Source: Paenibacillus peoriae
GTDB taxonomy: Bacteria > Bacillota > Bacilli > Paenibacillales > Paenibacillaceae
DNA: 64,000 bases
Direction of reading: 5' to 3'
NCBI RefSeq assembly: GCF_022531965.1
Contig: NZ_CP092831.1
Span: forward strand, 2,322,001 to 2,386,000
In this document: piece by piece, positions 1-64,000 of the stretch
Position numbering within the stretch: position 1 is the first letter of the stretch
How the letters are laid out: the number at the start of each line of letters is the position of its first letter
Made by a program: the position numbers and the translations under genes
Notes under the pieces: model-generated
The model's database searches: none
What the model was told of the DNA's origin: nothing
Seen by the model: only the letters and a program-made list of their open reading frames with translations

Positions 1-82
1 CTCTGAGAAAGCAGTCGTTCGTTCTTAACAGTAACAAGAAAGTATATCCAAAATATGTTTGCTACGGCAGGAGGCCATTACT

Positions 83-976
83 ATGCAAGTAGGATTAATT
101 GGTTTGGGAAAAATGGGTTTGAATCTCGGGAAAAATTTGATTGATCATAAGCATGAACTTGTCGCTTACGACGTCAATGCAGCCGCAATCCAAGAAATGA
201 AGGATTATGGAGCTAAAGGTGCTTCTACATTGGAAGAGCTTGTACAGGCAACTCAATCCCCTAGAGTATTATGGATCATGGTTCCTCACCAAATTGTTGA
301 TTCTGTGCTGGATCAGCTTCAACCGATGTTGTCCAAAGGGGACATCATTATTGAAGGTGGTAATTCTCATTACAAAGAGTCTATTGCTCGTCATGCCCGC
401 TTAAAAGAACATGGTATCAGCTTCATGGATGCTGGAACTTCAGGCGGGATGGAAGGCGCACGCAATGGCGCTTGTTATATGATCGGTGGCGATCCGGAAG
501 CTTGGGCGGTTGTTGAGCCTGTTTTCCGCGACACAGCAGTGGAAAATGGATATTTGTACGCAGGTAAATCCGGAAGCGGACATTTTCTGAAAATGGTTCA
601 TAACGGTGTGGAATACGGCATGATGGCTTCCATCGGTGAAGGATTTGAAGTGCTGGAAAAAAGCAACTTTGACTTTGATTATGAACAAGTAGCGCGTGTG
701 TGGAACAACGGTTCTGTTATCCGCTCTTGGTTGATGGGCTTAACTGAACGTGCATTCTCCAAAGATGCAAACCTGGACGAAATCCGTGGGGTTATGCACT
801 CTTCTGGTGAAGGAAAATGGACGGTTGAAGAAGCGTTGGACATTCAGGCTGCTACACCAGTTATTGCCTTGTCCCTGCTGATGCGCTACCGGTCTCTTGA
901 TGCGGACACGTTCAACGGGAAAGTGGTTGCTGCACTGCGTAATGAATTTGGCGGTCACGCGGTAGAAAAGAAGTAA
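83..976 (+). CDS. gnd: 6-phosphogluconate dehydrogenase, short NAD-type form
   Basis: A 297-residue protein that oxidatively decarboxylates 6-phosphogluconate to ribulose 5-phosphate in the cytoplasmic pentose phosphate pathway. The Rossmann motif GLGKMG is at residues 7-12, the substrate loops GGNSHYK at 92-98 and GTSGG at 118-122, and the catalytic lysine is K170 in KMVHNGVEYG. It ends in the family-typical NEFGGHAV. The length matches the short YqeC/GndA-type enzymes (about 300 residues) rather than the 470-residue form. ATG 83 is chosen because AGGAGG (69-74) lies 8 bases upstream; an in-frame ATG at 59 has no ribosome site. A lactonase for the preceding step is 3 kb downstream (3968). 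The family is clear; NAD preference is inferred from the short form. Confidence 0.95.
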   Translation: MQVGLIGLGKMGLNLGKNLIDHKHELVAYDVNAAAIQEMKDYGAKGASTLEELVQATQSPRVLWIMVPHQIVDSVLDQLQPMLSKGDIIIEGGNSHYKESIARHARLKEHGISFMDAGTSGGMEGARNGACYMIGGDPEAWAVVEPVFRDTAVENGYLYAGKSGSGHFLKMVHNGVEYGMMASIGEGFEVLEKSNFDFDYEQVARVWNNGSVIRSWLMGLTERAFSKDANLDEIRGVMHSSGEGKWTVEEALDIQAATPVIALSLLMRYRSLDADTFNGKVVAALRNEFGGHAVEKK

Positions 977-999
977 TAACAATATAAGTTAGTATCTAT

Positions 1000-1030
1000 C
1001 CCCGTAGCTTCACAACTGCGGGGATATTGC
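1000..1030 (+). terminator. probable terminator after gnd
   Basis: An 8-bp stem CCCCGTAG / CTGCGGGG (with one G-T pair) around an 8-base loop, followed by a short, impure T-rich stretch. It is weaker than the other terminators in the window. Confidence 0.5.
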
Positions 1031-1132
1031 TATATGTTTTGGCGTTTATTGGATTTTTGCATAACCTGCATATGCATATTTTTCCTTGTATATCCGCACA
1101 ATAGGTGAAAAAGGCGGAAGGGTGAATAGCAT

Positions 1133-1807
1133 ATGTGCAAAAGGTTTTCGTTATCGGCTGATTTAGATGAGGTGAGGGATCACTTTGGTATACAACGGGT
1201 GATGTATTATTACAAAACACGCTATAACATGAGTCCTACTCAGCATGTTCCAATTGTGCTGCATCAGGATGGAGAGCGGGTACTTGATGAATTTCGTTGG
1301 GGATTTATTCCCTACTGGGGCAAGGATTGTGTCAATGCAGACTTAAATACGGTTCGGGTAAATCCGAGTTATCGCAAGATGGCGGAAACCCGACGCTGTA
1401 TCATTCCATGCAATGGATTTTATTATTGGCGAAAATTAGGCAAACGCATGTGTGCTGTAAGGGTGGTACTGCCGGAACAGAAGATGTTTGCGGTCGCGGG
1501 GCTATATGAAGTATGGCATGATAGTCGTAAGGAGCCTTTACGCACCTGTACGATGATGACAGTTCATGCTAATACGGATATACGTGAATTCGATACCCGC
1601 ATGCCAGCTATTTTGGAAGCTGATCATATAGATTCATGGCTGGATCCGTCTGTCCAGAACATAGATGAGCTGCTGCCTCTATTGCGCACGTATGAGCAAG
1701 GCGACATGAACATCTATCCAGTGACCCCGCTGGTGGCCAATGATGAACATGATAACCGTGAATGTATTCAGGAAATGGATTTGCAGTGGTCCTGGATTAA
1801 ACCTTAA
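1133..1807 (+). CDS. SRAP/HMCES-family protein with altered active site
   Basis: 224 residues. SRAP proteins (YedK, HMCES, Bacillus YoqW) crosslink to abasic sites in single-stranded DNA through the amine and thiol of Cys2 after Met removal. Present here are MC at 1-2, the YNMSP segment (31-35), RWGFIPYW (55-62), N68, RRCIIPCNGF (87-96), AGLYEVW (122-128) and RMPAIL (156-161). Two residues important in the family are changed: the glutamate of GFYEW is Tyr98 (GFYYW), and the histidine of HxRMP is Asp154 (DTRMP). Cys2 and Asn68 are kept. ATG 1133 follows the purine-rich GGCGGAAGGGTGA. It stands alone, without neighbouring SOS genes. The fold assignment is solid; whether it still forms or reverses DNA-protein crosslinks is open. 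Confidence 0.88.
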   Translation: MCKRFSLSADLDEVRDHFGIQRVMYYYKTRYNMSPTQHVPIVLHQDGERVLDEFRWGFIPYWGKDCVNADLNTVRVNPSYRKMAETRRCIIPCNGFYYWRKLGKRMCAVRVVLPEQKMFAVAGLYEVWHDSRKEPLRTCTMMTVHANTDIREFDTRMPAILEADHIDSWLDPSVQNIDELLPLLRTYEQGDMNIYPVTPLVANDEHDNRECIQEMDLQWSWIKP

Positions 1808-1945
1808 ATGTATGGAGATTTTCATCCATTATTGATCATAAGCTTCCCGCCACCTGCATAGGTATGTATTGGGGAACAAGCGTCATGATCCGGGGAGAGG
1901 GGAAACGGCCGAAGGAGTATCTCATATGGGATGGAGGCGATTGGA

Positions 1946-2017
1946 ATGAGTAACGATACACTCATCCAGCTGCTGGTGCTCATGGTGACGATCATCGGTC
2001 TGGTCCAAAACCGGTAA
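1946..2017 (+). CDS. possible 23-residue hydrophobic peptide (holin-like toxin type)
   Basis: A short reading frame, MSNDTLIQLLVLMVTIIGLV plus a short polar tail, with GGAGG (1933-1937) 8 bases before ATG 1946. It is one transmembrane helix with a charged end and is followed directly by a strong terminator (2036-2070). An in-frame ATG at 1931 would add five residues. The size and shape resemble the TxpA/BsrG/Fst-like 'holin-like toxin' peptides of type I toxin-antitoxin loci. No antisense RNA promoter was identified, so the assignment is tentative. The 138 bases between the SRAP gene and this frame show nothing else recognisable. Confidence 0.4.
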   Translation: MSNDTLIQLLVLMVTIIGLVQNR

Positions 2018-2035
2018 GTGGCAGGTTCCAGAAGG

Positions 2036-2070
2036 CGGGAGAATTGCCGTAGGCAATCTTCCGTTTTTTT
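2036..2070 (+). terminator. Rho-independent terminator
   Basis: A GC-rich inverted repeat, CGGGAGAATTGCC / GGCAATCTTCCG with a GTA loop, followed by seven T. It closes the transcript carrying the small hydrophobic peptide, or readthrough from the SRAP gene. Confidence 0.85.
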
Positions 2071-2107
2071 CTGTGTTAAAAAGCTCGCAGATTAAGGAAG
2101 CTTACGG

Positions 2108-2144
2108 TACAATAGATGCTAGGATACAGGTGACAAGACACCTG
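2108..2144 (+). promoter_or_regulatory. niaP promoter element and candidate NiaR operator
   Basis: A TACAAT -10 hexamer at 2108-2113 has no clear -35. It is followed 13 bases later by a perfect inverted repeat, CAGGTG (2127-2132) - ACAAGA - CACCTG (2139-2144). This lies where a repressor would block the transferred transcript into the NiaP-like transporter gene. The CAGGTG/CACCTG arms resemble, as far as I recall, the binding signal of the niacin-responsive repressor NiaR (YrxA) of Bacillales. The palindrome is visible; the regulator is inferred. Confidence 0.55.
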
Positions 2145-2187
2145 AATATACGTCTACATACGATATATTTTTAAGGGAGAGCGAATC

Positions 2188-3396
2188 ATGAGTGACTTAA
2201 CTTCATTACCACCAGCCAAAAAAAGAAAATTGCTGTTCAGTGCAGGGCTTAGCTGGCTGTTTGATGCTATGGATGTAGGGCTGCTTTCATTTATAGTCGC
2301 AGCGTTGGCAAAGGAGTGGCATCTGGGATCTGAGCAAATTGGACTGCTGACTGCAATGAATTCGATAGGAATGGTGTTCGGAGCCGCTATGGCGGGGATT
2401 TTGGCTGATCGTTACGGCAGACGCGCCATTTTAGTGTGGACATTGTTGATCTTTTCTATTGCCAGCGGCTTATCAGCTTTGGCGACAGGCCTCGGAATGC
2501 TGCTGGTGCTGCGTTTTATTGCTGGTGCAGGCTTGGGCGGGGAATTGCCGGTTGCTTCGACGCTGGTGTCAGAATCAGTGCCTGTGAAAGAACGAGGGAG
2601 AGCGGTTGTGCTGCTGGAAAGCTTCTGGGCGGCAGGCTGGATCCTTTCGGCTCTTATTGCTTATTTTGTTATTCCAAAGTATGGTTGGCAAATGGCATTT
2701 ATTCTCGGCGCAGTACCTGCGCTGTACGCTCTTTATCTGCGTAGAGCTATTGATGATTCACCGCGTTACAAGCTGCAAAGCGTTAAACTTCCGCTGCGTG
2801 CACGATTGGCTTCGATTTGGTCGGGACCTAATCGCAAGTCTACGCTGATGCTGTGGATTTTATGGTTCACAGTTGTATTTTCATACTACGGCATGTTCCT
2901 GTGGCTACCTAGCATTATGTTTATGAAAGGCTTCGAACTGGTTAAAAGCTTTGAGTATGTGCTGATCATGACGCTTGCCCAACTCCCAGGTTACTTTACC
3001 GCCGCCTATCTAATTGAAAAGCTGGGCCGCAAATTCGTACTGATCATCTACTTGCTGCTCACAGCCGTGTCTGCCATTTGGTTTGGCACCTCGGAAACGG
3101 CGGGAATGCTGCTAGCTGCTGGTATCTGCTTGTCCTTTTTTAATCTCGGTGCATGGGGAGCCATGTACGCCTATACACCAGAATTGTACCCGACAGCCGT
3201 CCGTTCAACCGGTGTGGGTATGGCGGCTGCGTTTGGTCGTATTGGAGGCGTTATCGGGCCTTTTGCAGTCGGTATACTCGTAGGACAGGGCGTAGTGTTA
3301 CCATCTATCTTTGTGATTTTCTTCGTAGCTATCTTGATCGGAGCAGCGGCTGTATGGTTGCTGGGTACGGAAACCAAAAATCAGGAGATTGACTAA
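2188..3396 (+). CDS. niaP: MFS transporter, NiaP/YceI-like (niacin or aromatic acid uptake)
   Basis: 402 residues, twelve hydrophobic segments, major facilitator superfamily. The N-terminal pattern LSWLFDAMDVGLLSF, the first-loop motif GILADRYGRRAI and GAGLGGELPVASTLVSE are characteristic of Bacillus YceI/NiaP and related aromatic-acid:proton symporters. AAGGGAG precedes ATG 2188. It is transcribed alone behind a palindromic operator (2127-2144), which supports niacin-linked control and hence nicotinate as substrate. Other substrates of the family (benzoate, hydroxybenzoate, shikimate) cannot be excluded from sequence. Downstream is an OsmC gene 55 bases away, possibly co-transcribed. Confidence 0.82.
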   Translation: MSDLTSLPPAKKRKLLFSAGLSWLFDAMDVGLLSFIVAALAKEWHLGSEQIGLLTAMNSIGMVFGAAMAGILADRYGRRAILVWTLLIFSIASGLSALATGLGMLLVLRFIAGAGLGGELPVASTLVSESVPVKERGRAVVLLESFWAAGWILSALIAYFVIPKYGWQMAFILGAVPALYALYLRRAIDDSPRYKLQSVKLPLRARLASIWSGPNRKSTLMLWILWFTVVFSYYGMFLWLPSIMFMKGFELVKSFEYVLIMTLAQLPGYFTAAYLIEKLGRKFVLIIYLLLTAVSAIWFGTSETAGMLLAAGICLSFFNLGAWGAMYAYTPELYPTAVRSTGVGMAAAFGRIGGVIGPFAVGILVGQGVVLPSIFVIFFVAILIGAAAVWLLGTETKNQEID

Positions 3397-3451
3397 CCTT
3401 TACATTCACCTGTGTGAAGATTCATAATATAAGAGAGAGGAGTGACCTGAA

Positions 3452-3898
3452 ATGGAGCATACCTTTCTGCTCAAGGCAGACTGGAACGGGGGGCGCAACA
3501 GTGACGGTCGTATTGAGGCTGGACAGTTGCGGACTGCAATTTCGATCCCGGCCGAGATGGGAGGCCCTGGTGTGGGCACCAATCCAGATGAAATGCTGCT
3601 CGGTGCCGCCGCTACCTGCTATTTGATTACTTTGGCGGCGATGATGGAGCGCGCGAGTCTCCCGGTGGCGTCACTGGCGCTGGAATCCGAAGGGATTGTC
3701 GATGTAACGAACAATATTTTTACATATCGCCGAATTGTGCATCGTCCGCAGGTTCAATTGGCCGCCGATGCGACAGAATCACAGATCGAACAAGCATTGC
3801 GACTGGCAGAGCAGGCAGAAACCTCATGCATGATCTCGCGTGCTGTAGCGGGAAATGTGACGTTGTCCACAGAGCCCGTGGTGGAGCGCGCCTCTTAA
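3452..3898 (+). CDS. OsmC/Ohr-family peroxide-reducing protein
   Basis: 148 residues, OsmC-like fold. The two redox cysteines are Cys56 (in GAAATCYL) and Cys126 (in ETSCMIS), spaced as in OsmC/YhfA proteins that reduce organic hydroperoxides through a cysteine pair. The start is ATG 3452 behind GAGAGGAGTGA. There is no signal sequence, so it is cytoplasmic. The second half lacks the typical Ohr ending, favouring the OsmC/YhfA (SACOL1771-like) subgroup. It may be read together with the upstream transporter. Confidence 0.85.
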   Translation: MEHTFLLKADWNGGRNSDGRIEAGQLRTAISIPAEMGGPGVGTNPDEMLLGAAATCYLITLAAMMERASLPVASLALESEGIVDVTNNIFTYRRIVHRPQVQLAADATESQIEQALRLAEQAETSCMISRAVAGNVTLSTEPVVERAS

Positions 3899-3967
3899 AG
3901 CGATATCTGTAACAGGAGCAATCATTCTAATTGCCCATCATTTTTTTAATCCAAGGAGGACACAACC

Positions 3968-5053
3968 ATGACAGCGCAACAAAAATTGCTCGTATTCGCA
4001 GGCTCTTACGCCGAATTGGAAGGTAACGGAGTTTATTCGTATACTTTTAATGAACAGACAGGAGCACTTACACTACAGGATGAGTTCTCCGGCTTGAAAA
4101 ATCCTACATTCCTGAATGTGGACGTCAAAAATCGGAAGCTGTATTCCATTGGGGAGACGACTTCTGCTGCAGGAGCAAAAGTAGGCGAAGCTTCTGCTTT
4201 CGAAATTGATCCAGTTAAAGGAACATTTACATTGCTGAATCGTGCGGAAAACGTGGGTGCAACAACTTGCCACATTCAGCGTGATCCATCTGATCGTTAC
4301 CTTATTGTAGTCAGCTACCACGGAGGTATGGTGGGACTGGTGTCTCTGACTGAGGACGGACGTATTGGTGAGTTGCTGGATGTTAAACAGCACGAGGGCA
4401 AAGGAGCGCACCCTGAACGTCAGGATCGTCCACATCCACATTCCAGTTTCTTTAGTCCAGATGGTCGCTTCCTGTTCGTACAAGATCTCGGTCTGGATCT
4501 GATCCGTGTTTATACCATTGATGACAGCAAAGGACAACTGGTGCTTCATGGTGAAACGAAAACCCATGCAGGTGCAGGTCCACGTCATTTGACGTTCCAC
4601 CCAAATGGTAAATTTGCTTTTGTCATTAACGAAGTGGATTCTTCCATTACTTCTTTTGCATATGATGCAGAGGCTGGTAAGCTCACTGAGCTTGAGAGCG
4701 TACCGACATTGCCGTCTGACTTTACAGGTGAAAACACAACTGCTGAAGTTGCAATTTCGGAGGATGGAGCTTATCTGTACGGTTCCAACCGTGGGCATGA
4801 CAGCATTGTGGTATACGCTGTAGACGGAGCAACTGGCAAGCTGAGATTGGTGGAGCATGTATCTGCCGAAGGAGAGCATCCACGCCATTTTGCATTGACT
4901 CCAAATGGTAACCATATGCTCGTGGCCAACCGCGACACCAATAACATCGTTACGTTCAAAGTGGACAAGGCAAGTGGACGCTTGACCTACACCGGGCAAC
5001 AAGTAACCGTGTCCAAGCCAGTATGCGTACAGCCTTTTTACTTTTCTGTATAA
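3968..5053 (+). CDS. pgl: lactonase family protein (6-phosphogluconolactonase, YkgB/Pgl type)
   Basis: 361 residues forming a seven-bladed beta-propeller, as shown by repeated segments such as FAGSYAELEGNGVYSYTF, HPHSSFFSPDGRFLF, GPRHLTFHPNGKFAF and HPRHFALTPNGNHMLV. The family hydrolyses 6-phosphoglucono-1,5-lactone, feeding the dehydrogenase at 83. ATG 3968 has AAGGAGG 8-9 bases upstream. Members of this PF10282 family also include other sugar lactonases; the nearby 6-phosphogluconate dehydrogenase supports, but does not prove, the pentose phosphate role. Confidence 0.85.
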   Translation: MTAQQKLLVFAGSYAELEGNGVYSYTFNEQTGALTLQDEFSGLKNPTFLNVDVKNRKLYSIGETTSAAGAKVGEASAFEIDPVKGTFTLLNRAENVGATTCHIQRDPSDRYLIVVSYHGGMVGLVSLTEDGRIGELLDVKQHEGKGAHPERQDRPHPHSSFFSPDGRFLFVQDLGLDLIRVYTIDDSKGQLVLHGETKTHAGAGPRHLTFHPNGKFAFVINEVDSSITSFAYDAEAGKLTELESVPTLPSDFTGENTTAEVAISEDGAYLYGSNRGHDSIVVYAVDGATGKLRLVEHVSAEGEHPRHFALTPNGNHMLVANRDTNNIVTFKVDKASGRLTYTGQQVTVSKPVCVQPFYFSV

Positions 5054-5064
5054 AAATTAGGAAA

Positions 5065-5130
5065 TGCCCCCAGATTTCTTGTTTGTATGTTCAAGGGTAG
5101 AAATCCAGGGGCAAAGGCGAACGCTCCGCT
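5065..5130. repeat. structured intergenic repeat, copy 1 (short form)
   Basis: Imperfect stem TGCCCCCAGATTTCT (5065-5079) / AGAAATCCAGGGGCA (5099-5113), 13 of 15 positions paired around a 19-base loop. It runs straight into GGCAAAGGCGAACGC-T-CCGCT (5110-5130). The same 21-base tail with one mismatch occurs at 47934-47954 beside another hairpin of different sequence. It lies directly after the lactonase gene. Confidence 0.7.
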
Positions 5131-5211
5131 GCTTTAATGCTTTGACAGCCATTGAATATGTATATGTTGATGGTACTAATAGATTAACCAAGCATAGAAA
5201 AATTGTTAGTG

Positions 5212-5250
5212 AAAACGGCTCGTAGGATAACCTACAGCCGTTTTTATTTT
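5212..5250 (+). terminator. Rho-independent terminator
   Basis: Stem AAAACGGCT-C-GTAGG / CCTAC-AGCCGTTTT with an ATAA loop and a T-rich tail. It ends the transcript that starts with the lactonase gene and passes through the repeat element. The 290 bases from here to 5541 hold no gene that I can recognise. Confidence 0.85.
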
Positions 5251-5541
5251 AGGGCTTAGTCATTTCTAAAGAAGTCACTAACTACGAAAATAAACTAAAA
5301 TTTTAAGGTTACAAATAAGATACGAATAATATCGGTAGGAAAAGGGTACATATGTTATAAGCGGGACAAGAAGCCCTCAAGCACTCCGATAATGTAAATC
5401 TAGGACAAGCATTGTGAGTTCCATATAAGAGGTAGAGGCTTTAAATAAAATATTATATTTGACCTACCATCTGTTCGCGTAGTGGGCCACACAAATCGAC
5501 AGCGTTGGATTGCATGTATTTCTACAGGAGGAGGAATTCTC

Positions 5542-5697
5542 ATGAAAATTATCATTACACAAAAGGAAGCCGTCGACAAAGGAATATGGACAGAGATCAT
5601 GGGGATGTTTGCTGTAACCAAAGAGGACGAAGTATGGCAAAATGAGGAGTTTATTCTCACCGAAGAACAGGCACGTCAGGTCGGGTTATTAAGATAG
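5542..5697 (+). CDS. small hypothetical protein, 51 residues
   Basis: A 51-residue acidic, soluble protein beginning MKIIITQKEAVDKGIW. It starts at ATG 5542 behind an excellent ribosome site (AGGAGGAGG at 5526-5534), which is why this frame is accepted. No known motif, signal peptide or membrane segment. It contains two tryptophans and an acidic stretch ending EEQARQVGLL. It looks like one of the small conserved Paenibacillus proteins of unknown function; function not assigned. Confidence 0.65.
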   Translation: MKIIITQKEAVDKGIWTEIMGMFAVTKEDEVWQNEEFILTEEQARQVGLLR

Positions 5698-5724
5698 CAA
5701 AGATAAATAGGACATGTTATCAAG

Positions 5725-5745
5725 TTTTAAGACCAAGTCTTAAAA
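5725..5745. terminator. AT-rich hairpin after the 51-aa gene
   Basis: A perfect 9-bp stem TTTTAAGAC / GTCTTAAAA with a CAA loop, 28 bases behind the stop codon. There is no T-run on the plus strand directly after it, so termination is uncertain. Confidence 0.4.
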
Positions 5746-5870
5746 AATCGTAACTTCTTTTTTATGTATCTGATACACTTTTTAACCGTGCAACGTTTAT
5801 GATAAGTACACAAGGGTAATGAAGCTTACAGACACCGTGTACATACCCAAACGGCAAGGAGAGATCAGAC

Positions 5871-6380
5871 ATGATGAAACTAGCTTCGAAATGGACCGTA
5901 TTGGCTTTAATGATGATGCTGATTACGACGGCAGGAGCAACAGCGCAAGGCTACACGCCTGTCGCAGCTGCTGAAAATCAGGAGACCGTATATATAAACC
6001 AAATGGAGATTCGTGACGGACAAATTTATTTGTCGGCAGACCCGATTGAATGGTATGAAGGCGCGGCGGCAGACAAAGCATTTGTGGAGCATGAAGGAAA
6101 TACAGGATTGGATGGAGCGCCGGATGGCTACTACATCGTAAACAATTCCGTGCAAAATGACGTGTATCAGGTTGCACCAGATGCTTCGGTAGAGGTGCAG
6201 ATTTATGATCACACGGGTAACATAGAAGATACAGACGTACAATGGAACGAATCGATTCCGCTGACACAGTTTGAGAAGGATTTTGCAAAAAAGGACGTTC
6301 TGGACCTCAGTCAATTTCCATACCATGTTACGCTTCGTGACGGTAAAGTTGTAAAAATCGTGCAGCAATTCATTCCTTAA
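5871..6380 (+). CDS. secreted hypothetical protein
   Basis: 169 residues with a Sec signal peptide: basic start MMKLASK, hydrophobic core of about 15 residues, and probable cleavage after ATAQG or GATA-Q near residue 26. The mature part is acidic, with no cysteines and no recognised domain; segments such as MEIRDGQIYLSADPIEW and HVTLRDGKVVKIVQQFIP suggest a small beta-rich extracellular domain. ATG 5871 is 9 bases behind AAGGAG (5856-5861). It is a single-gene transcript closed by the terminator at 6409-6455. Function unknown. Confidence 0.8.
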   Translation: MMKLASKWTVLALMMMLITTAGATAQGYTPVAAAENQETVYINQMEIRDGQIYLSADPIEWYEGAAADKAFVEHEGNTGLDGAPDGYYIVNNSVQNDVYQVAPDASVEVQIYDHTGNIEDTDVQWNESIPLTQFEKDFAKKDVLDLSQFPYHVTLRDGKVVKIVQQFIP

Positions 6381-6408
6381 AATAGAAGTAATCGTAATCT
6401 CATATCAC

Positions 6409-6455
6409 AAACACGTGCTTCACTTGATTACAGATCAGGGGAGCACGTGTTTTTA
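6409..6455 (+). terminator. terminator of the secreted-protein gene
   Basis: AAACACGTGCT / AGCACGTGTTT, 11 bp, followed by a T-rich run. The A-run on the opposite side would let it work in both directions. Confidence 0.85.
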
Positions 6456-6463
6456 TATTTTAT

Positions 6464-6510
6464 AACAAAAAAGAGGATATCCAGCCCATATAGGGCGCGG
6501 ATATCCTCTT
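6464..6510 (-). terminator. terminator of azoR
   Basis: A perfect 12-bp stem AAGAGGATATCC / GGATATCCTCTT (6471-6482 and 6499-6510). On the minus strand it is followed by six or more T, so it terminates the azoreductase gene. Confidence 0.88.
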
Positions 6511-6527
6511 CCCTTCATAATATATGA

Positions 6528-7154
6528 TTAGAACGATTTTGCTGTGTCTACTGCACGTTGTACAGCAGAAGCAACGATTTCTTGTGCTTGATCTGGAGCT
6601 TGGTTATGTCCTTCCAGTACAACCTTCACGATGTCTTTCACGCCGAAGAAGGTTAAAATGTTACTCATGAAGTTCAAGGACATTTCAGCTGCAGCAGCTG
6701 GTCCTTCGGAATAAACGCCGCCTCTTGCATTCAACAGGGCTACTTTAGTTTCAGTTACAAGACCCACAGGACCCTCAGCAGTGTATTTGAATGTTTTACC
6801 AGCTTGGTTCAGGTAGTCAATGTACGTATGCAGTACAGCTGGAATCGTCATGTTCCAGAGCGGGAAAGCAAATACGACTTTGTCTGCTGCCAGGAATTGA
6901 TCCAGGTAGCCATTAGCGATGTTTGCCAGGCGAGCTTCTTCTGCGTTCAGCTCCATGCCTCTAGCGGATTTGAACGTGCCGTTGATCATGTTAGCGTTCA
7001 AATAAGGAAGCTCGACGGAGAACAGGTCCAGCTCAGTGATTTCATCAGATGGGTGGGAAGATTTGTAGCTTTCCACGAATGCGTTATACAATTTAACTGT
7101 TGCAGATTCTTCAGCTGTACGATCATTAGCTTTGACAAATAATACTTTAGACAT
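6528..7154 (-). CDS. azoR: FMN-dependent NADH-azoreductase
   Basis: 208 residues, flavodoxin-like fold. It reduces azo bonds and quinones by two electrons with NADH, protecting against electrophile stress. Family landmarks: MSKVLFVKANDR start, FPLWNMTIPAVLHTYIDYLNQAGKTF (FMN and dimer region, about 95-121) and LLNARGGVYSEG. The GGGGGAAA ribosome site is just upstream of ATG 7154. It is a single gene with its own promoter, operator-like palindrome and direct repeats (7171-7242). In Bacillus, azoR homologues are controlled by HxlR/MarR-type sensors such as YodB, which suits this promoter layout. Confidence 0.95.
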   Translation of the reverse strand: MSKVLFVKANDRTAEESATVKLYNAFVESYKSSHPSDEITELDLFSVELPYLNANMINGTFKSARGMELNAEEARLANIANGYLDQFLAADKVVFAFPLWNMTIPAVLHTYIDYLNQAGKTFKYTAEGPVGLVTETKVALLNARGGVYSEGPAAAAEMSLNFMSNILTFFGVKDIVKVVLEGHNQAPDQAQEIVASAVQRAVDTAKSF

Positions 7155-7170
7155 AATTTATTTCCCCCTA

Positions 7171-7204
7171 AGTAAGTTGAATAAGTAAGTTAAGTTAGTA
7201 AGTT
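7171..7204 (-). repeat. three direct octamers in the azoR leader
   Basis: AGTAAGTT occurs at 7171-7178, 7184-7191 and 7197-7204, an exact 13-base period. The repeats sit between the predicted transcription start (near 7206, minus strand) and the azoR start codon, where a repressor array would act. Confidence 0.75.
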
Positions 7205-7208
7205 ACCA

Positions 7209-7242
7209 TGTAATATTACAATATAAAGATAATATCTGTCAA
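7209..7242 (-). promoter_or_regulatory. azoR promoter with overlapping palindrome
   Basis: On the minus strand, TTGACA (7242-7237), an 18-base spacer and TAATAT (7218-7213). A perfect 12-bp palindrome TGTAATATTACA (7209-7220) covers the -10 hexamer, as expected for a MarR/HxlR-type operator. Confidence 0.65.
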
Positions 7243-7394
7243 CGCTTTTATATTAAATTTACTTTGAAAAGCTACTTTATTTTTTACACTGTAAAATTCA
7301 AGTGTTTCTTTTGCAAAATATCAGTTTTGCGGTAAAATTTAAATGTAAAGTCTAATGAAGAGAATAGTTTAAGTAGGCGAAGAAGGAAATGAAC

Positions 7395-7420
7395 ATGGTG
7401 CCAGCAAGATTTGGCACCAT
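7395..7420 (+). promoter_or_regulatory. hairpin in the racE leader
   Basis: A perfect 9-bp stem ATGGTGCCA / TGGCACCAT around an 8-base loop, 25 bases before the racE start. It has no T-run, so it is more likely an operator or a translation-affecting RNA hairpin than a terminator. Confidence 0.45.
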
Positions 7421-7445
7421 AGTTGAATGAAAAAAGGTGAGTAGC

Positions 7446-8249
7446 TTGAAGATAGGTTTTTTTGATTCAGGATTGGGTGGAATTACAGTATTGTCCGAGG
7501 CACTAAGACGTTTGCCAAACGAAAATTTTGTATACATGGCGGATACCCTTCATGTGCCTTACGGGACGAAAACTCCCCAAGAGGTGCTTGGTTATGTCAA
7601 GGCTTCAGTGCAAACGATTCTAAAAGAAGATGTTAAGGCACTGGTGATTGCCTGCAATACGGCTACAAGTATCGCGGTTGCGGAGCTAAGGAAGGAATAT
7701 CCTATTCCGATTATTGGTATGGAGCCAGCTGTGAAGCCAGCGGTCGAGATGAACCGGGCTAATGGTAAAAGAGTTCTGGTGTTAGCCACACCATTGACGT
7801 TGAAACAATCTTGTTATGCAGCACTCGTATCCAGAGTTGACGATCATGGGAGCGTGGACTCACTACCTCTGCCGGAGCTAGTACATTATTGCGAACAGTT
7901 GAATTTTGACCGGGCAGAAATGTCCGCATATTTTAACCGTGAGTTGTCTTCGTTCAATCTCGACATATATGGTACGGTGGTATTGGGATGTACTCATTAT
8001 CCTTTTTATAAGGAAATTCTAAGGGAACTACTGCCTTCTCATATTCAGTTAATTGACGGGAGCCAGGGAACAGTTAGACGGTTGAAACAGGTGTTGTCTG
8101 AGCGTAATTTGCTGGAACCTTCGCCAAAATCCAGTCCATCGCAGGCGGGACACATTACATTTCTATGTTCTAGTCAGGATGAGGCCTATGTGCGTAAGAT
8201 GGAGCGGGCGCTTGAAATCTATACGGAGCATGAAAAGATTTATTTTTAA
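7446..8249 (+). CDS. racE: glutamate racemase
   Basis: Interconverts L- and D-glutamate for peptidoglycan synthesis in the cytoplasm. The two catalytic cysteines are in VIACNTATS and VLGCTHYPF (Cys70 and Cys182 counted from the TTG start). The N-terminal KIGFFDSGLGG and MADTLHVPYG are family signatures. I prefer TTG 7446, five bases behind AAAGGTGA (7433-7440); a GTG at 7437 inside that ribosome site would add three residues. It gives 267 residues, the usual length. An 11-bp inverted repeat follows the stop (8257-8314). Confidence 0.93.
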   Translation: MKIGFFDSGLGGITVLSEALRRLPNENFVYMADTLHVPYGTKTPQEVLGYVKASVQTILKEDVKALVIACNTATSIAVAELRKEYPIPIIGMEPAVKPAVEMNRANGKRVLVLATPLTLKQSCYAALVSRVDDHGSVDSLPLPELVHYCEQLNFDRAEMSAYFNRELSSFNLDIYGTVVLGCTHYPFYKEILRELLPSHIQLIDGSQGTVRRLKQVLSERNLLEPSPKSSPSQAGHITFLCSSQDEAYVRKMERALEIYTEHEKIYF

Positions 8250-8256
8250 AAGAAGA

Positions 8257-8314
8257 GCGGCTGGCGAACGTGTGGGATTATCTTAATGAAATTATCCAAA
8301 AAATCGCCAGCCGC
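8257..8314 (+). repeat. 11-bp perfect inverted repeat between racE and the kinase gene
   Basis: GCGGCTGGCGA (8257-8267) and TCGCCAGCCGC (8304-8314) separated by 36 bases. No T-run follows. It lies in the 98-base gap before the ATG at 8348 and could form an mRNA hairpin limiting readthrough or protecting the racE message. Confidence 0.6.
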
Positions 8315-8347
8315 ATTGTGGATCAGACGCACGGAGGGAGGCGTGAA

Positions 8348-9214
8348 ATGGACGTTCAACTAATCCTGAATGAGCTTTATGCAGCAGGCGTGCTTGAAGG
8401 CCATATGCAAAATCTCAAACCGCTGACCGGCGGTACTTCGAGCGAAGTGGTTGTTGTCATGGATGGTACCAGGCCTCGATATGTGATTAAGCAAAATGAT
8501 CATGCGATTGTAAAAGCCGAGGCGGAGTTTTTACATACCTATGTACAGATTGAGAAACTATCGCGTTTGGTTTATGTAGATCCGTTGCACCGTTATTTGG
8601 TATACACGTTCAGGTCAGGGCTCACACAGTATCATGGACGAAACAAAAGCAATTTGTTGCTTCATCTGGCGACGGAGGTGATCTCGCACTATAAGCCTTT
8701 TGGTGAGGAACGTCATTATGGTTATCCGGACCACCCGTTTGTGGAATGGAAAGATTTTCTGCTGCACAGAACGAAGGAATCTGGAAAGATCATACAAGAC
8801 ATTTTACCCCGTGAGGATCATCGTTTCGTTCATACCCTTGTGGCTGGATCGCCGCAACGGAATATTAAATATTTGCTTCATGGCGACTGTGGAGTACATA
8901 ATTTTGTGTTTAACGAAAATGGCACATTGACGGGTATTATTGATCCTGATCCCGTGGTGGGAGAACCCCTATATGATCTGATATACGCCTTTTGTTCTTC
9001 ACCGGATAGGCTGACCATAGATACCATTTTGCCTTCCTTAGAGAAGCTTGAGCCGGAGATGACAGGGGAATACGAGCTAAACAGGGAAGTGTTACTGGGA
9101 CTATATTTTCGTATAGCCACCTGCATTTGTCGTCATCCGGAAGATCTCGATCAATATACAGAAGCGTGGACCTATTGGCTTAACAGGATTCGCTGTAAGG
9201 AAGAGGGAATATGA
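8348..9214 (+). CDS. aminoglycoside phosphotransferase/choline kinase-fold protein
   Basis: 288 residues of the APH (PF01636) kinase fold. Visible motifs: lysine VIKQN in the N-lobe, the Brenner motif HGDCGVHNF and the metal-binding IDPDPVVGEPLYD. HGDCGVHN replaces the usual HGDLHxGN, with catalytic Asp and Asn kept. ATG 8348 is chosen for GGAGGGAGG ending six bases upstream; a GTG at 8270 lacks a ribosome site. The substrate cannot be read from sequence: such proteins phosphorylate small alcohols, sugars or antibiotics. It probably shares the racE transcript. Its stop codon overlaps the start of a broken VOC gene (ATGA at 9211). Confidence 0.75.
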   Translation: MDVQLILNELYAAGVLEGHMQNLKPLTGGTSSEVVVVMDGTRPRYVIKQNDHAIVKAEAEFLHTYVQIEKLSRLVYVDPLHRYLVYTFRSGLTQYHGRNKSNLLLHLATEVISHYKPFGEERHYGYPDHPFVEWKDFLLHRTKESGKIIQDILPREDHRFVHTLVAGSPQRNIKYLLHGDCGVHNFVFNENGTLTGIIDPDPVVGEPLYDLIYAFCSSPDRLTIDTILPSLEKLEPEMTGEYELNREVLLGLYFRIATCICRHPEDLDQYTEAWTYWLNRIRCKEEGI

Positions 9215-9300
9215 GCATACAAGGATGGAATCATATTTGCTTTTCGGTACCAGATTTGGAGAAATAGATACATTTTTATCAAAAAGTACTAGAGCATATC
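9211..9300 (+). pseudogene. 5' fragment of a fosB-like VOC thiol transferase gene
   Basis: Reading from ATG 9211 gives MSIQGWNHICFSVPDLEK, a TAG stop, then IHFYQKVLE in the same frame. This matches the N-terminus of FosB-type fosfomycin-resistance enzymes (NHICFSV with the metal-binding His, then LEKSIEFYQKVL), with the serine codon changed to TAG. Similarity stops near 9295, where the opposite-strand MFS remnant begins. The matching C-terminal part of such a gene lies at 12790-12999. Clearly broken; the identification rests on motif recognition. Confidence 0.75.
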
Positions 9301-9612
9301 AAAAAACTTGATTTTTAACCCAATGCAGATAGATGCAAGCAACAGAAATAATACTCCACTCCAGGTAATCAGGTGTGTTCCCATCTGTGATAGAAACCAT
9401 CCGCCTAAGGTGGTGCCAATCGTGACACCTAAATTTGCAAAGGAGACAAACAAGCTATTAGCAAATTCAGGTGCTTCTGAGGCCTCCGAAGTTAACCAAG
9501 TTTGACTTACAATCAGACCGCCGGTAAAAACAGCCCCCCATATAATTATTATTATAATCATGGGAATGTAGTAAGCTCTTTTGGGAAAAACTTTGCAAGA
9601 GAACGTTTCCAT
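9289..9612 (-). pseudogene. C-terminal fragment of an MFS efflux transporter
   Basis: About 107 residues with three to four hydrophobic segments, e.g. YYIPMIIIIIIWGAVFTGG, then GVTIGTTLGGWFLSQMG and a final helix. This is the end of a DHA1-type (AraJ/YdhP-like) major facilitator; 'LGVTIGTTLGGWFLSQMG' matches the helix-10/11 region. The first 250-300 residues of a normal transporter are missing, and the upstream bases (to 9688) hold no continuation in frame. It is a decayed remnant inside the split fosB region. Confidence 0.7.
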
Positions 9613-9688
9613 TATTCAGCGTCGGAGCTGACAAAATCCATCCTAGCCGGTGAAGCACTTCCAGCAACCGCGTAGGAACATGCAAAGA

Positions 9689-10702
9689 TTAGGATAGCCC
9701 ATGTTTTGCACTGCTGTCCCGAATTTCTAACTGATGCGATATGGACCAGTGGACAGCAGCCAATTCCTCTCCTTTAATAAGCTTAATGAGATTGCGGGCG
9801 GCGACCATGCCCAGTTCGGATGCTGAATATCGGACAGTTGACAATTTAGGCCGGATTATTGTAGCCATATCAATGTCGTCAAATCCCAAGAAAGAGACCT
9901 GTTCAGGTATTTTCACCCCATTCTCGGCCAGAAAGTTCATAGCGCCTATGGCAATTCGGTCCGTCGCGCAGAACACCGCACTGGGCAATGGGCCTGAATG
10001 ATAAAGTTTTCTCATAGAGGTTACGCCGTCTTCAACTGAAAAGCCGCTTTCCAACACACGTTCGGGACGTACTGGCAGGTGAGCGGCCTTCAATGCCTGT
10101 TCATAGCCCAAAAAACGCTGATTGCCCACTGAAATATCTCCCGCAGCTCCCCGCAGCATCGCGATATCCTGATGTCCCTGCTGAATTAGATAAGTTACCG
10201 CTTCAAAAGCAGCCGTTATGTTGTCAACATGTACGGAAGGAATGGATTTGTCTCGAAAATCCCGTCCGACAAGGATGCAGGGAATTCCCGCCGCTTCAAT
10301 GAGCGCGTATAGCGCATCCCGGATTCCGTCTACCGATATGATAATTCCGCTCGCCTGCATTTCACGGAACATATTGTAATAGTGTATTTCAGAGTCCGCG
10401 TCCCCCCCTGACAAGGCGATTATGACATCGAAACCGTATAGATGCGCTACTTGATTGATGCCTTCAACCATGTTATCAAAGACGTTGTTTTTAATCTCGG
10501 GCAGAAGTACTCCAATCAGAGATGTATTATTCTTTACCAGTGTCCGTGCTATGGCATTTGGACGGAATTGAGTGGCTTCAAGGACATCTAGAACTCGTTT
10601 GCGTATTTCACTGTTCACCGTCTGGCTGTTATTGATCACTCTGGAAACCGTTGAAATGGAGACGTTGGCCATTCGAGCCACATCTTTTATAGTCATTTTC
10701 AT
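9689..10702 (-). CDS. LacI-family transcriptional repressor
   Basis: About 337 residues. HTH at the N-terminus (TIKDVARMANVSISTVSRVI), followed by a periplasmic-binding-protein-like sensor with the usual SAVFCATDRIAIGAMNFL and VSFLGFDDIDMA segments. It is divergent from a GPH sugar symporter gene (11020); two identical operator palindromes lie in between, so it most likely represses that transporter in the absence of a glucoside or oligosaccharide. The start is uncertain: ATG 10702, ATG 10696 and GTG 10711 are all possible and none has a strong ribosome site. Intact in length. Confidence 0.9.
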   Translation of the reverse strand: MKMTIKDVARMANVSISTVSRVINNSQTVNSEIRKRVLDVLEATQFRPNAIARTLVKNNTSLIGVLLPEIKNNVFDNMVEGINQVAHLYGFDVIIALSGGDADSEIHYYNMFREMQASGIIISVDGIRDALYALIEAAGIPCILVGRDFRDKSIPSVHVDNITAAFEAVTYLIQQGHQDIAMLRGAAGDISVGNQRFLGYEQALKAAHLPVRPERVLESGFSVEDGVTSMRKLYHSGPLPSAVFCATDRIAIGAMNFLAENGVKIPEQVSFLGFDDIDMATIIRPKLSTVRYSASELGMVAARNLIKLIKGEELAAVHWSISHQLEIRDSSAKHGLS

Positions 10703-10827
10703 TGTACACACCGACTTTCAAGCAAGTATTTATTTAGAAAAAGGTTCTCAAAGTGAATTGAATTTATTATATCAGTTTATTGAATTGTTTATTGAGTTTA
10801 ACAAAGATTCCAGGGCAAAGAAAGCGC

Positions 10828-10856
10828 TTGACCTTGGTTTATAGGGAGAGTATAAT
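10828..10856 (+). promoter_or_regulatory. sigma-A promoter of the GPH symporter gene
   Basis: TTGACC (10828-10833), a 17-base spacer, TATAAT (10851-10856). The transcription start is expected near 10863, right at operator 1. An AAAGCGCTT sequence overlaps the -35 and could be a catabolite-repression (cre-like) site. Confidence 0.8.
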
Positions 10857-10864
10857 CAACTCCG

Positions 10865-10876
10865 GAAAACGTTTTC
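10865..10876 (+). promoter_or_regulatory. LacI-type operator 1
   Basis: Perfect palindrome GAAAACGTTTTC at the predicted +1. Identical to operator 2 and centred 95 bases from it, about nine helical turns, compatible with DNA looping by a LacI-family tetramer or paired dimers. Confidence 0.78.
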
Positions 10877-10959
10877 TAGCATTTTCTGGACATAAATGAT
10901 TGTTTTTACCAAATAACTAGCTGAATTCAAGGTATTTCGGCTTGTTTTTTGATTATCAA

Positions 10960-10971
10960 GAAAACGTTTTC
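10960..10971 (+). promoter_or_regulatory. LacI-type operator 2
   Basis: Second copy of GAAAACGTTTTC, in the 5' leader 49 bases before ATG 11020. The central CG is typical for LacI-family sites. Confidence 0.78.
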
Positions 10972-11019
10972 CTTATGGCTTGGAATTGTAGAGAATAACA
11001 AGGGAAAAGGAGCATGAGC

Positions 11020-12408
11020 ATGAGAAGTTCGAGCGATATTGTTGTAATGGGAAATGAGGCTTCAAAGCAAACCGGTTCAAATATTTCGCTAAAAGAAAAG
11101 ATGGGTTATGGATTCGGTGATTTTGCCAGCCAGTTGCTGTTTGCCGCCGCAATGACTTTTCTGTCCTACTTTTACACAGATGTAATCGGGATCAGCGCCG
11201 GGGTCATTGGTACTTTAATGCTAGTTGCGCGTGTACTGGATGCGTTTATTGATGTCGCGATTGGGGCTTTGATCGATAAAACGAAGAGCAGACACGGGAA
11301 GGCCCGTCCTTGGTTACTGTGGATGTCCGGGCCATTTGCGTTGTCTGGAGTTCTCTTGTTCACGGTTCCAAGTGGAAATATGACGATCACTATTCTATAC
11401 ATTTACGTTACCTATCTGTTGATGAACATTATCTATTCCAGCATTAATGTCCCTTATGGTGTGCTTAATTCCATGATAACGCAGGATTCTTACCAGCGTT
11501 CTCTGCTTAATATTTTTCGTATGTCTCTAGCGAATATTGGTGCCTTGCTAATTAATTATTTCACCCTCCCGTTAGTGAAGTCGTTCGGCGGCGGTCAAAA
11601 GGGGTGGATTTTCACCTTTATTCTGTTTGGTTTGCTCGGAACCTTCTTATTTCTCGTTACCTTCTTCAGTACCAAGGAAAGGGTTACTCCATCTGTTGTA
11701 CAGAAGCCAATTCCGTTTGGACGTGCTTTTGGAGCGCTGATGCGTAATAAGTATTGGAAATTGATTCTTGGGTTTGCTGTGGTCTATTTCATAAATAACT
11801 CACTGGGCACAGGTATGAATATTTACTACGCACGTTATGTGTTAAAAGACGCCAATCTGATTGGGGTGCTCGGCATATCCTTACTCCTTCCTTCCCTGCT
11901 TGGTTATTTGTTATTGCCTCCCGTCGTCAAGCGGATCGGGAAACGAAATTCATCCATTATCGGAAGTATCCTCCTGATTGTGGGATCGCTTGTTATTGCC
12001 GTCAGTCCCGCAAGTCTTATGGCGGTCTGCCTGGGACTCGTTATTAAAGCGCTTGGACATGCCGCTATTCTCGGAACCTTCTTTGCCATGTTGTCAGATA
12101 CCATTGAGTATGGCGAATGGAAGACAGGGATGCGCACCGAAGGACTGGTGTACAGTGCGGGTAGTTTCGGCACAAAAGCGGGAGGCGGTTTCGGAGCGGC
12201 ACTCATCGGTTGGGGACTGGCATTGGGAGGATATGCTGGTGGACAAGCTACAATCAGTGCCACAGCGCTAGCGTCTATTCATTTCATGTTTATCTACGTT
12301 CCAATTATCTTGGCTGCCCTGCAAATTGTATTGCTGGCATTTTACAACCTAGATAAATTATTTCCCGGTATTGTCAAAGAGCTTGAATTCTTAAAAAACG
12401 CTAAATAA
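11020..12408 (+). CDS. GPH-family sugar:cation symporter
   Basis: 462 residues, about twelve membrane helices, glycoside-pentoside-hexuronide:cation symporter family (MelB/UidB/YicJ type). Signatures: SLKEKMGYGFGDFASQL at the N-terminus, FIDVAIGALIDKTKSRHGKARPWLLW, the INVPYGVLNSMIT loop and DTIEYGEWKTGMRTEG. ATG 11020 is 7 bases after AAGGAG (11007-11012); ATG 11014 would be too close. Divergent from the LacI regulator, with operator control in its leader. The next start codons downstream are the remnant of a GH13 glucosidase gene, so the original operon probably imported an alpha-glucoside for cleavage inside the cell. Confidence 0.9.
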   Translation: MRSSSDIVVMGNEASKQTGSNISLKEKMGYGFGDFASQLLFAAAMTFLSYFYTDVIGISAGVIGTLMLVARVLDAFIDVAIGALIDKTKSRHGKARPWLLWMSGPFALSGVLLFTVPSGNMTITILYIYVTYLLMNIIYSSINVPYGVLNSMITQDSYQRSLLNIFRMSLANIGALLINYFTLPLVKSFGGGQKGWIFTFILFGLLGTFLFLVTFFSTKERVTPSVVQKPIPFGRAFGALMRNKYWKLILGFAVVYFINNSLGTGMNIYYARYVLKDANLIGVLGISLLLPSLLGYLLLPPVVKRIGKRNSSIIGSILLIVGSLVIAVSPASLMAVCLGLVIKALGHAAILGTFFAMLSDTIEYGEWKTGMRTEGLVYSAGSFGTKAGGGFGAALIGWGLALGGYAGGQATISATALASIHFMFIYVPIILAALQIVLLAFYNLDKLFPGIVKELEFLKNAK

Positions 12409-12422
12409 GGAGAGGAAAGCAA

Positions 12423-12518
12423 ATGGAGAAGAAATGGTGGAAAGAAGCCGTATTCAAACCATTATCCACTAAAATTTTTCCTGAATTCTTTGCTTCCTTT
12501 TCAGTTTCTATTCTTTGA
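12423..12518 (+). pseudogene. first codons of a GH13 alpha-glucosidase gene, truncated
   Basis: Starts 14 bases behind the symporter stop with a good ribosome site (GGAGAGG). The peptide begins MEKKWWKEAV, the usual start of oligo-1,6-glucosidase/alpha-glucosidases (WWKEAVVYQIYPRSF), but continues FKPLSTK and hits a stop after 31 codons. The remaining 530 or so residues are absent. I infer a deletion or recombination junction about ten codons in. Bases 12519-12680 hold nothing recognisable. Confidence 0.6.
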
Positions 12519-12686
12519 ATCTCATATTTATCAGAACTACAAGGTAGGTCAACTAAGTTTATGAAGCTCATTGTCTGAGAAGCCCATACTTTAGGCTTAG
12601 GAAACGTTAGCTGAATTAAAGAGCGGTAGTCTAGAATTTAACTATGAAAACCAAGATGTTTTTTTCTTGACCAGTTTTAAAAAAAG

Positions 12687-12726
12687 GACTATAACATCAA
12701 TCTTGATGATGTTATAGTCTTTTTTT
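12687..12726 (+). terminator. strong Rho-independent terminator
   Basis: Perfect 13-bp stem GACTATAACATCA / TGATGTTATAGTC with a 7-base loop and seven T. It ends the symporter transcript. Confidence 0.92.
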
Positions 12727-12789
12727 GATAAGAAATTATTATTTTAACGAGGTCTACCTGAACGAAAACCACAAGAAGGACGTTCTGCA

Positions 12790-12999
12790 ATGGACAATCG
12801 AATCATGTTGAATACCACGCTTATCAAGCTGAGAACTTTTAATGTCATCATTTTGTCCGTACGAGAACGGAATGAACAGGACAAAAGGCCAGTCTATTTT
12901 ACAGATCCAGACGGACATAAGTATGAATTCCACACAGGACAATTGCGGGACCGCCTGGAATATTATAAAATGAAAAAGCATATGACTTTTTTTGAATGA
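12790..12999 (+). pseudogene. 3' fragment of a fosB-like VOC thiol transferase gene
   Basis: From about 12826 the frame reads KLRTFNVIILSVRERNEQDK, then YFTDPDGHKYEFHTG and RDRLEYYKMKKHMTFFE, very close to the C-terminal half of FosB, including the metal-ligand glutamate in YEFHTG. The first dozen codons from ATG 12790 do not match the family and there is no ribosome site, so this is not an intact gene. The 5' part of such a gene is at 9211-9300 on the same strand, so the two pieces flank a 3.5-kb block. Confidence 0.8.
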
Positions 13000-13076
13000 G
13001 TAATTGTTATCGATATAAATGATATAAGTAATAAGTAAGTAATGATTGGGTTCGCATTTAGGAGGAATACGAAAGG

Positions 13077-14471
13077 ATGTCACTGTCTCAGGAAAACGCT
13101 TCCAAGCAAGCGCAAGTCATTAAAACGATGACGGTTTTTGCAATCACTTGGCCGATCTTTATAGAGATGTTGTTTCACATTTTGATGGGTAGCGTGGATA
13201 CGTTCATGCTAAGCCATGTTTCTGATGAGGTTGTATCGGCTGTGGGTGTGTCCAGACAGTTGATTGAATTTACGATTATACTTTTCAATCTGCTTGGTCT
13301 TGGTGTAGGTGTGATCATTGCTCAGCTATTGGGGGCGCAAAAGCATGTGGATGCAAGCCGTGTTACGGCTTCGGCACTAACCTTTAATCTGGTGTTTGGT
13401 CTGGCATTGAGCTTGATGTTTATTGTCAGTCGGGATTTTTTGCTATCCTTTTACCATATTACTCCGACGATTAAGGAAAATGCAGAGATTTATATGATGC
13501 TGGCAGGGGGTTCGCTGTTTCTGGAAGCGCTCATGCTAACCGCAGGTCCGGTTATTCGATCGCATGGTTTTACTAAAGATACGATGATCGTGGGCATTGG
13601 TATGAATATTTTACATATTGCAGGAAATGCATTGCTCATTTATGGCTGGTTTGGTCTGCCGCAGATGGGAGTGGCGGGAGCAGCGATTTCAACGGTTATT
13701 AGCCGTGTTGTAGCATGTGTCTGGATTTTTCTACTGCTGTACAAGCGTGTAAGTGCGCCGATTCGCATCCGGTATTATGTACAGCTACAATGGAGTAAGC
13801 TGGTAGCCATTCTGAAGATTGGTATTCCTGCCGGGCTGGAATGGTTGTCTTATCAGCTTAGCCAAATGATGGTGACCCGGTTTGTCAGCTTTATGGGTAC
13901 AACGGCAATCGCAACCCATTTTTATTCGAATACAATTGTGTACTTTTTTATGGTATTTGGAATGGCTGTAGGGGAGGGGACGGAAATTATTGTTGCCCGC
14001 CTGATTGGAGCAGGAGACAAGGAAAAGGCCTATCATCAACTTTTACGGAGCCTGAAATGGTCTTTGATCATTACGATTGCTGTAATCGTGGTAGTATCCT
14101 TTTTCCGATATGAAGTGATGGCGATCTTTACAGATGAGCCGGCGATCATTCAATTAGGGGCAGCGATTTTGCTTTTCTGTATATTGCTGGAGCCGGGCCG
14201 AGTGTTTAATCATGTTGTCATTAACTCCTTGCGAGCAGCGGGAGATGTTCAGTTCCCGTTAATGATGGCCATAATTTCAATGTGGGGGATTAAAATCCCG
14301 TTAGCATATGTGCTGGGCATTCATATGGGATATGGAGTGCTGGGTGTGTGGATTGCACATGCCTGCGATGAGTGGGTACGAGGCATTTTCCACTATTTAC
14401 GCTGGAAGGGCCGGAAATGGCAGCACAAATCGCTGTTATCCAAGGCTGAACTTCAGGCGGAATCCGTCTAA
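13077..14471 (+). CDS. MATE-family multidrug efflux transporter
   Basis: 464 residues, twelve membrane helices in two homologous halves. It begins TFAITWPIFIEMLFHILMGSVDTFMLSHVSDEVVSAVGVSRQ (residues about 17-60 region), the usual NorM/DinF-type start, with the matching second-half repeat near GIPAGLEWLSYQLSQMMVTR. It is expected to export cationic drugs or metabolites in exchange for Na+ or H+. AGGAGG (13060-13065) lies 11 bases before ATG 13077. Single gene ended by the terminator at 14491. Confidence 0.92.
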   Translation: MSLSQENASKQAQVIKTMTVFAITWPIFIEMLFHILMGSVDTFMLSHVSDEVVSAVGVSRQLIEFTIILFNLLGLGVGVIIAQLLGAQKHVDASRVTASALTFNLVFGLALSLMFIVSRDFLLSFYHITPTIKENAEIYMMLAGGSLFLEALMLTAGPVIRSHGFTKDTMIVGIGMNILHIAGNALLIYGWFGLPQMGVAGAAISTVISRVVACVWIFLLLYKRVSAPIRIRYYVQLQWSKLVAILKIGIPAGLEWLSYQLSQMMVTRFVSFMGTTAIATHFYSNTIVYFFMVFGMAVGEGTEIIVARLIGAGDKEKAYHQLLRSLKWSLIITIAVIVVVSFFRYEVMAIFTDEPAIIQLGAAILLFCILLEPGRVFNHVVINSLRAAGDVQFPLMMAIISMWGIKIPLAYVLGIHMGYGVLGVWIAHACDEWVRGIFHYLRWKGRKWQHKSLLSKAELQAESV

Positions 14472-14490
14472 GGCTGATAGAGAACCTACA

Positions 14491-14532
14491 ACAGACATTC
14501 TCCAAGTGAATTGGGGGATGTCTGTTTTTTTA
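14491..14532 (+). terminator. terminator after the MATE gene
   Basis: ACAGACAT / ATGTCTGT with additional TCTCC / GGGGA pairing and a T7 tail. Confidence 0.88.
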
Positions 14533-14672
14533 CAAAAATAAGCAAAATGGGGATGTTCAAAGTTTTCAAAAATTGCTAGAATATAGTAACCTCGAATGTA
14601 GTAGAGGTTTTCAAAGTTTCATAGTTTCAAAGACGGGTGGTTTCCGATTGAATCCATGAAGGAGGGAATAGG

Positions 14673-15653
14673 ATGGAACGTAAAGTGCATATCATTCCTT
14701 ACCAAGTGATCAAGCAGGAGCAACAAGTGAATGAAATACCGCGAGGTGTAGAGCTGATTCAGGCTCCTGCGGTATGGAACCAGACTCGAGGCCAAGGCGT
14801 GAAGGTGGCGGTGCTGGACACGGGCTGTGATTCGGACCATCCTGATTTGAAGGCGCGCATTATTGGCGGACGGAATTTCACGGATGATGATCAAGGTGAT
14901 CCGGAAATTTTCAAGGATTATAACGGTCATGGCACGCATGTGGCAGGAACCATTGCGGCAGCAGAAAATGCGGATGGTGTCGTGGGTGTTGCTCCAGAGG
15001 CAGACCTGCTCATCATCAAAGTGCTAAACAAGCAGGGCTCCGGTCAATATGACTGGATTATTCAAGGCATCTATTATGCGATTGAGCAAAAGGCAGATAT
15101 CATATCGATGTCACTTGGCGGTCCTGAAGATGTGCCAGAGCTGCATGAAGCAGTAAAAAAGGCTGTAGCTAGCCAAATCTTGGTCATCTGTGCAGCTGGA
15201 AATGAGGGAGACGGTGACGACAGAACGGACGAGCTCGGCTACCCCGGCTGCTATAATGAAGTGATTAGCGTAGGCGCTATCAATTTTGACAGGCACGCCT
15301 CAGAATTCAGTAATTCTAATAATGAGGTGGATTTGGTTGCACCCGGAGAAGATATTTTGTCCACCGTTCCGGGCGGCAAATATGCGACTTTTAGCGGAAC
15401 TTCGATGGCTACTCCGCACGTAGCAGGTGCATTGGCGTTGATTAAGCAGCTGGTAAGTGCGAGCTTTGAGCGTGATCTCACCGAACCGGAATTATATGCA
15501 CAACTCATCAAACGCACGATTCCACTTGGCAATTCTCCTAAGCTGGAAGGCAACGGTCTATTGTACTTGACGGCAGTAGAGGAGCTCTCGCGTATTTTCG
15601 ACGCACAGCGTGTAGCAGGAATACTAACTGCAGGATCATTGAAGGTTAAATAA
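14673..15653 (+). CDS. ispA: intracellular subtilisin-like serine protease
   Basis: 326 residues, S8 family, without signal peptide or long pro-domain. The catalytic triad is Asp49 (VAVLDTGCDSDHPD), His86 (NGHGTHVAG) and Ser244 (SGTSMATPH); the oxyanion Asn is N177. The short N-terminal extension with IIPY (7-10) corresponds to the LIPY-type inhibitory propeptide of Bacillus intracellular proteases. In Bacillus, IspA degrades cytoplasmic protein in stationary phase. ATG 14673 follows GAAGGAGGG. Stands alone between two terminators. Confidence 0.93.
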   Translation: MERKVHIIPYQVIKQEQQVNEIPRGVELIQAPAVWNQTRGQGVKVAVLDTGCDSDHPDLKARIIGGRNFTDDDQGDPEIFKDYNGHGTHVAGTIAAAENADGVVGVAPEADLLIIKVLNKQGSGQYDWIIQGIYYAIEQKADIISMSLGGPEDVPELHEAVKKAVASQILVICAAGNEGDGDDRTDELGYPGCYNEVISVGAINFDRHASEFSNSNNEVDLVAPGEDILSTVPGGKYATFSGTSMATPHVAGALALIKQLVSASFERDLTEPELYAQLIKRTIPLGNSPKLEGNGLLYLTAVEELSRIFDAQRVAGILTAGSLKVK

Positions 15654-15674
15654 ACCGTAACTTCGGATATATAG

Positions 15675-15704
15675 CGGCTCTCCTGTAAGGAGAGTCGTTT
15701 TTTT
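15675..15704 (+). terminator. terminator of ispA
   Basis: CGGCTCTCCT / AGGAGAGTCG with a GTA loop and T7. Confidence 0.9.
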
Positions 15705-15802
15705 GGATTTTAAATCTTAGGAAAAACTCCATTTACATTGCATTCAAATGTCGGGTAACATATATCTCAAAGATAGGCATGAGTCAGAAGTGGAGGATTA
15801 AT

Positions 15803-16131
15803 ATGAACGATATCATGGCGCAAGCTGGCGAGCTTAGACGAACAGGGCAAGCAGAGGAAGCACGAAAGCTTCTTTTGAAGGCATTAGAACAGCAGCAAAA
15901 TGATGCAGAATTGTGGTATCAGACCGCTTGGACACAGGAATGGACGAATTTCCGGATTACAGACCGTTTCGGGTATTTTACGTGATGGTATTATATAATC
16001 TGGGGGAATTCGGGAAAGCCATGCAGGAGCTGCTAATGGAGGTGGCTGAGACGACCTCGGATTTATCTACACAAGAGTACTCACGTGCCATTCAATATTA
16101 TGCAGATAAACTGGATCAGATCGAGACATAG
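15803..16131 (+). pseudogene. tetratricopeptide-repeat protein gene, internally deleted and frameshifted
   Basis: ATG 15803 behind TGGAGG opens a frame reading MNDIMAQAGELRRTGQAEEA and continuing to DAELWYQTAWT, the first TPR of a common about 160-residue Bacillales protein. It then runs into a stop at 15985. The C-terminal half of the same family (FRVFYVMVLYNLGEFGKAMQ, ending SRAIQYYADKLDQIE) continues in another frame from about 15945 to 16131. About 50-60 residues of the middle (second TPR) are missing at the junction. I read this as a deletion that also shifted the frame. Confidence 0.72.
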
Positions 16132-16182
16132 GTGGACCGGAGTGAGAGCATAAGCAGTAACGTATATATACGCTCGTACATA

Positions 16183-16233
16183 AAAAGATCACAGTCAGAG
16201 AGCAGTAATTCTCTTTCCTGACTGTGATCTTTT
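16183..16233. terminator. bidirectional terminator
   Basis: Perfect 16-bp stem AAAAGATCACAGTCAG / CTGACTGTGATCTTTT with A/T runs on both sides. It serves the TPR pseudogene and the convergent alsD. Confidence 0.92.
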
Positions 16234-16287
16234 GCTGTTTATTGTTTGGCTATAGGGTCTGTAAATTGATGAGTTAAATAGCTGCGA

Positions 16288-17034
16288 TTACTGCGCACCT
16301 TCAGTAACGGCGATTTCCTTCTCCAGGTTTTCTCTGGACAGGTTGGCCTTCAAGTAATCCGGGGTATCGGGCAGGACCAGGTGCAGATTGGATTTTTGAC
16401 AAATGCGGATGGTGCACTTTTCGACGATAAAATCAAAGACATGCCCACCCCCAGTGCGTTCATCGTTAATAAAATGCAGATGAAATCCGGCTACCCCAAT
16501 ACCTTGAGCATAGGCAGGTGTCCAAAAACCTGTAATCACCCCAGAAGCGTCGTTAAAAGAGAACGTAGGCTGAGATTTGGTCGCTTCGATAAAAGGTTTG
16601 TAAGGCTTCACCTGGTGAGGGACGGTACGTGTCTTTACTTCACGAAAAGTGCCATCCATACGGAAGGCATAGAACAGATTACGGCTTGGAAACAACTTTA
16701 ACAGCAGAGCTTCCAGCTCTTCACGATGCATGGGGCGGTCAATAGTATATGTGAAATCTTCATGGAAAAAGGTGACGGTGGAAAAAGGTGTGGTTTCTTC
16801 CGGTTTTACACGATGGGCCGTACCGTCTGGAAGCAAGTGATAGAATTCACCATCGAACGCGATCATCTCGCCATTCAGTTGATCAAAGGTACCAATCCCA
16901 AAATCCCCGTGCTTTTGCAACTCCTCAAAGGCAACAACTCCGTCATAAAGACCATCTAATAGAGCGAGCATAGTGGACGTTTGGTAAATATCATGGTCAG
17001 TTTCTTGCTTGGTTTCCAGTCCTGCAACGGTCAT
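16288..17034 (-). CDS. alsD: alpha-acetolactate decarboxylase
   Basis: 248 residues. Converts acetolactate to acetoin in the cytoplasm, second step of the acetoin/2,3-butanediol pathway. Zn ligands are His185, His187 and His198 in GFHLHFINDERTGGGH. It begins close to QTSTMLALLDGLYDG, the family start. It lies 164 bases downstream of alsS on the same strand without a terminator between, so alsS-alsD form an operon as in Bacillus. No alsR gene is present beside them here. Confidence 0.96.
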   Translation of the reverse strand: MTVAGLETKQETDHDIYQTSTMLALLDGLYDGVVAFEELQKHGDFGIGTFDQLNGEMIAFDGEFYHLLPDGTAHRVKPEETTPFSTVTFFHEDFTYTIDRPMHREELEALLLKLFPSRNLFYAFRMDGTFREVKTRTVPHQVKPYKPFIEATKSQPTFSFNDASGVITGFWTPAYAQGIGVAGFHLHFINDERTGGGHVFDFIVEKCTIRICQKSNLHLVLPDTPDYLKANLSRENLEKEIAVTEGAQ

Positions 17035-17197
17035 GGTAATACACTTCCTTTTGTAATTGTATGCATTTATTTTCTTTCTTTTTCAATAATAAACGTAAAT
17101 TTTCAGTAAATAACGAGAATAACTCAAAAAAATCATAAAAAATAACGTTTTGCTCCATAATTGTCACGAAAACGTCACGAGTAAGTCTTGGTAAAGG

Positions 17198-18898
17198 TTA
17201 GTTTAATTGATTTGGCAGCAGTTTACGTCCCAACTGGATATTATCTTGATAATTAATCGGGATATCAACAACCACAGGACCATCCGTATGAAGTGCCTGC
17301 TGCAATACACTTTCCAGTTCTTCAGGAGAGTGCACGCGTAATCCGGTGGCCCCGAAGCTTTCAGCATATTTCACTACATCAACATCTCCAAATTTTACAC
17401 CGGAAGTTCTGCCATATTTAATCTGTTGTTGAAATGCGACCATGTCATAGGTACCATCTCTCCATACGATATGCACTAGCGGAGAGTTAAGACGTACAGC
17501 GGTTTCGAGCTCCATGGATGAAAACAGAAATCCTCCGTCTCCAGAAATAGAAACGACTTTTTGACCGGGGTTGACGAGTGTGGCAGCAATCCCCCAAGGC
17601 AGTGCTACGCCCAACGTCTGCATTCCGTTGCTGAATAGAAGGCGCCGCGGTTCATACGAACGGAAATATCGTGCCATCCAAATGTAGTGTGAACCAACAT
17701 CACAGGTGACAGTGACATTATCGTCGATCAGGCTGCGCAGTGTACGAATAAATTGTAATGGATGAATCAGATAATCGTGACTGTGTACAGGAACAGCTTC
17801 TTGCTCGTTTAGATCATGACGAAGACGATTTAATTGGTCGCAGGAGGCTTTAGGTAGCTTTAAGGTAGGCAATTCTTCTGCAAGGCCACTCACAATCAGG
17901 GCTATATTCCCGATAAGCTCGTGATCAGGTTGATAATCATGATCAATATCTGCTTGATGATCATCCAGATGAATAAGGGTTCGGTTCGCAGGAATATTCC
18001 AGTTTTTTGGATCATATTCAATAGGATCATAGCCAATCGTCAGTACCAGATCTGCCGCTCCAAGAAGCATGTCACCCGGCTGATTATGGAACAGACCGAC
18101 TCTCCCAAAATAGTGGCTTTCCAGCTCCCGGGAAATGGCTCCAGCGGCCTGAAAGGTTTCAACCACAGGCAAATCCGTGTTTCGAATCAGTGCACGGATG
18201 GCTGCTGTAGCTTCGGGTGTGCTGGCTTTCATACCGAGAAGGAGTACGGGCAGCTTGGCTTTTTTGATTTGGCCTGCAACTTGTTTGATGAGCTCGGCGG
18301 GTGCGGTTCCAAGCTGGGGAAGGGAAACCTTCTCAATGGCGGTTACTTCGGATGACGAAGTCAACACGTCCTGCGGCAGACTGACAAATGTGGCTCCAGG
18401 CTGGGCTGAGGTCGCAATCCGAAATGCATTAGTAATTGCTTCCGGTACACTATCAGGATGTTCTACTTCTACACTGTACTTGGTGATGGGTTCGAAAAGT
18501 CCGGCGTTATCCATAGATTGATGCGTGCGTTTCAGGCGTTCTGATCTTGGGACTGCACCAGCAATGGCGACGACAGGATCACTCTCTGCATTAGCGGTGA
18601 CAAGTCCTGTCGCCAAGTTAGACGCGCCTGGACCGGAAGTAACAATGCATACGCCCGGTTTACCTGTTAAACGACCGACCGCTGCTGCCATAAAGGCGGC
18701 ATTTTGTTCATGACGGCATATGATCAATTCTGGACCCCGATCTTGAAGAACATCAAAAACAGAATCGATCTTGGCACCTGGAATGCCAAAAATATGCGTA
18801 ACCCCTTGCTTGATCAAACAATCGACAACAAGGTCGGCTCCTTTTGTATCGGATTTGGTTTTAGTTTTAGTTTGAACAGCTTGAACTTTGGTACTCAA
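17198..18898 (-). CDS. alsS: acetolactate synthase, catabolic
   Basis: 566 residues from TTG 18898; a GTG at 18907 is inside the ribosome site AGAGGTGG, which ends five bases before the TTG. Thiamine-diphosphate enzyme joining two pyruvates to acetolactate. It has the pyruvate-binding [12 protein letters not shown], the active-site HEQNAAFMA glutamate and the TPP motif [15 protein letters not shown] through to the conserved aspartate/asparagine region. No regulatory subunit is adjacent, as expected for the FAD-independent catabolic enzyme. Promoter at 18976-19003. Confidence 0.95.
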
Positions 18899-18975
18899 TG
18901 CTACCACCTCTTCTTTTCATCTTTGAAATAAACCAATGAAATACTTTCAATGTAAAACAATGGATGTATATTACA

Positions 18976-19003
18976 ATTATAATGCAATAACTGGTATTTT
19001 CAA
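18976..19003 (-). promoter_or_regulatory. alsS promoter
   Basis: On the minus strand TTGAAA (19003-18998), a 16-base spacer and TATAAT (18981-18976), about 70 bases before the alsS start. Confidence 0.65.
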
Positions 19004-19036
19004 GAAAGAAATTTTCTGAAAAAAAGAGAAAAACAC

Positions 19037-19050
19037 ATAAAACGTTTTCA
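19037..19050. promoter_or_regulatory. AAAACGTTTTCA site upstream of alsS
   Basis: Read on the minus strand as TGAAAACGTTTTAT, close to the CcpA cre consensus, about 35 bases upstream of the alsS -35 box. The core is also the same as the LacI operators at 10865 and 10960. Which regulator binds cannot be decided from sequence. Confidence 0.4.
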
Positions 19051-19135
19051 AAGTTTGATTTATCGGGGAAAATTAAAAATTGTAGAAATTTCTTTTGGTA
19101 TCAGCTATCGGGAAAATATAGAACAGATCTGCTCC

Positions 19136-19159
19136 AAATGGCAGTAGGCCATTTTTTTT
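19136..19159 (+). terminator. orphan terminator between alsS and uxaC
   Basis: AAATGGC / GCCATTT with a 5-base loop and a T8 tract on the plus strand. No plus-strand gene precedes it within 2.9 kb, so it would end only a short RNA or antisense transcript. Confidence 0.6.
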
Positions 19160-19220
19160 ATTCGCTCACATGATAAAAATCACTTTCGTCTACAAAGGAT
19201 AGCGGTTACAATGTAATTGT

Positions 19221-19234
19221 TGTTAACGTAAACA
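19221..19234 (+). promoter_or_regulatory. ExuR-type operator O1 (uxaC)
   Basis: TGTTAACGTAAACA, a near-perfect palindrome, 10 bases downstream of a TACAAT -10 hexamer (19206-19211). Shares TGTTAACGT with O2, O3 and O4. Confidence 0.7.
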
Positions 19235-19370
19235 TTAAATTTAAAGTGAAGTAATCCGGCTTGAAATGATGTGCAGGTATCGTATTACAGCTATATCATC
19301 TTGCCTAATCACGAGATCTGCTATGTGGTGGAGAATGCTATTATTGAAAACGAGTACAGTACAAGCATTT

Positions 19371-19386
19371 TTGTTAACGTTAACAA
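19371..19386 (+). promoter_or_regulatory. ExuR-type operator O2 (uxaC)
   Basis: Perfect 16-bp palindrome TTGTTAACGTTAACAA, 40 bases before the uxaC start codon; centred 151 bases from O1. Confidence 0.8.
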
Positions 19387-19425
19387 TTTGTTGAGAAACA
19401 CGATTATAGAAGGGATGAGAAAGTA

Positions 19426-20850
19426 ATGACTAAAGCGTTTTTAGACGAAAACTTTTTGTTGAGCAATCCAACGGCTGAAATCTTGTATCATCAGTACGCC
19501 AAGGATATGCCGATTATTGACTATCATTGTCATTTAAGTCCACAAGAAATTTATGAAAATAAAGCGTTCAAGAATATTACGGAAGCTTGGTTGTACGGAG
19601 ACCATTACAAGTGGAGACTTATGCGGGCCAATGGGGTTGAGGAACGCCTGATTACGGGGGATGGCGAAGATTATGACAAGTTTATGGCTTGGGCCAAAAC
19701 CGTACCTACACTAATCGGCAATCCGCTGTACCATTGGACGCATTTGGAGCTTCAACGCTTTTTTGGTGTCTTTGAGCTGCTGAATGAACAGAACGCACCA
19801 GTGATCTGGGAAAAGGTAAACCAAAAGCTGCAGGGAAAAGGCTTTGGCGCACGTGATCTGATTGTGAACTCGAAGGTAACTGTGGTGTGCACCACGGATG
19901 ATCCGACAGACCATCTCGAATACCACAAACAAATCAGCAAGCTGACCGATTTCCCAGTCGCAGTGTTGCCAAGCTTTCGTCCCGACAAGGCTTTGGAGAT
20001 AAATCGCGAAACTTTCCGGCCTTGGGTGGCTCGGTTGGGTGAAGTCAGCGGACTGGATGTTTCTGGCCTGGAAGGATTTTTGAATGCGCTGGCGAGCCGG
20101 GTGCGCCATTTCCATGCTGCCGGAGGCCGAGTATCTGATCATGCGCTGGATACTGTAGTCTATGAAGAAACGACACGGGAGGAAGCTGCAGCCATATTCA
20201 ATAAGGCGCTGGAGGAAGGCCATGTGACTCCTTTAGAGGAGGCGAAATATAAATCGTACGTTCTGGTTTTCCTTGGCAAACAGTATGCAGAACATGGCTG
20301 GGCTATGCAATACCATATCCACGCACTGCGTAATAACAACACTACTATGTTCCGTCAATTGGGACCGGATACAGGCTACGATGCCGTAAATGATGGCTCT
20401 ATCGCTCGTCCATTGGCGGCATTGCTGGACGCACAGGAGCTGGCAGGAGGATTACCGAGAACCATTTTGTATTCGCTTAATTCGGTTGATTATCCAGTAC
20501 TGGCAAGTCTCGCGGGTTGTTTCCAATCCGGTGGAAATGTGGGGAAAATCCAGTTTGGCACGGCATGGTGGTATAACGACCATATCGAAGGTATGCAGGA
20601 GCAGATGAAGTTGCTGGCTAACTACGGGGTGCTGTCCCGCTTTATTGGTATGCTGACGGATTCCCGCAGCTTCCTCTCCTACACACGCCATGAATATTTC
20701 CGCCGTATACTCTGTGACTTAATTGGAACGTGGGTTCAGGAGGGTAAGGCGCCTGAGGATCTGGAGCTGCTCGGAGCCATGGTACAAAACATTTGCTACA
20801 ACAACGCCGAGCAATATTTTAATTTCCCAACGGTTGTTCATAGTAAGTGA
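19426..20850 (+). CDS. uxaC: glucuronate (uronate) isomerase
   Basis: 474 residues. Isomerises D-glucuronate to D-fructuronate and D-galacturonate to D-tagaturonate, first step of hexuronate breakdown. Amidohydrolase-type metal site motif IDYHCHLSP near residues 35-43, and the family segments TTDDPTDHLEYHK, AMQYHIHALRNNNT and GGNVGKIQFGTAWWYNDH. ATG 19426 follows GAAGGGATGAGAA. First gene of uxaC-yjmB-exuR, with two operators upstream. Confidence 0.97.
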   Translation: MTKAFLDENFLLSNPTAEILYHQYAKDMPIIDYHCHLSPQEIYENKAFKNITEAWLYGDHYKWRLMRANGVEERLITGDGEDYDKFMAWAKTVPTLIGNPLYHWTHLELQRFFGVFELLNEQNAPVIWEKVNQKLQGKGFGARDLIVNSKVTVVCTTDDPTDHLEYHKQISKLTDFPVAVLPSFRPDKALEINRETFRPWVARLGEVSGLDVSGLEGFLNALASRVRHFHAAGGRVSDHALDTVVYEETTREEAAAIFNKALEEGHVTPLEEAKYKSYVLVFLGKQYAEHGWAMQYHIHALRNNNTTMFRQLGPDTGYDAVNDGSIARPLAALLDAQELAGGLPRTILYSLNSVDYPVLASLAGCFQSGGNVGKIQFGTAWWYNDHIEGMQEQMKLLANYGVLSRFIGMLTDSRSFLSYTRHEYFRRILCDLIGTWVQEGKAPEDLELLGAMVQNICYNNAEQYFNFPTVVHSK

Positions 20851-20893
20851 AACTACGCCCTAAGGCGAGGACTCACTAACTTCATAAGAAAGG

Positions 20894-20933
20894 GCTCTTA
20901 CCGGGAGCTTGTTTCAAAACTCCCGGTAAGAGC
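20894..20933 (+). promoter_or_regulatory. intercistronic hairpin
   Basis: Perfect 14-bp stem GCTCTTACCGGGAG / CTCCCGGTAAGAGC with a 12-base loop and no T-run. It lies between uxaC and the transporter gene, suited to protecting or attenuating the message rather than full termination. Confidence 0.7.
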
Positions 20934-21025
20934 AATTAAAAATAAAATAGTTATCAACTGAGGATTTTGCAAAATCCAGAACTAATTTTGTGAAATTAAT
21001 TACAAACAAAGAGGAGTGTGTAGGT

Positions 21026-22426
21026 ATGGGAGTGCCTATCGTGCAGGAGAACGTCCAAACTGACAACAAGACAGGCGAGCATATTAGCCTGAAAGAAAAG
21101 ATTTCGTATGGTATGGGTGACTTTGGAAACGGATTCATGTTTGATTTGGGGCAGTTGTATTTGCTGAAATTTTTTACAGATGTAGCAGGGGTTTCTGCAG
21201 GAGCCGCCGCAGGCATTTTCTTGGTCAGCAAGCTATTTGCCGCCGTCTGTGATCCCATTGTCGGGTCCTTTGTTGATTATCGCAAACATATCGGTACACG
21301 TGGAAAATTTAGACCTTTTCTTATTGTTGGAAGCGTTATCCTTGCAATTCTTACGGTTCTAACCTTTATATCGCCGAATATTTCACCCACAGGAAAACTC
21401 ATTTACGCCTATGCGTCCTATATGATCTGGGGGATCGGCTACTCTATTGTAAATATTCCATACGGCTCGCTAGGTGCCGCTATTACACAGGATACTCATC
21501 AGCGTGCTTCATTGTCATCTTTCCGTCAGGCGGGATCGCTGGGCGCATTATTCGTCACCAGTGTCGTTGTCATGCCGCTTATTTTACTATTTCCTAACCA
21601 CCATGTTGGCTATCCGGTTGTGATGGGGATTATGTCACTCATTGGTGTGATCGCTTTCATCATATGTTACCGAGGAACGAAAGAACGTATTATTAGCCAG
21701 TCCGGGCCAAAAGAGAAGCTATCTATAGGCGTTATTGTGCATACTTTTACGAATAACAAGCCTTTGCTGGTGCTCGTTTTGATGACGATTTTCACTATAT
21801 CCGCGTACAATATTAAGTCCGCTCTGCTGATCTATTTTGCCGAATATAACTTGGGGCATGTAGAGTTAATGGCTTATATGAATTTTATTATTATCGGTTC
21901 GTCGCTACTGGGTGTATTGTTCCTGCCCAAGCTGGTACGGCGTTTCGGTAAACGAAAAACAGCCATACTGGGGATGCTGGTTAGTGTCATTGCCGACTCC
22001 ATTAACTTTTTTATGCCTTCAAATGTATACATTTTCACAATCTTGGCCAGTATTTCGTTCATTGGTATTAGTATTCCTAACGGGGTGACCTGGGCATTCG
22101 TGTCCGATATTATTGATTATGGCGAATGGTCATCCGGGGAGCGTAAGGAAGGGATTACTTACTCGTTATTTAACTTTTCACGTAAGTTGGCTCAATCCTT
22201 GTCTGGCTTTCTATCGGGTATTGGACTAGCGCTCATCGGGTATGTTCCGAATGTGGTTCAGTCCTCTGGAACCCTGCTTGGGATCAAAGCATTACTTTGT
22301 CTCTATCCGGCTGTTGCCCTGGCTTTGGCCATGCTGGTCATCGGTAAAATGTACAAGCTGACGGACAGCAGACATGCAGAAATGGTTCAAGAATTACAGC
22401 GTCGACATGCGGACAACCGCGTATAA
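21026..22426 (+). CDS. yjmB: GPH-family symporter, probable hexuronate/uronide uptake (YjmB-like)
   Basis: 466 residues with about twelve helices. GPH family features: ISLKEKISYGMGDFGNGF, FAAVCDPIVGSFVDYRKHIGTRGKFRPF, VNIPYGSLGAAITQDT and SDIIDYGEWSSGERKEG. ATG 21026 lies 9 bases behind GAGGAG (21011-21016). Its position between uxaC and the LacI regulator equals that of yjmB beside uxaC in the Bacillus exu operon, so uptake of galacturonate, glucuronate or an oligouronide is inferred. Related to, but clearly distinct from, the symporter at 11020. Confidence 0.88.
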   Translation: MGVPIVQENVQTDNKTGEHISLKEKISYGMGDFGNGFMFDLGQLYLLKFFTDVAGVSAGAAAGIFLVSKLFAAVCDPIVGSFVDYRKHIGTRGKFRPFLIVGSVILAILTVLTFISPNISPTGKLIYAYASYMIWGIGYSIVNIPYGSLGAAITQDTHQRASLSSFRQAGSLGALFVTSVVVMPLILLFPNHHVGYPVVMGIMSLIGVIAFIICYRGTKERIISQSGPKEKLSIGVIVHTFTNNKPLLVLVLMTIFTISAYNIKSALLIYFAEYNLGHVELMAYMNFIIIGSSLLGVLFLPKLVRRFGKRKTAILGMLVSVIADSINFFMPSNVYIFTILASISFIGISIPNGVTWAFVSDIIDYGEWSSGERKEGITYSLFNFSRKLAQSLSGFLSGIGLALIGYVPNVVQSSGTLLGIKALLCLYPAVALALAMLVIGKMYKLTDSRHAEMVQELQRRHADNRV

Positions 22427-22513
22427 TTTGTGAAAGTCTTCTTTTCCGGGCGGCTCCTGTGGTATGGTGGGTATATAATTTTTTTAGAGCCTCACTAAGG
22501 AAAGGATACGTAT

Positions 22514-23518
22514 ATGGCAGCTACCATTAAAGACATTGCCAAATTGGCTAATGTTTCCCATACAACCGTCTCCCGGGCGCTCAATAACAGCCCGCTGATT
22601 AAAGAAGATACGAAACGCAAAATTATGGAGTTGGCAGAGCAACTCAATTACATTCCAAATTTTAATGCCAAAAGCCTAGTTCTCCAGCGCTCGCATACGA
22701 TTGGCTTGTTTTTCACCAGTATTTCAGAAGGCACAAGCTCCAGTTTTTTTGCCGATACCATCCGCGGTGTTAATCATGTCATTGGGGTAGATTACAATCT
22801 GTTTGTGCGAGGAATTGACGATTACGCTGATTTTTCGGCCATACACCGCAAGCGTTTTGATGGTATCATTCTGATGAGCCAGAGCGAGGCGGACAACCCT
22901 TTTATTTATCATGTGCTCGGTCAAGGCATTCCGCTTGTTGTTCTGAATCGGCAGGTGTCCGGGGCGGGGATTGTAAACGTGATTTCTAATGATAAAGAAG
23001 GGTCCTATGAAGCGGTCTCCTTTCTCGTTGAAAGTGGGCATGAACGCATTGCGATCATCGAAGGGGTAGAAGGCTTCAAGTCTACCCAGCAACGCCGCGA
23101 GGGTTTTATGAATGCGTTGATTGATAGTGGTAAGCCCATTCGACATGAATATATCGTGCAAGGTCATTATGATACTGAAAGTGGTAGCCAGGCAATGAAG
23201 CAATTGCTTTCCTTGCAGGAGCCGCCGACAGCGGTATTTTGCTCTAACGATGATATGGCTATTGGGGCAATGAATGCGGTATTCGAAAACGGCTTGAAGG
23301 TACCAGAGGATATCTCTGTCATTGGTTTTGACGATATCGGGTTCTCAATGTATACGACTCCACCGTTAACAACAGTCAAAAGACCGATTGAGCAGATTAG
23401 CGAGCGCGGAGCCGCCTGCATTCTGGAACGAATTCAGTCACCGTCCAATGAGGGCGAGCTTATATTTATGGAGACCGCGCTCATGAAGCGGAAATCAACG
23501 GCAGGCAGACCACACTAA
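22514..23518 (+). CDS. exuR: LacI-family repressor of hexuronate genes (ExuR-like)
   Basis: 334 residues: HTH TIKDIAKLANVSHTTVSRAL at the N-terminus, then a sugar-sensor domain with SGAGIVNVISNDKEGSYEAV, TAVFCSNDDMAIGAMNAV and ISVIGFDDIGFS. AAGGAAAGG precedes ATG 22514. Last gene of the uxaC operon. Four TGTTAACGT-type sites in front of this operon and of uxaB-uxaA are its likely targets, released by a hexuronate intermediate. Confidence 0.9.
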   Translation: MAATIKDIAKLANVSHTTVSRALNNSPLIKEDTKRKIMELAEQLNYIPNFNAKSLVLQRSHTIGLFFTSISEGTSSSFFADTIRGVNHVIGVDYNLFVRGIDDYADFSAIHRKRFDGIILMSQSEADNPFIYHVLGQGIPLVVLNRQVSGAGIVNVISNDKEGSYEAVSFLVESGHERIAIIEGVEGFKSTQQRREGFMNALIDSGKPIRHEYIVQGHYDTESGSQAMKQLLSLQEPPTAVFCSNDDMAIGAMNAVFENGLKVPEDISVIGFDDIGFSMYTTPPLTTVKRPIEQISERGAACILERIQSPSNEGELIFMETALMKRKSTAGRPH

Positions 23519-23543
23519 GTTTCGTTTGATTAACAGGTAGGCC

Positions 23544-23586
23544 AAAGGGGCAGAAACCATGCGAGACTTATGGTTTCTGCCCCTTT
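23544..23586. terminator. bidirectional terminator exuR/poxB
   Basis: Perfect 17-bp stem AAAGGGGCAGAAACCAT / ATGGTTTCTGCCCCTTT between convergent genes. Confidence 0.85.
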
Positions 23587-23617
23587 TAGGCTGAAATGCG
23601 TTCTGCTTCGTCTATAT

Positions 23618-25342
23618 TTAACGAAAGAGATTGGTTTTAGCCAGTTCTACAATCTCGTCACCACGTCCGTTTAGCATCGCTTTCATCATCCACAGTGTAA
23701 ATCCTTCTGCTTGTTTAAGATTAATTTTGGGTGGCATGGATAGCTCCTGACGGTTCACCACCACGTCTACCACAACAGGGCCATCATGAGCCAATGCTTG
23801 CTGAATGGCATCTTCCAGCATGGTCGGATCTTCAACCCGGATGCCCTTGAGTCCCATGGCTTGCGCTACAGCACCAAAATCAGGATTCACCAGTTCAGTA
23901 CCGTTTTCCAGAAATCCGGCCGCTTTCATTTCCAGCTCGACAAAACCGAGAGCGCCATTATTGAAAACAATGACTTTGATAGGCAGATGATGCTGCTTCA
24001 GGGTGAGCAGGTCGCCCATCAGCATCGTGAGTCCGCCATCGCCTGAGAGGGCAATCACTTGTCGGTCAGGCTCAGTGGCCTGTGCTCCAATCGCTTGTGG
24101 TAACGCATTTGCCATCGTACCATGGTTGAACGATCCGAGAAGCCGGCGCTGACCGTTCATCTGCAAATAACGCGCCGCCCATACAGTGGGAGTACCGACA
24201 TCACAGGTGAAAATAGCATTTTCCTGCGCGGCGTCACTGATGACCTTGGCGAGATATTGCGGATGGATCGGCGTATGACCTGGTTTACCGACAGCAAGGT
24301 CATCCAACTCCTGGCGTACCTTGGTATAGTGGGAGACGGTTTTCTCTAGATGCTTGGAATCATGCTCTGATGTTAAATGCGGTAGCAGCATTTCCAACGT
24401 GGCTTTTACATCCCCACATAAACCATACGTTAACGGAGTACGTCTGCCAAGATGGGCTGGCTCTATATCTACCTGTAGGACAATCGCATCTTCAGGGTAA
24501 AATTGTCTGTAAGGGAAGTCTGTTCCGAGCATAAGTAGGACGTCACAATCCATCATCGCATGGTACCCGGAAGAATACCCGATCAGTCCCGTTAATCCAG
24601 CATAATAAGGGTTGTCATACTCCAGATATTCCTTGCCTCGCAGAGCGGATACCATGGGGGATTTTAACTTGTCACATAGCTGCATGAGCAATTCATGAGA
24701 TTGTGAACAGCCGGCGCCGCATAGTAGCGTAATTCGTTTGCCTTGATTCAAATATTCGGCCAGTCGGGAAATTTCGGAAGCTGACGGATGCACTACAGGT
24801 GTAGTGGGATGGTAGACATGTTCAGGGACGGGTACCTTTTCCGCCCCCAATGCTGCTACATCACCGGGAAGAACAATGACGGAGACACCTGAACGTGAAA
24901 CTGCCTGTTGAATGGCCATGGTCACCGTTCTGGGAATTTGACGCGGTGTCGTAATAACTTCACAGAAGTGACTGCATTCTCCGAAAAGATGTTCAGGATG
25001 CGTCGCTTGAAAATATTCGCTTCCGATTTCGTCGCTTGGAATGTGAGCGGCAATAGCCAGTACAGGCACACGATTGCGGTGACAATCATATAAACCATTA
25101 ATCAGATGCAAATTTCCGGGACCACTGCTTCCGGCACATACAGCAATGCTGCCACTAAGGTCAGCATCCGCTCCGGCTGCAAAGGCAGCCACTTCTTCGT
25201 GCCTTACATGAATCCATTCGATTTGACCATTGCTGCGAATGGAATCCACCATATTATTTAGAGAATCTCCAACAATGCCATAAATCCGCTTGACCCCTGC
25301 ATTGACCAAAACTTGTACAATAGTATCTGCAATTGTCTTCAT
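23618..25342 (-). CDS. poxB: thiamine-dependent pyruvate oxidase / pyruvate dehydrogenase (quinone), YdaP type
   Basis: 574 residues, FAD- and TPP-binding. GIVGDSLNNMVD and HVRHEEVAAFAAGADA give the active-site glutamate; SGDGGLTMLMGDL is the TPP/Mg motif. This subgroup (E. coli PoxB, Bacillus YdaP) decarboxylates pyruvate to acetate and passes electrons to membrane quinone through a C-terminal peptide. The last residues here (MMKAMLNGRGDEIVELAKTN region) fit such a tail. GGAGGAAC precedes ATG 25342. It sits between the two hexuronate operons on the opposite strand, apparently unrelated to them apart from pyruvate as common product. Confidence 0.9.
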   Translation of the reverse strand: MKTIADTIVQVLVNAGVKRIYGIVGDSLNNMVDSIRSNGQIEWIHVRHEEVAAFAAGADADLSGSIAVCAGSSGPGNLHLINGLYDCHRNRVPVLAIAAHIPSDEIGSEYFQATHPEHLFGECSHFCEVITTPRQIPRTVTMAIQQAVSRSGVSVIVLPGDVAALGAEKVPVPEHVYHPTTPVVHPSASEISRLAEYLNQGKRITLLCGAGCSQSHELLMQLCDKLKSPMVSALRGKEYLEYDNPYYAGLTGLIGYSSGYHAMMDCDVLLMLGTDFPYRQFYPEDAIVLQVDIEPAHLGRRTPLTYGLCGDVKATLEMLLPHLTSEHDSKHLEKTVSHYTKVRQELDDLAVGKPGHTPIHPQYLAKVISDAAQENAIFTCDVGTPTVWAARYLQMNGQRRLLGSFNHGTMANALPQAIGAQATEPDRQVIALSGDGGLTMLMGDLLTLKQHHLPIKVIVFNNGALGFVELEMKAAGFLENGTELVNPDFGAVAQAMGLKGIRVEDPTMLEDAIQQALAHDGPVVVDVVVNRQELSMPPKINLKQAEGFTLWMMKAMLNGRGDEIVELAKTNLFR

Positions 25343-25524
25343 AGATGTTCCTCCTGCCTAGTAAGTAGTGTTATCCTGCCCGTGCTTTCTTGCGTCTATT
25401 CTCCTGAAAAGTATATAAGGACAAGGTCTCGGATAGGGTGATAGTTAGCCTTAACCGTCTTGGCTCAGCAGCGAAACAACAGAAAGAGGTCCATATACTT
25501 GCTGGTTGTTATGCAAAACTCTTA

Positions 25525-25538
25525 TGTTAACGTGTTCA
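25525..25538 (+). promoter_or_regulatory. ExuR-type operator O3 (uxaB)
   Basis: TGTTAACGTGTTCA: the left half is identical to O1/O2, the right half degenerate. 65 bases (centre to centre) from O4. Confidence 0.65.
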
Positions 25539-25589
25539 TATTATTGTCATTATTATTTTTATAAAGTAAAAATGTTGAGAAAACTATTT

Positions 25590-25603
25590 TGTTAACGTGT
25601 GCA
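25590..25603 (+). promoter_or_regulatory. ExuR-type operator O4 (uxaB)
   Basis: TGTTAACGTGTGCA, 54 bases before ATG 25657. Together with O3 it links uxaB-uxaA to the same repressor as uxaC. Apart from O3 and O4, I see no feature in the 314-base gap from 25343. Confidence 0.65.
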
Positions 25604-25656
25604 TTATGCTAAAATAACGTTGAAATCATTATGGTAATAGTGGGAGGATACTCCGG

Positions 25657-27150
25657 ATGAAAAAAGTAGATGCATTAGATCAATTAAACAGAAAAAGCTT
25701 TATCGTTACAGACCCGCATCCTGTGAGGGTGATGCAATTCGGGGAAGGGAACTTTCTGCGTGCTTTTGTAGACTGGCAATTTGACAAAATGAATAAGCTG
25801 GCAGAATGGAATACGGGAGTTGTGATTGTACAACCGCAGCCAGGAGGCCTCGTGGAGAAGCTTAACGAGCAGGATGACCTGTATACGGTTATTCTTGAAG
25901 GGATTAAGGATGGGAAGGCCATGAAGGAGCATACCGTTGTGGAGTGCGTCTCTCGTGGGATTAATCCGTACGGCTCGGACTTTTTGGAGTATGAAGCACT
26001 ATCCCAAAAGCCGGAGCTGCGTTTTGTTGTGTCGAATACGACGGAAGCGGGGATCGCTTATGCCCCAGACGATCAGCTAGAAGATCGTCCGCAAAAGAGC
26101 TTCCCGGGCAAACTGGCTGCCTTTCTGTATAAGCGCTTTCAATTTTTTGGGGGCGATCAGAGCAAGGGATTGGTCATCATTCCATGCGAGCTCATCGACC
26201 GTAATGGAGACGCTCTCAAGGAAATCGTACTGAAATATGCGGACCAATGGAAGCTTGGAGCTGAGTTTATTGCATGGATAGAGGAAGCAAATACGTTCTG
26301 CAACAGTTTGGTGGATCGAATTGTACCTGGTTATCCCAAAGACCGAATTCATGAAATCCAAGCGGAATTGGGTTACAAGGACGATTTGGTTGTTGTGGGC
26401 GAACAGTATCATTTATGGGTTATTGAAGGGCCACAGTGGCTTAAAGAGGAATTGCCTGCTCATTTGGCCGGATTGAATGTCCTGATTGTCGACGATATGG
26501 CGCCATATCGTACACGGAAAGTGCGTATTTTGAATGGAGCACATACGGCGCTTACACCTGTAGCTTATTTATATGGCCTGGACACAGTGGGGCAGGCGGT
26601 TGAGCATGATATTATGGGCAGTTTTATCCAGTCGCTGATTCGAGAAGAAATTATTCCGACGCTGGACTCACCAGAAGCGGAATTAAATGTATATGCCGAC
26701 GATGTTATTGAGCGGTTCCGTAATCCATATGTAAGTCATTATGTTATGAGTATTGCGTTGAATTCGGTGTCAAAGTTCAAGACACGGAACTTGCCATCCT
26801 TGCTCCAGTATGTAGAACAACGTAAGGAGCTGCCTGCCAAAATCGTGTTTTCACTGGCGTCCTTACTCGTATTTTACCGGGGTGATAGAAATGGCGAGTC
26901 GATTGCGTTGGCAGACGAAGCTGAAGTGTTGAGCACGTTTGGTGAACTGTGGAGTAAATATGACGGTACTCTCGCCGGGGCGAAGCAATTGACTGAGCGG
27001 GTACTCGGCAAGCAAACATGGTGGGGTCAAGATTTGAACCAGATCGAAGGGCTGGCTGAACAAACGGCACAGCACGTGTATGAAATTACAAGCAGAGGAA
27101 TGAAGGAGACGCTCGATTCTCTAACCGGGAACAGCGTGCCCAGAGCATAA
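25657..27150 (+). CDS. uxaB: tagaturonate reductase (altronate oxidoreductase)
   Basis: 497 residues, mannitol-dehydrogenase superfamily. NADH-dependent reduction of D-tagaturonate to D-altronate. The N-terminal nucleotide region reads VMQFGEGNFLRAFVDW, followed by VVIVQPQPGG, RFVVSNTTEAGI and the catalytic-domain VRILNGAHTALTPVAYL. ATG 25657 is behind GGGAGGA. First gene of uxaB-uxaA, 17 bases from the next start; its substrate is the product of UxaC. Confidence 0.95.
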   Translation: MKKVDALDQLNRKSFIVTDPHPVRVMQFGEGNFLRAFVDWQFDKMNKLAEWNTGVVIVQPQPGGLVEKLNEQDDLYTVILEGIKDGKAMKEHTVVECVSRGINPYGSDFLEYEALSQKPELRFVVSNTTEAGIAYAPDDQLEDRPQKSFPGKLAAFLYKRFQFFGGDQSKGLVIIPCELIDRNGDALKEIVLKYADQWKLGAEFIAWIEEANTFCNSLVDRIVPGYPKDRIHEIQAELGYKDDLVVVGEQYHLWVIEGPQWLKEELPAHLAGLNVLIVDDMAPYRTRKVRILNGAHTALTPVAYLYGLDTVGQAVEHDIMGSFIQSLIREEIIPTLDSPEAELNVYADDVIERFRNPYVSHYVMSIALNSVSKFKTRNLPSLLQYVEQRKELPAKIVFSLASLLVFYRGDRNGESIALADEAEVLSTFGELWSKYDGTLAGAKQLTERVLGKQTWWGQDLNQIEGLAEQTAQHVYEITSRGMKETLDSLTGNSVPRA

Positions 27151-27167
27151 GCAAGGAGGAGACCGGA

Positions 27168-28667
27168 ATGCTGGAATTCATTCAAATTCATAATCAAGAT
27201 AACGTGGCTGTCGCCTTGCGTGATTACAAGCAGGGAGAAACACTGGCATGGGGAGCACAAGAAGAACAACGGGTGGAGCTAGCCGAGGATGTAGCACGTG
27301 GGCATAAAATCGCCTTGCAGGATGTACCTGTAGGTGGGCATGTTCTGAAATACGGATATCCCATCGGTCATGCCATTCAGCCCATTCAGGCAGGTCAGCA
27401 TGTGCATACGCATAATACGAAGACGAACCTGACAGGCGTAGAAGAGTACACTTATAAGCCTAAGCCAGCTCCTCATTTATATGAACAGGAGAGTCGTACG
27501 TTTCAAGGTTTTCGGCGAAAGGACGGTCGTGTGGGGATTCGCAATGAGTTGTGGATTGTGCCGACGGTCGGCTGTGTGAACGGGATCGCTGAACTTATTT
27601 TAAACCGTTTCAAGCAGGAAGTGGGAGATATTTCACCTTTTGAAAATGCACTTGTGCTCAAGCATAACTATGGTTGTTCTCAGTTGGGTGACGATCATGC
27701 ACATACGCGCACGATTTTGATCGATGCCGTGAAACATGCGAACGCAGGTGGCGTACTTGTACTGGGTTTGGGCTGTGAAAACAATGAAATGAAAGAATTT
27801 AAGGAAGCCATCGGGGAATATGATTCGGAGCGGGTAAAGTTTTTGCTTTCCCAAGATGTGTCGGATGAAGTAGAGGAAGGGGTAAGGTTGCTTCATGAAA
27901 TTTTTGCGGCCGTGCAAGAAGATCGGCGGGAACCTGTACCATTGTCTGAGCTGAACATCGGCTTGAAATGCGGTGGATCTGATGGCTTATCGGGTATTAC
28001 TGCCAACCCACTACTCGGACGATTGTCGGATTATATGGCAGCGCAAGGTGGAACAACGGTATTGACAGAAGTACCTGAAATGTTCGGCGCGGAAACGATT
28101 TTAATGGAGCGCGCTGCCGATGAGCAAGTATTTGGTAAGATCGTACATCTGATTAACGATTTCAAACAATATTTTCTGGATTACAAGCAGCCAGTATACG
28201 AAAATCCGTCACCGGGCAATAAAGCAGGGGGCATTACGACGCTGGAGGATAAATCACTGGGCTGTACGCAAAAATCCGGGTCTTCCACGGTCACTGATGT
28301 CATTCAGTACGGGGAACGTCTCAAGACCAAGGGACTCAACCTGCTCAGCGCGCCGGGCAATGATCTAGTGGCATCTTCAGCTCTCGCCGCAGCGGGCTGC
28401 CAACTCGTCATTTTCACAACTGGACGCGGTACGCCGTTTGGCTCCTTTGTTCCGACGATGAAGGTATCAACCAACTCGCCGTTATATAAGGCTAAACCTC
28501 ATTGGATCGACTATAACGCCGGTTCATTGGTGGAGGATGTCAGTATGGAAGATGCGCTCCGCAACTTTGTCGATTACATCGTCGATGTAGCCAGCGGAAC
28601 ATGGGTGAACAATGAGAAAAACAATTTCAGGGAGCTCGCTATTTTTAAAAACGGTGTTACGTTGTAA
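27168..28667 (+). CDS. uxaA: altronate dehydratase
   Basis: 499 residues. Dehydrates D-altronate to 2-keto-3-deoxygluconate. An N-terminal SAF domain (about 1-95, with DVPVGGHVLKYGYPIGHA and HTHNTKTNL) is followed by the UxaA catalytic part with GIRNELWIVPTVGCVNG, LKHNYGCSQLGDDH, GLGCENNEMKEF and the conserved cysteines in LKCGGSDGLSGIT and SLGCTQKSGSS that carry the iron site. AAGGAGGAG precedes ATG 27168. KDG kinase and aldolase genes are not in the window. Confidence 0.96.
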   Translation: MLEFIQIHNQDNVAVALRDYKQGETLAWGAQEEQRVELAEDVARGHKIALQDVPVGGHVLKYGYPIGHAIQPIQAGQHVHTHNTKTNLTGVEEYTYKPKPAPHLYEQESRTFQGFRRKDGRVGIRNELWIVPTVGCVNGIAELILNRFKQEVGDISPFENALVLKHNYGCSQLGDDHAHTRTILIDAVKHANAGGVLVLGLGCENNEMKEFKEAIGEYDSERVKFLLSQDVSDEVEEGVRLLHEIFAAVQEDRREPVPLSELNIGLKCGGSDGLSGITANPLLGRLSDYMAAQGGTTVLTEVPEMFGAETILMERAADEQVFGKIVHLINDFKQYFLDYKQPVYENPSPGNKAGGITTLEDKSLGCTQKSGSSTVTDVIQYGERLKTKGLNLLSAPGNDLVASSALAAAGCQLVIFTTGRGTPFGSFVPTMKVSTNSPLYKAKPHWIDYNAGSLVEDVSMEDALRNFVDYIVDVASGTWVNNEKNNFRELAIFKNGVTL

Positions 28668-28680
28668 AAGGCTGTAGTCT

Positions 28681-28713
28681 AAGGGAGGCGGAATTACTCC
28701 GCTTCCTTTTTTG
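28681..28713 (+). terminator. terminator of uxaB-uxaA
   Basis: GGAGGCGGA / TCCGCTTCC stem (one G-T) with an ATTAC loop and a T6 tail. Confidence 0.85.
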
Positions 28714-28792
28714 TGTTTGTATGCTTCTAAATAGGCATGTTAGACTTACTGCAAAACATGCAATATCGATATTTAAATAAGGGGGAAGTACC

Positions 28793-29239
28793 GTGCAAAA
28801 TGAAATTGTTGCTTATCGGGAAGAAAATCATGATCAACTCGTTGATATTTGGCAGCGGGCTGTACGCCGGACGCACACATTTTTGGCGGAAGAGGACATT
28901 CAATTTTATCATCATATCGTACGCAATGGTGTTTTAAGAGAACTTGAAGTTTGGATGGAATGGAATACAAGTCAAGAACCAACAGGTTTTATCGGGCTGG
29001 ACGGATTAAAAATAGAGATGCTGTTTGTGGACCCTGAACACCATGGGCAGGGCATAGGCAGCCGACTCATCCAGCATGCTGAAAAAATAAAAGGGAAACA
29101 CCTCAAAGTGGACGTGAATGAGCAGAACGAGAAAGCGTATGCTTTCTACAGACATTACGGCTTTGTACAAACGGCGCGTTCTGCACTGGATGGATCAGGT
29201 AGGGCATTTCCTTTGCTTCACATGGAATTGAACAAGTGA
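28793..29239 (+). CDS. GNAT-family N-acetyltransferase (YjaB-like)
   Basis: 148 residues. The acetyl-CoA binding motif A reads FVDPEHHGQGIGSRLIQHA; VDVNEQNEKAYAFYRHYGF is the C-terminal family segment. The arrangement 'IWQRAVRRTHTFL' then the motif matches E. coli YjaB, whose acceptor is not well defined. Start is GTG 28793 behind GGGGGAAG; no ATG fits. Single gene; an AT-rich palindrome at 29316-29352 may terminate it. Confidence 0.85.
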   Translation: MQNEIVAYREENHDQLVDIWQRAVRRTHTFLAEEDIQFYHHIVRNGVLRELEVWMEWNTSQEPTGFIGLDGLKIEMLFVDPEHHGQGIGSRLIQHAEKIKGKHLKVDVNEQNEKAYAFYRHYGFVQTARSALDGSGRAFPLLHMELNK

Positions 29240-29315
29240 ACGATCTACTTTCGTTGGTATTTTAAAAATGGAATATATTATCATAATGCACTTGTCATAT
29301 GTTTGAATTCATGTT

Positions 29316-29356
29316 ATAACTTAATTACGTAATAAATACGTAATTAAGTTATTTTT
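29316..29356. promoter_or_regulatory. 16-bp perfect palindrome upstream of the RRNPP receptor
   Basis: ATAACTTAATTACGTA (29316-29331), a 5-base ATAAA loop and TACGTAATTAAGTTAT (29337-29352), then TTTT. It could be the terminator of the GNAT gene, or an operator or hairpin controlling the receptor gene, whose ribosome site starts 50 bases further on. A pure regulatory role is inference. Confidence 0.65.
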
Positions 29357-29420
29357 GGTTAAGGTTTAGAGCTTGCTTTTGTTTGGTGAATATAAAAAGT
29401 CAGACAAGGAGGCGGGAATA

Positions 29421-30278
29421 GTGGATGATCTTGTTCACTCCGACATCACAGATCTAGACACACTTGTCAACATGATTAAGCTGTCTTTTTCATTTGCGGA
29501 CGGTGCCAATATGATTGCTTTATGCGACCGGCTGTATAGCCATGTCAACCAAAAGTATCAGGAATTGCAGCTCTACAAAGCGCGCAAGAAACCTATACAA
29601 CCCATACATACCAAACGGCCGCTAGTCTACTACTACGGCTACAGTCATCTCATGAAAGGCATGGCTTTCCAAAAACAGGGCAAGTATGAGGCCGCTCGCG
29701 ATTGCATCGAAAAATATGCAGAATTGGGCTGGTTTAATGGTCTTGATCAATATGGGGAAGCAGAGGTGGAATATTACCGCTATGCTGCCAGAGCTAATTT
29801 GTATGCCCTTGATATTTTGTCAGGCCATGCCGAAGTGTTGCAGGAATATATCCAATTTCTTCGTAACAATCCGGAAGAGCTGTTACCGGGGCTTCTTTCC
29901 ATCGTTGAGGGAGCGTCGAGATACGACTATTCTTTAGAGGCTGTGCTGGAATCATTTGCCGAACAAATTGAAGGTTTTAAATATTTTGAAGAGCCTGTGA
30001 ATGTATCTTATTATTTTCGCTTCTGCTATCAACTGGCTCTTTACTATATCAAGCAACAACAGTTTACGGTTGCGTTGGGCTATATCCTGCAATCTCTCAT
30101 GCTGTCCGATACCCTGGGTATGGAACATGAACATGAGTTTAGGAAATGTACCGCTGTATTTGAAATTTTCAGATCCCAAGCTACAGCAACACAGCAAGAC
30201 CAATATATAACTATTTTAAAAGGAGTGTTAAAGGATGAAAAAATTGATTTCACGCTCTCTGTCGCTCAGTCTGTTTAG
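29421..30278 (+). CDS. RRNPP-family TPR receptor (Rap/AimR/Alo type), no HTH
   Basis: 285 residues, almost wholly helical with TPR-like repeats. Typical Paenibacillus receptor segments: LVNMIKLSFSFADGANMIAL, RPLVYYYGYSHLMKGMAFQK, YEAARDCIEKYAELGWF and YYFRFCYQLALYYIKQQQF. GTG 29421 is chosen because AAGGAGG (29406-29412) lies 8 bases before it; an open TTG start at 29373 lacks a ribosome site but would add 16 plausible residues. No helix-turn-helix is visible, unlike PlcR or AimR, so it may act like Rap through protein partners. The end overlaps a pro-peptide gene by 44 bases in another frame, the arrangement of a receptor and its own signal peptide. Peptide-receptor pairs of this family (Alo) are described from P. 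polymyxa. Confidence 0.82.
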   Translation: MDDLVHSDITDLDTLVNMIKLSFSFADGANMIALCDRLYSHVNQKYQELQLYKARKKPIQPIHTKRPLVYYYGYSHLMKGMAFQKQGKYEAARDCIEKYAELGWFNGLDQYGEAEVEYYRYAARANLYALDILSGHAEVLQEYIQFLRNNPEELLPGLLSIVEGASRYDYSLEAVLESFAEQIEGFKYFEEPVNVSYYFRFCYQLALYYIKQQQFTVALGYILQSLMLSDTLGMEHEHEFRKCTAVFEIFRSQATATQQDQYITILKGVLKDEKIDFTLSVAQSV

Positions 30279-30342
30279 TTTGCTAGTGTTTGTTACAAGT
30301 CATGATCTCATCACGGTGTTTTATCATGGAGCCAATCATTAA
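30235..30342 (+). CDS. secreted signalling pro-peptide of the RRNPP receptor (Phr/AimP/Alo type)
   Basis: 35 residues. Basic start MKKLISR, a hydrophobic leucine/serine-rich export segment to about residue 20, then a short tail TSHDLITVFYHGANH. ATG 30235 is 9 bases behind AAGGAG (30220-30225). It lies in a +1 frame relative to the receptor and starts before the receptor ends, ensuring coupled translation. By analogy with Phr, NprX and Alo peptides, the tail would be secreted, trimmed to a 5-8-residue C-terminal peptide (for example ending YHGANH) and re-imported by Opp to bind the receptor. The mature form is inference. Confidence 0.78.
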   Translation: MKKLISRSLSLSLFSLLVFVTSHDLITVFYHGANH

Positions 30343-30421
30343 GAAGGCAGAAGTACAGTAGAAAATTAGTTGTTTTAGCAGGTAGGCAGTTGATTGGAAA
30401 ATATGATGTGGAAGTACACCC

Positions 30422-30463
30422 AATAGCAAGTAAGCTCATTTAGGTCAGGGCTTACTTGCTATT
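30422..30463. terminator. terminator of the receptor/pro-peptide cassette
   Basis: Perfect 14-bp stem AATAGCAAGTAAGC / GCTTACTTGCTATT with a 14-base loop; a short T run on either side. Faces the convergent gene at 30524. Confidence 0.75.
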
Positions 30464-30523
30464 TGGCGTATGATGAAGACCGATCATACCGTATATATAA
30501 CGCGGTACATGTCCCAACAATAT

Positions 30524-31414
30524 TTAAGCTGTCGTAGGTTTATGCAGCAAACCCTGTTCTGACGGATGCAATGAAATCCTTGTCTGTTGGTAAACCGGGA
30601 ATGGTTCTTCCGTACTGTATGATCTGCTTTTTAACGCTGCATCCAGTGCCCGTAGCAAGGAACCTATAAATTGCTCTGGAGAAAAGAAAATGCTTTTTCC
30701 GACCATATGAATGTGAAGCTCGTTATGGTCACGGTTGCTTACGGACAGCAATATACCTTGACCTTGAAAACCCGTACCGATGGCGCGTATTTTGTTTATA
30801 CCCGAGAGTAACATTTCCGTCTTCACCGCACGCCCCTGTTCCTCCACAAATACAGAAATCAGGCGTTTGTCTGTAACGATAACAATTTGGTTACCCCGAA
30901 ATGTATGACTCAGGTGTAGAAAATCTTTATATACACCAATAGTCTGCTCATGCGGAGAAACAATCCCCATCCGTACAAACTCCTCCAGCTCAGTGACATC
31001 GGGTTCCTGATGATTTTTAATTCGTTTTTTGATACTGAACTGAATAGTCAGGATACCCAAGATAGCAATGAGAAAAGCACTAAGTCGGACGTTAAATATA
31101 AAGAACATCAGGACAATAAGGCCGCCTACTAACCACTGTCCCCAAGTTAGATAGCGCAGCTTTTGTTGTACCGTACGGCGATAATAACCGTAGCCCTTTC
31201 CCGGTTGATACTCTTTAGTAAACTTCGTCATACCACGCATCATGGTTAACCCATAGATTGATAAGACTGTCATCCCGAGTGACAGGAGCGTCATAAGCCA
31301 TTCCTGAGCTGCAATGCCAACTAAAGTACACAGACCAAACATGATGAGCCCCGCCCAGCAAGCAAACTTTTTAATTCGAACCTGTTTCTGAATCGAACGA
31401 ACCAATTCTTCCAT
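30524..31414 (-). CDS. membrane protein with C-terminal PH-like region, unknown function
   Basis: 296 residues from ATG 31414 (AGGAGGATT upstream); an in-frame ATG 15 codons earlier has no ribosome site. Four hydrophobic helices in two pairs (about residues 18-60 and 95-140), then a soluble domain beginning near EEFVRMGIVSPHEQTIGVYK with GNQIVIVTDKRLISVFVEE, resembling bacterial PH (bPH) domains. A proline-rich tail ends the protein. Not recognised beyond this. Single gene. Confidence 0.7.
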   Translation of the reverse strand: MEELVRSIQKQVRIKKFACWAGLIMFGLCTLVGIAAQEWLMTLLSLGMTVLSIYGLTMMRGMTKFTKEYQPGKGYGYYRRTVQQKLRYLTWGQWLVGGLIVLMFFIFNVRLSAFLIAILGILTIQFSIKKRIKNHQEPDVTELEEFVRMGIVSPHEQTIGVYKDFLHLSHTFRGNQIVIVTDKRLISVFVEEQGRAVKTEMLLSGINKIRAIGTGFQGQGILLSVSNRDHNELHIHMVGKSIFFSPEQFIGSLLRALDAALKSRSYSTEEPFPVYQQTRISLHPSEQGLLHKPTTA

Positions 31415-31630
31415 TCTTAATCCTCCTGATCTAGGTATATAGGTAATGATTGGAATCACATATAGTCTTATCGTACCATCTGATAGTCTTTTTCGTAAAT
31501 TAATAGATATGAAAATCCAAAGTATGGAAGAAAATTCTCGCCTATAGTCAGATCCCCACCTGAACTTTAGATACCAAAATCAAAAAATCCAGTACTACTC
31601 ATACGAAGCAGAAGCCTTTAAAATAATAAA

Positions 31631-31644
31631 TGTAAGTGCTTACA
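31631..31644 (+). promoter_or_regulatory. TGTAAG-TG-CTTACA palindrome (cre-like)
   Basis: A perfect 6-bp inverted repeat with a 2-base centre, 23 bases before the start codon of the ABC permease gene. Matches the CcpA cre consensus except for the central C, suggesting catabolite repression of the importer. No other feature seen in 31459-31630. Confidence 0.55.
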
Positions 31645-31667
31645 TTACAAAGAAAGGAGGTCTTCGT

Positions 31668-32630
31668 ATGAGTACAGGAGGGAAGAATCCGCAGCCACAG
31701 CCGCCGGTTCGATCGGGAAGAGGAGCATCACTAGCGCGCAAATGGGTTCAACAAAGACATTTGCAGACTATGGCGCTGCTTGGGGTGGTATGGATGATTA
31801 TTTTCCATTACATTCCGATGTACGGTATTTTAATTGCGTTCAAACATTTTGACATCATTGGAACCATATCAAGCGCACCTTGGGCAGGGTTAGAGCATTT
31901 TCGGGCCTTTTTGGAGGATGATAACTTTTGGTACATTGTCAAAAACACACTGGGCATTAGCCTGCTCAAGCTGGCGATCGGGTTTCCGTTACCTATTGTA
32001 TTTGCTCTGTTTTTGAATGAGATTCGGTCTACACGGTTCAAAAAATCTATTCAGACCATTTCGTACCTTCCGCACTTTTTATCTTGGGTCATTCTTGGCG
32101 GGATCTTAACGACGTGGCTGGCAGATACCGGGATGATCAATCAACTGTTGCTAGCCTGGGGGTGGATTGACCAGCCGATCAGTTATTTGGCAGAGCCGAG
32201 CTATTTTTGGGCTATCGTCGTTAGCTCGGATATCTGGAAAGAGCTTGGATGGTCAGCTATTATCTATTTGGCAGCCATGGCGGGGGTATCTACGGACATG
32301 TACGAAGCGGCCACCATTGACGGGGCCGGACGGTTTCAGAAAATGTGGTACGTCACACTTCCCGCTATCAAGGGGACCATATCCATTTTGTTTATTTTGG
32401 CGGTCAGCGGCATATTGAACTCCAACTTCGATCAAATTCTCGTCCTGCGTAACTCGCTGAATGAAAGTGCAAGTAATGTAGTTGATATTTATGTATATCA
32501 GGTGGGCATTCAGCAGGGCCGTTTCTCGTATTCTACCGCGGTGGGTTTGCTGAAATCGGTTCTTGCTCTCATTTTGCTGCTAATTGCCAATTCGGTGACC
32601 AAACGGGTGAATAATACATCCCTATTTTGA
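31668..32630 (+). CDS. sugar ABC transporter permease (LplB/YtmP type)
   Basis: 320 residues, six membrane helices. The ATPase-contact (EAA) loop is EAATIDGAGRFQKMWYVTLP. The segments HYIPMYGILIAFKHFD and SYLPHFLSWVILGG define the LplB subgroup, which imports oligosaccharides derived from plant cell wall polymers. AAAGGAGG precedes ATG 31668. First of permease-permease-lipoprotein-kinase-regulator; no ATPase gene is present, as usual for these importers that share MsmX-like ATPases. Confidence 0.93.
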   Translation: MSTGGKNPQPQPPVRSGRGASLARKWVQQRHLQTMALLGVVWMIIFHYIPMYGILIAFKHFDIIGTISSAPWAGLEHFRAFLEDDNFWYIVKNTLGISLLKLAIGFPLPIVFALFLNEIRSTRFKKSIQTISYLPHFLSWVILGGILTTWLADTGMINQLLLAWGWIDQPISYLAEPSYFWAIVVSSDIWKELGWSAIIYLAAMAGVSTDMYEAATIDGAGRFQKMWYVTLPAIKGTISILFILAVSGILNSNFDQILVLRNSLNESASNVVDIYVYQVGIQQGRFSYSTAVGLLKSVLALILLLIANSVTKRVNNTSLF

Positions 32631-32644
32631 AGGAGGACGGGTGC

Positions 32645-33532
32645 ATGCAGCTATTGCAACGTAGAACAGCAGGCGAAGCGATATTCGATTTCATGAACAA
32701 CGTCTTCATGCTGATCATTTGTTTTGTGACATTGTATCCCGTGTGGTATGTGCTGGTGAACTCCTTTAACGAAGGAGCAGACGCTATGCGGGGTGGCATT
32801 TACTGGTGGCCGAGAGTCTTCAGTCTGGGCAGCTATCAGGCCGTATTTGCTAACAACGGTATTATGACTGCGATGGGAGTGACTATTGCCAAGACGCTTA
32901 TCGGCACGATTGTTCATGTGTTTTTTACCGCTATGATTGCATATGCATATTCCCGTAAGGAGCTGATCGGGCGCAAGCTGTATATGCTGATTGGTACCAT
33001 TACCCTGTTTTTCGGTGGGGGATTGATTCCAACGTATTTGCTGATTCGTGATCTCGGACTGCTGGACAGCTTTTGGGTGTACATCATTCCTGCGATGTTC
33101 AGCTTTTTTGATCTTATTATTTTTATGGCTTTTTTCCGAGAACTGCCGGATGCACTGGAAGAGGCGGCGAAAATAGACGGTGCGAATGATTTCGGTATCT
33201 TCTGCCGAATCGTGCTCCCTGTATCCATGCCGGTAGTAGCGACGATTGCGTTGTTTCATGGGGTATACCAGTGGAACGATTATTTTACTGGAATGATCTA
33301 TATTAATAATACGGATCTTCAGCCGATTCAGACGTATTTGTACCGGGTTGTTGCCCAATCCAGCTCTAATCAAATGATGGCTGCTGCACCGGGGGGCGTT
33401 GCCCAGTCTGTCACTTCGCAATCGATCAAGCTGGCGACGATGGTCGTGACGACATTGCCCATTGTACTGGTATATCCTTTTCTGCAGAAGTATTTCGTCA
33501 AGGGTCTGATGATCGGATCGATCAAGGGTTAG
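32645..33532 (+). CDS. sugar ABC transporter permease (LplC/YtcP type)
   Basis: 295 residues, six helices. The contact loop reads EEAAKIDGANDFGIFCRIVLP. GGIYWWPRVFSLGSYQAVF and FFGGGLIPTYLLIRDLGLLD are LplC/YtcP signatures. ATG 32645 lies 8 bases behind AAGGAGG (32630-32636), which overlaps the stop codon of the first permease. It pairs with that permease as a heterodimeric channel. Confidence 0.93.
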   Translation: MQLLQRRTAGEAIFDFMNNVFMLIICFVTLYPVWYVLVNSFNEGADAMRGGIYWWPRVFSLGSYQAVFANNGIMTAMGVTIAKTLIGTIVHVFFTAMIAYAYSRKELIGRKLYMLIGTITLFFGGGLIPTYLLIRDLGLLDSFWVYIIPAMFSFFDLIIFMAFFRELPDALEEAAKIDGANDFGIFCRIVLPVSMPVVATIALFHGVYQWNDYFTGMIYINNTDLQPIQTYLYRVVAQSSSNQMMAAAPGGVAQSVTSQSIKLATMVVTTLPIVLVYPFLQKYFVKGLMIGSIKG

Positions 33533-33555
33533 CACATCATCCAAGGGGGAGATTT

Positions 33556-35205
33556 ATGATGAATATTCGCAAATGGCAGAAAGGGCTGTTGGCCGTCGTG
33601 CTGCTGATAGGACCGCTCGCGGGGTGTACGTCCGGTGGAAGTGGCGCTGTCACGGAATTGAAGGACGAGAAAACTAAGGCTTCGGCAGATACGCCAGGCT
33701 GGAAGGCGGATACAGAGCCGATTACGTTTGACTGGTATTTGAATTTTTCCTGGTTCCCGAACAAGTGGGGAACGGATATGACCTCGAAGTATGTGACGCA
33801 AAAGACTGGGGTCAGCGTTAATTTTATCGTACCCGCAGGGAATGAAAATGAAAAACTGAATACCATGCTCGCCTCGGGCAAACTGCCTGATTTTGTCACG
33901 CTCAGTTGGGGGGAAGATGCGATCAAAAAAATGATCGAGGGCAAGATGGTGCTCCCACTTAACAAGTTGGCCGAGAAATATGATCCATATCTGATTAAAG
34001 TGGCAGACCCAGCTAAAATGTCATGGTATCGTCAAACGGACGGGAATGTATATGGGTATCCTAACGCGTCCTCTTCACCACAGGATTACCAAAAATACGG
34101 CCAAAATTTTGTCTCCAATCAAACGTTTATGGTTCGGAAGGATATGTACGAGGCGATTGGCAAGCCGGATATGAGAACACCAGAGGGATTTCTGAAAGCG
34201 CTTCAAAAAGCAAAGGAGAAATTCCCGGAGATAAACGGTCAACCGCTGATCCCGATAGGGTTCCACGAATTTACGGATAACGGAAATTATTCTTTTGAAG
34301 ACTATTTACTTAATTTTTTAGCCGTTCCACATGAGAAGGACGGAAAGCTGTACGACCGTCGATCGGACGAAGAGTACATTCGCTGGCTCAAAACATTCCG
34401 TCAAGCCAATGAGCAGGGTCTGATCGCCAAGGACGTATTTATCGACAAACGTCCGCAAATGGAGGAGAAGGTGGCACAGGGACGGTATTTTGCCATGCTA
34501 TATCAGCGCTCTGATTTTGCTACACAACAGGTGACGTTGCATGCGAAAGATCCCAACTCCGTCTACATTGCGGTGGATGGACCTTCCAACAGTAAGCTGG
34601 ACCCGCCGACGCTGGCCGGGCCGGGCATTTCCGGGTGGACGGTGACGCTTATTTCGAAGGATGTCAAAGACAAGGAGCGGGCTATTGAATTTCTGACTTA
34701 TCTGATTAGCGAGGAAGGGAATCGTGATCTGTATCTGGGGGAGCAGGGAAAGCTGTGGGACACAGTTAACGGTAAGCCAGCCTTCAAGCCGGAGGTACTG
34801 GAGCTGCTGAACAAGGATCGGTCTGCATTTGACAAAAAGTATGGCGCCTCCTTCACTTTCTGGATGCTGATGGATACAAATATGAATTTGCAGTGGGCGC
34901 CGCCCAGTGTCGAGCCGTATAAGCAGCCTGAAGATTGGACGAAAGGCAAGACCCACAGCTTCTCTCAATATGAGAATATCAAACCGACCGGAACCTCGGC
35001 AGAAGGCATTGCGTCAGGCCAGATAGACAAAATTTGGGGCAAGGCATTACCGAAACTGTTGCTGGCTTCCTCGGATGAGGAGTTCGATCGGCTGTTTGCC
35101 CGCTTTTTGGAAGACCGCAGAAAAGCAGGCTATGACAAGGTATTGGCTTATCAGCAAAAAGCCTATGAGGAAAACCTTAAGAAAATTGAACAGTTCACCA
35201 AATGA
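33556..35205 (+). CDS. extracellular solute-binding lipoprotein (LplA/YtcQ type)
   Basis: 549 residues. Lipoprotein signal: KWQK, hydrophobic core, lipobox LAGC with Cys24, then a Gly/Ser linker. The mature domain starts with EPITFDWYLNFSWFPNKWG and contains QTFMVRKDMYEAIGKP and YLISEEGNRDLYLGEQGKLW, typical of the large (500+ residue) LplA/YtcQ-type binding proteins. GGGGGAGA precedes ATG 33556. Presumably captures an oligosaccharide outside the membrane for the two permeases; substrate not identifiable. Confidence 0.93.
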   Translation: MMNIRKWQKGLLAVVLLIGPLAGCTSGGSGAVTELKDEKTKASADTPGWKADTEPITFDWYLNFSWFPNKWGTDMTSKYVTQKTGVSVNFIVPAGNENEKLNTMLASGKLPDFVTLSWGEDAIKKMIEGKMVLPLNKLAEKYDPYLIKVADPAKMSWYRQTDGNVYGYPNASSSPQDYQKYGQNFVSNQTFMVRKDMYEAIGKPDMRTPEGFLKALQKAKEKFPEINGQPLIPIGFHEFTDNGNYSFEDYLLNFLAVPHEKDGKLYDRRSDEEYIRWLKTFRQANEQGLIAKDVFIDKRPQMEEKVAQGRYFAMLYQRSDFATQQVTLHAKDPNSVYIAVDGPSNSKLDPPTLAGPGISGWTVTLISKDVKDKERAIEFLTYLISEEGNRDLYLGEQGKLWDTVNGKPAFKPEVLELLNKDRSAFDKKYGASFTFWMLMDTNMNLQWAPPSVEPYKQPEDWTKGKTHSFSQYENIKPTGTSAEGIASGQIDKIWGKALPKLLLASSDEEFDRLFARFLEDRRKAGYDKVLAYQQKAYEENLKKIEQFTK

Positions 35206-35251
35206 TTTAATTCAATAACTTAATCTATTGAACCCCTAAGGATGTGATTAC

Positions 35252-37213
35252 ATGCCAGGCCGTGCACGTTCACAGATGAAGAGCCTGCTGCGCCGCACGA
35301 TATGGCAGTGGATGACGGGAACGACCGATCGGCTTGGCGGTTGTTCCCTTCAAGTTAAGCTCATTGTCGCGTATATCGGCGTCATTTTAATCCCGGTGGT
35401 ATTGTTCTCGCTATATACCTTTCACCAACTGTACGAGAATACAATGAAAGACATTACCGTACAAAATCAGTATGTGTTGGATACAGAGCTGGCCCATATT
35501 CATAGCAATATGGAAATTATGGAGCGAACCGCACAGCTTGCGATCTCAGATCGCAACGTGCTTCATTATCTAACCGAGGAACGTGAAATAAGCAGCGATG
35601 AGCTAGTCCAATTCAACTTGAATGTGTTTCCAAATTTACAGCACTTGCTGTACAGTAATCCCAATGTAGAGAACATTCGACTGTATACCAATAATCCCCA
35701 GACGCATGAAATATGGCCGATGATTTTCAAAGAATCACGATTGCCTAAGGCTTCCTGGCTGAAAGCGGCTCAACTCCGACAAGGGAAAATATGGTGGGAT
35801 ATGTACAAGGGGCCGAAAAGCTTACTTGGGGGACAATCCCGCCAGGAAAGTGAGACAGTGCAGTATATGGCACTGCTGCGTGAAATTCAGTCTACTGGAG
35901 GAAGACACGCGGGGTTGGTAGAAACAAATATGAGGCTGGAGCTATTTTCACCTAGGGTATTTGGAATCCCGCAACGTAATCGCGCATGGCAAATGTTCAT
36001 TCTGAACGGCGGGGATTCCATCTCAAACGGTGGAAAATTAGTGTCTTCTACCGATATAGCTACAGCTTCCTTTCAACCTGATCCCATTCCGATCCCTCTG
36101 TCCCATGTGCACCATCTGTTACAGTCCCGCGTTCAGGGACAGGGTGGTGTTTTTGACTTTACCTATGGGAATAAGCCTTATCTTGGTTTGTATCGTTATA
36201 TAGAAGGGTTGGACGCCTACCTGCTAAATGTGGTGGCGCTGGACGGTCCGCTGGGTGATCTCCGTCAGAAACGCAATGCTATGCTGCTCATTATTAGTAT
36301 GCTGATTTTGTTTATGTCCGTCATTTCCTATACCTTGCATGCCTTCATTCTCAAGCAGCTACATACCCTGCGTGAATCCATGAAAAAAGTAGAGCAGGAG
36401 GGTGACTTTCAGCTTAAGATTCCAGTATATGGACGGGGAGAAGTGGCTGAGCTGGCTTTATATTTTCGCAGTCTGCTGAGTCGAATTAACGGGCTCATTG
36501 CCGAGGCAGTACACAAGCAGGCCACTGCTCAAGAAGCTGAACTGCTAGCGCTCAAGCATCAGATTGATTCCCACTTTCTCTATAATACATTGGAAAATTT
36601 AAAAATGATGGCGGAGATAGAACGGCAGTATCCGCTGTCGGATGCCCTTACCTCCCTTGGCTCGATGATGCGTTATAATCTCCAATGGTCCGGGTCGTGT
36701 GTTACGTTGCGGGATGAAATCCGACATATCCAGCATTACGTGGCCATCATGAACATTCGCCACGATAACCAAATTGGATTGGAAATTCATCTATCGTCGG
36801 CGTTTATGGAACTGGAGATGCTGAAAATGTCGCTGCAGCCTGTAGTCGAAAATGCTATCAAGCACGGGTGGAGTACATTGCAAAGCCCATTCAGCATCAC
36901 GATTGAAGCCTGCTCTAAGCAGGATATCATAGAATTGCGTATACAGGATAACGGAGTGGGGATCTCTGAAGAAAGAAGAAACGCCATCATGGCTGGTCTA
37001 GCGCGAACGGATATGGATTCCCTCGAGCCCGGGATGAATGGGGGAATCGGTTTGTATAATGTGCATCGCCGTTTAAGTATGCAGTATGGCGCAGAGTATG
37101 GCATAAGACTGGACAGCATCCACGGACAATCGACGACAGTGACCCTGATTTTGCCTAGACGTTACATGATGAGGGGGACGGACCATGACGACCAAGCTGT
37201 TGATTGCGGATGA
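35252..37213 (+). CDS. sensor histidine kinase (YesM type)
   Basis: 653 residues. One membrane helix near residues 36-57, a large extracellular sensor to about 345, a second helix (LLIISMLILFMSVISYTLH), HAMP, then the His_kinase domain with phospho-acceptor H in ALKHQIDSHFLYNTLENLKM and a C-terminal ATPase with VENAIKHG and NGGIGLYNVHRRL. This is the YesM class that senses extracellular sugars, often through the binding protein. A poor ribosome site (AAGGATGTG) precedes ATG 35252. Its last 29 bases overlap the response regulator start, indicating translational coupling. Confidence 0.93.
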   Translation: MPGRARSQMKSLLRRTIWQWMTGTTDRLGGCSLQVKLIVAYIGVILIPVVLFSLYTFHQLYENTMKDITVQNQYVLDTELAHIHSNMEIMERTAQLAISDRNVLHYLTEEREISSDELVQFNLNVFPNLQHLLYSNPNVENIRLYTNNPQTHEIWPMIFKESRLPKASWLKAAQLRQGKIWWDMYKGPKSLLGGQSRQESETVQYMALLREIQSTGGRHAGLVETNMRLELFSPRVFGIPQRNRAWQMFILNGGDSISNGGKLVSSTDIATASFQPDPIPIPLSHVHHLLQSRVQGQGGVFDFTYGNKPYLGLYRYIEGLDAYLLNVVALDGPLGDLRQKRNAMLLIISMLILFMSVISYTLHAFILKQLHTLRESMKKVEQEGDFQLKIPVYGRGEVAELALYFRSLLSRINGLIAEAVHKQATAQEAELLALKHQIDSHFLYNTLENLKMMAEIERQYPLSDALTSLGSMMRYNLQWSGSCVTLRDEIRHIQHYVAIMNIRHDNQIGLEIHLSSAFMELEMLKMSLQPVVENAIKHGWSTLQSPFSITIEACSKQDIIELRIQDNGVGISEERRNAIMAGLARTDMDSLEPGMNGGIGLYNVHRRLSMQYGAEYGIRLDSIHGQSTTVTLILPRRYMMRGTDHDDQAVDCG

Positions 37214-37973
37214 CGAGAAAAATATTCGAATGGGACTTCAAGCTATGATCGAACGGGAATTTTCCGGTCTCTATGAATGTGTACTGGTCAAGGACGGAAG
37301 GGAAGCCTGGCAGCATGTGAAGCAGTTTTTGCCCGAGTTGGTGATAACGGATATCCGTATGCCTATTATGGATGGCATTATGCTGATGCAGCATATTCGT
37401 GAGCTGGAGCCGGAACGCAGGCCGTTGGTGATCATTCTCAGTGGATATGACGAGTTTCAGTATGCGCGCGAAGCGATTCGCTGTGGGGCACGAGAGTATT
37501 TGCTCAAGCCGATCGTAAGGGAGGAACTGTTCGGTGCGCTGGCAGTTTTGAATGAGGAATTGAAGGAGAGGAACCCCCTCACATACGATAGTGTTGTCGG
37601 CGTAGAGAAAGATAGACTAGCTGGCGCGAGTGCCAACGTCGATAGAAGTGGTAGTATGACACGTGCTATCCAATATATCCACGCTCATTACAGCGAGGAT
37701 TTGAATATGGCAGTAGTATCCAACTCAGTATCCTTGAATTATACGTATTTTAGTCAGGCGTTCAAAGCTTATACAGGCCTCAGCTTTGTTCAATATGTAA
37801 AAAGGCTGCGCATTTCAGAAGCCAAAAAGCTGCTGGAGTGTCAAGGGGGCAGGATCTATGAAATTGCGGCTAACGTGGGCTTTGACAATGCAAAGCACTT
37901 TAACAAAGTGTTTCGTGAGCTGGAGGGGATGAGCCCGCAGCAGTTTCGAGTGCAGAATCAAAGGGGTAATTAG
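37185..37973 (+). CDS. AraC-type response regulator (YesN type)
   Basis: 262 residues. Receiver domain with phosphorylation site Asp56 (ELVITDIRMPIMDG) and DNA-binding AraC domain at the C-terminus (TRAIQYIHAHYSEDLNMAVV, then IYEIAANVGFDNAKHFNKVF and GMSPQQFR). Shorter than the usual 350-540-residue YesN proteins because the linker between the domains is only about 30 residues. Controlled by the preceding kinase; expected target is the promoter before 31668. Confidence 0.93.
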   Translation: MTTKLLIADDEKNIRMGLQAMIEREFSGLYECVLVKDGREAWQHVKQFLPELVITDIRMPIMDGIMLMQHIRELEPERRPLVIILSGYDEFQYAREAIRCGAREYLLKPIVREELFGALAVLNEELKERNPLTYDSVVGVEKDRLAGASANVDRSGSMTRAIQYIHAHYSEDLNMAVVSNSVSLNYTYFSQAFKAYTGLSFVQYVKRLRISEAKKLLECQGGRIYEIAANVGFDNAKHFNKVFRELEGMSPQQFRVQNQRGN

Positions 37974-38104
37974 ATATAAAGAGGGGGAAAACTCCACTGC
38001 CTTTTTACCCTTATCCTGATATAATAAACGTATGCATAACCATGACCTTCAATCAGAGAGTTTGTACACAATCACACGAATCGCCGAACGGAAGGGGAGA
38101 GCAT

Positions 38105-38917
38105 ATGGTTATTTATGAAACGGACCAAGCTTATATCATGACGACGCAGCATGACCATGCCCATATTTCAGGTGAGTTGGCTTTACAATGGGAAGAGAGT
38201 GCCTTCAAGAATAGACGTCATAAGCAGGATTTTGTATATGCAGCAAGGGAGCATGATCGGGGTTGGATACAGTTAGACGCTGCTCCTTTCTGGAATGATC
38301 ATATGTCAGTACCTTATACATTTATTGATTTTCCGCTCAGTCCACGTTTTGTTTTCTATCGTCTTGGGATTGATGAAGTCGAACAAGGAAACACGTATGC
38401 TGCGTTGCTGTGTAGCTTGATGTACAAGGAGCTAGTCGGGCGGACCGAGCATCAAAATGCTCAGGACAAGCAGATTACGCATGCTTATCAGGAAGCGGAG
38501 GAACAGCGTCGTCTGAGGCTCAAACAGGAGCTGGCATGTGGCGTAACCTTCGACCATCAAGTGCGGACGGATGTACGGAGAATGTTGTTTTGCGACGAAT
38601 TGAGTCTGTTTTTGTGCAGTCGAGAGCCGGGTACGCCTACAGTAGAATATGAATGGTTTGCTGAAGGTTTGAGCTTCCCGGCTGTTCGTCATGAAAGCGG
38701 GCGAGTTTGGGCCGAGTGGCTATCGGATCAGACTGTAGGTCTCTCCTTTTTTCCTTTCAAGGGCAAGGTAGGGATTACTCATACCTTTAAAAAGGTGGAC
38801 AAGGAGAAAATTCGTACCTTCGGTCTCCTAGAGGCTTACCGTTCTTCCGAATGGACGCATCGAACCTTTACCGTTGAACATATCATGGAAGTAGAAGAAC
38901 ATAAGGAGAATGCCTGA
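38105..38917 (+). CDS. DUF3891 family protein
   Basis: 270 residues. MVIYETDQAYIMTTQHDHAH with AAREHDRGWIQLDAAPFWND and YTFIDFPLSPRF are the recognisable features of the DUF3891 (PF13030) family; conserved His/Asp residues suggest an HD-like metal site, function unknown. ATG 38105 follows AAGGGGAG; the open frame begins 63 bases earlier without a ribosome site. Single gene with the terminator at 38969. Confidence 0.8.
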   Translation: MVIYETDQAYIMTTQHDHAHISGELALQWEESAFKNRRHKQDFVYAAREHDRGWIQLDAAPFWNDHMSVPYTFIDFPLSPRFVFYRLGIDEVEQGNTYAALLCSLMYKELVGRTEHQNAQDKQITHAYQEAEEQRRLRLKQELACGVTFDHQVRTDVRRMLFCDELSLFLCSREPGTPTVEYEWFAEGLSFPAVRHESGRVWAEWLSDQTVGLSFFPFKGKVGITHTFKKVDKEKIRTFGLLEAYRSSEWTHRTFTVEHIMEVEEHKENA

Positions 38918-38968
38918 CCGTCTACGAATACAGCCTCGAACAATAATTTGTTTGTAGACGCAGAGAAA

Positions 38969-39008
38969 AGCCTCCCTGAACCATGATTCAGAGAGGCTCG
39001 CTTTTTTC
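38969..39008. terminator. bidirectional terminator
   Basis: AGCCTCCCTGAA / TTCAGAGAGGCT, 12 positions with one mismatch, CCATGA loop, T6 tail on plus and AAAAG on the other side. Shared with the small convergent gene. Confidence 0.85.
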
Positions 39009-39021
39009 TAGCTTTAACATT

Positions 39022-39159
39022 TTACGATTTTGCAGAGGTTTTCGCACGATTGACAATAGTCTGTACCTTATTCAATACCTTATCGCGTGCCCCTTTATTT
39101 TTCATCAGATACGTCACACCCATTCCCAATGCTGCTACCACCCATTTCTTATTCTTCAT
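39022..39159 (-). CDS. small basic protein, 45 residues
   Basis: On the minus strand ATG 39159 has AAGGAGG about 8 bases upstream and opens a 45-codon frame: MKNKKWVVAALGMGVTYLMK, then a very basic tail (NKGARDKVLNKVQTIVNRAK). One short hydrophobic segment near the N-terminus suggests membrane association. The stop lies just before a shared terminator. The ribosome site, terminator and composition support a real gene; function unknown. Confidence 0.68.
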   Translation of the reverse strand: MKNKKWVVAALGMGVTYLMKNKGARDKVLNKVQTIVNRAKTSAKS

Positions 39160-39414
39160 AAAGTACGCCTCCTTATGATCATGTTGTCATACCCAAATGC
39201 TTAAAAGCATCCAAAATGTGAAAAGATGAACGGGATTTTACGATTTAGTGATTCCTTGCACTCGTTCCGCATAACTATGATTTACCCTTCTCCATCACAT
39301 CTTACCCGTTCCTTCGCCAATGAAACGATTACGACTGTCTTTTCATGTTTAATGGATATTATCAAATATCCCGCCACAATGGCTTCAGACGCACATGACA
39401 GGGAGGTCTTTGTT

Positions 39415-40560
39415 ATGAGAAAGAAGGAAGTGGTTGCCATGCTGCTCGCCGGCGGACAAGGCAAAAGACTCAAAGGACTTACTCGTACACTAGCCAAACC
39501 GGCAGTATTTTTTGGAGGAACTTACCGCATTATTGATTTCCCTCTCAGCAATTGCACTCATTCTGGTATAGACACTGTAGGTGTATTGACCCAATACGAG
39601 CCGTTGGTGCTCCATTCCTATATCGGCGTAGGCAGCGACTGGGATTTGGATCGTCTGGATGGAGGAGTGTTCGTTTTACCTCCGCACGAGAAAGAAGATG
39701 GAAACAACTGGTATAGGGGCACGGCGGATGCAATATATCGAAACCTGCATTTCTTGGACCAGTATGACCCGGAGCATGTACTCATTCTGTCAGGGGATCA
39801 CATTTATAAAATGGACTACAGTCGAATGCTCCACTATCACAAGGAGAAGGAAGCAGACTGCACCATTTCTGTTATCAATGTCACGATTCAGGAAGCTAAA
39901 CGATTTGGAATCCTGAACGCTGACGATGATCTGAAAATATATGACTTTGAGGAGAAGCCTGAACAGCCGAAAAGTACATTGGCCTCCATGGGTATTTATT
40001 TGTTCAAATGGGAGGTGTTGCGTCGCTATTTACTGGAAAGCGCAAGCGATTCTGAATCCTCACATGATTTTGGCAAGGATATCATTCCATTGTTGCTTCA
40101 GCATGGCCGGTCGCTGTATGCGTACCCGTTTGCTGGGTACTGGAAGGATGTAGGTACCATTCAGAGCTTGTGGGAGTCCAACATGGATCTTCTGGTTCAG
40201 GATCCGCCTTTGGATCTGAATGATCCTTTCTGGCGCATCTATACTCGCAGCCCCAATCAACCGGCCCAGTATATAACCCAACGGGCGATTCTCAAAAACA
40301 GCATTGTAAATGAAGGTTGCATGGTGGATGGAGAAGTAAGGCATTCTGTACTATTTTATGGGGTCGAAGTAGGTGAAGGGAGCGTCATTACCGATTCTGT
40401 CATCATGCCGAACGTAAAAATTGGGCGCAATGTACGTATTCACCGGGCTATCGTGAATGAGAACATCGTTATTGAAGACAACGCGTTTATTGGACCTGAA
40501 GATAGTTCTGATGAGATTATTTTGTTCGATCAGGAAAGCCAGCTTCATGCACGAATTTAA
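39415..40560 (+). CDS. glgC: glucose-1-phosphate adenylyltransferase
   Basis: 381 residues. Makes ADP-glucose from glucose 1-phosphate and ATP for glycogen synthesis. The nucleotide motif is [15 protein letters not shown] (13-27 region), with [32 protein letters not shown] and the left-handed helix C-terminus. ATG 39415 is chosen because GGGAGG lies just upstream and the protein then begins like the family; the open frame extends 63 codons further without support. First gene of glgC-glgD-glgP. Confidence 0.95.
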
Positions 40561-40583
40561 CCTGGATAAGGACGGTGTCTGCT

Positions 40584-41687
40584 ATGAGTCGACTCATTGG
40601 AGTTATCAACCTGGATCACGAACTGGATCAGTTGAAGGAGTTGACCTATTTCCGGTGCGGGGCCGCAGTCCCCTTTGCTAGTCGATATCGGCTCATTGAT
40701 TTTACCTTATCCAATATGATGCATGCAGGGGTGCATGATATTGCATTGTTTATCCGCCGCAAATACCGTTCGCTGCTGGATCATCTGGGCGAAGGTCGGC
40801 CTTGGGATTTAGACCGCAGACGGGGCGGGTTGTTTATTTTGCCACCGGACTGGAATGATCCGACGGATGCATCGCGTGGAGATTTGCAGCATGTGCACAA
40901 CAATCTGGACTTTTTCCATCGCTCATCGGGGCAAACCATTATTCACGCAGGAACTCAGCATGTCAATAAGGTGGATATCGAGGATGTATATCGTTATCAT
41001 CAGGAGAAAAATGCAGATGTTACCCTTGTATATAAACCCATAGACCAGCTAGAATCTGAGCATGATCCTTGTGCACGACTGGAGATTGATGAGAACGGAC
41101 GAGTGACGGGTATTCATCAGGAGCAGGATCATCATAACATTTATCTGGAGATGTTTGTGATGGACAAAGACTTGTATCTGGATCAGGTGAAGCATTGCAT
41201 TGCCCATCAGGATAATCATTTCTTTCGTGATGCCATCCAGAAAAACCCAAGTGGACTGCGTATTTATGCGTATCGTTATGAAGGTTATCATGCGGTTATT
41301 AATTCTATTGAGAGCTACTATAAAAATAGCATGAAGCTGTTGGATCAGCAGCAGTATCAAGCCCTGTTTCAGAATCAGCCGGTGCACACCAAAATCAAGT
41401 ATGAAGCCCCGACCCGCTATACGCACAGCGCCGAGGTGGATCATTCACTTGTTGCCAATGGCTGCACCATTGGAGGCAAGGTCGAGAATAGTATTCTTTT
41501 CCGTGGAGTGCGGGTGGAGGAGGGTGCGCGGGTAAGCAACTCGATTATTATGCAAAAATGTGTCATCCGTAAAGGGGCAGTTGTGGAGAATGTGGTTTTA
41601 GATAAAGATGTACAGCTTTCACCAGATCGAACTCTGATTGGAGACATTAGAGTTCCCTATGTCATTGCCAAGAATAGCGTAATTTAA
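40584..41687 (+). CDS. glgD: ADP-glucose pyrophosphorylase regulatory subunit GlgD
   Basis: 367 residues, homologous to GlgC but lacking the GGxGxRL nucleotide loop: the N-terminus reads RLIGVINLDHELDQLKELTY. RCGAAVPFASRYRLIDFTLSN and the parallel helix end (SILFRGVRVEEGARVSNSII) are kept. In Bacillus, GlgD forms a heteromer with GlgC and activates it. ATG 40584 has AAGGACG about 9 bases upstream; a GTG at 40575 is too close. 23 bases after glgC. Confidence 0.94.
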   Translation: MSRLIGVINLDHELDQLKELTYFRCGAAVPFASRYRLIDFTLSNMMHAGVHDIALFIRRKYRSLLDHLGEGRPWDLDRRRGGLFILPPDWNDPTDASRGDLQHVHNNLDFFHRSSGQTIIHAGTQHVNKVDIEDVYRYHQEKNADVTLVYKPIDQLESEHDPCARLEIDENGRVTGIHQEQDHHNIYLEMFVMDKDLYLDQVKHCIAHQDNHFFRDAIQKNPSGLRIYAYRYEGYHAVINSIESYYKNSMKLLDQQQYQALFQNQPVHTKIKYEAPTRYTHSAEVDHSLVANGCTIGGKVENSILFRGVRVEEGARVSNSIIMQKCVIRKGAVVENVVLDKDVQLSPDRTLIGDIRVPYVIAKNSVI

Positions 41688-41732
41688 AGGATATACTTAG
41701 CCATTAAAACGGAAATAACAGGAGGTACAACT

Positions 41733-44186
41733 TTGTTCAGCAATAAAGAAGCATTTAAGCAGGCTTTTCGAGAGCAACTGGTCGGAAGGCTGGGCAAACC
41801 GATGCAGGAGGCTCAGTCGGAAGACGTATATAAGGTTTTGGGTGGCATGATTCGTGAACAAGTCGGCAAGAATTGGGCAGAAACGAACCAAGCCTATAAA
41901 GAAGGACAAGAGAAGCAGATTTATTATTTTTCCCTGGAATTTTTGATAGGTCGTCTACTGGGCAGTAATCTGCTGAATTTGGGCGTCCTGGATATGGTTC
42001 GGCAGGCATTGGGTGAACTGGGCTGGGATCTGGAGGAAATTGAAGAACAGGAGGCGGACGCGGGGCTAGGCAATGGGGGTCTCGGCCGTCTGGCGGCTTG
42101 CTTCATGGACTCGCTGGCATCCCTTGGCTATGCAGGACATGGGTGCGGCATCCGGTATAAATATGGTCTGTTTGAACAGCGTATTGTGGACGGCAATCAG
42201 GTTGAACTGCCGGATTACTGGCTACAGAAAGGGAATGTCTGGGAGGAACGTCGTCCTGATAAAAAGGTCGAGGTTCATTTTTGGGGAAGAGTGGAAACCC
42301 ATGAACAGGAGGGACATCTTGTATTCGAGACAAAGGATGCTGAAACGGTCTGGGCTGTCCCTTACGATATTCCGCTGGTAGGCTATGGTCATACACAGGT
42401 GAATACGCTGCGGATTTGGAGTGCGGAATCAGCGCTTGATCCCGTTCGAGGACCGATTCGAGGCGAAGGCGGTTATTACCGCTTTCTCGACTACAATCGA
42501 TCGGTGGAATCTATCTCCGCATTTCTATATCCGGACGACTCCAATTATGAGGGAAAGCTGCTTCGCTTGAAGCAGCAGTATTTCCTGTGCTCGGCCGGAT
42601 TACAAAGTATTTTGCGTACGTTTGAGAAGCTTCGTTTACCTTATAGCCATTTGCCCGATAAAATAGCACTGCACATTAACGATACACATCCGACCCTAGT
42701 TATTCCGGAACTGATGCGTATTCTGATGGACGTGAAGGGCTTGGGCTGGGACGAAGCATGGGATATTACGACGCGAACCGTTTCATATACGAATCATACG
42801 ATATTAAGTGAGGCGTTGGAACAATGGCCTGTTAATATGGTACGGGAGCTGCTTCCTCGTATTTCTTTAATCATTGAAGAAATTAACAAACGTTATTGCG
42901 CTATGCTACTGGAGCGTTACCCAGGCCAGGACATCAAAATTGGTGAAATGGCGATTATTCACGGTGAACAAATCCGTATGGCCCACTTGGCAATCGTCGG
43001 TAGCTACAGCGTTAATGGGGTGGCTGCGCTGCATACGCAAATATTAAAGGAACGAGAGATGAAGTCGTTTCACGAGCTGTACCCTGACCGTTTTAACAAT
43101 AAAACAAACGGGATTGCCCATCGCCGCTGGCTGATGCACGCCAACCCGGAGCTGGCAAGCTTGTACGATGAGACGATCGGCACACGCTGGAGGACCCGTC
43201 CAAGGGAGCTCATCGACCTGCTTCGTTACAGTGGGGACGAGACGTTCAAAGAACGGATACATGCGATTAAGCGAAATAATAAAGTCAGGCTTGCTGAGTA
43301 TGTTTTTGCAAAACAGGGCGTGCGATTGGATACGTCCTCCATTTTTGATGTACAGGTCAAACGGTTGCATGGTTATAAGCGACAGCTGCTCAATATTTTG
43401 CATGTGATGCATCTATACAGCCAGCTTAAAAGTAATCCGGGCCTGGATGTGACGCCACGCACATTTATTTTTGGAGCCAAAGCCGCCCCCGGTTATTTTC
43501 TCGCCAAACAGACGATCAAGCTCATTAATAACGTGGCGGACACGATCAATCGAGATGTGGAAGTCAAGGACAAGCTGAAAGTCGTTTTCCTTGAAAATTA
43601 TTCGGTCTCACTGGCGGAGCTGATTATTCCTGCGGCGGATGTCAGTGAGCAGATTTCCACGGCAGGCAAAGAAGCTTCAGGCACAGGCAATATGAAATTT
43701 ATGATGAACGGTGCGCTCACAATAGGTACATTGGACGGAGCCAATGTTGAAATGCATGAAATGGTAGGCGATGCCAACATGTTCATTTTTGGATTGAAGG
43801 TGGATCAGATCGAGGCATATTACCGGGACGGCCAGTATTCGGCGCGCAAAACAGCCAACAGTGACGAAAGACTGCGTGAAGTGCTGGATCAACTTGTGAA
43901 CGATGCTCCTTTTACGCGGCATGAACGGGAATTTGAGGCCATTTATCAATCCCTGATTGATCATAATGATGAATACTTTGTGCTCAAGGACTTCGCAGCC
44001 TATGTGGATACGCAGGTTCATATTGAACAGGTGTATCGGAATCCCTCGGAGTGGACTCGGCGTGCTATTGTCAATATGGCACACTCCGGTAAATTTTCTA
44101 GTGATTGTACGATTCAGCAATACGCGGCTGAGATTTGGGACATTGTACCTCTCCAGAACGATGTCTACAAGCGAATTCTGTCCTAA
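41733..44186 (+). CDS. glgP: glycogen phosphorylase
   Basis: 817 residues, full length. Phosphorolysis of alpha-1,4-glucan ends to glucose 1-phosphate. N-terminal KQIYYFSLEFLIGRLLGSNL and GNGGLGRLAACFMDSLASL; the PLP lysine is in EASGTGNMKFMMNGALTIGTLDGANVE (split here as EASGTGNMKF and MMNGALTIGTLDGANVE). TTG 41733 with AGGAGG (41720-41725) 7 bases before it. Shares a transcript with glgC-glgD; glgA and glgB are absent from the window. Confidence 0.95.
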   Translation: MFSNKEAFKQAFREQLVGRLGKPMQEAQSEDVYKVLGGMIREQVGKNWAETNQAYKEGQEKQIYYFSLEFLIGRLLGSNLLNLGVLDMVRQALGELGWDLEEIEEQEADAGLGNGGLGRLAACFMDSLASLGYAGHGCGIRYKYGLFEQRIVDGNQVELPDYWLQKGNVWEERRPDKKVEVHFWGRVETHEQEGHLVFETKDAETVWAVPYDIPLVGYGHTQVNTLRIWSAESALDPVRGPIRGEGGYYRFLDYNRSVESISAFLYPDDSNYEGKLLRLKQQYFLCSAGLQSILRTFEKLRLPYSHLPDKIALHINDTHPTLVIPELMRILMDVKGLGWDEAWDITTRTVSYTNHTILSEALEQWPVNMVRELLPRISLIIEEINKRYCAMLLERYPGQDIKIGEMAIIHGEQIRMAHLAIVGSYSVNGVAALHTQILKEREMKSFHELYPDRFNNKTNGIAHRRWLMHANPELASLYDETIGTRWRTRPRELIDLLRYSGDETFKERIHAIKRNNKVRLAEYVFAKQGVRLDTSSIFDVQVKRLHGYKRQLLNILHVMHLYSQLKSNPGLDVTPRTFIFGAKAAPGYFLAKQTIKLINNVADTINRDVEVKDKLKVVFLENYSVSLAELIIPAADVSEQISTAGKEASGTGNMKFMMNGALTIGTLDGANVEMHEMVGDANMFIFGLKVDQIEAYYRDGQYSARKTANSDERLREVLDQLVNDAPFTRHEREFEAIYQSLIDHNDEYFVLKDFAAYVDTQVHIEQVYRNPSEWTRRAIVNMAHSGKFSSDCTIQQYAAEIWDIVPLQNDVYKRILS

Positions 44187-44210
44187 AACGGCGAAACAGG
44201 CGGAATAGCA

Positions 44211-44238
44211 TTGCTTTTCGAACGCTGAGGGTTATAAT
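44211..44238 (+). promoter_or_regulatory. promoter for the DUF2062 gene
   Basis: TTGCTT (44211-44216), 16 bases, TATAAT (44233-44238). Confidence 0.6.
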
Positions 44239-44319
44239 GACAGTATAGACATAAGTAAGGATGGGAGCTGTAAATACTCATTCCTGAAATTGAATTGTAC
44301 TGTTGAAGGAGTCCTCCTA

Positions 44320-44928
44320 TTGATAAAGCTCAATCCGAAAAGGCTCAAACCTCATAAATCGAAGAAGAACTATAATATGTTTCAAAATATAGGGCGTGCG
44401 ATTCGGCTGAATTTCATCAAGCTGTTGCGCGCCCCTGGAGGAGTTAAAAAGATCTCCTTGGGCTTCGCCATTGGCTTTGCGCTGGAGATGATTGTGATTT
44501 CCACGGCTTCTCTGGTATACCTTGTTTTTTATCCGATTGTTCGTCTCTCTGGCGGCTCGCTGCCTGCGGCCATTGTGGGTAACGTTGTAGGTAAGCTGAC
44601 CTTTTTGCCAATTGTACTAATGCCATTCGCCAAGCAAGTGGGGGCTTGGATTTATCCATCTCATTATCCGGTACATGTCAGGGGCGGACGACTTCACGAG
44701 CATTCTTTTATGGAGCTGTTTCACGGCAACTGGTCTGTATTCAGAGACTTGTTGCACGGAGGCTTGCACATCCTGATCGGCATGTCGATTTTCGGTGTGG
44801 TGCTGGGCATTATCTCGTATTTTGTCATTCAGGTTCTGTATAATCGTTCGCTGCACAAACGGTTGGAGAAGCGGAAGTTGCGTCATGGCGCAGCATTTTC
44901 GGCGGCCAGACTGCTGAAGAATGGATAA
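44320..44928 (+). CDS. DUF2062 membrane protein
   Basis: 202 residues from TTG 44320 (AAGGAG at 44306-44311, 8 bases away). The DUF2062 signature RAPGGVKKISLGFAIGFALEM is followed by membrane segments around residues 50-100 and 150-180, with a basic tail. Members of the family are small cytoplasmic-membrane proteins of unknown role. An ATG at 44377 starts within the frame and would drop the basic N-terminus. Followed 205 bases later by the YhgE gene. Confidence 0.8.
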   Translation: MIKLNPKRLKPHKSKKNYNMFQNIGRAIRLNFIKLLRAPGGVKKISLGFAIGFALEMIVISTASLVYLVFYPIVRLSGGSLPAAIVGNVVGKLTFLPIVLMPFAKQVGAWIYPSHYPVHVRGGRLHEHSFMELFHGNWSVFRDLLHGGLHILIGMSIFGVVLGIISYFVIQVLYNRSLHKRLEKRKLRHGAAFSAARLLKNG

Positions 44929-45132
44929 CTATGTATAAGAAAGAAGCTCTTCGAGCCTATTCATTAGGTCTGAAGGGCTTCTTTGAGTTGGGGCAAGAAA
45001 AAGCCTATGATCTCTATAAGACCCATACGCTTTTGGCATATATTGTAACAGGATTGGCTTCATTTGCTCGAATCGTTTACAATACGTGTGCATACAACAC
45101 TGGACGACAGGTTAATGTACATACAAGGAGTG

Positions 45133-47814
45133 ATGAAGTTGCGGAAGATATGGCAAATCTACTTAACAGACTGGAGAAATGTATTCAAAGTATCGACCGG
45201 GACTTTATTAGTCATTGGCATCATTCTTTTGCCTTCCGTCTATGCATGGGTGAATTTGAAAGCGATGTGGGATCCATATGCGAATACATCTGGAATTAAA
45301 ATTGCAGTTACCAGCCAAGATCAGGGTGCAGAAGTGAATGGTAAGAAGATTAATATCGGCGATGAGGTTTTGCATAACCTTCAAAATAACAAGAAGCTGG
45401 GTTGGACTTTTGTGAATGAAGCGGAAGCACGGAAAGGTGTGTTGGATGGTGATTATTATGCCAGCCTGCTGATCCCGAAAGACTTTTCAGAGAAAATTAC
45501 GAGTGTGCTGACGGAAAATCCGCAAAAGCCGGAAATTGATTACGCCGTAAATGAAAAAATTAATGCAGTAGCTCCGAAAATTACATCTTCGGGGGCAACC
45601 TCTCTGACGAACCAGATTAGCCAAAACTTTATTGAAACTGCCAGCCAGGCGGTATTGACGAAGTTGAAGGATGCTGGAGTAAAGTTGGAGGAGGAACTCC
45701 CGACAATTCGTAACATTGAAAACCGGGTGTTGGAGCTAAATAATCGACTACCGGATATCGATAGGTTGGGCAAACAGGCCTTGGAGCTGGAGCGAAATTT
45801 GCCGAAAATTAAGGCGCAGGGACAAAAGATTATCGCATTGAAGGAGAAAATTCCTGAAATTAACCGCGCCGGTGACCTGGTGCTCAAAATTGACAAAAAC
45901 ATGCCTGAGCTGGACAAGGTAGCCGCTGTTATTTTAGATATCCAAAAAAGACTACCTGATATTCAAAAGGCTGGTGATCGAATTGTTGAACTGGATCAAA
46001 ATTTTAGCAAGGTAGAAAGCGCACTGACCACCGCCCTGGAGGATACGCAAACGGCTCTTAAAGTTATTAATGCTGCCCAGAGGGCACTGCCAGAAGTACA
46101 GCAGATAGCGGACACAGGCAAGGACTTTACAACCGGTTTACTTGAATTTCTGGACAAAAATGAGGGTGCGCTTGATTCGATAGGTACAGTAGTTAAAGAA
46201 GATTTACAACTGGTACAACAAATTGCGAATGAGGTTTCTCAGATTACAGACATCATTCGTGGTGTGGATTTTGATCCTAAAGCAGCACAAGCTGCGGTGA
46301 ATCGTGTCAGCGGTAGGCTGACAACTGCCGTGGGGGTGCTGGATCATATTTCTCAATTGCTGAACCGTGTGAACGGATACTTGCCAAGTCAACCTCTGGA
46401 TTCACTTATTTCCCGTGTGGGCGGGGTGGAGGATCGTTTCCGCCGTCTGAATAGCACAGTAACTAGTATCGGGAATGCCATCCAGCGCGGTGAAAAGCCT
46501 GCGCAAAATCTGCTGGATGACACTGATCGCCTTGCTGGAGAAATCAGTAGCGGAATTGACAACATTTTGGGCAATTATGATACGGAGTATGCACCCGCCA
46601 TTCAAAAGGCGCTAGATCAGATCAAATCCGTAGCCCGCAATTCTGCCAATGTGCTGACTACAGCTCAAGAGCAGCTACCGAATATTGAAAAGCTATTAAA
46701 TGACGCACAGGCTGCAGCAGAATTCGGCCAGCAAGAGCTAACACGTCTCCAGCAGGATCTGCCACAATACCGTCAGAAACTGCATGAAGCGGCGACAATG
46801 ATTCAGGGACGTATGGGCGAGTTTACGAATGCTGTGAACAAAGCAGCAGACTTCGTAAATAACGATTTGCCGACGGTTAAAAGTAAAATTCATCAGGCGG
46901 CAGATTTTGTGCGTAATGATTTGCCCAAAGCGGAACAACAGTTTGTCAAAATGGCTGACTTAATTGAAAATAAATTTCCTGAAGCGGAAAAAGCGGTGCA
47001 CCAAGTGGCCAATTTTGTAAGGACCGATCTTCCAGCTGCCGAGGATTCCATACGTCAGGCTGCAGACACCATTCGCAAGCTTAAGGGCGAAAATGCACTC
47101 GGACGCGCTATTGCATTGCTCAAGGGGGATGTGAAAAAGGAAAGTGAGTTTCTCGGCAGTCCGGTATCGTTGAAGCAGGAACGGATATATCCAATCCCTA
47201 ACTATGGTTCTGCGATGTCACCTTTTTACACTACATTGTCGATTTGGGTAGGTGCGATGCTACTGGTATCAATGTTCAGGGTAGATGTGGATGACCCGGA
47301 AGGACAATTTAAAAGCTACCAAGTGTATTTCGGACGGCTGATGACATTCTCCACAATTGGTATTTTTCAGGCGCTGAGCGTATCTCTCGGTGACTTGTTC
47401 CTGCTCGGGGCGTATGTGGATGCCAAAGTAGCCTTTGTACTATCCTCTATGCTGATCAGTCTGGTGTTTACGGCGATGACCTATACACTAGTTTCTGTGT
47501 TCGGCAATATCGGCAAGGGACTGGCGGTCATCCTGCTGGTGCTTCAATTCTCCAGTTCAGGAGGGACGTTTCCGATTGCGACGAGTACACCATTCTTTCA
47601 GGCGCTGAATCCATTTGTACCATTTACCTATGCGGTTAGTCTGTTACGAGAGACAGTAGGAGGGATGTTGGCTTCAACGGTGATACGGGATGTGGTGATG
47701 CTGTTTGTATTTATCGGTGTTTGCTTCCTGTTTGGATTGGTGTTGAAGAAGCCGCTCAGCAAGCATACGAAAAAAATGGCTGAGCGAGCGAAAGAAACGA
47801 AATTAATTCCTTGA
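45133..47814 (+). CDS. YhgE/Pip-family membrane protein with two tandem-repeat arrays
   Basis: About 893 residues. One N-terminal helix (about 21-40), a long extracellular part, and five to six C-terminal helices from about residue 697 on (GSAMSPFYTTLSIWVGAMLL onwards; PF12051-like ABC-2-type membrane domain). YhgE/Pip proteins act in phage adsorption and type VII secretion. The extracellular part holds six tandem 17-residue repeats at 189-290 (consensus [LIM]P-x-[IL]...), then five 18-residue repeats at 561-650 (consensus [LF]P.....x..AADFV). The start is uncertain: ATG 45133 is only two bases behind AAGGAG, while TTG 45139 is 8 bases behind it. Confidence 0.88.
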   Translation: MKLRKIWQIYLTDWRNVFKVSTGTLLVIGIILLPSVYAWVNLKAMWDPYANTSGIKIAVTSQDQGAEVNGKKINIGDEVLHNLQNNKKLGWTFVNEAEARKGVLDGDYYASLLIPKDFSEKITSVLTENPQKPEIDYAVNEKINAVAPKITSSGATSLTNQISQNFIETASQAVLTKLKDAGVKLEEELPTIRNIENRVLELNNRLPDIDRLGKQALELERNLPKIKAQGQKIIALKEKIPEINRAGDLVLKIDKNMPELDKVAAVILDIQKRLPDIQKAGDRIVELDQNFSKVESALTTALEDTQTALKVINAAQRALPEVQQIADTGKDFTTGLLEFLDKNEGALDSIGTVVKEDLQLVQQIANEVSQITDIIRGVDFDPKAAQAAVNRVSGRLTTAVGVLDHISQLLNRVNGYLPSQPLDSLISRVGGVEDRFRRLNSTVTSIGNAIQRGEKPAQNLLDDTDRLAGEISSGIDNILGNYDTEYAPAIQKALDQIKSVARNSANVLTTAQEQLPNIEKLLNDAQAAAEFGQQELTRLQQDLPQYRQKLHEAATMIQGRMGEFTNAVNKAADFVNNDLPTVKSKIHQAADFVRNDLPKAEQQFVKMADLIENKFPEAEKAVHQVANFVRTDLPAAEDSIRQAADTIRKLKGENALGRAIALLKGDVKKESEFLGSPVSLKQERIYPIPNYGSAMSPFYTTLSIWVGAMLLVSMFRVDVDDPEGQFKSYQVYFGRLMTFSTIGIFQALSVSLGDLFLLGAYVDAKVAFVLSSMLISLVFTAMTYTLVSVFGNIGKGLAVILLVLQFSSSGGTFPIATSTPFFQALNPFVPFTYAVSLLRETVGGMLASTVIRDVVMLFVFIGVCFLFGLVLKKPLSKHTKKMAERAKETKLIP

Positions 47815-47833
47815 TTGTTAAATAGAGAGTGAG

Positions 47834-47996
47834 TTACGGTGGATAAACGCGCTCCGCGAAGGATTTGATCTTACGATCGCTGTTGCCACGGGATTCTTTG
47901 GATTAGATAGACATGAAAAGGTAAGAATCCCGTGGCAAAGGCGAACGCGCCGCTTCTCCAGATTCAAATCCTCCGCTCTGCTGGCATCCGCCGTAA
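47834..47996. repeat. structured intergenic element, copy 2 (long form)
   Basis: Nested inverted repeats: outer TTACGGTGGAT / ATCCGCCGTAA (47834-47844, 47986-47996, one G-T), middle GCGAAGGATTTGA / TCAAATCCTCCGC (47856-47868, 47964-47976, 12 of 13) and inner TTGCCACGGGATTCTT / AAGAATCCCGTGGCAA (47883-47898, 47923-47938, 16 of 16). The tail GGCAAAGGCGAACGC-G-CCGCT (47934-47954) is 20 of 21 identical with the copy at 5110-5130, whose own hairpin has a different sequence. Confidence 0.78.
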
Positions 47997-48037
47997 AGTC
48001 ACCTTCTTTTAATATTCGGCGGGTAGTACGGGGAGGT

Positions 48038-48080
48038 GGCCTCCGCATGTTATGCTTCGGCATGGTGCGGAGGCCTTTTT
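48038..48080 (+). terminator. terminator with TTCG tetraloop
   Basis: GGCCTCCGCA / TGCGGAGGCC with an inner ATGC-TTCG-GCAT hairpin and T5. Confidence 0.9.
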
Positions 48081-48217
48081 GCATGCGCTCTCCAAACTTT
48101 AAATTGCATTTGGGGGTGTTTCAATGCGGTTTGTTCTGGTGAATAAACGGAGTATGGTCTTTTTTGGCATGTAATTTTGCGGAATTTTAAAATCCTTAAG
48201 CAAAGGCGGGAGGTAGT

Positions 48218-49192
48218 ATGGAGTATTCATACTTAGGAAAGTCAGGCTTAAAGGTGAGTCGGTTATGTCTGGGGACGATGAATTTCGGACCAGAAACCGA
48301 AGAAAAGGATGCGTTTAAAATTATGGATGCCGCACTGGATGCGGGCATTAACTTTTTTGATACGGCTAATGTATATGGCCATGACCGTAAAGGTTGGACA
48401 GAGGAAATTATCGGACGTTGGTTCCAGCAGGGCGGCGGAAGACGCGAGAAGGTCGTGTTGGCAACGAAGGTATACGGAGATATGAAAAATGAACATGACG
48501 GACCCAATGCAGGATCAGGCTTGTCTGCTTACAAAATTCGCCGCCATTTGGATGCGTCTCTGAAACGTCTGCAGACCGACCATGTAGAGCTATACCAAAT
48601 GCATCACATTGACCGAAACGTGTCATGGGATGAGCTGTGGGGCGTATTCGAGTCCGTGGTGGATCGGGGACAAGTTGGTTATATCGGTTCCAGTAATTTT
48701 GCGGGCTGGCACATTGCGGTGGCGCAGGCCGAAGCGAAGGCACGGCGTTTTTTGGGGCTTGTATCCGAGCAGCATTTGTACAACTTGAACGAACGTTCCG
48801 CCGAGCTTGAAGTATTACCGGCAGCTCAGGAGCTGGGGCTGGGTGTGATCCCATGGAGCCCGTTGGCGGGCGGACTGCTGGGACGGAATGCGTTAGCTGG
48901 TACAGGTTCCCGCAGCGCACGCGCCAAGGAAAAGGTGGAGCAGAATCGTATGAAGCTGGAGCAATTTGCAGCATTGTCCCGCGAGCTGGGTGAAAAGGAA
49001 GACGTGATTGCACTGGCTTGGGTACTTTCCCATCCGGCTGTAACGGCTCCAATTATCGGACCACGGACCTTAGAACAGTTAGAGGATGCACTACGGGTAC
49101 CTGAGGTCAAATTGAGCGAGGAAGTGCTTGCCAAGCTGAATGAGATTTTCCCGGGTCCGGGAAAACCTGCGCCAGAAGCCTACGCTTGGTAA
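48218..49192 (+). CDS. aldo/keto reductase
   Basis: 324 residues, (beta/alpha)8 AKR fold. NADPH-dependent reduction of carbonyls. The catalytic tetrad is Asp48, Tyr53, Lys84 and His129 (in LYQMHHID); nucleotide-binding region IIGPRTLEQLEDAL. It resembles Bacillus YhdN/IolS-like AKRs. ATG 48218 has GGGAGG upstream. Single gene between terminators; substrate unknown. Confidence 0.9.
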   Translation: MEYSYLGKSGLKVSRLCLGTMNFGPETEEKDAFKIMDAALDAGINFFDTANVYGHDRKGWTEEIIGRWFQQGGGRREKVVLATKVYGDMKNEHDGPNAGSGLSAYKIRRHLDASLKRLQTDHVELYQMHHIDRNVSWDELWGVFESVVDRGQVGYIGSSNFAGWHIAVAQAEAKARRFLGLVSEQHLYNLNERSAELEVLPAAQELGLGVIPWSPLAGGLLGRNALAGTGSRSARAKEKVEQNRMKLEQFAALSRELGEKEDVIALAWVLSHPAVTAPIIGPRTLEQLEDALRVPEVKLSEEVLAKLNEIFPGPGKPAPEAYAW

Positions 49193-49243
49193 TAATACTT
49201 TGTACTCGTCATAAAGCATCATTCTTTGTTAGAAATCATCGGC

Positions 49244-49289
49244 AAAAAGCAGCAGATCAGGAGCCTCTCTTTGATCTGCTGCTTTTTTC
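49244..49289 (+). terminator. terminator of the aldo/keto reductase gene
   Basis: Perfect 16-bp stem AAAAAGCAGCAGATCA / TGATCTGCTGCTTTTT followed by T. Confidence 0.92.
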
Positions 49290-49527
49290 TGGTGCCTGAT
49301 CCACATTTGAACGACCATGGAAAAAATATATATGCGCTAAAACAAAAAGATTAATTCTCCCATTAATGCAAAAAAAACTTCCAGAGATTGTGTTGCTTCT
49401 ACGGTCGCCAGTTTTTGCATATTTCCACGAACCTGATCTATAGCTTTAAAAAATAAAACTCTTTAAATATCGTTATTTCTCATATTAATAATGACTTAGG
49501 TCATTCATTTCAAGAGTTTTTTTACGG

Positions 49528-49556
49528 TTGACAAGGCAAAAGGGATGCTGTATATT
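49528..49556 (+). promoter_or_regulatory. sigma-A promoter of the CobW-family gene
   Basis: TTGACA (49528-49533), 17 bases, TATATT (49551-49556). Nothing else is recognised between 49290 and 49527. Confidence 0.85.
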
Positions 49557-49570
49557 ACTGAAAGTTGGTG

Positions 49571-49594
49571 TTAATAGTAATTATTACGATTTAA
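49571..49594 (+). promoter_or_regulatory. Zur-like operator
   Basis: AATAGTAAT-T-ATTACGATT within an AT-rich 24-base frame: a near-perfect inverted repeat (one mismatch) of AATCGTAAT-N-ATTACGATT, the Zur box of Bacillus. It begins 15 bases after the -10, over the start of transcription, so zinc-bound Zur would repress. Confidence 0.75.
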
Positions 49595-49642
49595 AAAAGA
49601 AAATGAAAATGAAAAGCCGATATTCAAGGGAGCGTACCAGCG

Positions 49643-50830
49643 ATGAATAAGAAAGCAATACCAGTAACAGTGTTGAGCGGATATTTGGGTGCAGGAAAAA
49701 CAACGATTTTGAATCATGTATTAAACAATCGGGACGGAATGAAAGTAGCAGTCATCGTCAATGACATGAGTGAAGTGAATATAGATGCTGAGCTGGTTAA
49801 AAAAGAGGGCGGCTTGTCCAGAACAGAAGAAAAACTGGTCCAGTTGTCTAATGGTTGTATTTGCTGTACATTGCGTGAAGATTTATTGGTGGAGGTCAAG
49901 AAGCTGACGGAACAAGGCGAGTTTGATTATATTTTAATCGAATCTACAGGCATCAGTGAACCTGTGCCAATCGCTCAAACCTTTACGTACGCCGATGAAG
50001 GAACTGGCATTGATTTGGCATCGCTGGCAAAACTGGATTGCATGGTGACCGTAGTCGATGCGAACCGTTTCTGGCATGATTTTGAATCAGGAGAAACGTT
50101 ACTGGATCGCAGGCAGGCTACTGGTGAAGACGACACGCGTGATATCTCGGACTTGCTCATAGACCAGATTGAAACCTGTGATGTATTGATTCTGAATAAG
50201 TGCGATCTGGTTCAGTCTGCTGAGCTGGATAAGCTGGAGGGTGTGCTGCGGAGATTACAGCCTGAAGCCCGAATCATTCGTACTTCCAAGGGAAAGGTCG
50301 CTCCTTCGGACATTTTGAATACAGGGCTGTTCAATTTTGACAAGGCTAGTCAATCCGCTGGATGGATTCGGGAGCTGGAGCTTGAAAGCCATACACCGGA
50401 AACGGACGAATATGGGATAAATTCCTTTGTATATCGTCGTAGAAGACCATTTCATCCTGCAAGATTGGCTGAATTTATGAACTATTGGCCGGAGGAGATC
50501 GTTCGCGCCAAAGGTTTGGCCTGGATTGCCACCCCGCAGGATTGGGCAGCGAGTATTAGTCAGGCAGGACCATCTATTCAATTTGGCCCTGCGGGAAGCT
50601 GGCTTGCTGCATTATCCGAAGAAGAACGGCAGGAGATCGTTGCAGCTGACCCTGAGGCTCTGGACCAATGGGATGAACAATGGGGCGATCGCATGAACGA
50701 AATCGTCATGATCGGTATCGGAATGAATCGACCGGACTTGGAAGAAGAGCTAGATGAATGTCTGCTGAACGATAATGAAATGGATATGGACTGGTCCAGT
50801 TTTGAAAATCCGCTTCCTTGGCCGACATGA
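49643..50830 (+). CDS. yciC: CobW/YciC-type GTPase, zinc-starvation metallochaperone
   Basis: 395 residues, G3E GTPase. P-loop GYLGAGKTT (13-21), zinc-binding CxCC (GCICC, Cys72/74/75), ESTGISEP and NKCD motifs, then the CobW C-terminal domain (YGINSFVYRRRRPFHPARL). In Bacillus, YciC (ZagA) delivers zinc to client enzymes under zinc limitation and is Zur-repressed; the operator at 49571 agrees. AAGGGAG precedes ATG 49643. Ends only five bases before the convergent LysR gene. Confidence 0.93.
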   Translation: MNKKAIPVTVLSGYLGAGKTTILNHVLNNRDGMKVAVIVNDMSEVNIDAELVKKEGGLSRTEEKLVQLSNGCICCTLREDLLVEVKKLTEQGEFDYILIESTGISEPVPIAQTFTYADEGTGIDLASLAKLDCMVTVVDANRFWHDFESGETLLDRRQATGEDDTRDISDLLIDQIETCDVLILNKCDLVQSAELDKLEGVLRRLQPEARIIRTSKGKVAPSDILNTGLFNFDKASQSAGWIRELELESHTPETDEYGINSFVYRRRRPFHPARLAEFMNYWPEEIVRAKGLAWIATPQDWAASISQAGPSIQFGPAGSWLAALSEEERQEIVAADPEALDQWDEQWGDRMNEIVMIGIGMNRPDLEEELDECLLNDNEMDMDWSSFENPLPWPT

Positions 50831-50835
50831 TGAAG

Positions 50836-51708
50836 CTAGTTGATCCATTCATTAATAAAGTCCATACATTTTTTAGCTGCTGGAGAAACATTTTTTAAGG
50901 AAGCGGTAGCGATACCGATAGTACGGGAATGCCTCTCATCCAATGGACGAATAGAGATGTCGTAAGGAATGTGAGACAGGATCATTTCAGGAAGAATACT
51001 CACGCCTAGTCCATTCTGCACCATAGCCATAATCGCATGGTCATCTTCTAATTCATATTTGATTTTAGGTGACATATTATGCTGTGAAAAAATATTCCTT
51101 ACATCGGTGTCACAGCCTGCAACAGGCATAATAAAAGGCTCATCTCTGAGCTGTTCTACTCGAATGGAGGCTTGCTTTCCCAGAATATGATCGGAAGGAA
51201 GTAGACAAAGCATGCTTTCTTCTTTTAAGGGCAACGCCTCTAATGTGTCTAGCGTGGGGAGGTTCACAAAGCCGAAATCAGCCTCCCCACTGATTATCCA
51301 GCTCTCAATTTCATGGTAGTTCCCATCGAGCAGTTTTATTTCAATAAGAGGAAACTGCTCATTGAATTTTTTTAGAATACGGGGCAGCCAATGAATAGAG
51401 ACGCTTGAAAATGTGCCGATCTTTACGGTTCCGATTTCCAATCCTTTAATTAGAGCTACCTCTTGGTAGAGCTTTTCGTCCATTTGTACGATCTCTCTAA
51501 ATTGCTTCATCAATCTTTCTCCGTTATTGGTCAATCTGATGCCTGAACGACCTCGGATCAGAAGAGTCAACCCTAATTCATGTTCCAATCCAGAGATCGC
51601 ATGGCTGATTGCCGATTGTGTAAGATTTAAAACTTCCCCGGCCTTTGTGAAACTTCCCATTTCAACTACGCAAAGAAAAATCTTATATTTAAACAAATTC
51701 CTGTTCAC
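50836..51708 (-). CDS. LysR-family transcriptional regulator
   Basis: 290 residues. N-terminal HTH FLCVVEMGSFTKAGEVLNLT with QSAISHAISGLEHELG, then an effector domain (GTVKIGTFSSVSIHWLPRIL). Start GTG 51708 adjoins AGGAG; a TTG four codons later has better spacing. Divergent from the monooxygenase-like gene at 51831, which it probably controls from the 122-base gap. Confidence 0.9.
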   Translation of the reverse strand: MNRNLFKYKIFLCVVEMGSFTKAGEVLNLTQSAISHAISGLEHELGLTLLIRGRSGIRLTNNGERLMKQFREIVQMDEKLYQEVALIKGLEIGTVKIGTFSSVSIHWLPRILKKFNEQFPLIEIKLLDGNYHEIESWIISGEADFGFVNLPTLDTLEALPLKEESMLCLLPSDHILGKQASIRVEQLRDEPFIMPVAGCDTDVRNIFSQHNMSPKIKYELEDDHAIMAMVQNGLGVSILPEMILSHIPYDISIRPLDERHSRTIGIATASLKNVSPAAKKCMDFINEWIN

Positions 51709-51830
51709 TCCTATTTTTTTAATGAAATATATTCATGTATCATATCAGATATATTCATTTTTTTTATTTAATATTTATGATTATAATCAAATGAAAGAAA
51801 GGTTATATATTTTTGTTTTAGGAGGAACAT

Positions 51831-52160
51831 ATGAACTCAATTGCTAAAACTCCTCGGCCACCCTATTATGCGGCTATCTTTACTTCTGAACGTACGGAAG
51901 GAGATGGCGGATACGGAGTGATGGGAGACAAAATGGTGGAACTGGCTGCCGAGCAGCCTGGTTTTCTAGGTGTGGAAAGTGTTCGTGATCACAATGGAGT
52001 AGGCATCACAGTTTCCTATTGGGAGTCTCTAGACGCTATAAAAAATTGGAAACATAACGAGCTGCACAAGGTAGCGCAGGAAAAAGGGAAATCCGAGTGG
52101 TATAAAACATTTGGTTTAAGAGTGAGCAAGGTAGAACGAGATTATTTTTTTACAGTGTAA
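51831..52160 (+). CDS. antibiotic biosynthesis monooxygenase (ABM)-domain protein
   Basis: 109 residues, ferredoxin-like dimeric alpha/beta-barrel. PYYAAIFTSERTEGDGGYG, EQPGFLGVESVRDHNGVGIT and SYWESLDAIKNWKHN are the typical ABM segments, the last with the conserved Trp. Related proteins are cofactor-free monooxygenases or haem-degrading enzymes. ATG 51831 sits behind AGGAGG. Divergent from the LysR gene. Confidence 0.82.
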   Translation: MNSIAKTPRPPYYAAIFTSERTEGDGGYGVMGDKMVELAAEQPGFLGVESVRDHNGVGITVSYWESLDAIKNWKHNELHKVAQEKGKSEWYKTFGLRVSKVERDYFFTV

Positions 52161-52238
52161 ATAGGTTCAATATCTTTCTATTCATATTCAGTTCATAAAC
52201 GTGGGTTATTCTCGCTATAGAAACCGTATAGGGAGGAT

Positions 52239-53258
52239 ATGAATGTGGATTATACAGACAAAAAAGAGACCTTGGCCATTGAAGCAAGGGGACTCGTTAA
52301 AACTTTTGGTGATAAGCATGCGGTTGACGGTGTCGATTTGAATGTCCATGCTGGCACGATCTACGGTGTGCTCGGCCCTAATGGAGCAGGTAAGACGACT
52401 ACCATCCGAATGCTGTCAACGTTATTGCGACCTGATGGTGGATCAGCGCGTATCTTCGGGCACGATGTAGTAAAGGAGCCGCAGGTTGTGCGTCAATTAA
52501 TCGGGGTAACAGGCCAATACGCATCGGTCGATGAGTCGCTTAGCGCTACTGAGAACTTGATCATCTTCTCTAGACTGCTTGGACTGGGACGTGCCGAGGC
52601 GCGTCATAAGGCAGCGGAGCTGTTGGAGGAATTTGGCTTGGCCGAAGCAGCCAAGCGACCGTTAAAAAATTTTTCGGGAGGCATGCGCCGCCGACTGGAC
52701 TTGGCCGCCAGTCTCATCGCTAAGCCGCCGCTGATCTTCCTGGATGAGCCGACTACCGGACTAGACCCGCGCACGCGTGTCCAGATGTGGGACACGATCC
52801 GGCGTCTGGTCAAGACCGGTTCCACCGTACTGCTCACTACCCAGTACCTCGACGAGGCGGATCAACTTGCTGACCGAATCGCGGTGATCGATCATGGCCG
52901 GGTAGTCGCTGAGGGTACGGTGGATGAACTGAAAGCGGCAGTGGGGGCGTCGACTCTGCAACTCAAAGTGCAAAATCAACAGGACATTGAGAGAGCTGTT
53001 CAGATCGTTGAACAGGTGCTTTCAGTCAAGTCCAGCGTGTCAGTGGAAGTTGGAAAGATTATTTCTCCGATGGCCAATGCAGATCGGGTAACGGACCTGC
53101 TGATTGCCCTCCGTACTGGAGAGATTCGTCTAGCAGAAATGAGTGTGCAAAAGCCGACGCTTGACGAGGTGTTTTTGTCCATCACTGGTCATGGGGCACA
53201 AGTAAACGAGCAGCAGACGTCCCAAGGAGCGCATGCTGGGGAGGGGGCGAGAGCATGA
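52239..53258 (+). CDS. ABC exporter ATP-binding protein (DrrA type)
   Basis: 339 residues. Walker A GPNGAGKTTT, signature FSGGMRRRLDLA, Walker B LIFLDEPTTGLDP, then a C-terminal extension as in DrrA (daunorubicin/lipid exporter ATPases). ATG 52239 is very close to GGGAGG (52231-52236); GTG 52245 fits the usual spacing better, dropping two residues. The next gene starts inside its last codons (ATGA, 4-base overlap). Confidence 0.93.
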   Translation: MNVDYTDKKETLAIEARGLVKTFGDKHAVDGVDLNVHAGTIYGVLGPNGAGKTTTIRMLSTLLRPDGGSARIFGHDVVKEPQVVRQLIGVTGQYASVDESLSATENLIIFSRLLGLGRAEARHKAAELLEEFGLAEAAKRPLKNFSGGMRRRLDLAASLIAKPPLIFLDEPTTGLDPRTRVQMWDTIRRLVKTGSTVLLTTQYLDEADQLADRIAVIDHGRVVAEGTVDELKAAVGASTLQLKVQNQQDIERAVQIVEQVLSVKSSVSVEVGKIISPMANADRVTDLLIALRTGEIRLAEMSVQKPTLDEVFLSITGHGAQVNEQQTSQGAHAGEGARA

Positions 53259-54070
53259 AGAGCACTACGGTTATGACAGGTTTTGATCGCACTTTGAAGA
53301 AGTCTGTGAGTTTCAGACAGGCGTTCTTCAATTCCATGACGATGGCCTACCGGGGCATTCTGAAGATCCGGCATACTCCCGAGCAATTGTTTGATGTCAC
53401 GCTCCAGCCGATCATTTTCACACTTATGTTTACCTATATCTTTGGTGGCGCCATCTCAGGAGACGTGCAGCATTATTTGCCGGTTATTATTCCAGGCATC
53501 CTCGTGCAGACTGTGATCTCGACCTCCGTCGTTACCGGCGTCCAACTACGTGAGGATATGGACAAAGGAGTGTTCGACAGGTTCAAGTCACTCCCAATCG
53601 CACGTATTGCGCCTTTGGCTGGAGCTCTGCTGGCTGACAGTATCCGGTATACTATTGCGACTGTACTTACCTTCGCCATGGGGTATATTTTGGGGTATCG
53701 GCCAGAGGGAGGGCTGCTGAGTGTTGCTATCGCCGCGCTTTTGGTCATCGTGTGTTCCTGGGCAGTCAGCTGGATTTTCGCCTTCTTTGGCGTGATTGCC
53801 CGCACTGCTTCCAGTGTACAGGGCATCTCCATGATTGTTCTGTTTCCGCTCACTTTTGTTTCCAACGCATTTGTGCCTGTGGACACAATGCCTGGTTGGC
53901 TACAGTGGTTTGTGAACGTTAACCCGATTTCACATCTTGTGAACGCAGTCAGGGAGCTTGCGAATACGGGAACGATTGGCGGGGAACTGGCGATCTCCCT
54001 GCTTGGCGCTACAGTCATTGTGGCGATCTTCGCGCCGCTTACGGTGCGTGCATATATGCGTAAAGCATAA
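53255..54070 (+). CDS. ABC-2 type exporter permease (DrrB type)
   Basis: 271 residues with six membrane helices; the conserved signature region reads ISMIVLFPLTFVSNAFVPVDTMPGWLQWF near the C-terminus (split as ISMIVLFPLTFVSNAFVP and VDTMPGWLQWF). It forms the channel for the preceding ATPase. Overlaps that gene by 4 bases; the response regulator follows 61 bases later. Confidence 0.93.
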   Translation: MKSTTVMTGFDRTLKKSVSFRQAFFNSMTMAYRGILKIRHTPEQLFDVTLQPIIFTLMFTYIFGGAISGDVQHYLPVIIPGILVQTVISTSVVTGVQLREDMDKGVFDRFKSLPIARIAPLAGALLADSIRYTIATVLTFAMGYILGYRPEGGLLSVAIAALLVIVCSWAVSWIFAFFGVIARTASSVQGISMIVLFPLTFVSNAFVPVDTMPGWLQWFVNVNPISHLVNAVRELANTGTIGGELAISLLGATVIVAIFAPLTVRAYMRKA

Positions 54071-54131
54071 GATGGCAGTCTTCTTGACGAGGATGAGAGA
54101 TTTAAGGCAGAACTAGTTAGGGGGGATTGAA

Positions 54132-54806
54132 ATGGCGCGTGTATTGGTCGTTGATGATGATCCGCATATTCGCGAACTGGTCGGACACTTTTTGAGGATG
54201 GAAGGTCTGGAGGTAGTCGAGGCGGTGGATGGATTGGACGCGATGCGCATTTTTGATCAAATCAAGGTCGATTTACTTGTTCTTGATATCATGATGCCGG
54301 GAATGGATGGTTGGGAGTTGTGTCGTAAGCTGAGAGAGCAAACCGACCTGCCGCTGCTTATGCTTACAGCTAAAGGCGAGACGTCACAGATCGTGAAAGG
54401 TTTCGCGCTCGGAACGGACGACTATCTTGTCAAGCCATTCGACCCCATGGTGCTTGTTGCACGCGTGAAGGCTTTATTAAAACGCTATCGTATCATGGCT
54501 TCCAAATCAGTGACTGTCGGAGATCTTGTCCTGCGCAGTGATACATTTGAATGCCGGGCTGGGCAAGAGGAGTTTACCCTGCCGCGCAAGGAATTTGAGC
54601 TGCTCTTCAAGCTGGCCAGCTATCCTGGCAAAACCTTTACCCGCGACCAGTTGATCGAACAGATCTGGGGTTATGATTATGAGGGAGACGAAAGAACGGT
54701 TGATGTCCATATCAAACGCCTTCGGGAACGGTTTCTGGAGGCAAGCCACTCCTTCCGGATCAGTACGATCCGAGGATTGGGTTATCGGCTGGAGGTAAGG
54801 CAATGA
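54132..54806 (+). CDS. OmpR-family response regulator
   Basis: 224 residues. Receiver with phospho-acceptor Asp52 (VLDIMMPGMDG) and the winged-helix DNA-binding domain (PRKEFELLFKLASYPGKTFT, RTVDVHIKRLRERF). GGGGGGA precedes ATG 54132. Overlaps the kinase gene by 4 bases. Confidence 0.95.
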   Translation: MARVLVVDDDPHIRELVGHFLRMEGLEVVEAVDGLDAMRIFDQIKVDLLVLDIMMPGMDGWELCRKLREQTDLPLLMLTAKGETSQIVKGFALGTDDYLVKPFDPMVLVARVKALLKRYRIMASKSVTVGDLVLRSDTFECRAGQEEFTLPRKEFELLFKLASYPGKTFTRDQLIEQIWGYDYEGDERTVDVHIKRLRERFLEASHSFRISTIRGLGYRLEVRQ

Positions 54807-55927
54807 AACGAGAACCGGGATTCCTCCATATCCTTGCGAGACTCATGTTGGTGTTATTGGTGCTGTATCTCAGCTGGACTGCCGCGTTCTTTATTATGGA
54901 GGCGATCTATTCGCACATGTCATGGGCTCCCCATGGTTTGTTCGTCTTTCTTATGAATACGACGCTAGGCTTTTTCTTCTTCGGTATTATCAGTATGACG
55001 GTAAGGCGCTTCTTCCAGCCTAGAGAACAGCACGCTTTTACCGAAATGATCGATGCTTTAAAACGTATTTCGCAAGGAGACTTTCACATTAATCTGGATT
55101 GGGATCTCGGCGGGAGGAACGGAAAACATCGGAGGCCGCATCCTTATGTACAGTTGGTGGACAGTATCAATGATATGGCTGCAAATCTGAAGGCTATGGA
55201 AAAGCTGCGGGAGGAGTTTATTTCAAACGTATCCCATGAAATCGGCTCACCGCTGACCTCGATAATCGGATTCGCCAAGGCGCTCAAGGACGAGAATCTG
55301 GATCGTGAGCAGCGAGACCGGTATTTGACGATCATCGAGACGGAGTGTATTCGTCTATCCAAGCTAAGCGATAATCTCATGAAGCTGGCGATTCTGGATT
55401 CGGAGCGGCATCCGTTTCGTCCGTCCCTTTATCGGCTGGACAAGCAGCTAATTTCGCTTATTCTCGCCTGCGAACCGCAATGGGAGGCTAAAAAAATCGA
55501 GATGACTGTTGAGGTGGATATCGTTGAGATTAACGCGGACGAGGATCTGATGGGCCAGGTTTGGGTAAATCTCCTTCACAATGCCATTAAATTTACACCA
55601 CAGGGTGGAAGCATATCTGTTTCTCTTTCAAGTAACGGTGAACAGGCGGTTATCCGCATTGCGGACACGGGACAGGGCATCAACGAACAGGATCAGCAAC
55701 GCATTTTTGAACGGTTTTATAAAGCAGACCAGTCACGGGCCCGAACTGCAGGAGGCAGCGGCTTGGGACTGTCCATTGCTTATAAAATAACAGAGATGCA
55801 TACCGGTTCTATCTCTGTATCCAGCAAGGTGGGAGAAGGAACGGTATTTACGGTTATGCTGCCGCTGCGCCGGCAAGGAATGAAAGGCAGCAACAACTGT
55901 GAAATGTACACCGGCACAGTAATATAA
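54803..55927 (+). CDS. sensor histidine kinase of the exporter operon
   Basis: 374 residues. Two N-terminal helices (about 12-34 and 47-66) with a very short extracellular loop of about 12 residues, the intramembrane-sensing layout often linked to envelope-active antibiotics. H-box FISNVSHEIGSPLTSI with His145 (HEIGSP rather than HELRTP), then N, G1 and G2 boxes (NLLHNAIKFTP, IADTGQGI, GGSGLGLSIA). Together with the RR and the ABC genes it forms a sense-and-export unit. Confidence 0.94.
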   Translation: MKREPGFLHILARLMLVLLVLYLSWTAAFFIMEAIYSHMSWAPHGLFVFLMNTTLGFFFFGIISMTVRRFFQPREQHAFTEMIDALKRISQGDFHINLDWDLGGRNGKHRRPHPYVQLVDSINDMAANLKAMEKLREEFISNVSHEIGSPLTSIIGFAKALKDENLDREQRDRYLTIIETECIRLSKLSDNLMKLAILDSERHPFRPSLYRLDKQLISLILACEPQWEAKKIEMTVEVDIVEINADEDLMGQVWVNLLHNAIKFTPQGGSISVSLSSNGEQAVIRIADTGQGINEQDQQRIFERFYKADQSRARTAGGSGLGLSIAYKITEMHTGSISVSSKVGEGTVFTVMLPLRRQGMKGSNNCEMYTGTVI

Positions 55928-55974
55928 AAAGGAGCGTCTTCAAAGCCATAAGCGGCTGAAGGACGCTCCTTTTT
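55926..55974. terminator. bidirectional terminator
   Basis: AAAAAGGAGCGTC / GACGCTCCTTTTT, extended by TTCA/TGAA and AGCC/GGCT inside. Serves the kinase gene and the convergent DUF421 gene. Confidence 0.93.
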
Positions 55975-56014
55975 AACTCCCATGCTTATACTCTTATGTT
56001 ATATACGTATAAGC

Positions 56015-56884
56015 TCAGGATTTAGATGAATTTACCGGCTGCATTTCCTGGATAGCTTCCTTCAAGTTGTGTGAGCATAGCTCATACAACTGTTTCCTTT
56101 GCTGTTCGCTGGAATTCGTAGCCAGTTTTTGCAGCTCGGTTGTACATTGCTGCAGCAGCGTCAGCACAGCTTGATTCGAATCCTGTGCCTTGGACATCTG
56201 TACATTATCACTGTATTGGTCAATATATAGCTCCCCTTGCGTGTCCACCTGCGCGAAAAACACATCTTTGACCGTCAGGCTCTTTTCCTTTAGCTTGGCA
56301 TCCAGCCATTGTTGAGTAATCCCCATATATGCCATTTGTTGCTCCATAAGTTGTCCATCCATAATGACTGCTGTGGGTTCCTTCTCCGGTAGCTGAAACA
56401 TATTCAAATCTTTAAGCGTCACAGGCTGCTTGTCTTTGGTTAACAGCACATTGACTTCGCCACTGGTTTCCATGAGAGCAAATTCTACATCAGATACTTT
56501 GAATACATTCTTGCTTCGTAGCTGCTCCATGAGTTCATCCAGGGTGAGCCGTTCCTTTCTCAGATTATCCTCTAAAATTTTGCCGTCTTTGATCAGGATT
56601 GTTGTCCTTCCATCTGTTATATCTCTGATTTTCTTGCTTTTAATTTGCAAATATTCAATGCCAAGTGTTGTCAGTACCCATACTGACAAGGCTATGAGGC
56701 CTAGATACCAGGTGGATTCACGCTCCATAGGAATGGTAGCAGCCAGGTTACCTATCGTGATTCCTGTTATATATTCGAACAAGGAAAGCTGGGATACCTG
56801 ACGTTTTCCAAGAATTTTGGTGATTAAAAATAATATAGCGACAGCCATTAATGTGCGTATAGCAACCTCGGCCCAATCCTGCAT
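56015..56884 (-). CDS. DUF421 membrane protein (YetF/YrbG family)
   Basis: 289 residues. Three N-terminal helices including KILGKRQVSQLSLFEYITGITIGNLAA, the signature of the YetF family, then the DUF421 cytoplasmic domain with two similar halves (PTILIKDGKI / PTAVIMDGQL type motifs). The tail after about residue 228 is helical and glutamine-rich. Function unclear; Bacillus homologues are linked to spore envelope or sensor roles. Single gene. Confidence 0.88.
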   Translation of the reverse strand: MQDWAEVAIRTLMAVAILFLITKILGKRQVSQLSLFEYITGITIGNLAATIPMERESTWYLGLIALSVWVLTTLGIEYLQIKSKKIRDITDGRTTILIKDGKILEDNLRKERLTLDELMEQLRSKNVFKVSDVEFALMETSGEVNVLLTKDKQPVTLKDLNMFQLPEKEPTAVIMDGQLMEQQMAYMGITQQWLDAKLKEKSLTVKDVFFAQVDTQGELYIDQYSDNVQMSKAQDSNQAVLTLLQQCTTELQKLATNSSEQQRKQLYELCSHNLKEAIQEMQPVNSSKS

Positions 56885-57065
56885 TTACTCAACCCCATTT
56901 CATTTCGCCACAAGGGCGCTACTATTCCAAGGATATCCGCGTCAAGGCACATTTAAACTCCAATTCCCCTAAATTTAAATAACTGAGCTACCAATAAACC
57001 GATTAAATACGATATAAGATTAAAATTTTCTATCGTTGAATTAGCAATGTCTATTACACAAGCGA

Positions 57066-57094
57066 TTGACGGAAAAGGGTCGGCAGGATACATT
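57066..57094 (+). promoter_or_regulatory. promoter of the sulfur-salvage genes
   Basis: TTGACG (57066-57071), 17 bases, TACATT (57089-57094), 62 bases before the glutaredoxin-like gene. No riboswitch-like structure seen in 56885-57150. Confidence 0.6.
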
Positions 57095-57156
57095 ATAAAT
57101 ATAATCCTTATTTAATTAATCGGAATTATAAACATTAAGCTCACGGAGGTATGTAT

Positions 57157-57426
57157 ATGTCGTCCAAACCTAAAGTTGTATTGTGGAGCAAAACCGGCTG
57201 TCATTTTTGTGGAGAGATCAAATCGTACCTGGAATCCCAAAATCAGCCGTATGAAAATATCCAAGTGGACGGAAATGATGCGCTGCGTGACGTGCTGGAA
57301 ACCAAATATGGTGTTCGTTATGTTCCTGTCGTCGAAGTAGGCGGGGATAACAAATATGAAGCCCTGCTCAACCCGGATCTGGAAGAGTTGGGTAAAGTGC
57401 TGGAAAGTTACAATCAAGTGGTATAA
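57157..57426 (+). CDS. ytnI: glutaredoxin-like protein (YtnI)
   Basis: 89 residues, thioredoxin fold. CxxC at Cys15-Cys18 (TGCHFC) and the cis-proline segment RYVPVV. ATG 57157 lies 7 bases after GGAGG (57145-57149); ATG 57151 is too close. In Bacillus, ytnI stands beside the monooxygenase gene ytnJ in the ytm operon for alkylcysteine salvage; the same pair occurs here, 29 bases apart. Confidence 0.88.
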
Positions 57427-57455
57427 CAATCATGTTCAAGAGAGGTGGAAGAGTT

Positions 57456-58796
57456 ATGGCTAAGAATAAACAAATTAAATTTGGTGCGATTATTCACGGC
57501 GTTGGGGGAAGCATGACGACTTGGCGTCACCCTGAAGTACCTGCGGACGCGAGTGTTAACTTTGAATTTTATAAAACGCAGGCACAAAAGGCAGAGGAAG
57601 GAAAGTTTGACCTCGTATTTATCGCAGATGGCCTGTTCATTAACGAAAAATCCATTCCCCACTTTCTAAACCGTTTTGAACCAATTACGATTTTGTCCGC
57701 TTTGGCTGGGGTGACGAAGCATATCGGACTGGTCGGCACATTGTCGACTTCCTATAGCGAACCGTTCACGGTAGCACGCCAGTTTTCTTCCATTGATCAT
57801 ATTAGCGGAGGTCGTGCAGGCTGGAATGTGGTGACTTCCCCGCTGGAAGGCTCTGCCCTTAACTTTAGCAAAGGCGAGCACCCGTCGCATCCGCAGCGCT
57901 ATAAAATTGCAGAGGAATATTTACAGGTTACCAAAGGACTGTGGGACTCGTGGGAAGCGGATGCGTTCGTTCGTGATAAGGAAGCTGGAGTATTTTTTGA
58001 TCCTGAAAAGCTGCATACATTGAACCATAAAGGTGAGTTTTTCTCTGTGCAGGGTCCGCTGAACATTGGACGATCCAAGCAGGGACAGCCGGTTATTTTC
58101 CAGGCAGGTTCCTCCGAGGATGGCAAAAACCTGGCCGCTAAGGAAGCGGATGCTGTATTTACAGGACATGAAACGTTAGAGGAAGCGCAGCAGTTTTATC
58201 GTGATGTGAAAGAACGTGCGGTACGCTATGGTAGATCCGAAGAGGATATTGTCATTTTGCCGGGCATATCGCCGATTATTGGCAATACAACGGAGGAAGC
58301 GGAACGTAAGTATGAAGAGATCACGAATCTGGTGACGATTGAGGCTGCGCTAAAATATTTGGGACGTTTCTTCGATCATCATGATTTCTCACAATATCCG
58401 CTGGATGAGCCATTCCCTGAGCTTGATGGTATTGGCAGCAATGCGTTCCGCAGCGGTACAGATAAAATCAAACGAGTAGCCAAGGAACAAAACTTGACCT
58501 TACGCGAGGTTGCGTTGCGTTCAGCTACACCGAGAACCTCTTTTATCGGAACCGCTGAGCAGGTGGCGGATCGAGTGCAGGAGTGGTTTGATAGAAAAGG
58601 AGCAGACGGATTCATTATTGGTTCTGATGTACCATCGGGTCTGCATGACTTTGTAAATTTGGTTGTGCCTATTTTGCAGGAACGCGGTATTTACCGTCAG
58701 GAATATGAATTTAGTACACTGCGCGAAAATCTGGGAGTGCCTATTCCTGAGAACCGCTATACAGCAGCCAGATCCAAAGTGAAGGTTGACGCATAA
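57456..58796 (+). CDS. ytnJ: flavin-dependent monooxygenase, NtaA/SnaA/DszA type (YtnJ/CmoJ-like)
   Basis: 446 residues of the bacterial luciferase superfamily. [20 protein letters not shown] at the N-terminus, [27 protein letters not shown] and [18 protein letters not shown] are NtaA/SnaA signatures. It uses FMNH2 and O2; homologues in the ytm operon cleave C-S bonds of S-substituted cysteines. ATG 57456 has AGAGGTGG upstream. FMNH2 would come from the next gene. Confidence 0.92.
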
Positions 58797-58813
58797 CAGA
58801 AGGAGGAAAAAAT

Positions 58814-59344
58814 ATGTCCAAGGTTGTCATCCTATCAGGCAGTCCGTCTACACAATCCCGTTTATACGGCTTGATTAACTATACAACGGAGCAGTTGCAG
58901 CAGGCTGGAGCGGAGGTCACATTACTGAATGTGGTCGACTTGCCAGCGGAGGATCTGGTCACAGCTAACTTTAACAGCCCCGACGTCACAGCATCACTTG
59001 CATTGATTGCAGCAGCGGATGCCGTTATTGTGGCTTCTCCAGTCTATAAGGCGTCCTATTCAGGACTATTGAAAATATTCCTGGATTTGGTTCCGCAGGA
59101 GGGGCTAAGAGGGAAACCTGTCTTGCCTTTATTTATCGGAGGTACACTGGCTCACCTGCTGGTCATTGACTATGCGTTGAAGCCGGTTATTAATGCACTG
59201 GGCGGAAGACATATTCTTGGCGGGGTGTATGCAGTGGATCAGTGGGTCGAGCGTCTGCCAGATGGAGCATACGGGTTGTCCGAAGAATTGGTTGCACGGT
59301 TGGAACGTTCTGTTAAAGAACTAAATGAGCTATTAAAATTATAG
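58814..59344 (+). CDS. NAD(P)H-dependent FMN reductase (SsuE type)
   Basis: 176 residues, flavodoxin-like fold. The N-terminal phosphate loop is LSGSPSTQSR, with the flavin segment ASPVYKASYSGLLKIFLDL. It supplies reduced FMN to the preceding monooxygenase, as SsuE does for SsuD. AGGAGG before ATG 58814, 17 bases behind ytnJ. Confidence 0.93.
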   Translation: MSKVVILSGSPSTQSRLYGLINYTTEQLQQAGAEVTLLNVVDLPAEDLVTANFNSPDVTASLALIAAADAVIVASPVYKASYSGLLKIFLDLVPQEGLRGKPVLPLFIGGTLAHLLVIDYALKPVINALGGRHILGGVYAVDQWVERLPDGAYGLSEELVARLERSVKELNELLKL

Positions 59345-59362
59345 ATATTTTCAATATTTCCA

Positions 59363-59391
59363 TTGACAGGTCGTTCAGTGAGTTTTATGAT
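59363..59391 (+). promoter_or_regulatory. promoter of the LysR gene
   Basis: TTGACA (59363-59368), exactly 17 bases, TATGAT (59386-59391). Confidence 0.85.
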
Positions 59392-59451
59392 ACAAAAAAC
59401 CAAGTTAACTTATTGGATAAATGTATATAAAACTTACTGGGGGACTTGCGT

Positions 59452-60342
59452 ATGAATATCGAGAATATGGAAGCCTTTGTATACGTGAATCATTATGGGA
59501 GCTTTAATAAGGCGGCAGAAGCCTTGTTCTTGTCCCAGCCCTCTGTTACAGCCCGGATTCAGACGCTAGAGCGCGAGCTAGAATGTAAGCTGTTCGACCG
59601 TCAAAGCAAGCAAACGGTTCTGACGGAGTATGGACGAAAGTTTCTTCCTTATGCGGAGCAGATGCTTCAGGTGCTGCAAAAAGGGAAGCAAAAGCTCCAA
59701 CAGCGTAAGAAAGCCCCTCAACAAATTCGAATTGGCTGCACGATATCGGTGTCGAACTACATTATTCCAGAGATATTAAAGCAGCTTCGTGCCCGTTATC
59801 CAGAGGTTAACTACAAAATTGTGACGGCAACGACGGATCAACTGGTACATAAACTGTTGAACCGTGAGGTAGACATTAGTTTTGTCCGTAAAGTGATGCA
59901 TCCGGCTATCCGTACGCTTGCTTTTTATGAAGATCCGATTTCCCTGTATGTATACGACGGCCATCCGTTTATGAAGACAGGAAAGGCCAGCATACAGGAT
60001 ATTCAACGTGAAACACTGGTGTTTTTTGAATGCGGATCACTAGATTGGATGAGAATTCATCGCGCTTTTGAATCACTGGAGCAGCCACCAGACATTGCTT
60101 TTCAGGTAGACAATGTGGTCACGGCCAAAAAGCTGGTATTGGAAGAAGCGGGTATTGCCTTCTTGCCAGATGTCTGTGTGAACCGTGAAGTAAAAGATCA
60201 GAAACTGTTCCGTATCCATGTTCCAGAGATAGCTAGGGTGTCGATGCAGATTAGCATAATTGCGACCAAAGAAGACTGTGCAGTAACCTCAGATTTTGCA
60301 GATGCACTGACAGAAGGTTTCCGGAGTGCTGTTTTGTTATAG
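59452..60342 (+). CDS. ytlI: LysR-family regulator (YtlI-like)
   Basis: 296 residues. HTH AFVYVNHYGSFNKAAEALFL with QPSVTARIQTLERELE; effector domain from about residue 85. ATG 59452 is 7 bases after GGGGGAC. In Bacillus, YtlI activates the ytm sulfur operon; here the gene sits inside the corresponding gene set with its own promoter, so an equivalent role is inferred. Confidence 0.88.
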   Translation: MNIENMEAFVYVNHYGSFNKAAEALFLSQPSVTARIQTLERELECKLFDRQSKQTVLTEYGRKFLPYAEQMLQVLQKGKQKLQQRKKAPQQIRIGCTISVSNYIIPEILKQLRARYPEVNYKIVTATTDQLVHKLLNREVDISFVRKVMHPAIRTLAFYEDPISLYVYDGHPFMKTGKASIQDIQRETLVFFECGSLDWMRIHRAFESLEQPPDIAFQVDNVVTAKKLVLEEAGIAFLPDVCVNREVKDQKLFRIHVPEIARVSMQISIIATKEDCAVTSDFADALTEGFRSAVLL

Positions 60343-60364
60343 AAAAGTTCTATAGCTTGGTGGA

Positions 60365-60393
60365 TTGACGTATAGGTATCCAGGTGTTAAATT
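60365..60393 (+). promoter_or_regulatory. promoter of the cystine-type importer
   Basis: TTGACG (60365-60370), 17 bases, TAAATT (60388-60393), 109 bases before ATG 60503. Confidence 0.5.
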
Positions 60394-60502
60394 AATCACA
60401 TCCTAAAACAGATTAAACTTATAGGAATTATGTATGATAGAATGTTATAGCTACCATGTATGTCGCAAACTGCTGATATACAAAGAGATGAGGGGGATTC
60501 AT

Positions 60503-61354
60503 ATGAAAAAGTGGTTTGCAATATTGTCTGTTATGGCAATCATCCTGGTGTTGGCAGGCTGCGGTTCCTCAGATAACGCGTCCAGTGCGTCAGGTTCAAG
60601 CGGAGACGTGAAAAAAATTATCGTAGGCACAGGTACTCAATTCAAAAATGTATGCTTTATTGACGAAAACGGAAATTTAACAGGTTTTGATGTGGAACTG
60701 ATCAAGGAGCTGGACAAGCGCCTACCTCAATACGAATTTGAATTCAAAACGATGGACTTTGGAAATTTGCTGCTAAGTCTCGATGCCGGCAAGATTGATC
60801 TGGTATCGCATCAAATGGAAAAAAACCCGGAGCGTGAAGCCAAGTATCTGTTCAACAAAAATCCATATAGCATTTTTCTGAACAGAGTCGCTGTAGCGAA
60901 GGATAACAATACCATTCATTCCATTGATGATTTGAAAGGGAAAAAGGTACTTACCAGCCCAACCAGTAATGCGGCGTATGTGCTAAAAGAATATAACAAA
61001 AACCATGGAGATGCCCTGAATATCGTTTATACGAGTGGTGCGGCCAATGATACGGTGCAACAAATTACGAGTGGCCGTATAGATGCTACCGTTACGACAG
61101 ACTTTGCGAACCGTTTTAACACCGATGAAAAAGGAGAAGTAGCTCTGAAAACCGTTGGTGATCCTTTGACTCAATCGGATGTACTGTATGTACTGAATAA
61201 AAATGAGCAAGGATTGGCGGATGACCTGGACAAAGCCATTCAGGAAGTGAAGGACGACGGTACGCTGTCGAAGCTGAGCATTAAATGGCTTGGAGAGGAT
61301 TTCACGAAGTCTCTGGAAGATGTGAAAAAGGAAGGTAACAGCAGTAAAAAGTAA
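60503..61354 (+). CDS. tcyK: amino-acid (cystine-type) ABC transporter binding lipoprotein
   Basis: 283 residues. Lipobox LAGC with Cys20, Gly/Ser linker, then SBP family 3 domain: GTGTQFKNVCFIDENGNLTG, FDVELIKELDKRLPQYEFEF and DLVSHQMEKNPEREAKYLFN. ATG 60503 follows GAGGGGG. Context with the ytn genes favours cystine or an S-modified cysteine as ligand (TcyJ/TcyK group). Confidence 0.9.
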   Translation: MKKWFAILSVMAIILVLAGCGSSDNASSASGSSGDVKKIIVGTGTQFKNVCFIDENGNLTGFDVELIKELDKRLPQYEFEFKTMDFGNLLLSLDAGKIDLVSHQMEKNPEREAKYLFNKNPYSIFLNRVAVAKDNNTIHSIDDLKGKKVLTSPTSNAAYVLKEYNKNHGDALNIVYTSGAANDTVQQITSGRIDATVTTDFANRFNTDEKGEVALKTVGDPLTQSDVLYVLNKNEQGLADDLDKAIQEVKDDGTLSKLSIKWLGEDFTKSLEDVKKEGNSSKK

Positions 61355-61371
61355 GGATAGACTTGGACATT

Positions 61372-61408
61372 TCAGCGGTCAGGGTACTCTATGTATTCTG
61401 ACCGCTGA
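61372..61408 (+). promoter_or_regulatory. hairpin between binding protein and permease genes
   Basis: Perfect 11-bp stem TCAGCGGTCAG / CTGACCGCTGA, 15-base loop, no T-run. Placed to keep the lipoprotein message more stable than the permease part. Confidence 0.7.
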
Positions 61409-61430
61409 TGTATAGAAAGGAGGCAGGCAT

Positions 61431-62210
61431 ATGAGCAGAGAGTTCAATATTGACTATGTTTTTAGCTTTATCCCGAAAATGCTGTCTTACTTACACATCA
61501 CCTTGTTTATTGTAGCAAGCTCGCTTGTATTGGGGCTTATCATTGGTCTGTTGGTTGCGCTGCCTCGCATGTATAACATTCCATTTCTCAAACGTGTTTC
61601 TCAGGTGTATGTTTCCTTTTTTCGCGGAACACCTATTCTAATCCAATTGTTTCTGGTGTATTACGGCCTGCCAGAGCTACTAAAGCTGGTAGATATCAAT
61701 TCCTCCAGATGGGATGTGTTGTGGTTTGCTGTAGCGACCTACGCACTCAATAGTGGAGCCTTTATTTCCGAAATTATCAGGTCAGGAGTAGAGGCAGTAG
61801 ACCGAGGACAAATCGAGGCTGCACAGTCCGTCGGCATGTCAGGCTATCAGACCTTTACACGTATCATAATGCCGCAAGCGCTGGCTGTGGTGATTCCGAT
61901 ATTTTCCAATCTGGTGATTGGCAATCTGAAGGATACCTCGCTGGCATTTACAATCGGAGCGATGGAGATGACAGGGAAATCACAGACATTAGGGTCGGCT
62001 ACCCAGCATTTTGTTGAAACCTACATCGCGTTATCCCTTATTTATCTGGTCATCAGTCTGATTTTACAAAAATTGTTCAGGGTGCTGGAAAATACGCTTC
62101 TCCGGCATGAGCATCGGGATGAAGTGCAGAAAGAACCCGAAAAACGAAAAAGTTTTGTGGTGCGCTACCTGAGAAGTCCTCGTCTGAGTAAAGGAGGTAA
62201 AGGCATATGA
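61431..62210 (+). CDS. tcyL: cystine-type ABC transporter permease (TcyL)
   Basis: 259 residues, five helices, His/Glu/polar amino-acid permease family. YVSFFRGTPILIQLFLVYYG and the ATPase-contact loop QIEAAQSVGMSGYQTFTRII. AAAGGAGGC before ATG 61431. Overlaps the next gene by 4 bases. Confidence 0.93.
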   Translation: MSREFNIDYVFSFIPKMLSYLHITLFIVASSLVLGLIIGLLVALPRMYNIPFLKRVSQVYVSFFRGTPILIQLFLVYYGLPELLKLVDINSSRWDVLWFAVATYALNSGAFISEIIRSGVEAVDRGQIEAAQSVGMSGYQTFTRIIMPQALAVVIPIFSNLVIGNLKDTSLAFTIGAMEMTGKSQTLGSATQHFVETYIALSLIYLVISLILQKLFRVLENTLLRHEHRDEVQKEPEKRKSFVVRYLRSPRLSKGGKGI

Positions 62211-62917
62211 GTCTGGATTTTGGATTTATATATACTGCCTTTTTAGGGTTGTTCTCCGCGTTGCCCAACACCTTAATGATTACGGTGGTTTCTGTACTGG
62301 CAGGGTTGGTCATCGGTATGATAACGGCGCTGGCGCGAATCTATAAGGTTCCTGTGTTGTCCCAGGTTTCCCACGGTTACGTTACCTTTATCCGTGGCAC
62401 ACCGATGCTGATGCATTTGCTGCTTATTTATTTCAGTTTGCCTTTGTTAATTGATGCGGGAGCGAAGCATTTCGGCTGGCCGCTGCAATCCAAAGATGTT
62501 CCTTATATGGTATTTGCACTCATTTCGTTTTCCATTACCAGTGGCGCGTATATGTCTGAGGTCGTCCGTTCTGGAATTCAATCGGTCAACAAGGGGCAGA
62601 TCGAGGCGGCTTATGCTGTCGGGATGACGACGTGGCAAGTGCTGAGACGGATTGTATTTCCGCAGGCATTCGTGGTGAGTTTGCCAAATCTGACGAATTC
62701 CGTTATTGGGATGCTTCATGGCTCTACCTTGGCTTTCACGGTTTCTGTCACAGAAATCCAGGCACAGGCTGAAATTCTGGCATCTACCAACTGGAAATAT
62801 TTGGAGGTATATATCGCAGCTGCACTGCTATTTTGGGGCTTGACGGTATTGATCGAGCGAATATCTGGGTTGGTGGAGAAAAAAATCAATGTGTTTAATG
62901 GAGGTCGAGCATCATGA
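62207..62917 (+). CDS. tcyM: cystine-type ABC transporter permease (TcyM)
   Basis: 236 residues, five helices. [20 protein letters not shown], contact loop [28 protein letters not shown] before ATG 62207. Forms a heterodimer with TcyL; overlaps tcyN by 4 bases. Confidence 0.93.
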
Positions 62918-63666
62918 TCCGTCTGCAAAATATTACGAAGTCGTTCGGCAAACATGAAGTGCTTAAAGGCATTGATTTGACCGTGAACAAAGGCGAGGTC
63001 GTCGTTATTTTAGGCCCGAGCGGTTCAGGAAAAACGACTCTGCTACGCTGCATTAATTATCTGGAAAAGCCGAATGATGGGGAAGTCAGCATTGGAGATT
63101 TTACAGTGAACTGCAAGCGACCTGCGAAGAAGGATGTTTTGGCTCTACGCCAAAAGACGGCTATGGTTTTCCAGCAATACAATTTGTTCAAGCATAAAAC
63201 AGCACTGGAAAATGTCATGGAAGGACTTGTCGTTGTCCGCAAGGTCAAGCAGGAGGAAGCGAAAAAAATTAGCATTGAAGTGCTGGAAAAGGTCGGTCTG
63301 GGTGAAAAGCTAAATCATTATCCAAGCCAGCTATCCGGCGGGCAGCAGCAGCGTGTCGGCATAGCGCGTGCTTTGGCGCTGAACCCGGAAGTGATTTTGT
63401 TCGATGAGCCGACTTCGGCGCTGGACCCTGAACTGGTGGGTGAGGTGTTGTCGGTGATCCGCAAGATTGCGAAGGAAGGCATTACGATGATTGTCGTTAC
63501 ACATGAAATGGGCTTTGCGCGCGATGTTTCAAATCATGTGGTATTTATGGATGGCGGTCATATTATCGAGGAAGGCACACCGGACGACATTTTTAACCAC
63601 CCCAAAGAGGAACGTACCCAACAATTCCTGAAACGGATTACACCGGAATATAACTATTCAATTTAG
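62914..63666 (+). CDS. tcyN: cystine-type ABC transporter ATPase (TcyN)
   Basis: 250 residues. Walker [12 protein letters not shown]-loop FQQYNLF, signature [12 protein letters not shown], Walker [15 protein letters not shown]-loop THEMGF. Closest to polar amino-acid ATPases (TcyN/GlnQ). Followed 15 bases later by the next monooxygenase gene. Confidence 0.95.
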
Positions 63667-63681
63667 ACGGGAGAGGGAGAC

Positions 63682-64000
63682 ATGAGTATTAAAATCGGAG
63701 TATTGGATCAAAGCCCTATACACGAGGGGGAAACGGCAGCGCAGGCCCTTCGTAATACGATTAAGCTAGCACAGCGTGTAGAGGAATTGGGTTTTACGCG
63801 CTTCTGGGTATCAGAGCATCACGATTCCGAGCAGGTTGCGGGCTCTTCGCCAGAGGTACTCATTTCCCACTTGCTGGCACGCACTGAGCGTATTAAAGTC
63901 GGTTCTGGTGGAGTGATGCTTCAGCATTACAGCCCTTATAAAGTAGCCGAAAACTTTAATGTGCTGTCCTCTCTTGCACCGGGTCGCGTAGATTTGGGAA
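63682..64000 (+). CDS. ytmO: luciferase-like monooxygenase (YtmO/CmoO-like), cut by window end
   Basis: The first 106 codons are visible. ATG 63682 has GAGAGGGAGA upstream. It reads MSIKIGVLDQSPIHEGETAA, then LGFTRFWVSEHHDSEQVAGS and GSGGVMLQHYSPYKVAENF, the MsnO8/YtmO type of LLM flavin oxidoreductase. In Bacillus, ytmO directly follows tcyN in the ytm operon, as here. No stop before position 64000; the gene continues beyond. Confidence 0.9.
   Translation, partial: MSIKIGVLDQSPIHEGETAAQALRNTIKLAQRVEELGFTRFWVSEHHDSEQVAGSSPEVLISHLLARTERIKVGSGGVMLQHYSPYKVAENFNVLSSLAPGRVDLG

Follow-up and report, generated by a model that had tools for sequence, protein, structure and literature searches.

The window analysed here, a stretch of 64,000 nucleotides, covers bases 2322001-2386000 of the 5.84-Mb genome of Paenibacillus peoriae, on one contig. 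It holds a gene for a TPR-type receptor whose 3' end is overlapped, in a different frame, by a small gene for a putative secreted pro-peptide (Table 1). The first-pass annotation had placed the receptor gene right to the base, and the overlapping 35-codon gene with its own AAGGAG site, which it also described, lies exactly where it was said to lie.

Table 1. Features of the receptor/pro-peptide locus, in window positions
Feature	Position	Strand	Remarks
Possible promoter TTGTCA-17-TATAAC	29292..29320	+	found by eye; runs into the inverted repeat
Inverted repeat	29316..29352	.	16-base arms, 5-base spacer
Receptor ribosome-binding site AAGGAGG	29406..29412	+	
HTH-less Alo-type TPR receptor gene	29421..30278	+	285 aa, GTG start
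Pro-peptide ribosome-binding site AAGGAG	30220..30225	+	
AloP-type pro-peptide gene	30235..30342	+	ATG start, 35 codons
Overlap of the two genes	30235..30278		44 bases, differing frames
Codons of the invariant tail FYHGANH	30319..30339	+	
Codons of the predicted mature signal YHGANH	30322..30339	+	in register with AloP13 ITVS-SHGRGG
Terminator-like inverted repeat	30422..30463	.	separates the pro-peptide gene from the convergent 311-aa gene

The next gene after the pro-peptide encodes a convergent 311-aa protein, and the repeat between the two lies in a region (30405-30470) with an RNA fold z-score of -5.3, though the terminator scan does not list it, just as the promoter scan does not list the possible promoter. 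Rfam at gathering scores gives zero matches in 28700-31700. The core of the upstream repeat carries at most one mismatch in all 15 orthologous loci and is also present in L023 and L024, which lack the GNAT gene. It may be an operator for the pair's own promoter or an insulating, AT-rich terminator; since the changes in its arms are uncompensated in the 12 aligned loci (three of the 15 being left out), the comparison leans towards a DNA site rather than an RNA hairpin. Two places in the genome lie within three mismatches of this repeat, namely the window itself and a site approximately 200 bases upstream of L005, a long aloR gene, and the backward control finds one. We treat an operator common to the two loci as chance, the copy on the L005 side being absent in the ortholog L079. 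Nor are palindromes a general mark of alo promoters, a strong one being present at the window locus alone among the 18 loci of this genome. Control of the neighbouring sugar importer, which had also been suggested, is rejected, as the importer lies downstream in only two of the seven named 8.8-kb loci.

The receptor and its pro-peptide

The description of the receptor as composed of TPRs alone, with no helix-turn-helix (HTH), stands. Namely, Pfam returns only TPR matches for the 285-aa protein, all of them below the Pfam cut-offs (the best being TPR_8, 8.6e-5), and no HTH; NCBIfam gives zero matches, and, as judged by eye, none of the frames in the 240 bases that precede the gene encodes an HTH. 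The AlphaFold2 model is all-helical, with a mean pLDDT of 88.3, and displays the C-terminal superhelix of TPR type that is a feature of RRNPP receptors. TPR proteins top the fold comparison, with Rap among the tied matches, a result that is not specific to RRNPP proteins; Foldseek returned nothing at an E-value of 0.001 or below, and the single sequence, when compared with structures, gave one match, which at E 0.5 we ascribe to chance. The nearest named receptor proteins come from P. polymyxa and P. peoriae (97-98%), in line with a genome of the P. polymyxa group. Public records often label such receptors 'DNA-binding protein', though they have no DNA-binding domain.

The small gene encodes MKKLISRSLSLSLFSLLVFVTSHDLITVFYHGANH, whose start is signal-like, as judged by eye and from its composition, whose first two thirds are hydrophobic, and whose tail stretch is HDLITVFYHGANH. 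Could such a reading frame have arisen by chance? We used a rule for pro-peptide genes that asks for 30-55 codons, a start between 70 bases before and 30 bases after the stop of the gene in question, a ribosome-binding site of at least 5/6, a basic start and a hydrophobic stretch. Among 50 non-overlapping genes, picked from the 73 ORFs of the window, the receptor gene is the only one with an ORF of this kind at the 3' end; the same rule is passed by 7 of 5000 mononucleotide-shuffled versions of the region. Because only one gene in 50 scores and because the FYHGANH tail is unchanged in the orthologs, the pro-peptide gene is not a chance ORF.

The orthologous set comprises 15 loci (L001 and L019-L032), 13 of them distinct, L019 being identical to L027 and L020 to L028. 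The small frame is intact in every one and is thus, as the first-pass annotation would have it, conserved alongside the receptor. The named orthologs, at 85-92% identity, are all from Paenibacillus: P. ottowii, P. sp. BJ-4, P. brasilensis, two strains of P. terrae, P. maysiensis and P. farraposensis. Although five of its seven codons vary, the C-terminal heptapeptide FYHGANH is the same in 15/15 loci, so that the invariant piece of the pro-peptide is the tail and not the hydrophobic part. Beyond the receptor's stop, codons 16-35 give a pN/pS of 0.06 over the 13 distinct loci, and codons 1-270 of the receptor give 0.13 over 11 of them (L024 and L032 excluded). The start of the receptor is identical, and its length 285 aa, in 13 of the 15 loci; it has 284 aa in L024, and in L032 its end is altered, with the peptide still intact.

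Descent from the Alo receptors

The window's own genome holds 18 relatives, 14 of them long (457-473 aa, depending on the choice of start) and four short (277-293 aa), the window receptor being among the short ones; the match at L009 runs across a stop. When 52 short receptors are combined into a profile, it aligns with residues 187-465 of a long AloR at an E-value of 2.9e-69. We take the long relatives to be of the AloR type because the peptide of one of them, L078 in a related genome, ends in ITVSSHGRGG, the last six residues of which, SHGRGG, make up the signal of AloP13 (Voichek et al. 2020, PMC7425212). In other words, of the comparisons with Rap, NprR, AimR and Alo receptors that had been proposed for this protein, the one by profile points to Alo, and the fold matches remain unspecific.

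What is it that the short receptors have lost? In the model of a long AloR, residues 1-77 form five helices, which are followed by three hairpins (83-186) and then by the part common to the short receptors. Residues 12-78 of the long profile match XRE regulators, with a best E-value of 5.6e-4, and SinR at 0.019; the short profile has no match among HTH structures at E up to 1. Both the HTH and the three hairpins are missing from the short receptors, and already the first long helix in the model of the window receptor (12-24) belongs to the part in common with AloR from residue 187 on. The likeness to the Alo systems of PMC7425212 extends to the receptor sequence, the 3'-overlapping peptide gene, the signal-like start and the HG-bearing tail. 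The differences are the absence of the N-terminal HTH and of the approximately three hairpins behind it and, as read from the ORFs, of a Spo0E-like gene directly downstream in the window. Since all Alo receptors contain an N-terminal HTH, according to Voichek et al. (2020, PMC7425212), we do not file the window receptor as a canonical AloR; it is, by its sequence, a member of an HTH-less lineage derived from AloR.

The 62 short receptors in our set (three of them duplicates) measure 192-298 aa, depending on the choice of start, and 59 of them fall between 264 and 298 aa. In a maximum-likelihood tree of 92 receptors, all 58 short ones form one clade (support 100/100) that is nested among 34 long ones. 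A second tree of 97 sequences, which takes in more genera and from which L073, L074 and L090 were dropped, again unites the short receptors (63/63) in a single clade, with support of 95/90 and in 93% of 200 bootstrap trees. The sister of all short receptors, at 100/98, is L099 (genome G182, match 1504-2319), a 341-aa receptor that lacks the HTH and keeps part of the middle, and is likely to represent an evolutionary intermediate. A single loss of the DNA-binding part, perhaps stepwise, would be the simplest account, because the short receptors are a single clade inside the full-length AloRs.

As for their distribution, the relatives are confined, like the Alo systems, to Paenibacillaceae and close kin. 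By hand count, 28 of the 36 Paenibacillus genomes of a first sample, this one included, hold a relative with a short frame, and relatives at 1e-30 occur in 29 genomes, 28 of these from Paenibacillus, out of 59 sampled. With sampling extended to the whole family, matches at 1e-40 appear in 41 of 148 genomes and in 5 of 19 genera, some of the matches being long receptors; the HTH-less clade itself extends, peptides included, to other genera of the family. More distant matches are found on Brevibacillus and 'Brevibacterium' plasmids and in one Brevibacillus phage, SecTim467 (31.6%), the only match among phage records. Patterns for close relatives have zero matches in IMG/VR.

One could argue that the window pair is a relic, a truncated AloR that has kept its peptide gene and lost its signalling. 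Members of the clade are indeed decaying, the altered receptor end of L032 and the broken or remnant peptide frames of L064, L072 and L091 being cases in point. However, the constant length of the receptor, the pN/pS values of 0.13 and 0.06 for receptor and peptide, and the presence of the clade with its peptides in other genera all speak against such decay here, and we regard a relic as extremely improbable.

The first-pass annotation spoke of a Phr/AimP/Alo architecture. Of this, descent from Alo is borne out by the profile (E 2.9e-69) and by the trees. Like the Rap-Phr systems of Bacillus, the window pair has a receptor with no HTH, a TPR superhelix and a pro-peptide gene that overlaps or adjoins. 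Unlike Rap, the receptor is nested inside AloR, which points to a different descent, and it has no N-terminal domain before the common TPR part; the short profile has no match to a Rap chain at E up to 1. From AimR, PlcR, NprR and Rgg it differs in lacking their N-terminal HTH. The titles, abstracts and text passages that we searched do not describe an Alo receptor lacking the HTH, and the pair may already be one of Alo1-22. A 2022 survey names Rap as the only RRNPPA members with no HTH (PMC9765709); a widespread HTH-less Alo clade with a sister of intermediate length would then represent a second loss of the HTH in RRNPPA and would plainly illustrate how a transcription factor can become a switch that signals from protein to protein.

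Peptides, ligands and possible partners

The short receptors divide into an orphan branch of 20 and 42 others. In the orphan branch, no AloP-like ORF was found, only a few chance ORFs; 19 of its members form a clade with 100/100 support in the 92-receptor tree, L052 being too short for inclusion, and the branch groups with that of the window receptor (34 sequences, 85/87). Of the 42 non-orphan loci, 35 (three of them duplicates) have an intact peptide gene, always with HG in the tail, as in NHGVFS, NHGMNS (twice in one peptide), DHGSE, LHGAEH and NHGVNG; an intact peptide is missing from the other seven, three of which show a visible remnant. Among eight further loci, five add tails such as LNHGMDH and LGHGVDH. 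The pro-peptides of L004, L005, L053 and L068 each carry two near-identical copies of the signal, for example NNHGMNS...NNHGMNS.

These comparisons also bear on a different reading of the small ORF, namely as a small membrane peptide or toxin, or as a leader with no useful product. Its first two thirds are hydrophobic, which speaks for such a product, and its export and processing are predicted. However, the position of the gene, its ribosome-binding site and the HG-bearing tail are alike in 35 of the 42 non-orphan short loci and in many long AloR loci, and it is the tail rather than the hydrophobic part that is invariant, which makes a membrane peptide or leader very improbable.

Seventeen columns of the long receptors are at least 90% conserved. 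Seven of these, the core residues Y71, Y99, N126, G135, Y143, A165 and Y208 in the numbering of the window receptor, are identical in 34/34 long receptors and in 35/35 non-orphan short receptors compared, three of the latter having decayed peptide genes and four divergent sequences being set aside. Among 19 orphans the same residues, in this order, are kept in 19, 19, 18, 19, 10, 19 and 18. This suggests the same kind of ligand throughout, and an orphan pocket that is partly relaxed. Aligning the tail of the window pro-peptide in register with the AloP13 signal SHGRGG predicts the cleavage site and gives YHGANH as the expected mature signal of the window pair.

The interpretation of the locus as a receptor with its secreted pro-peptide is thus supported by the homology to Alo (E 2.9e-69), the invariant tail and the pN/pS of 0.06, and we hold it very probable that the two genes form an Alo-derived pheromone pair with export, trimming, re-import and receptor binding. 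In particular, the overlapping gene would make a pro-peptide with a Sec-type start, which would be exported and cut, so that a C-terminal piece, most likely YHGANH, accumulates outside, by analogy with AloP13. The signal would re-enter through an oligopeptide importer, as is general for RRNPP systems, and would bind in the TPR groove, which has the same core residues as the full-length Alo receptors. The receptor would then switch a partner protein, perhaps a repressor of the XRE type, in the manner of Rap(pLS20) and its target Rco(pLS20). Since the receptor, judging by its sequence, has no DNA-binding domain, it presumably acts on another molecule; that this output is by contact with another protein we consider somewhat more probable than not, and the reading as a whole, an Alo-derived peptide-pheromone system whose receptor has shed its DNA-binding head and switches a partner protein, we consider likely.

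A competing account has the short receptor pair with full-length Alo receptors through the TPR part, or soak up pheromone, thereby damping or tuning their binding to DNA. The region of AloR that the short receptor retains is precisely the peptide-binding and C-terminal one, with the same core residues, 14 long paralogs are present in the same genome, and cross-talk within the family exists, AloP13 having lowered the expression of several other aloP genes and of aloR14, according to PMC7425212. On the other side, the short receptor has a pheromone of its own under strong constraint, from which the peptides of the paralogs differ; we think such tuning unlikely, though not negligible.

Orphan receptors, XRE genes and defence genes

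Returning to a switched partner protein, the best clue comes from the orphan branch, which points to one class of candidates. A divergent, adjacent small XRE gene accompanies all 20 orphan receptors, its match beginning 170-221 bases upstream in 19 of them and 369 bases upstream in L052; in L034 the match falls in two frames and the gene may be broken. Eight XRE relatives of this kind are present in the window's own genome, two of them adjoining alo loci. The window receptor itself lacks a nearby XRE gene, and a partner of this type would have to be unlinked; among the 42 non-orphan short loci, with about 1.5 kb of upstream sequence for most, two have an XRE match (L068 and L071). The linkage is not special to HTH-less receptors, because XRE genes also adjoin long AloRs: L005, L075, L076, L077 and L086, all of one branch and all bearing an HTH, have a divergent XRE gene approximately 244 bases upstream.

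The closest parallel is RapLS20-RcoLS20-Phr*LS20, in which RapLS20, an RRNPP protein with no HTH, is described as binding the separate Xre-type repressor RcoLS20 and releasing it on peptide binding (PMC7430634, PMC3814332). It may serve as a working model for an Alo orphan receptor beside its XRE gene. However, the relation is one of analogy, RapLS20 probably contacts Rco by way of an N-terminal domain (PMC7430634) that is absent from the short Alo receptors, and no XRE gene adjoins the window receptor. Because the authors of the RapLS20 work place Rco binding in a domain that is absent here, we lowered our estimate for an XRE protein as partner of the window receptor and consider it doubtful. 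The orphans themselves recall orphan Raps such as RapB, which is reported to answer PhrC (PMC9765709), in having no peptide gene that we could find and in keeping most core residues; they differ in that Y143 is kept in only 10 of 19 Alo orphans.

One short receptor that does carry a peptide gene, L113 (NC_017543.1 332344-341168), lies next to a divergent HTH gene on plasmid pPPM1a of P. polymyxa M1. It is annotated there as hypothetical (WP_014600312.1), its peptide gene is missing from an incomplete gene table, and an annotated helix-turn-helix regulator of AloR size lies 2.2 kb from it.

In regions of 12-19 kb around the 20 orphan pairs, defence-type genes lie beyond the XRE gene in eight (L107, L108, L109, L114, L117, L118, L120 and L121). 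L109 (10118-14484, near G000:C1 5,779,000-5,783,500) belongs to the window's own genome and carries a Cap4-like nuclease with STAND and pentapeptide parts. Elsewhere the cargo consists of AbiU; GmrSD/NsnA with an AAA ATPase; a DRT2 reverse transcriptase with IetS; a methyltransferase with NsnA/GmrSD; another methyltransferase; an SNF2 helicase with a C5 methylase; and caspase and TIR proteins. A further region holds a 606-aa gene with no match, and in the remaining 11, which are empty, a constant GGDEF or DinB-family gene comes next. With the pair of XRE gene and orphan receptor constant and the cargo varying, this reads as a defence hotspot flanked by a signalling pair.

Taken at its furthest, the HTH-less Alo receptors would be a second DNA-binding-free RRNPP lineage, independent of Rap, acting as pheromone-gated anti-repressors of small XRE proteins and, in the orphan branch, together with the XRE protein, as the gate of hotspot defence cassettes, a combination that we regard as a long shot, the more so in view of the RapLS20 domain. 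If true, defence would be linked to communication between cells, perhaps through pheromones of sister loci, YHGANH among them. The analysis names one precise pheromone that can be put to the test, YHGANH, and one candidate class of partners, small XRE proteins, some of which lie beside defence genes.

Two minor observations concern the surroundings of the orphan pairs. At the far end of the defence insert of L109 lies a second, diverged rlmH-like stretch (14609-15013, 42% identity; rlmH itself is at 8481-8930), which may mark how the insert arrived. Outside the polymyxa group, in L107 (8169-9326), L108 and L110, a gene with a WXG100 domain lies directly downstream of the orphan receptor, the place that rlmH takes in the polymyxa group.
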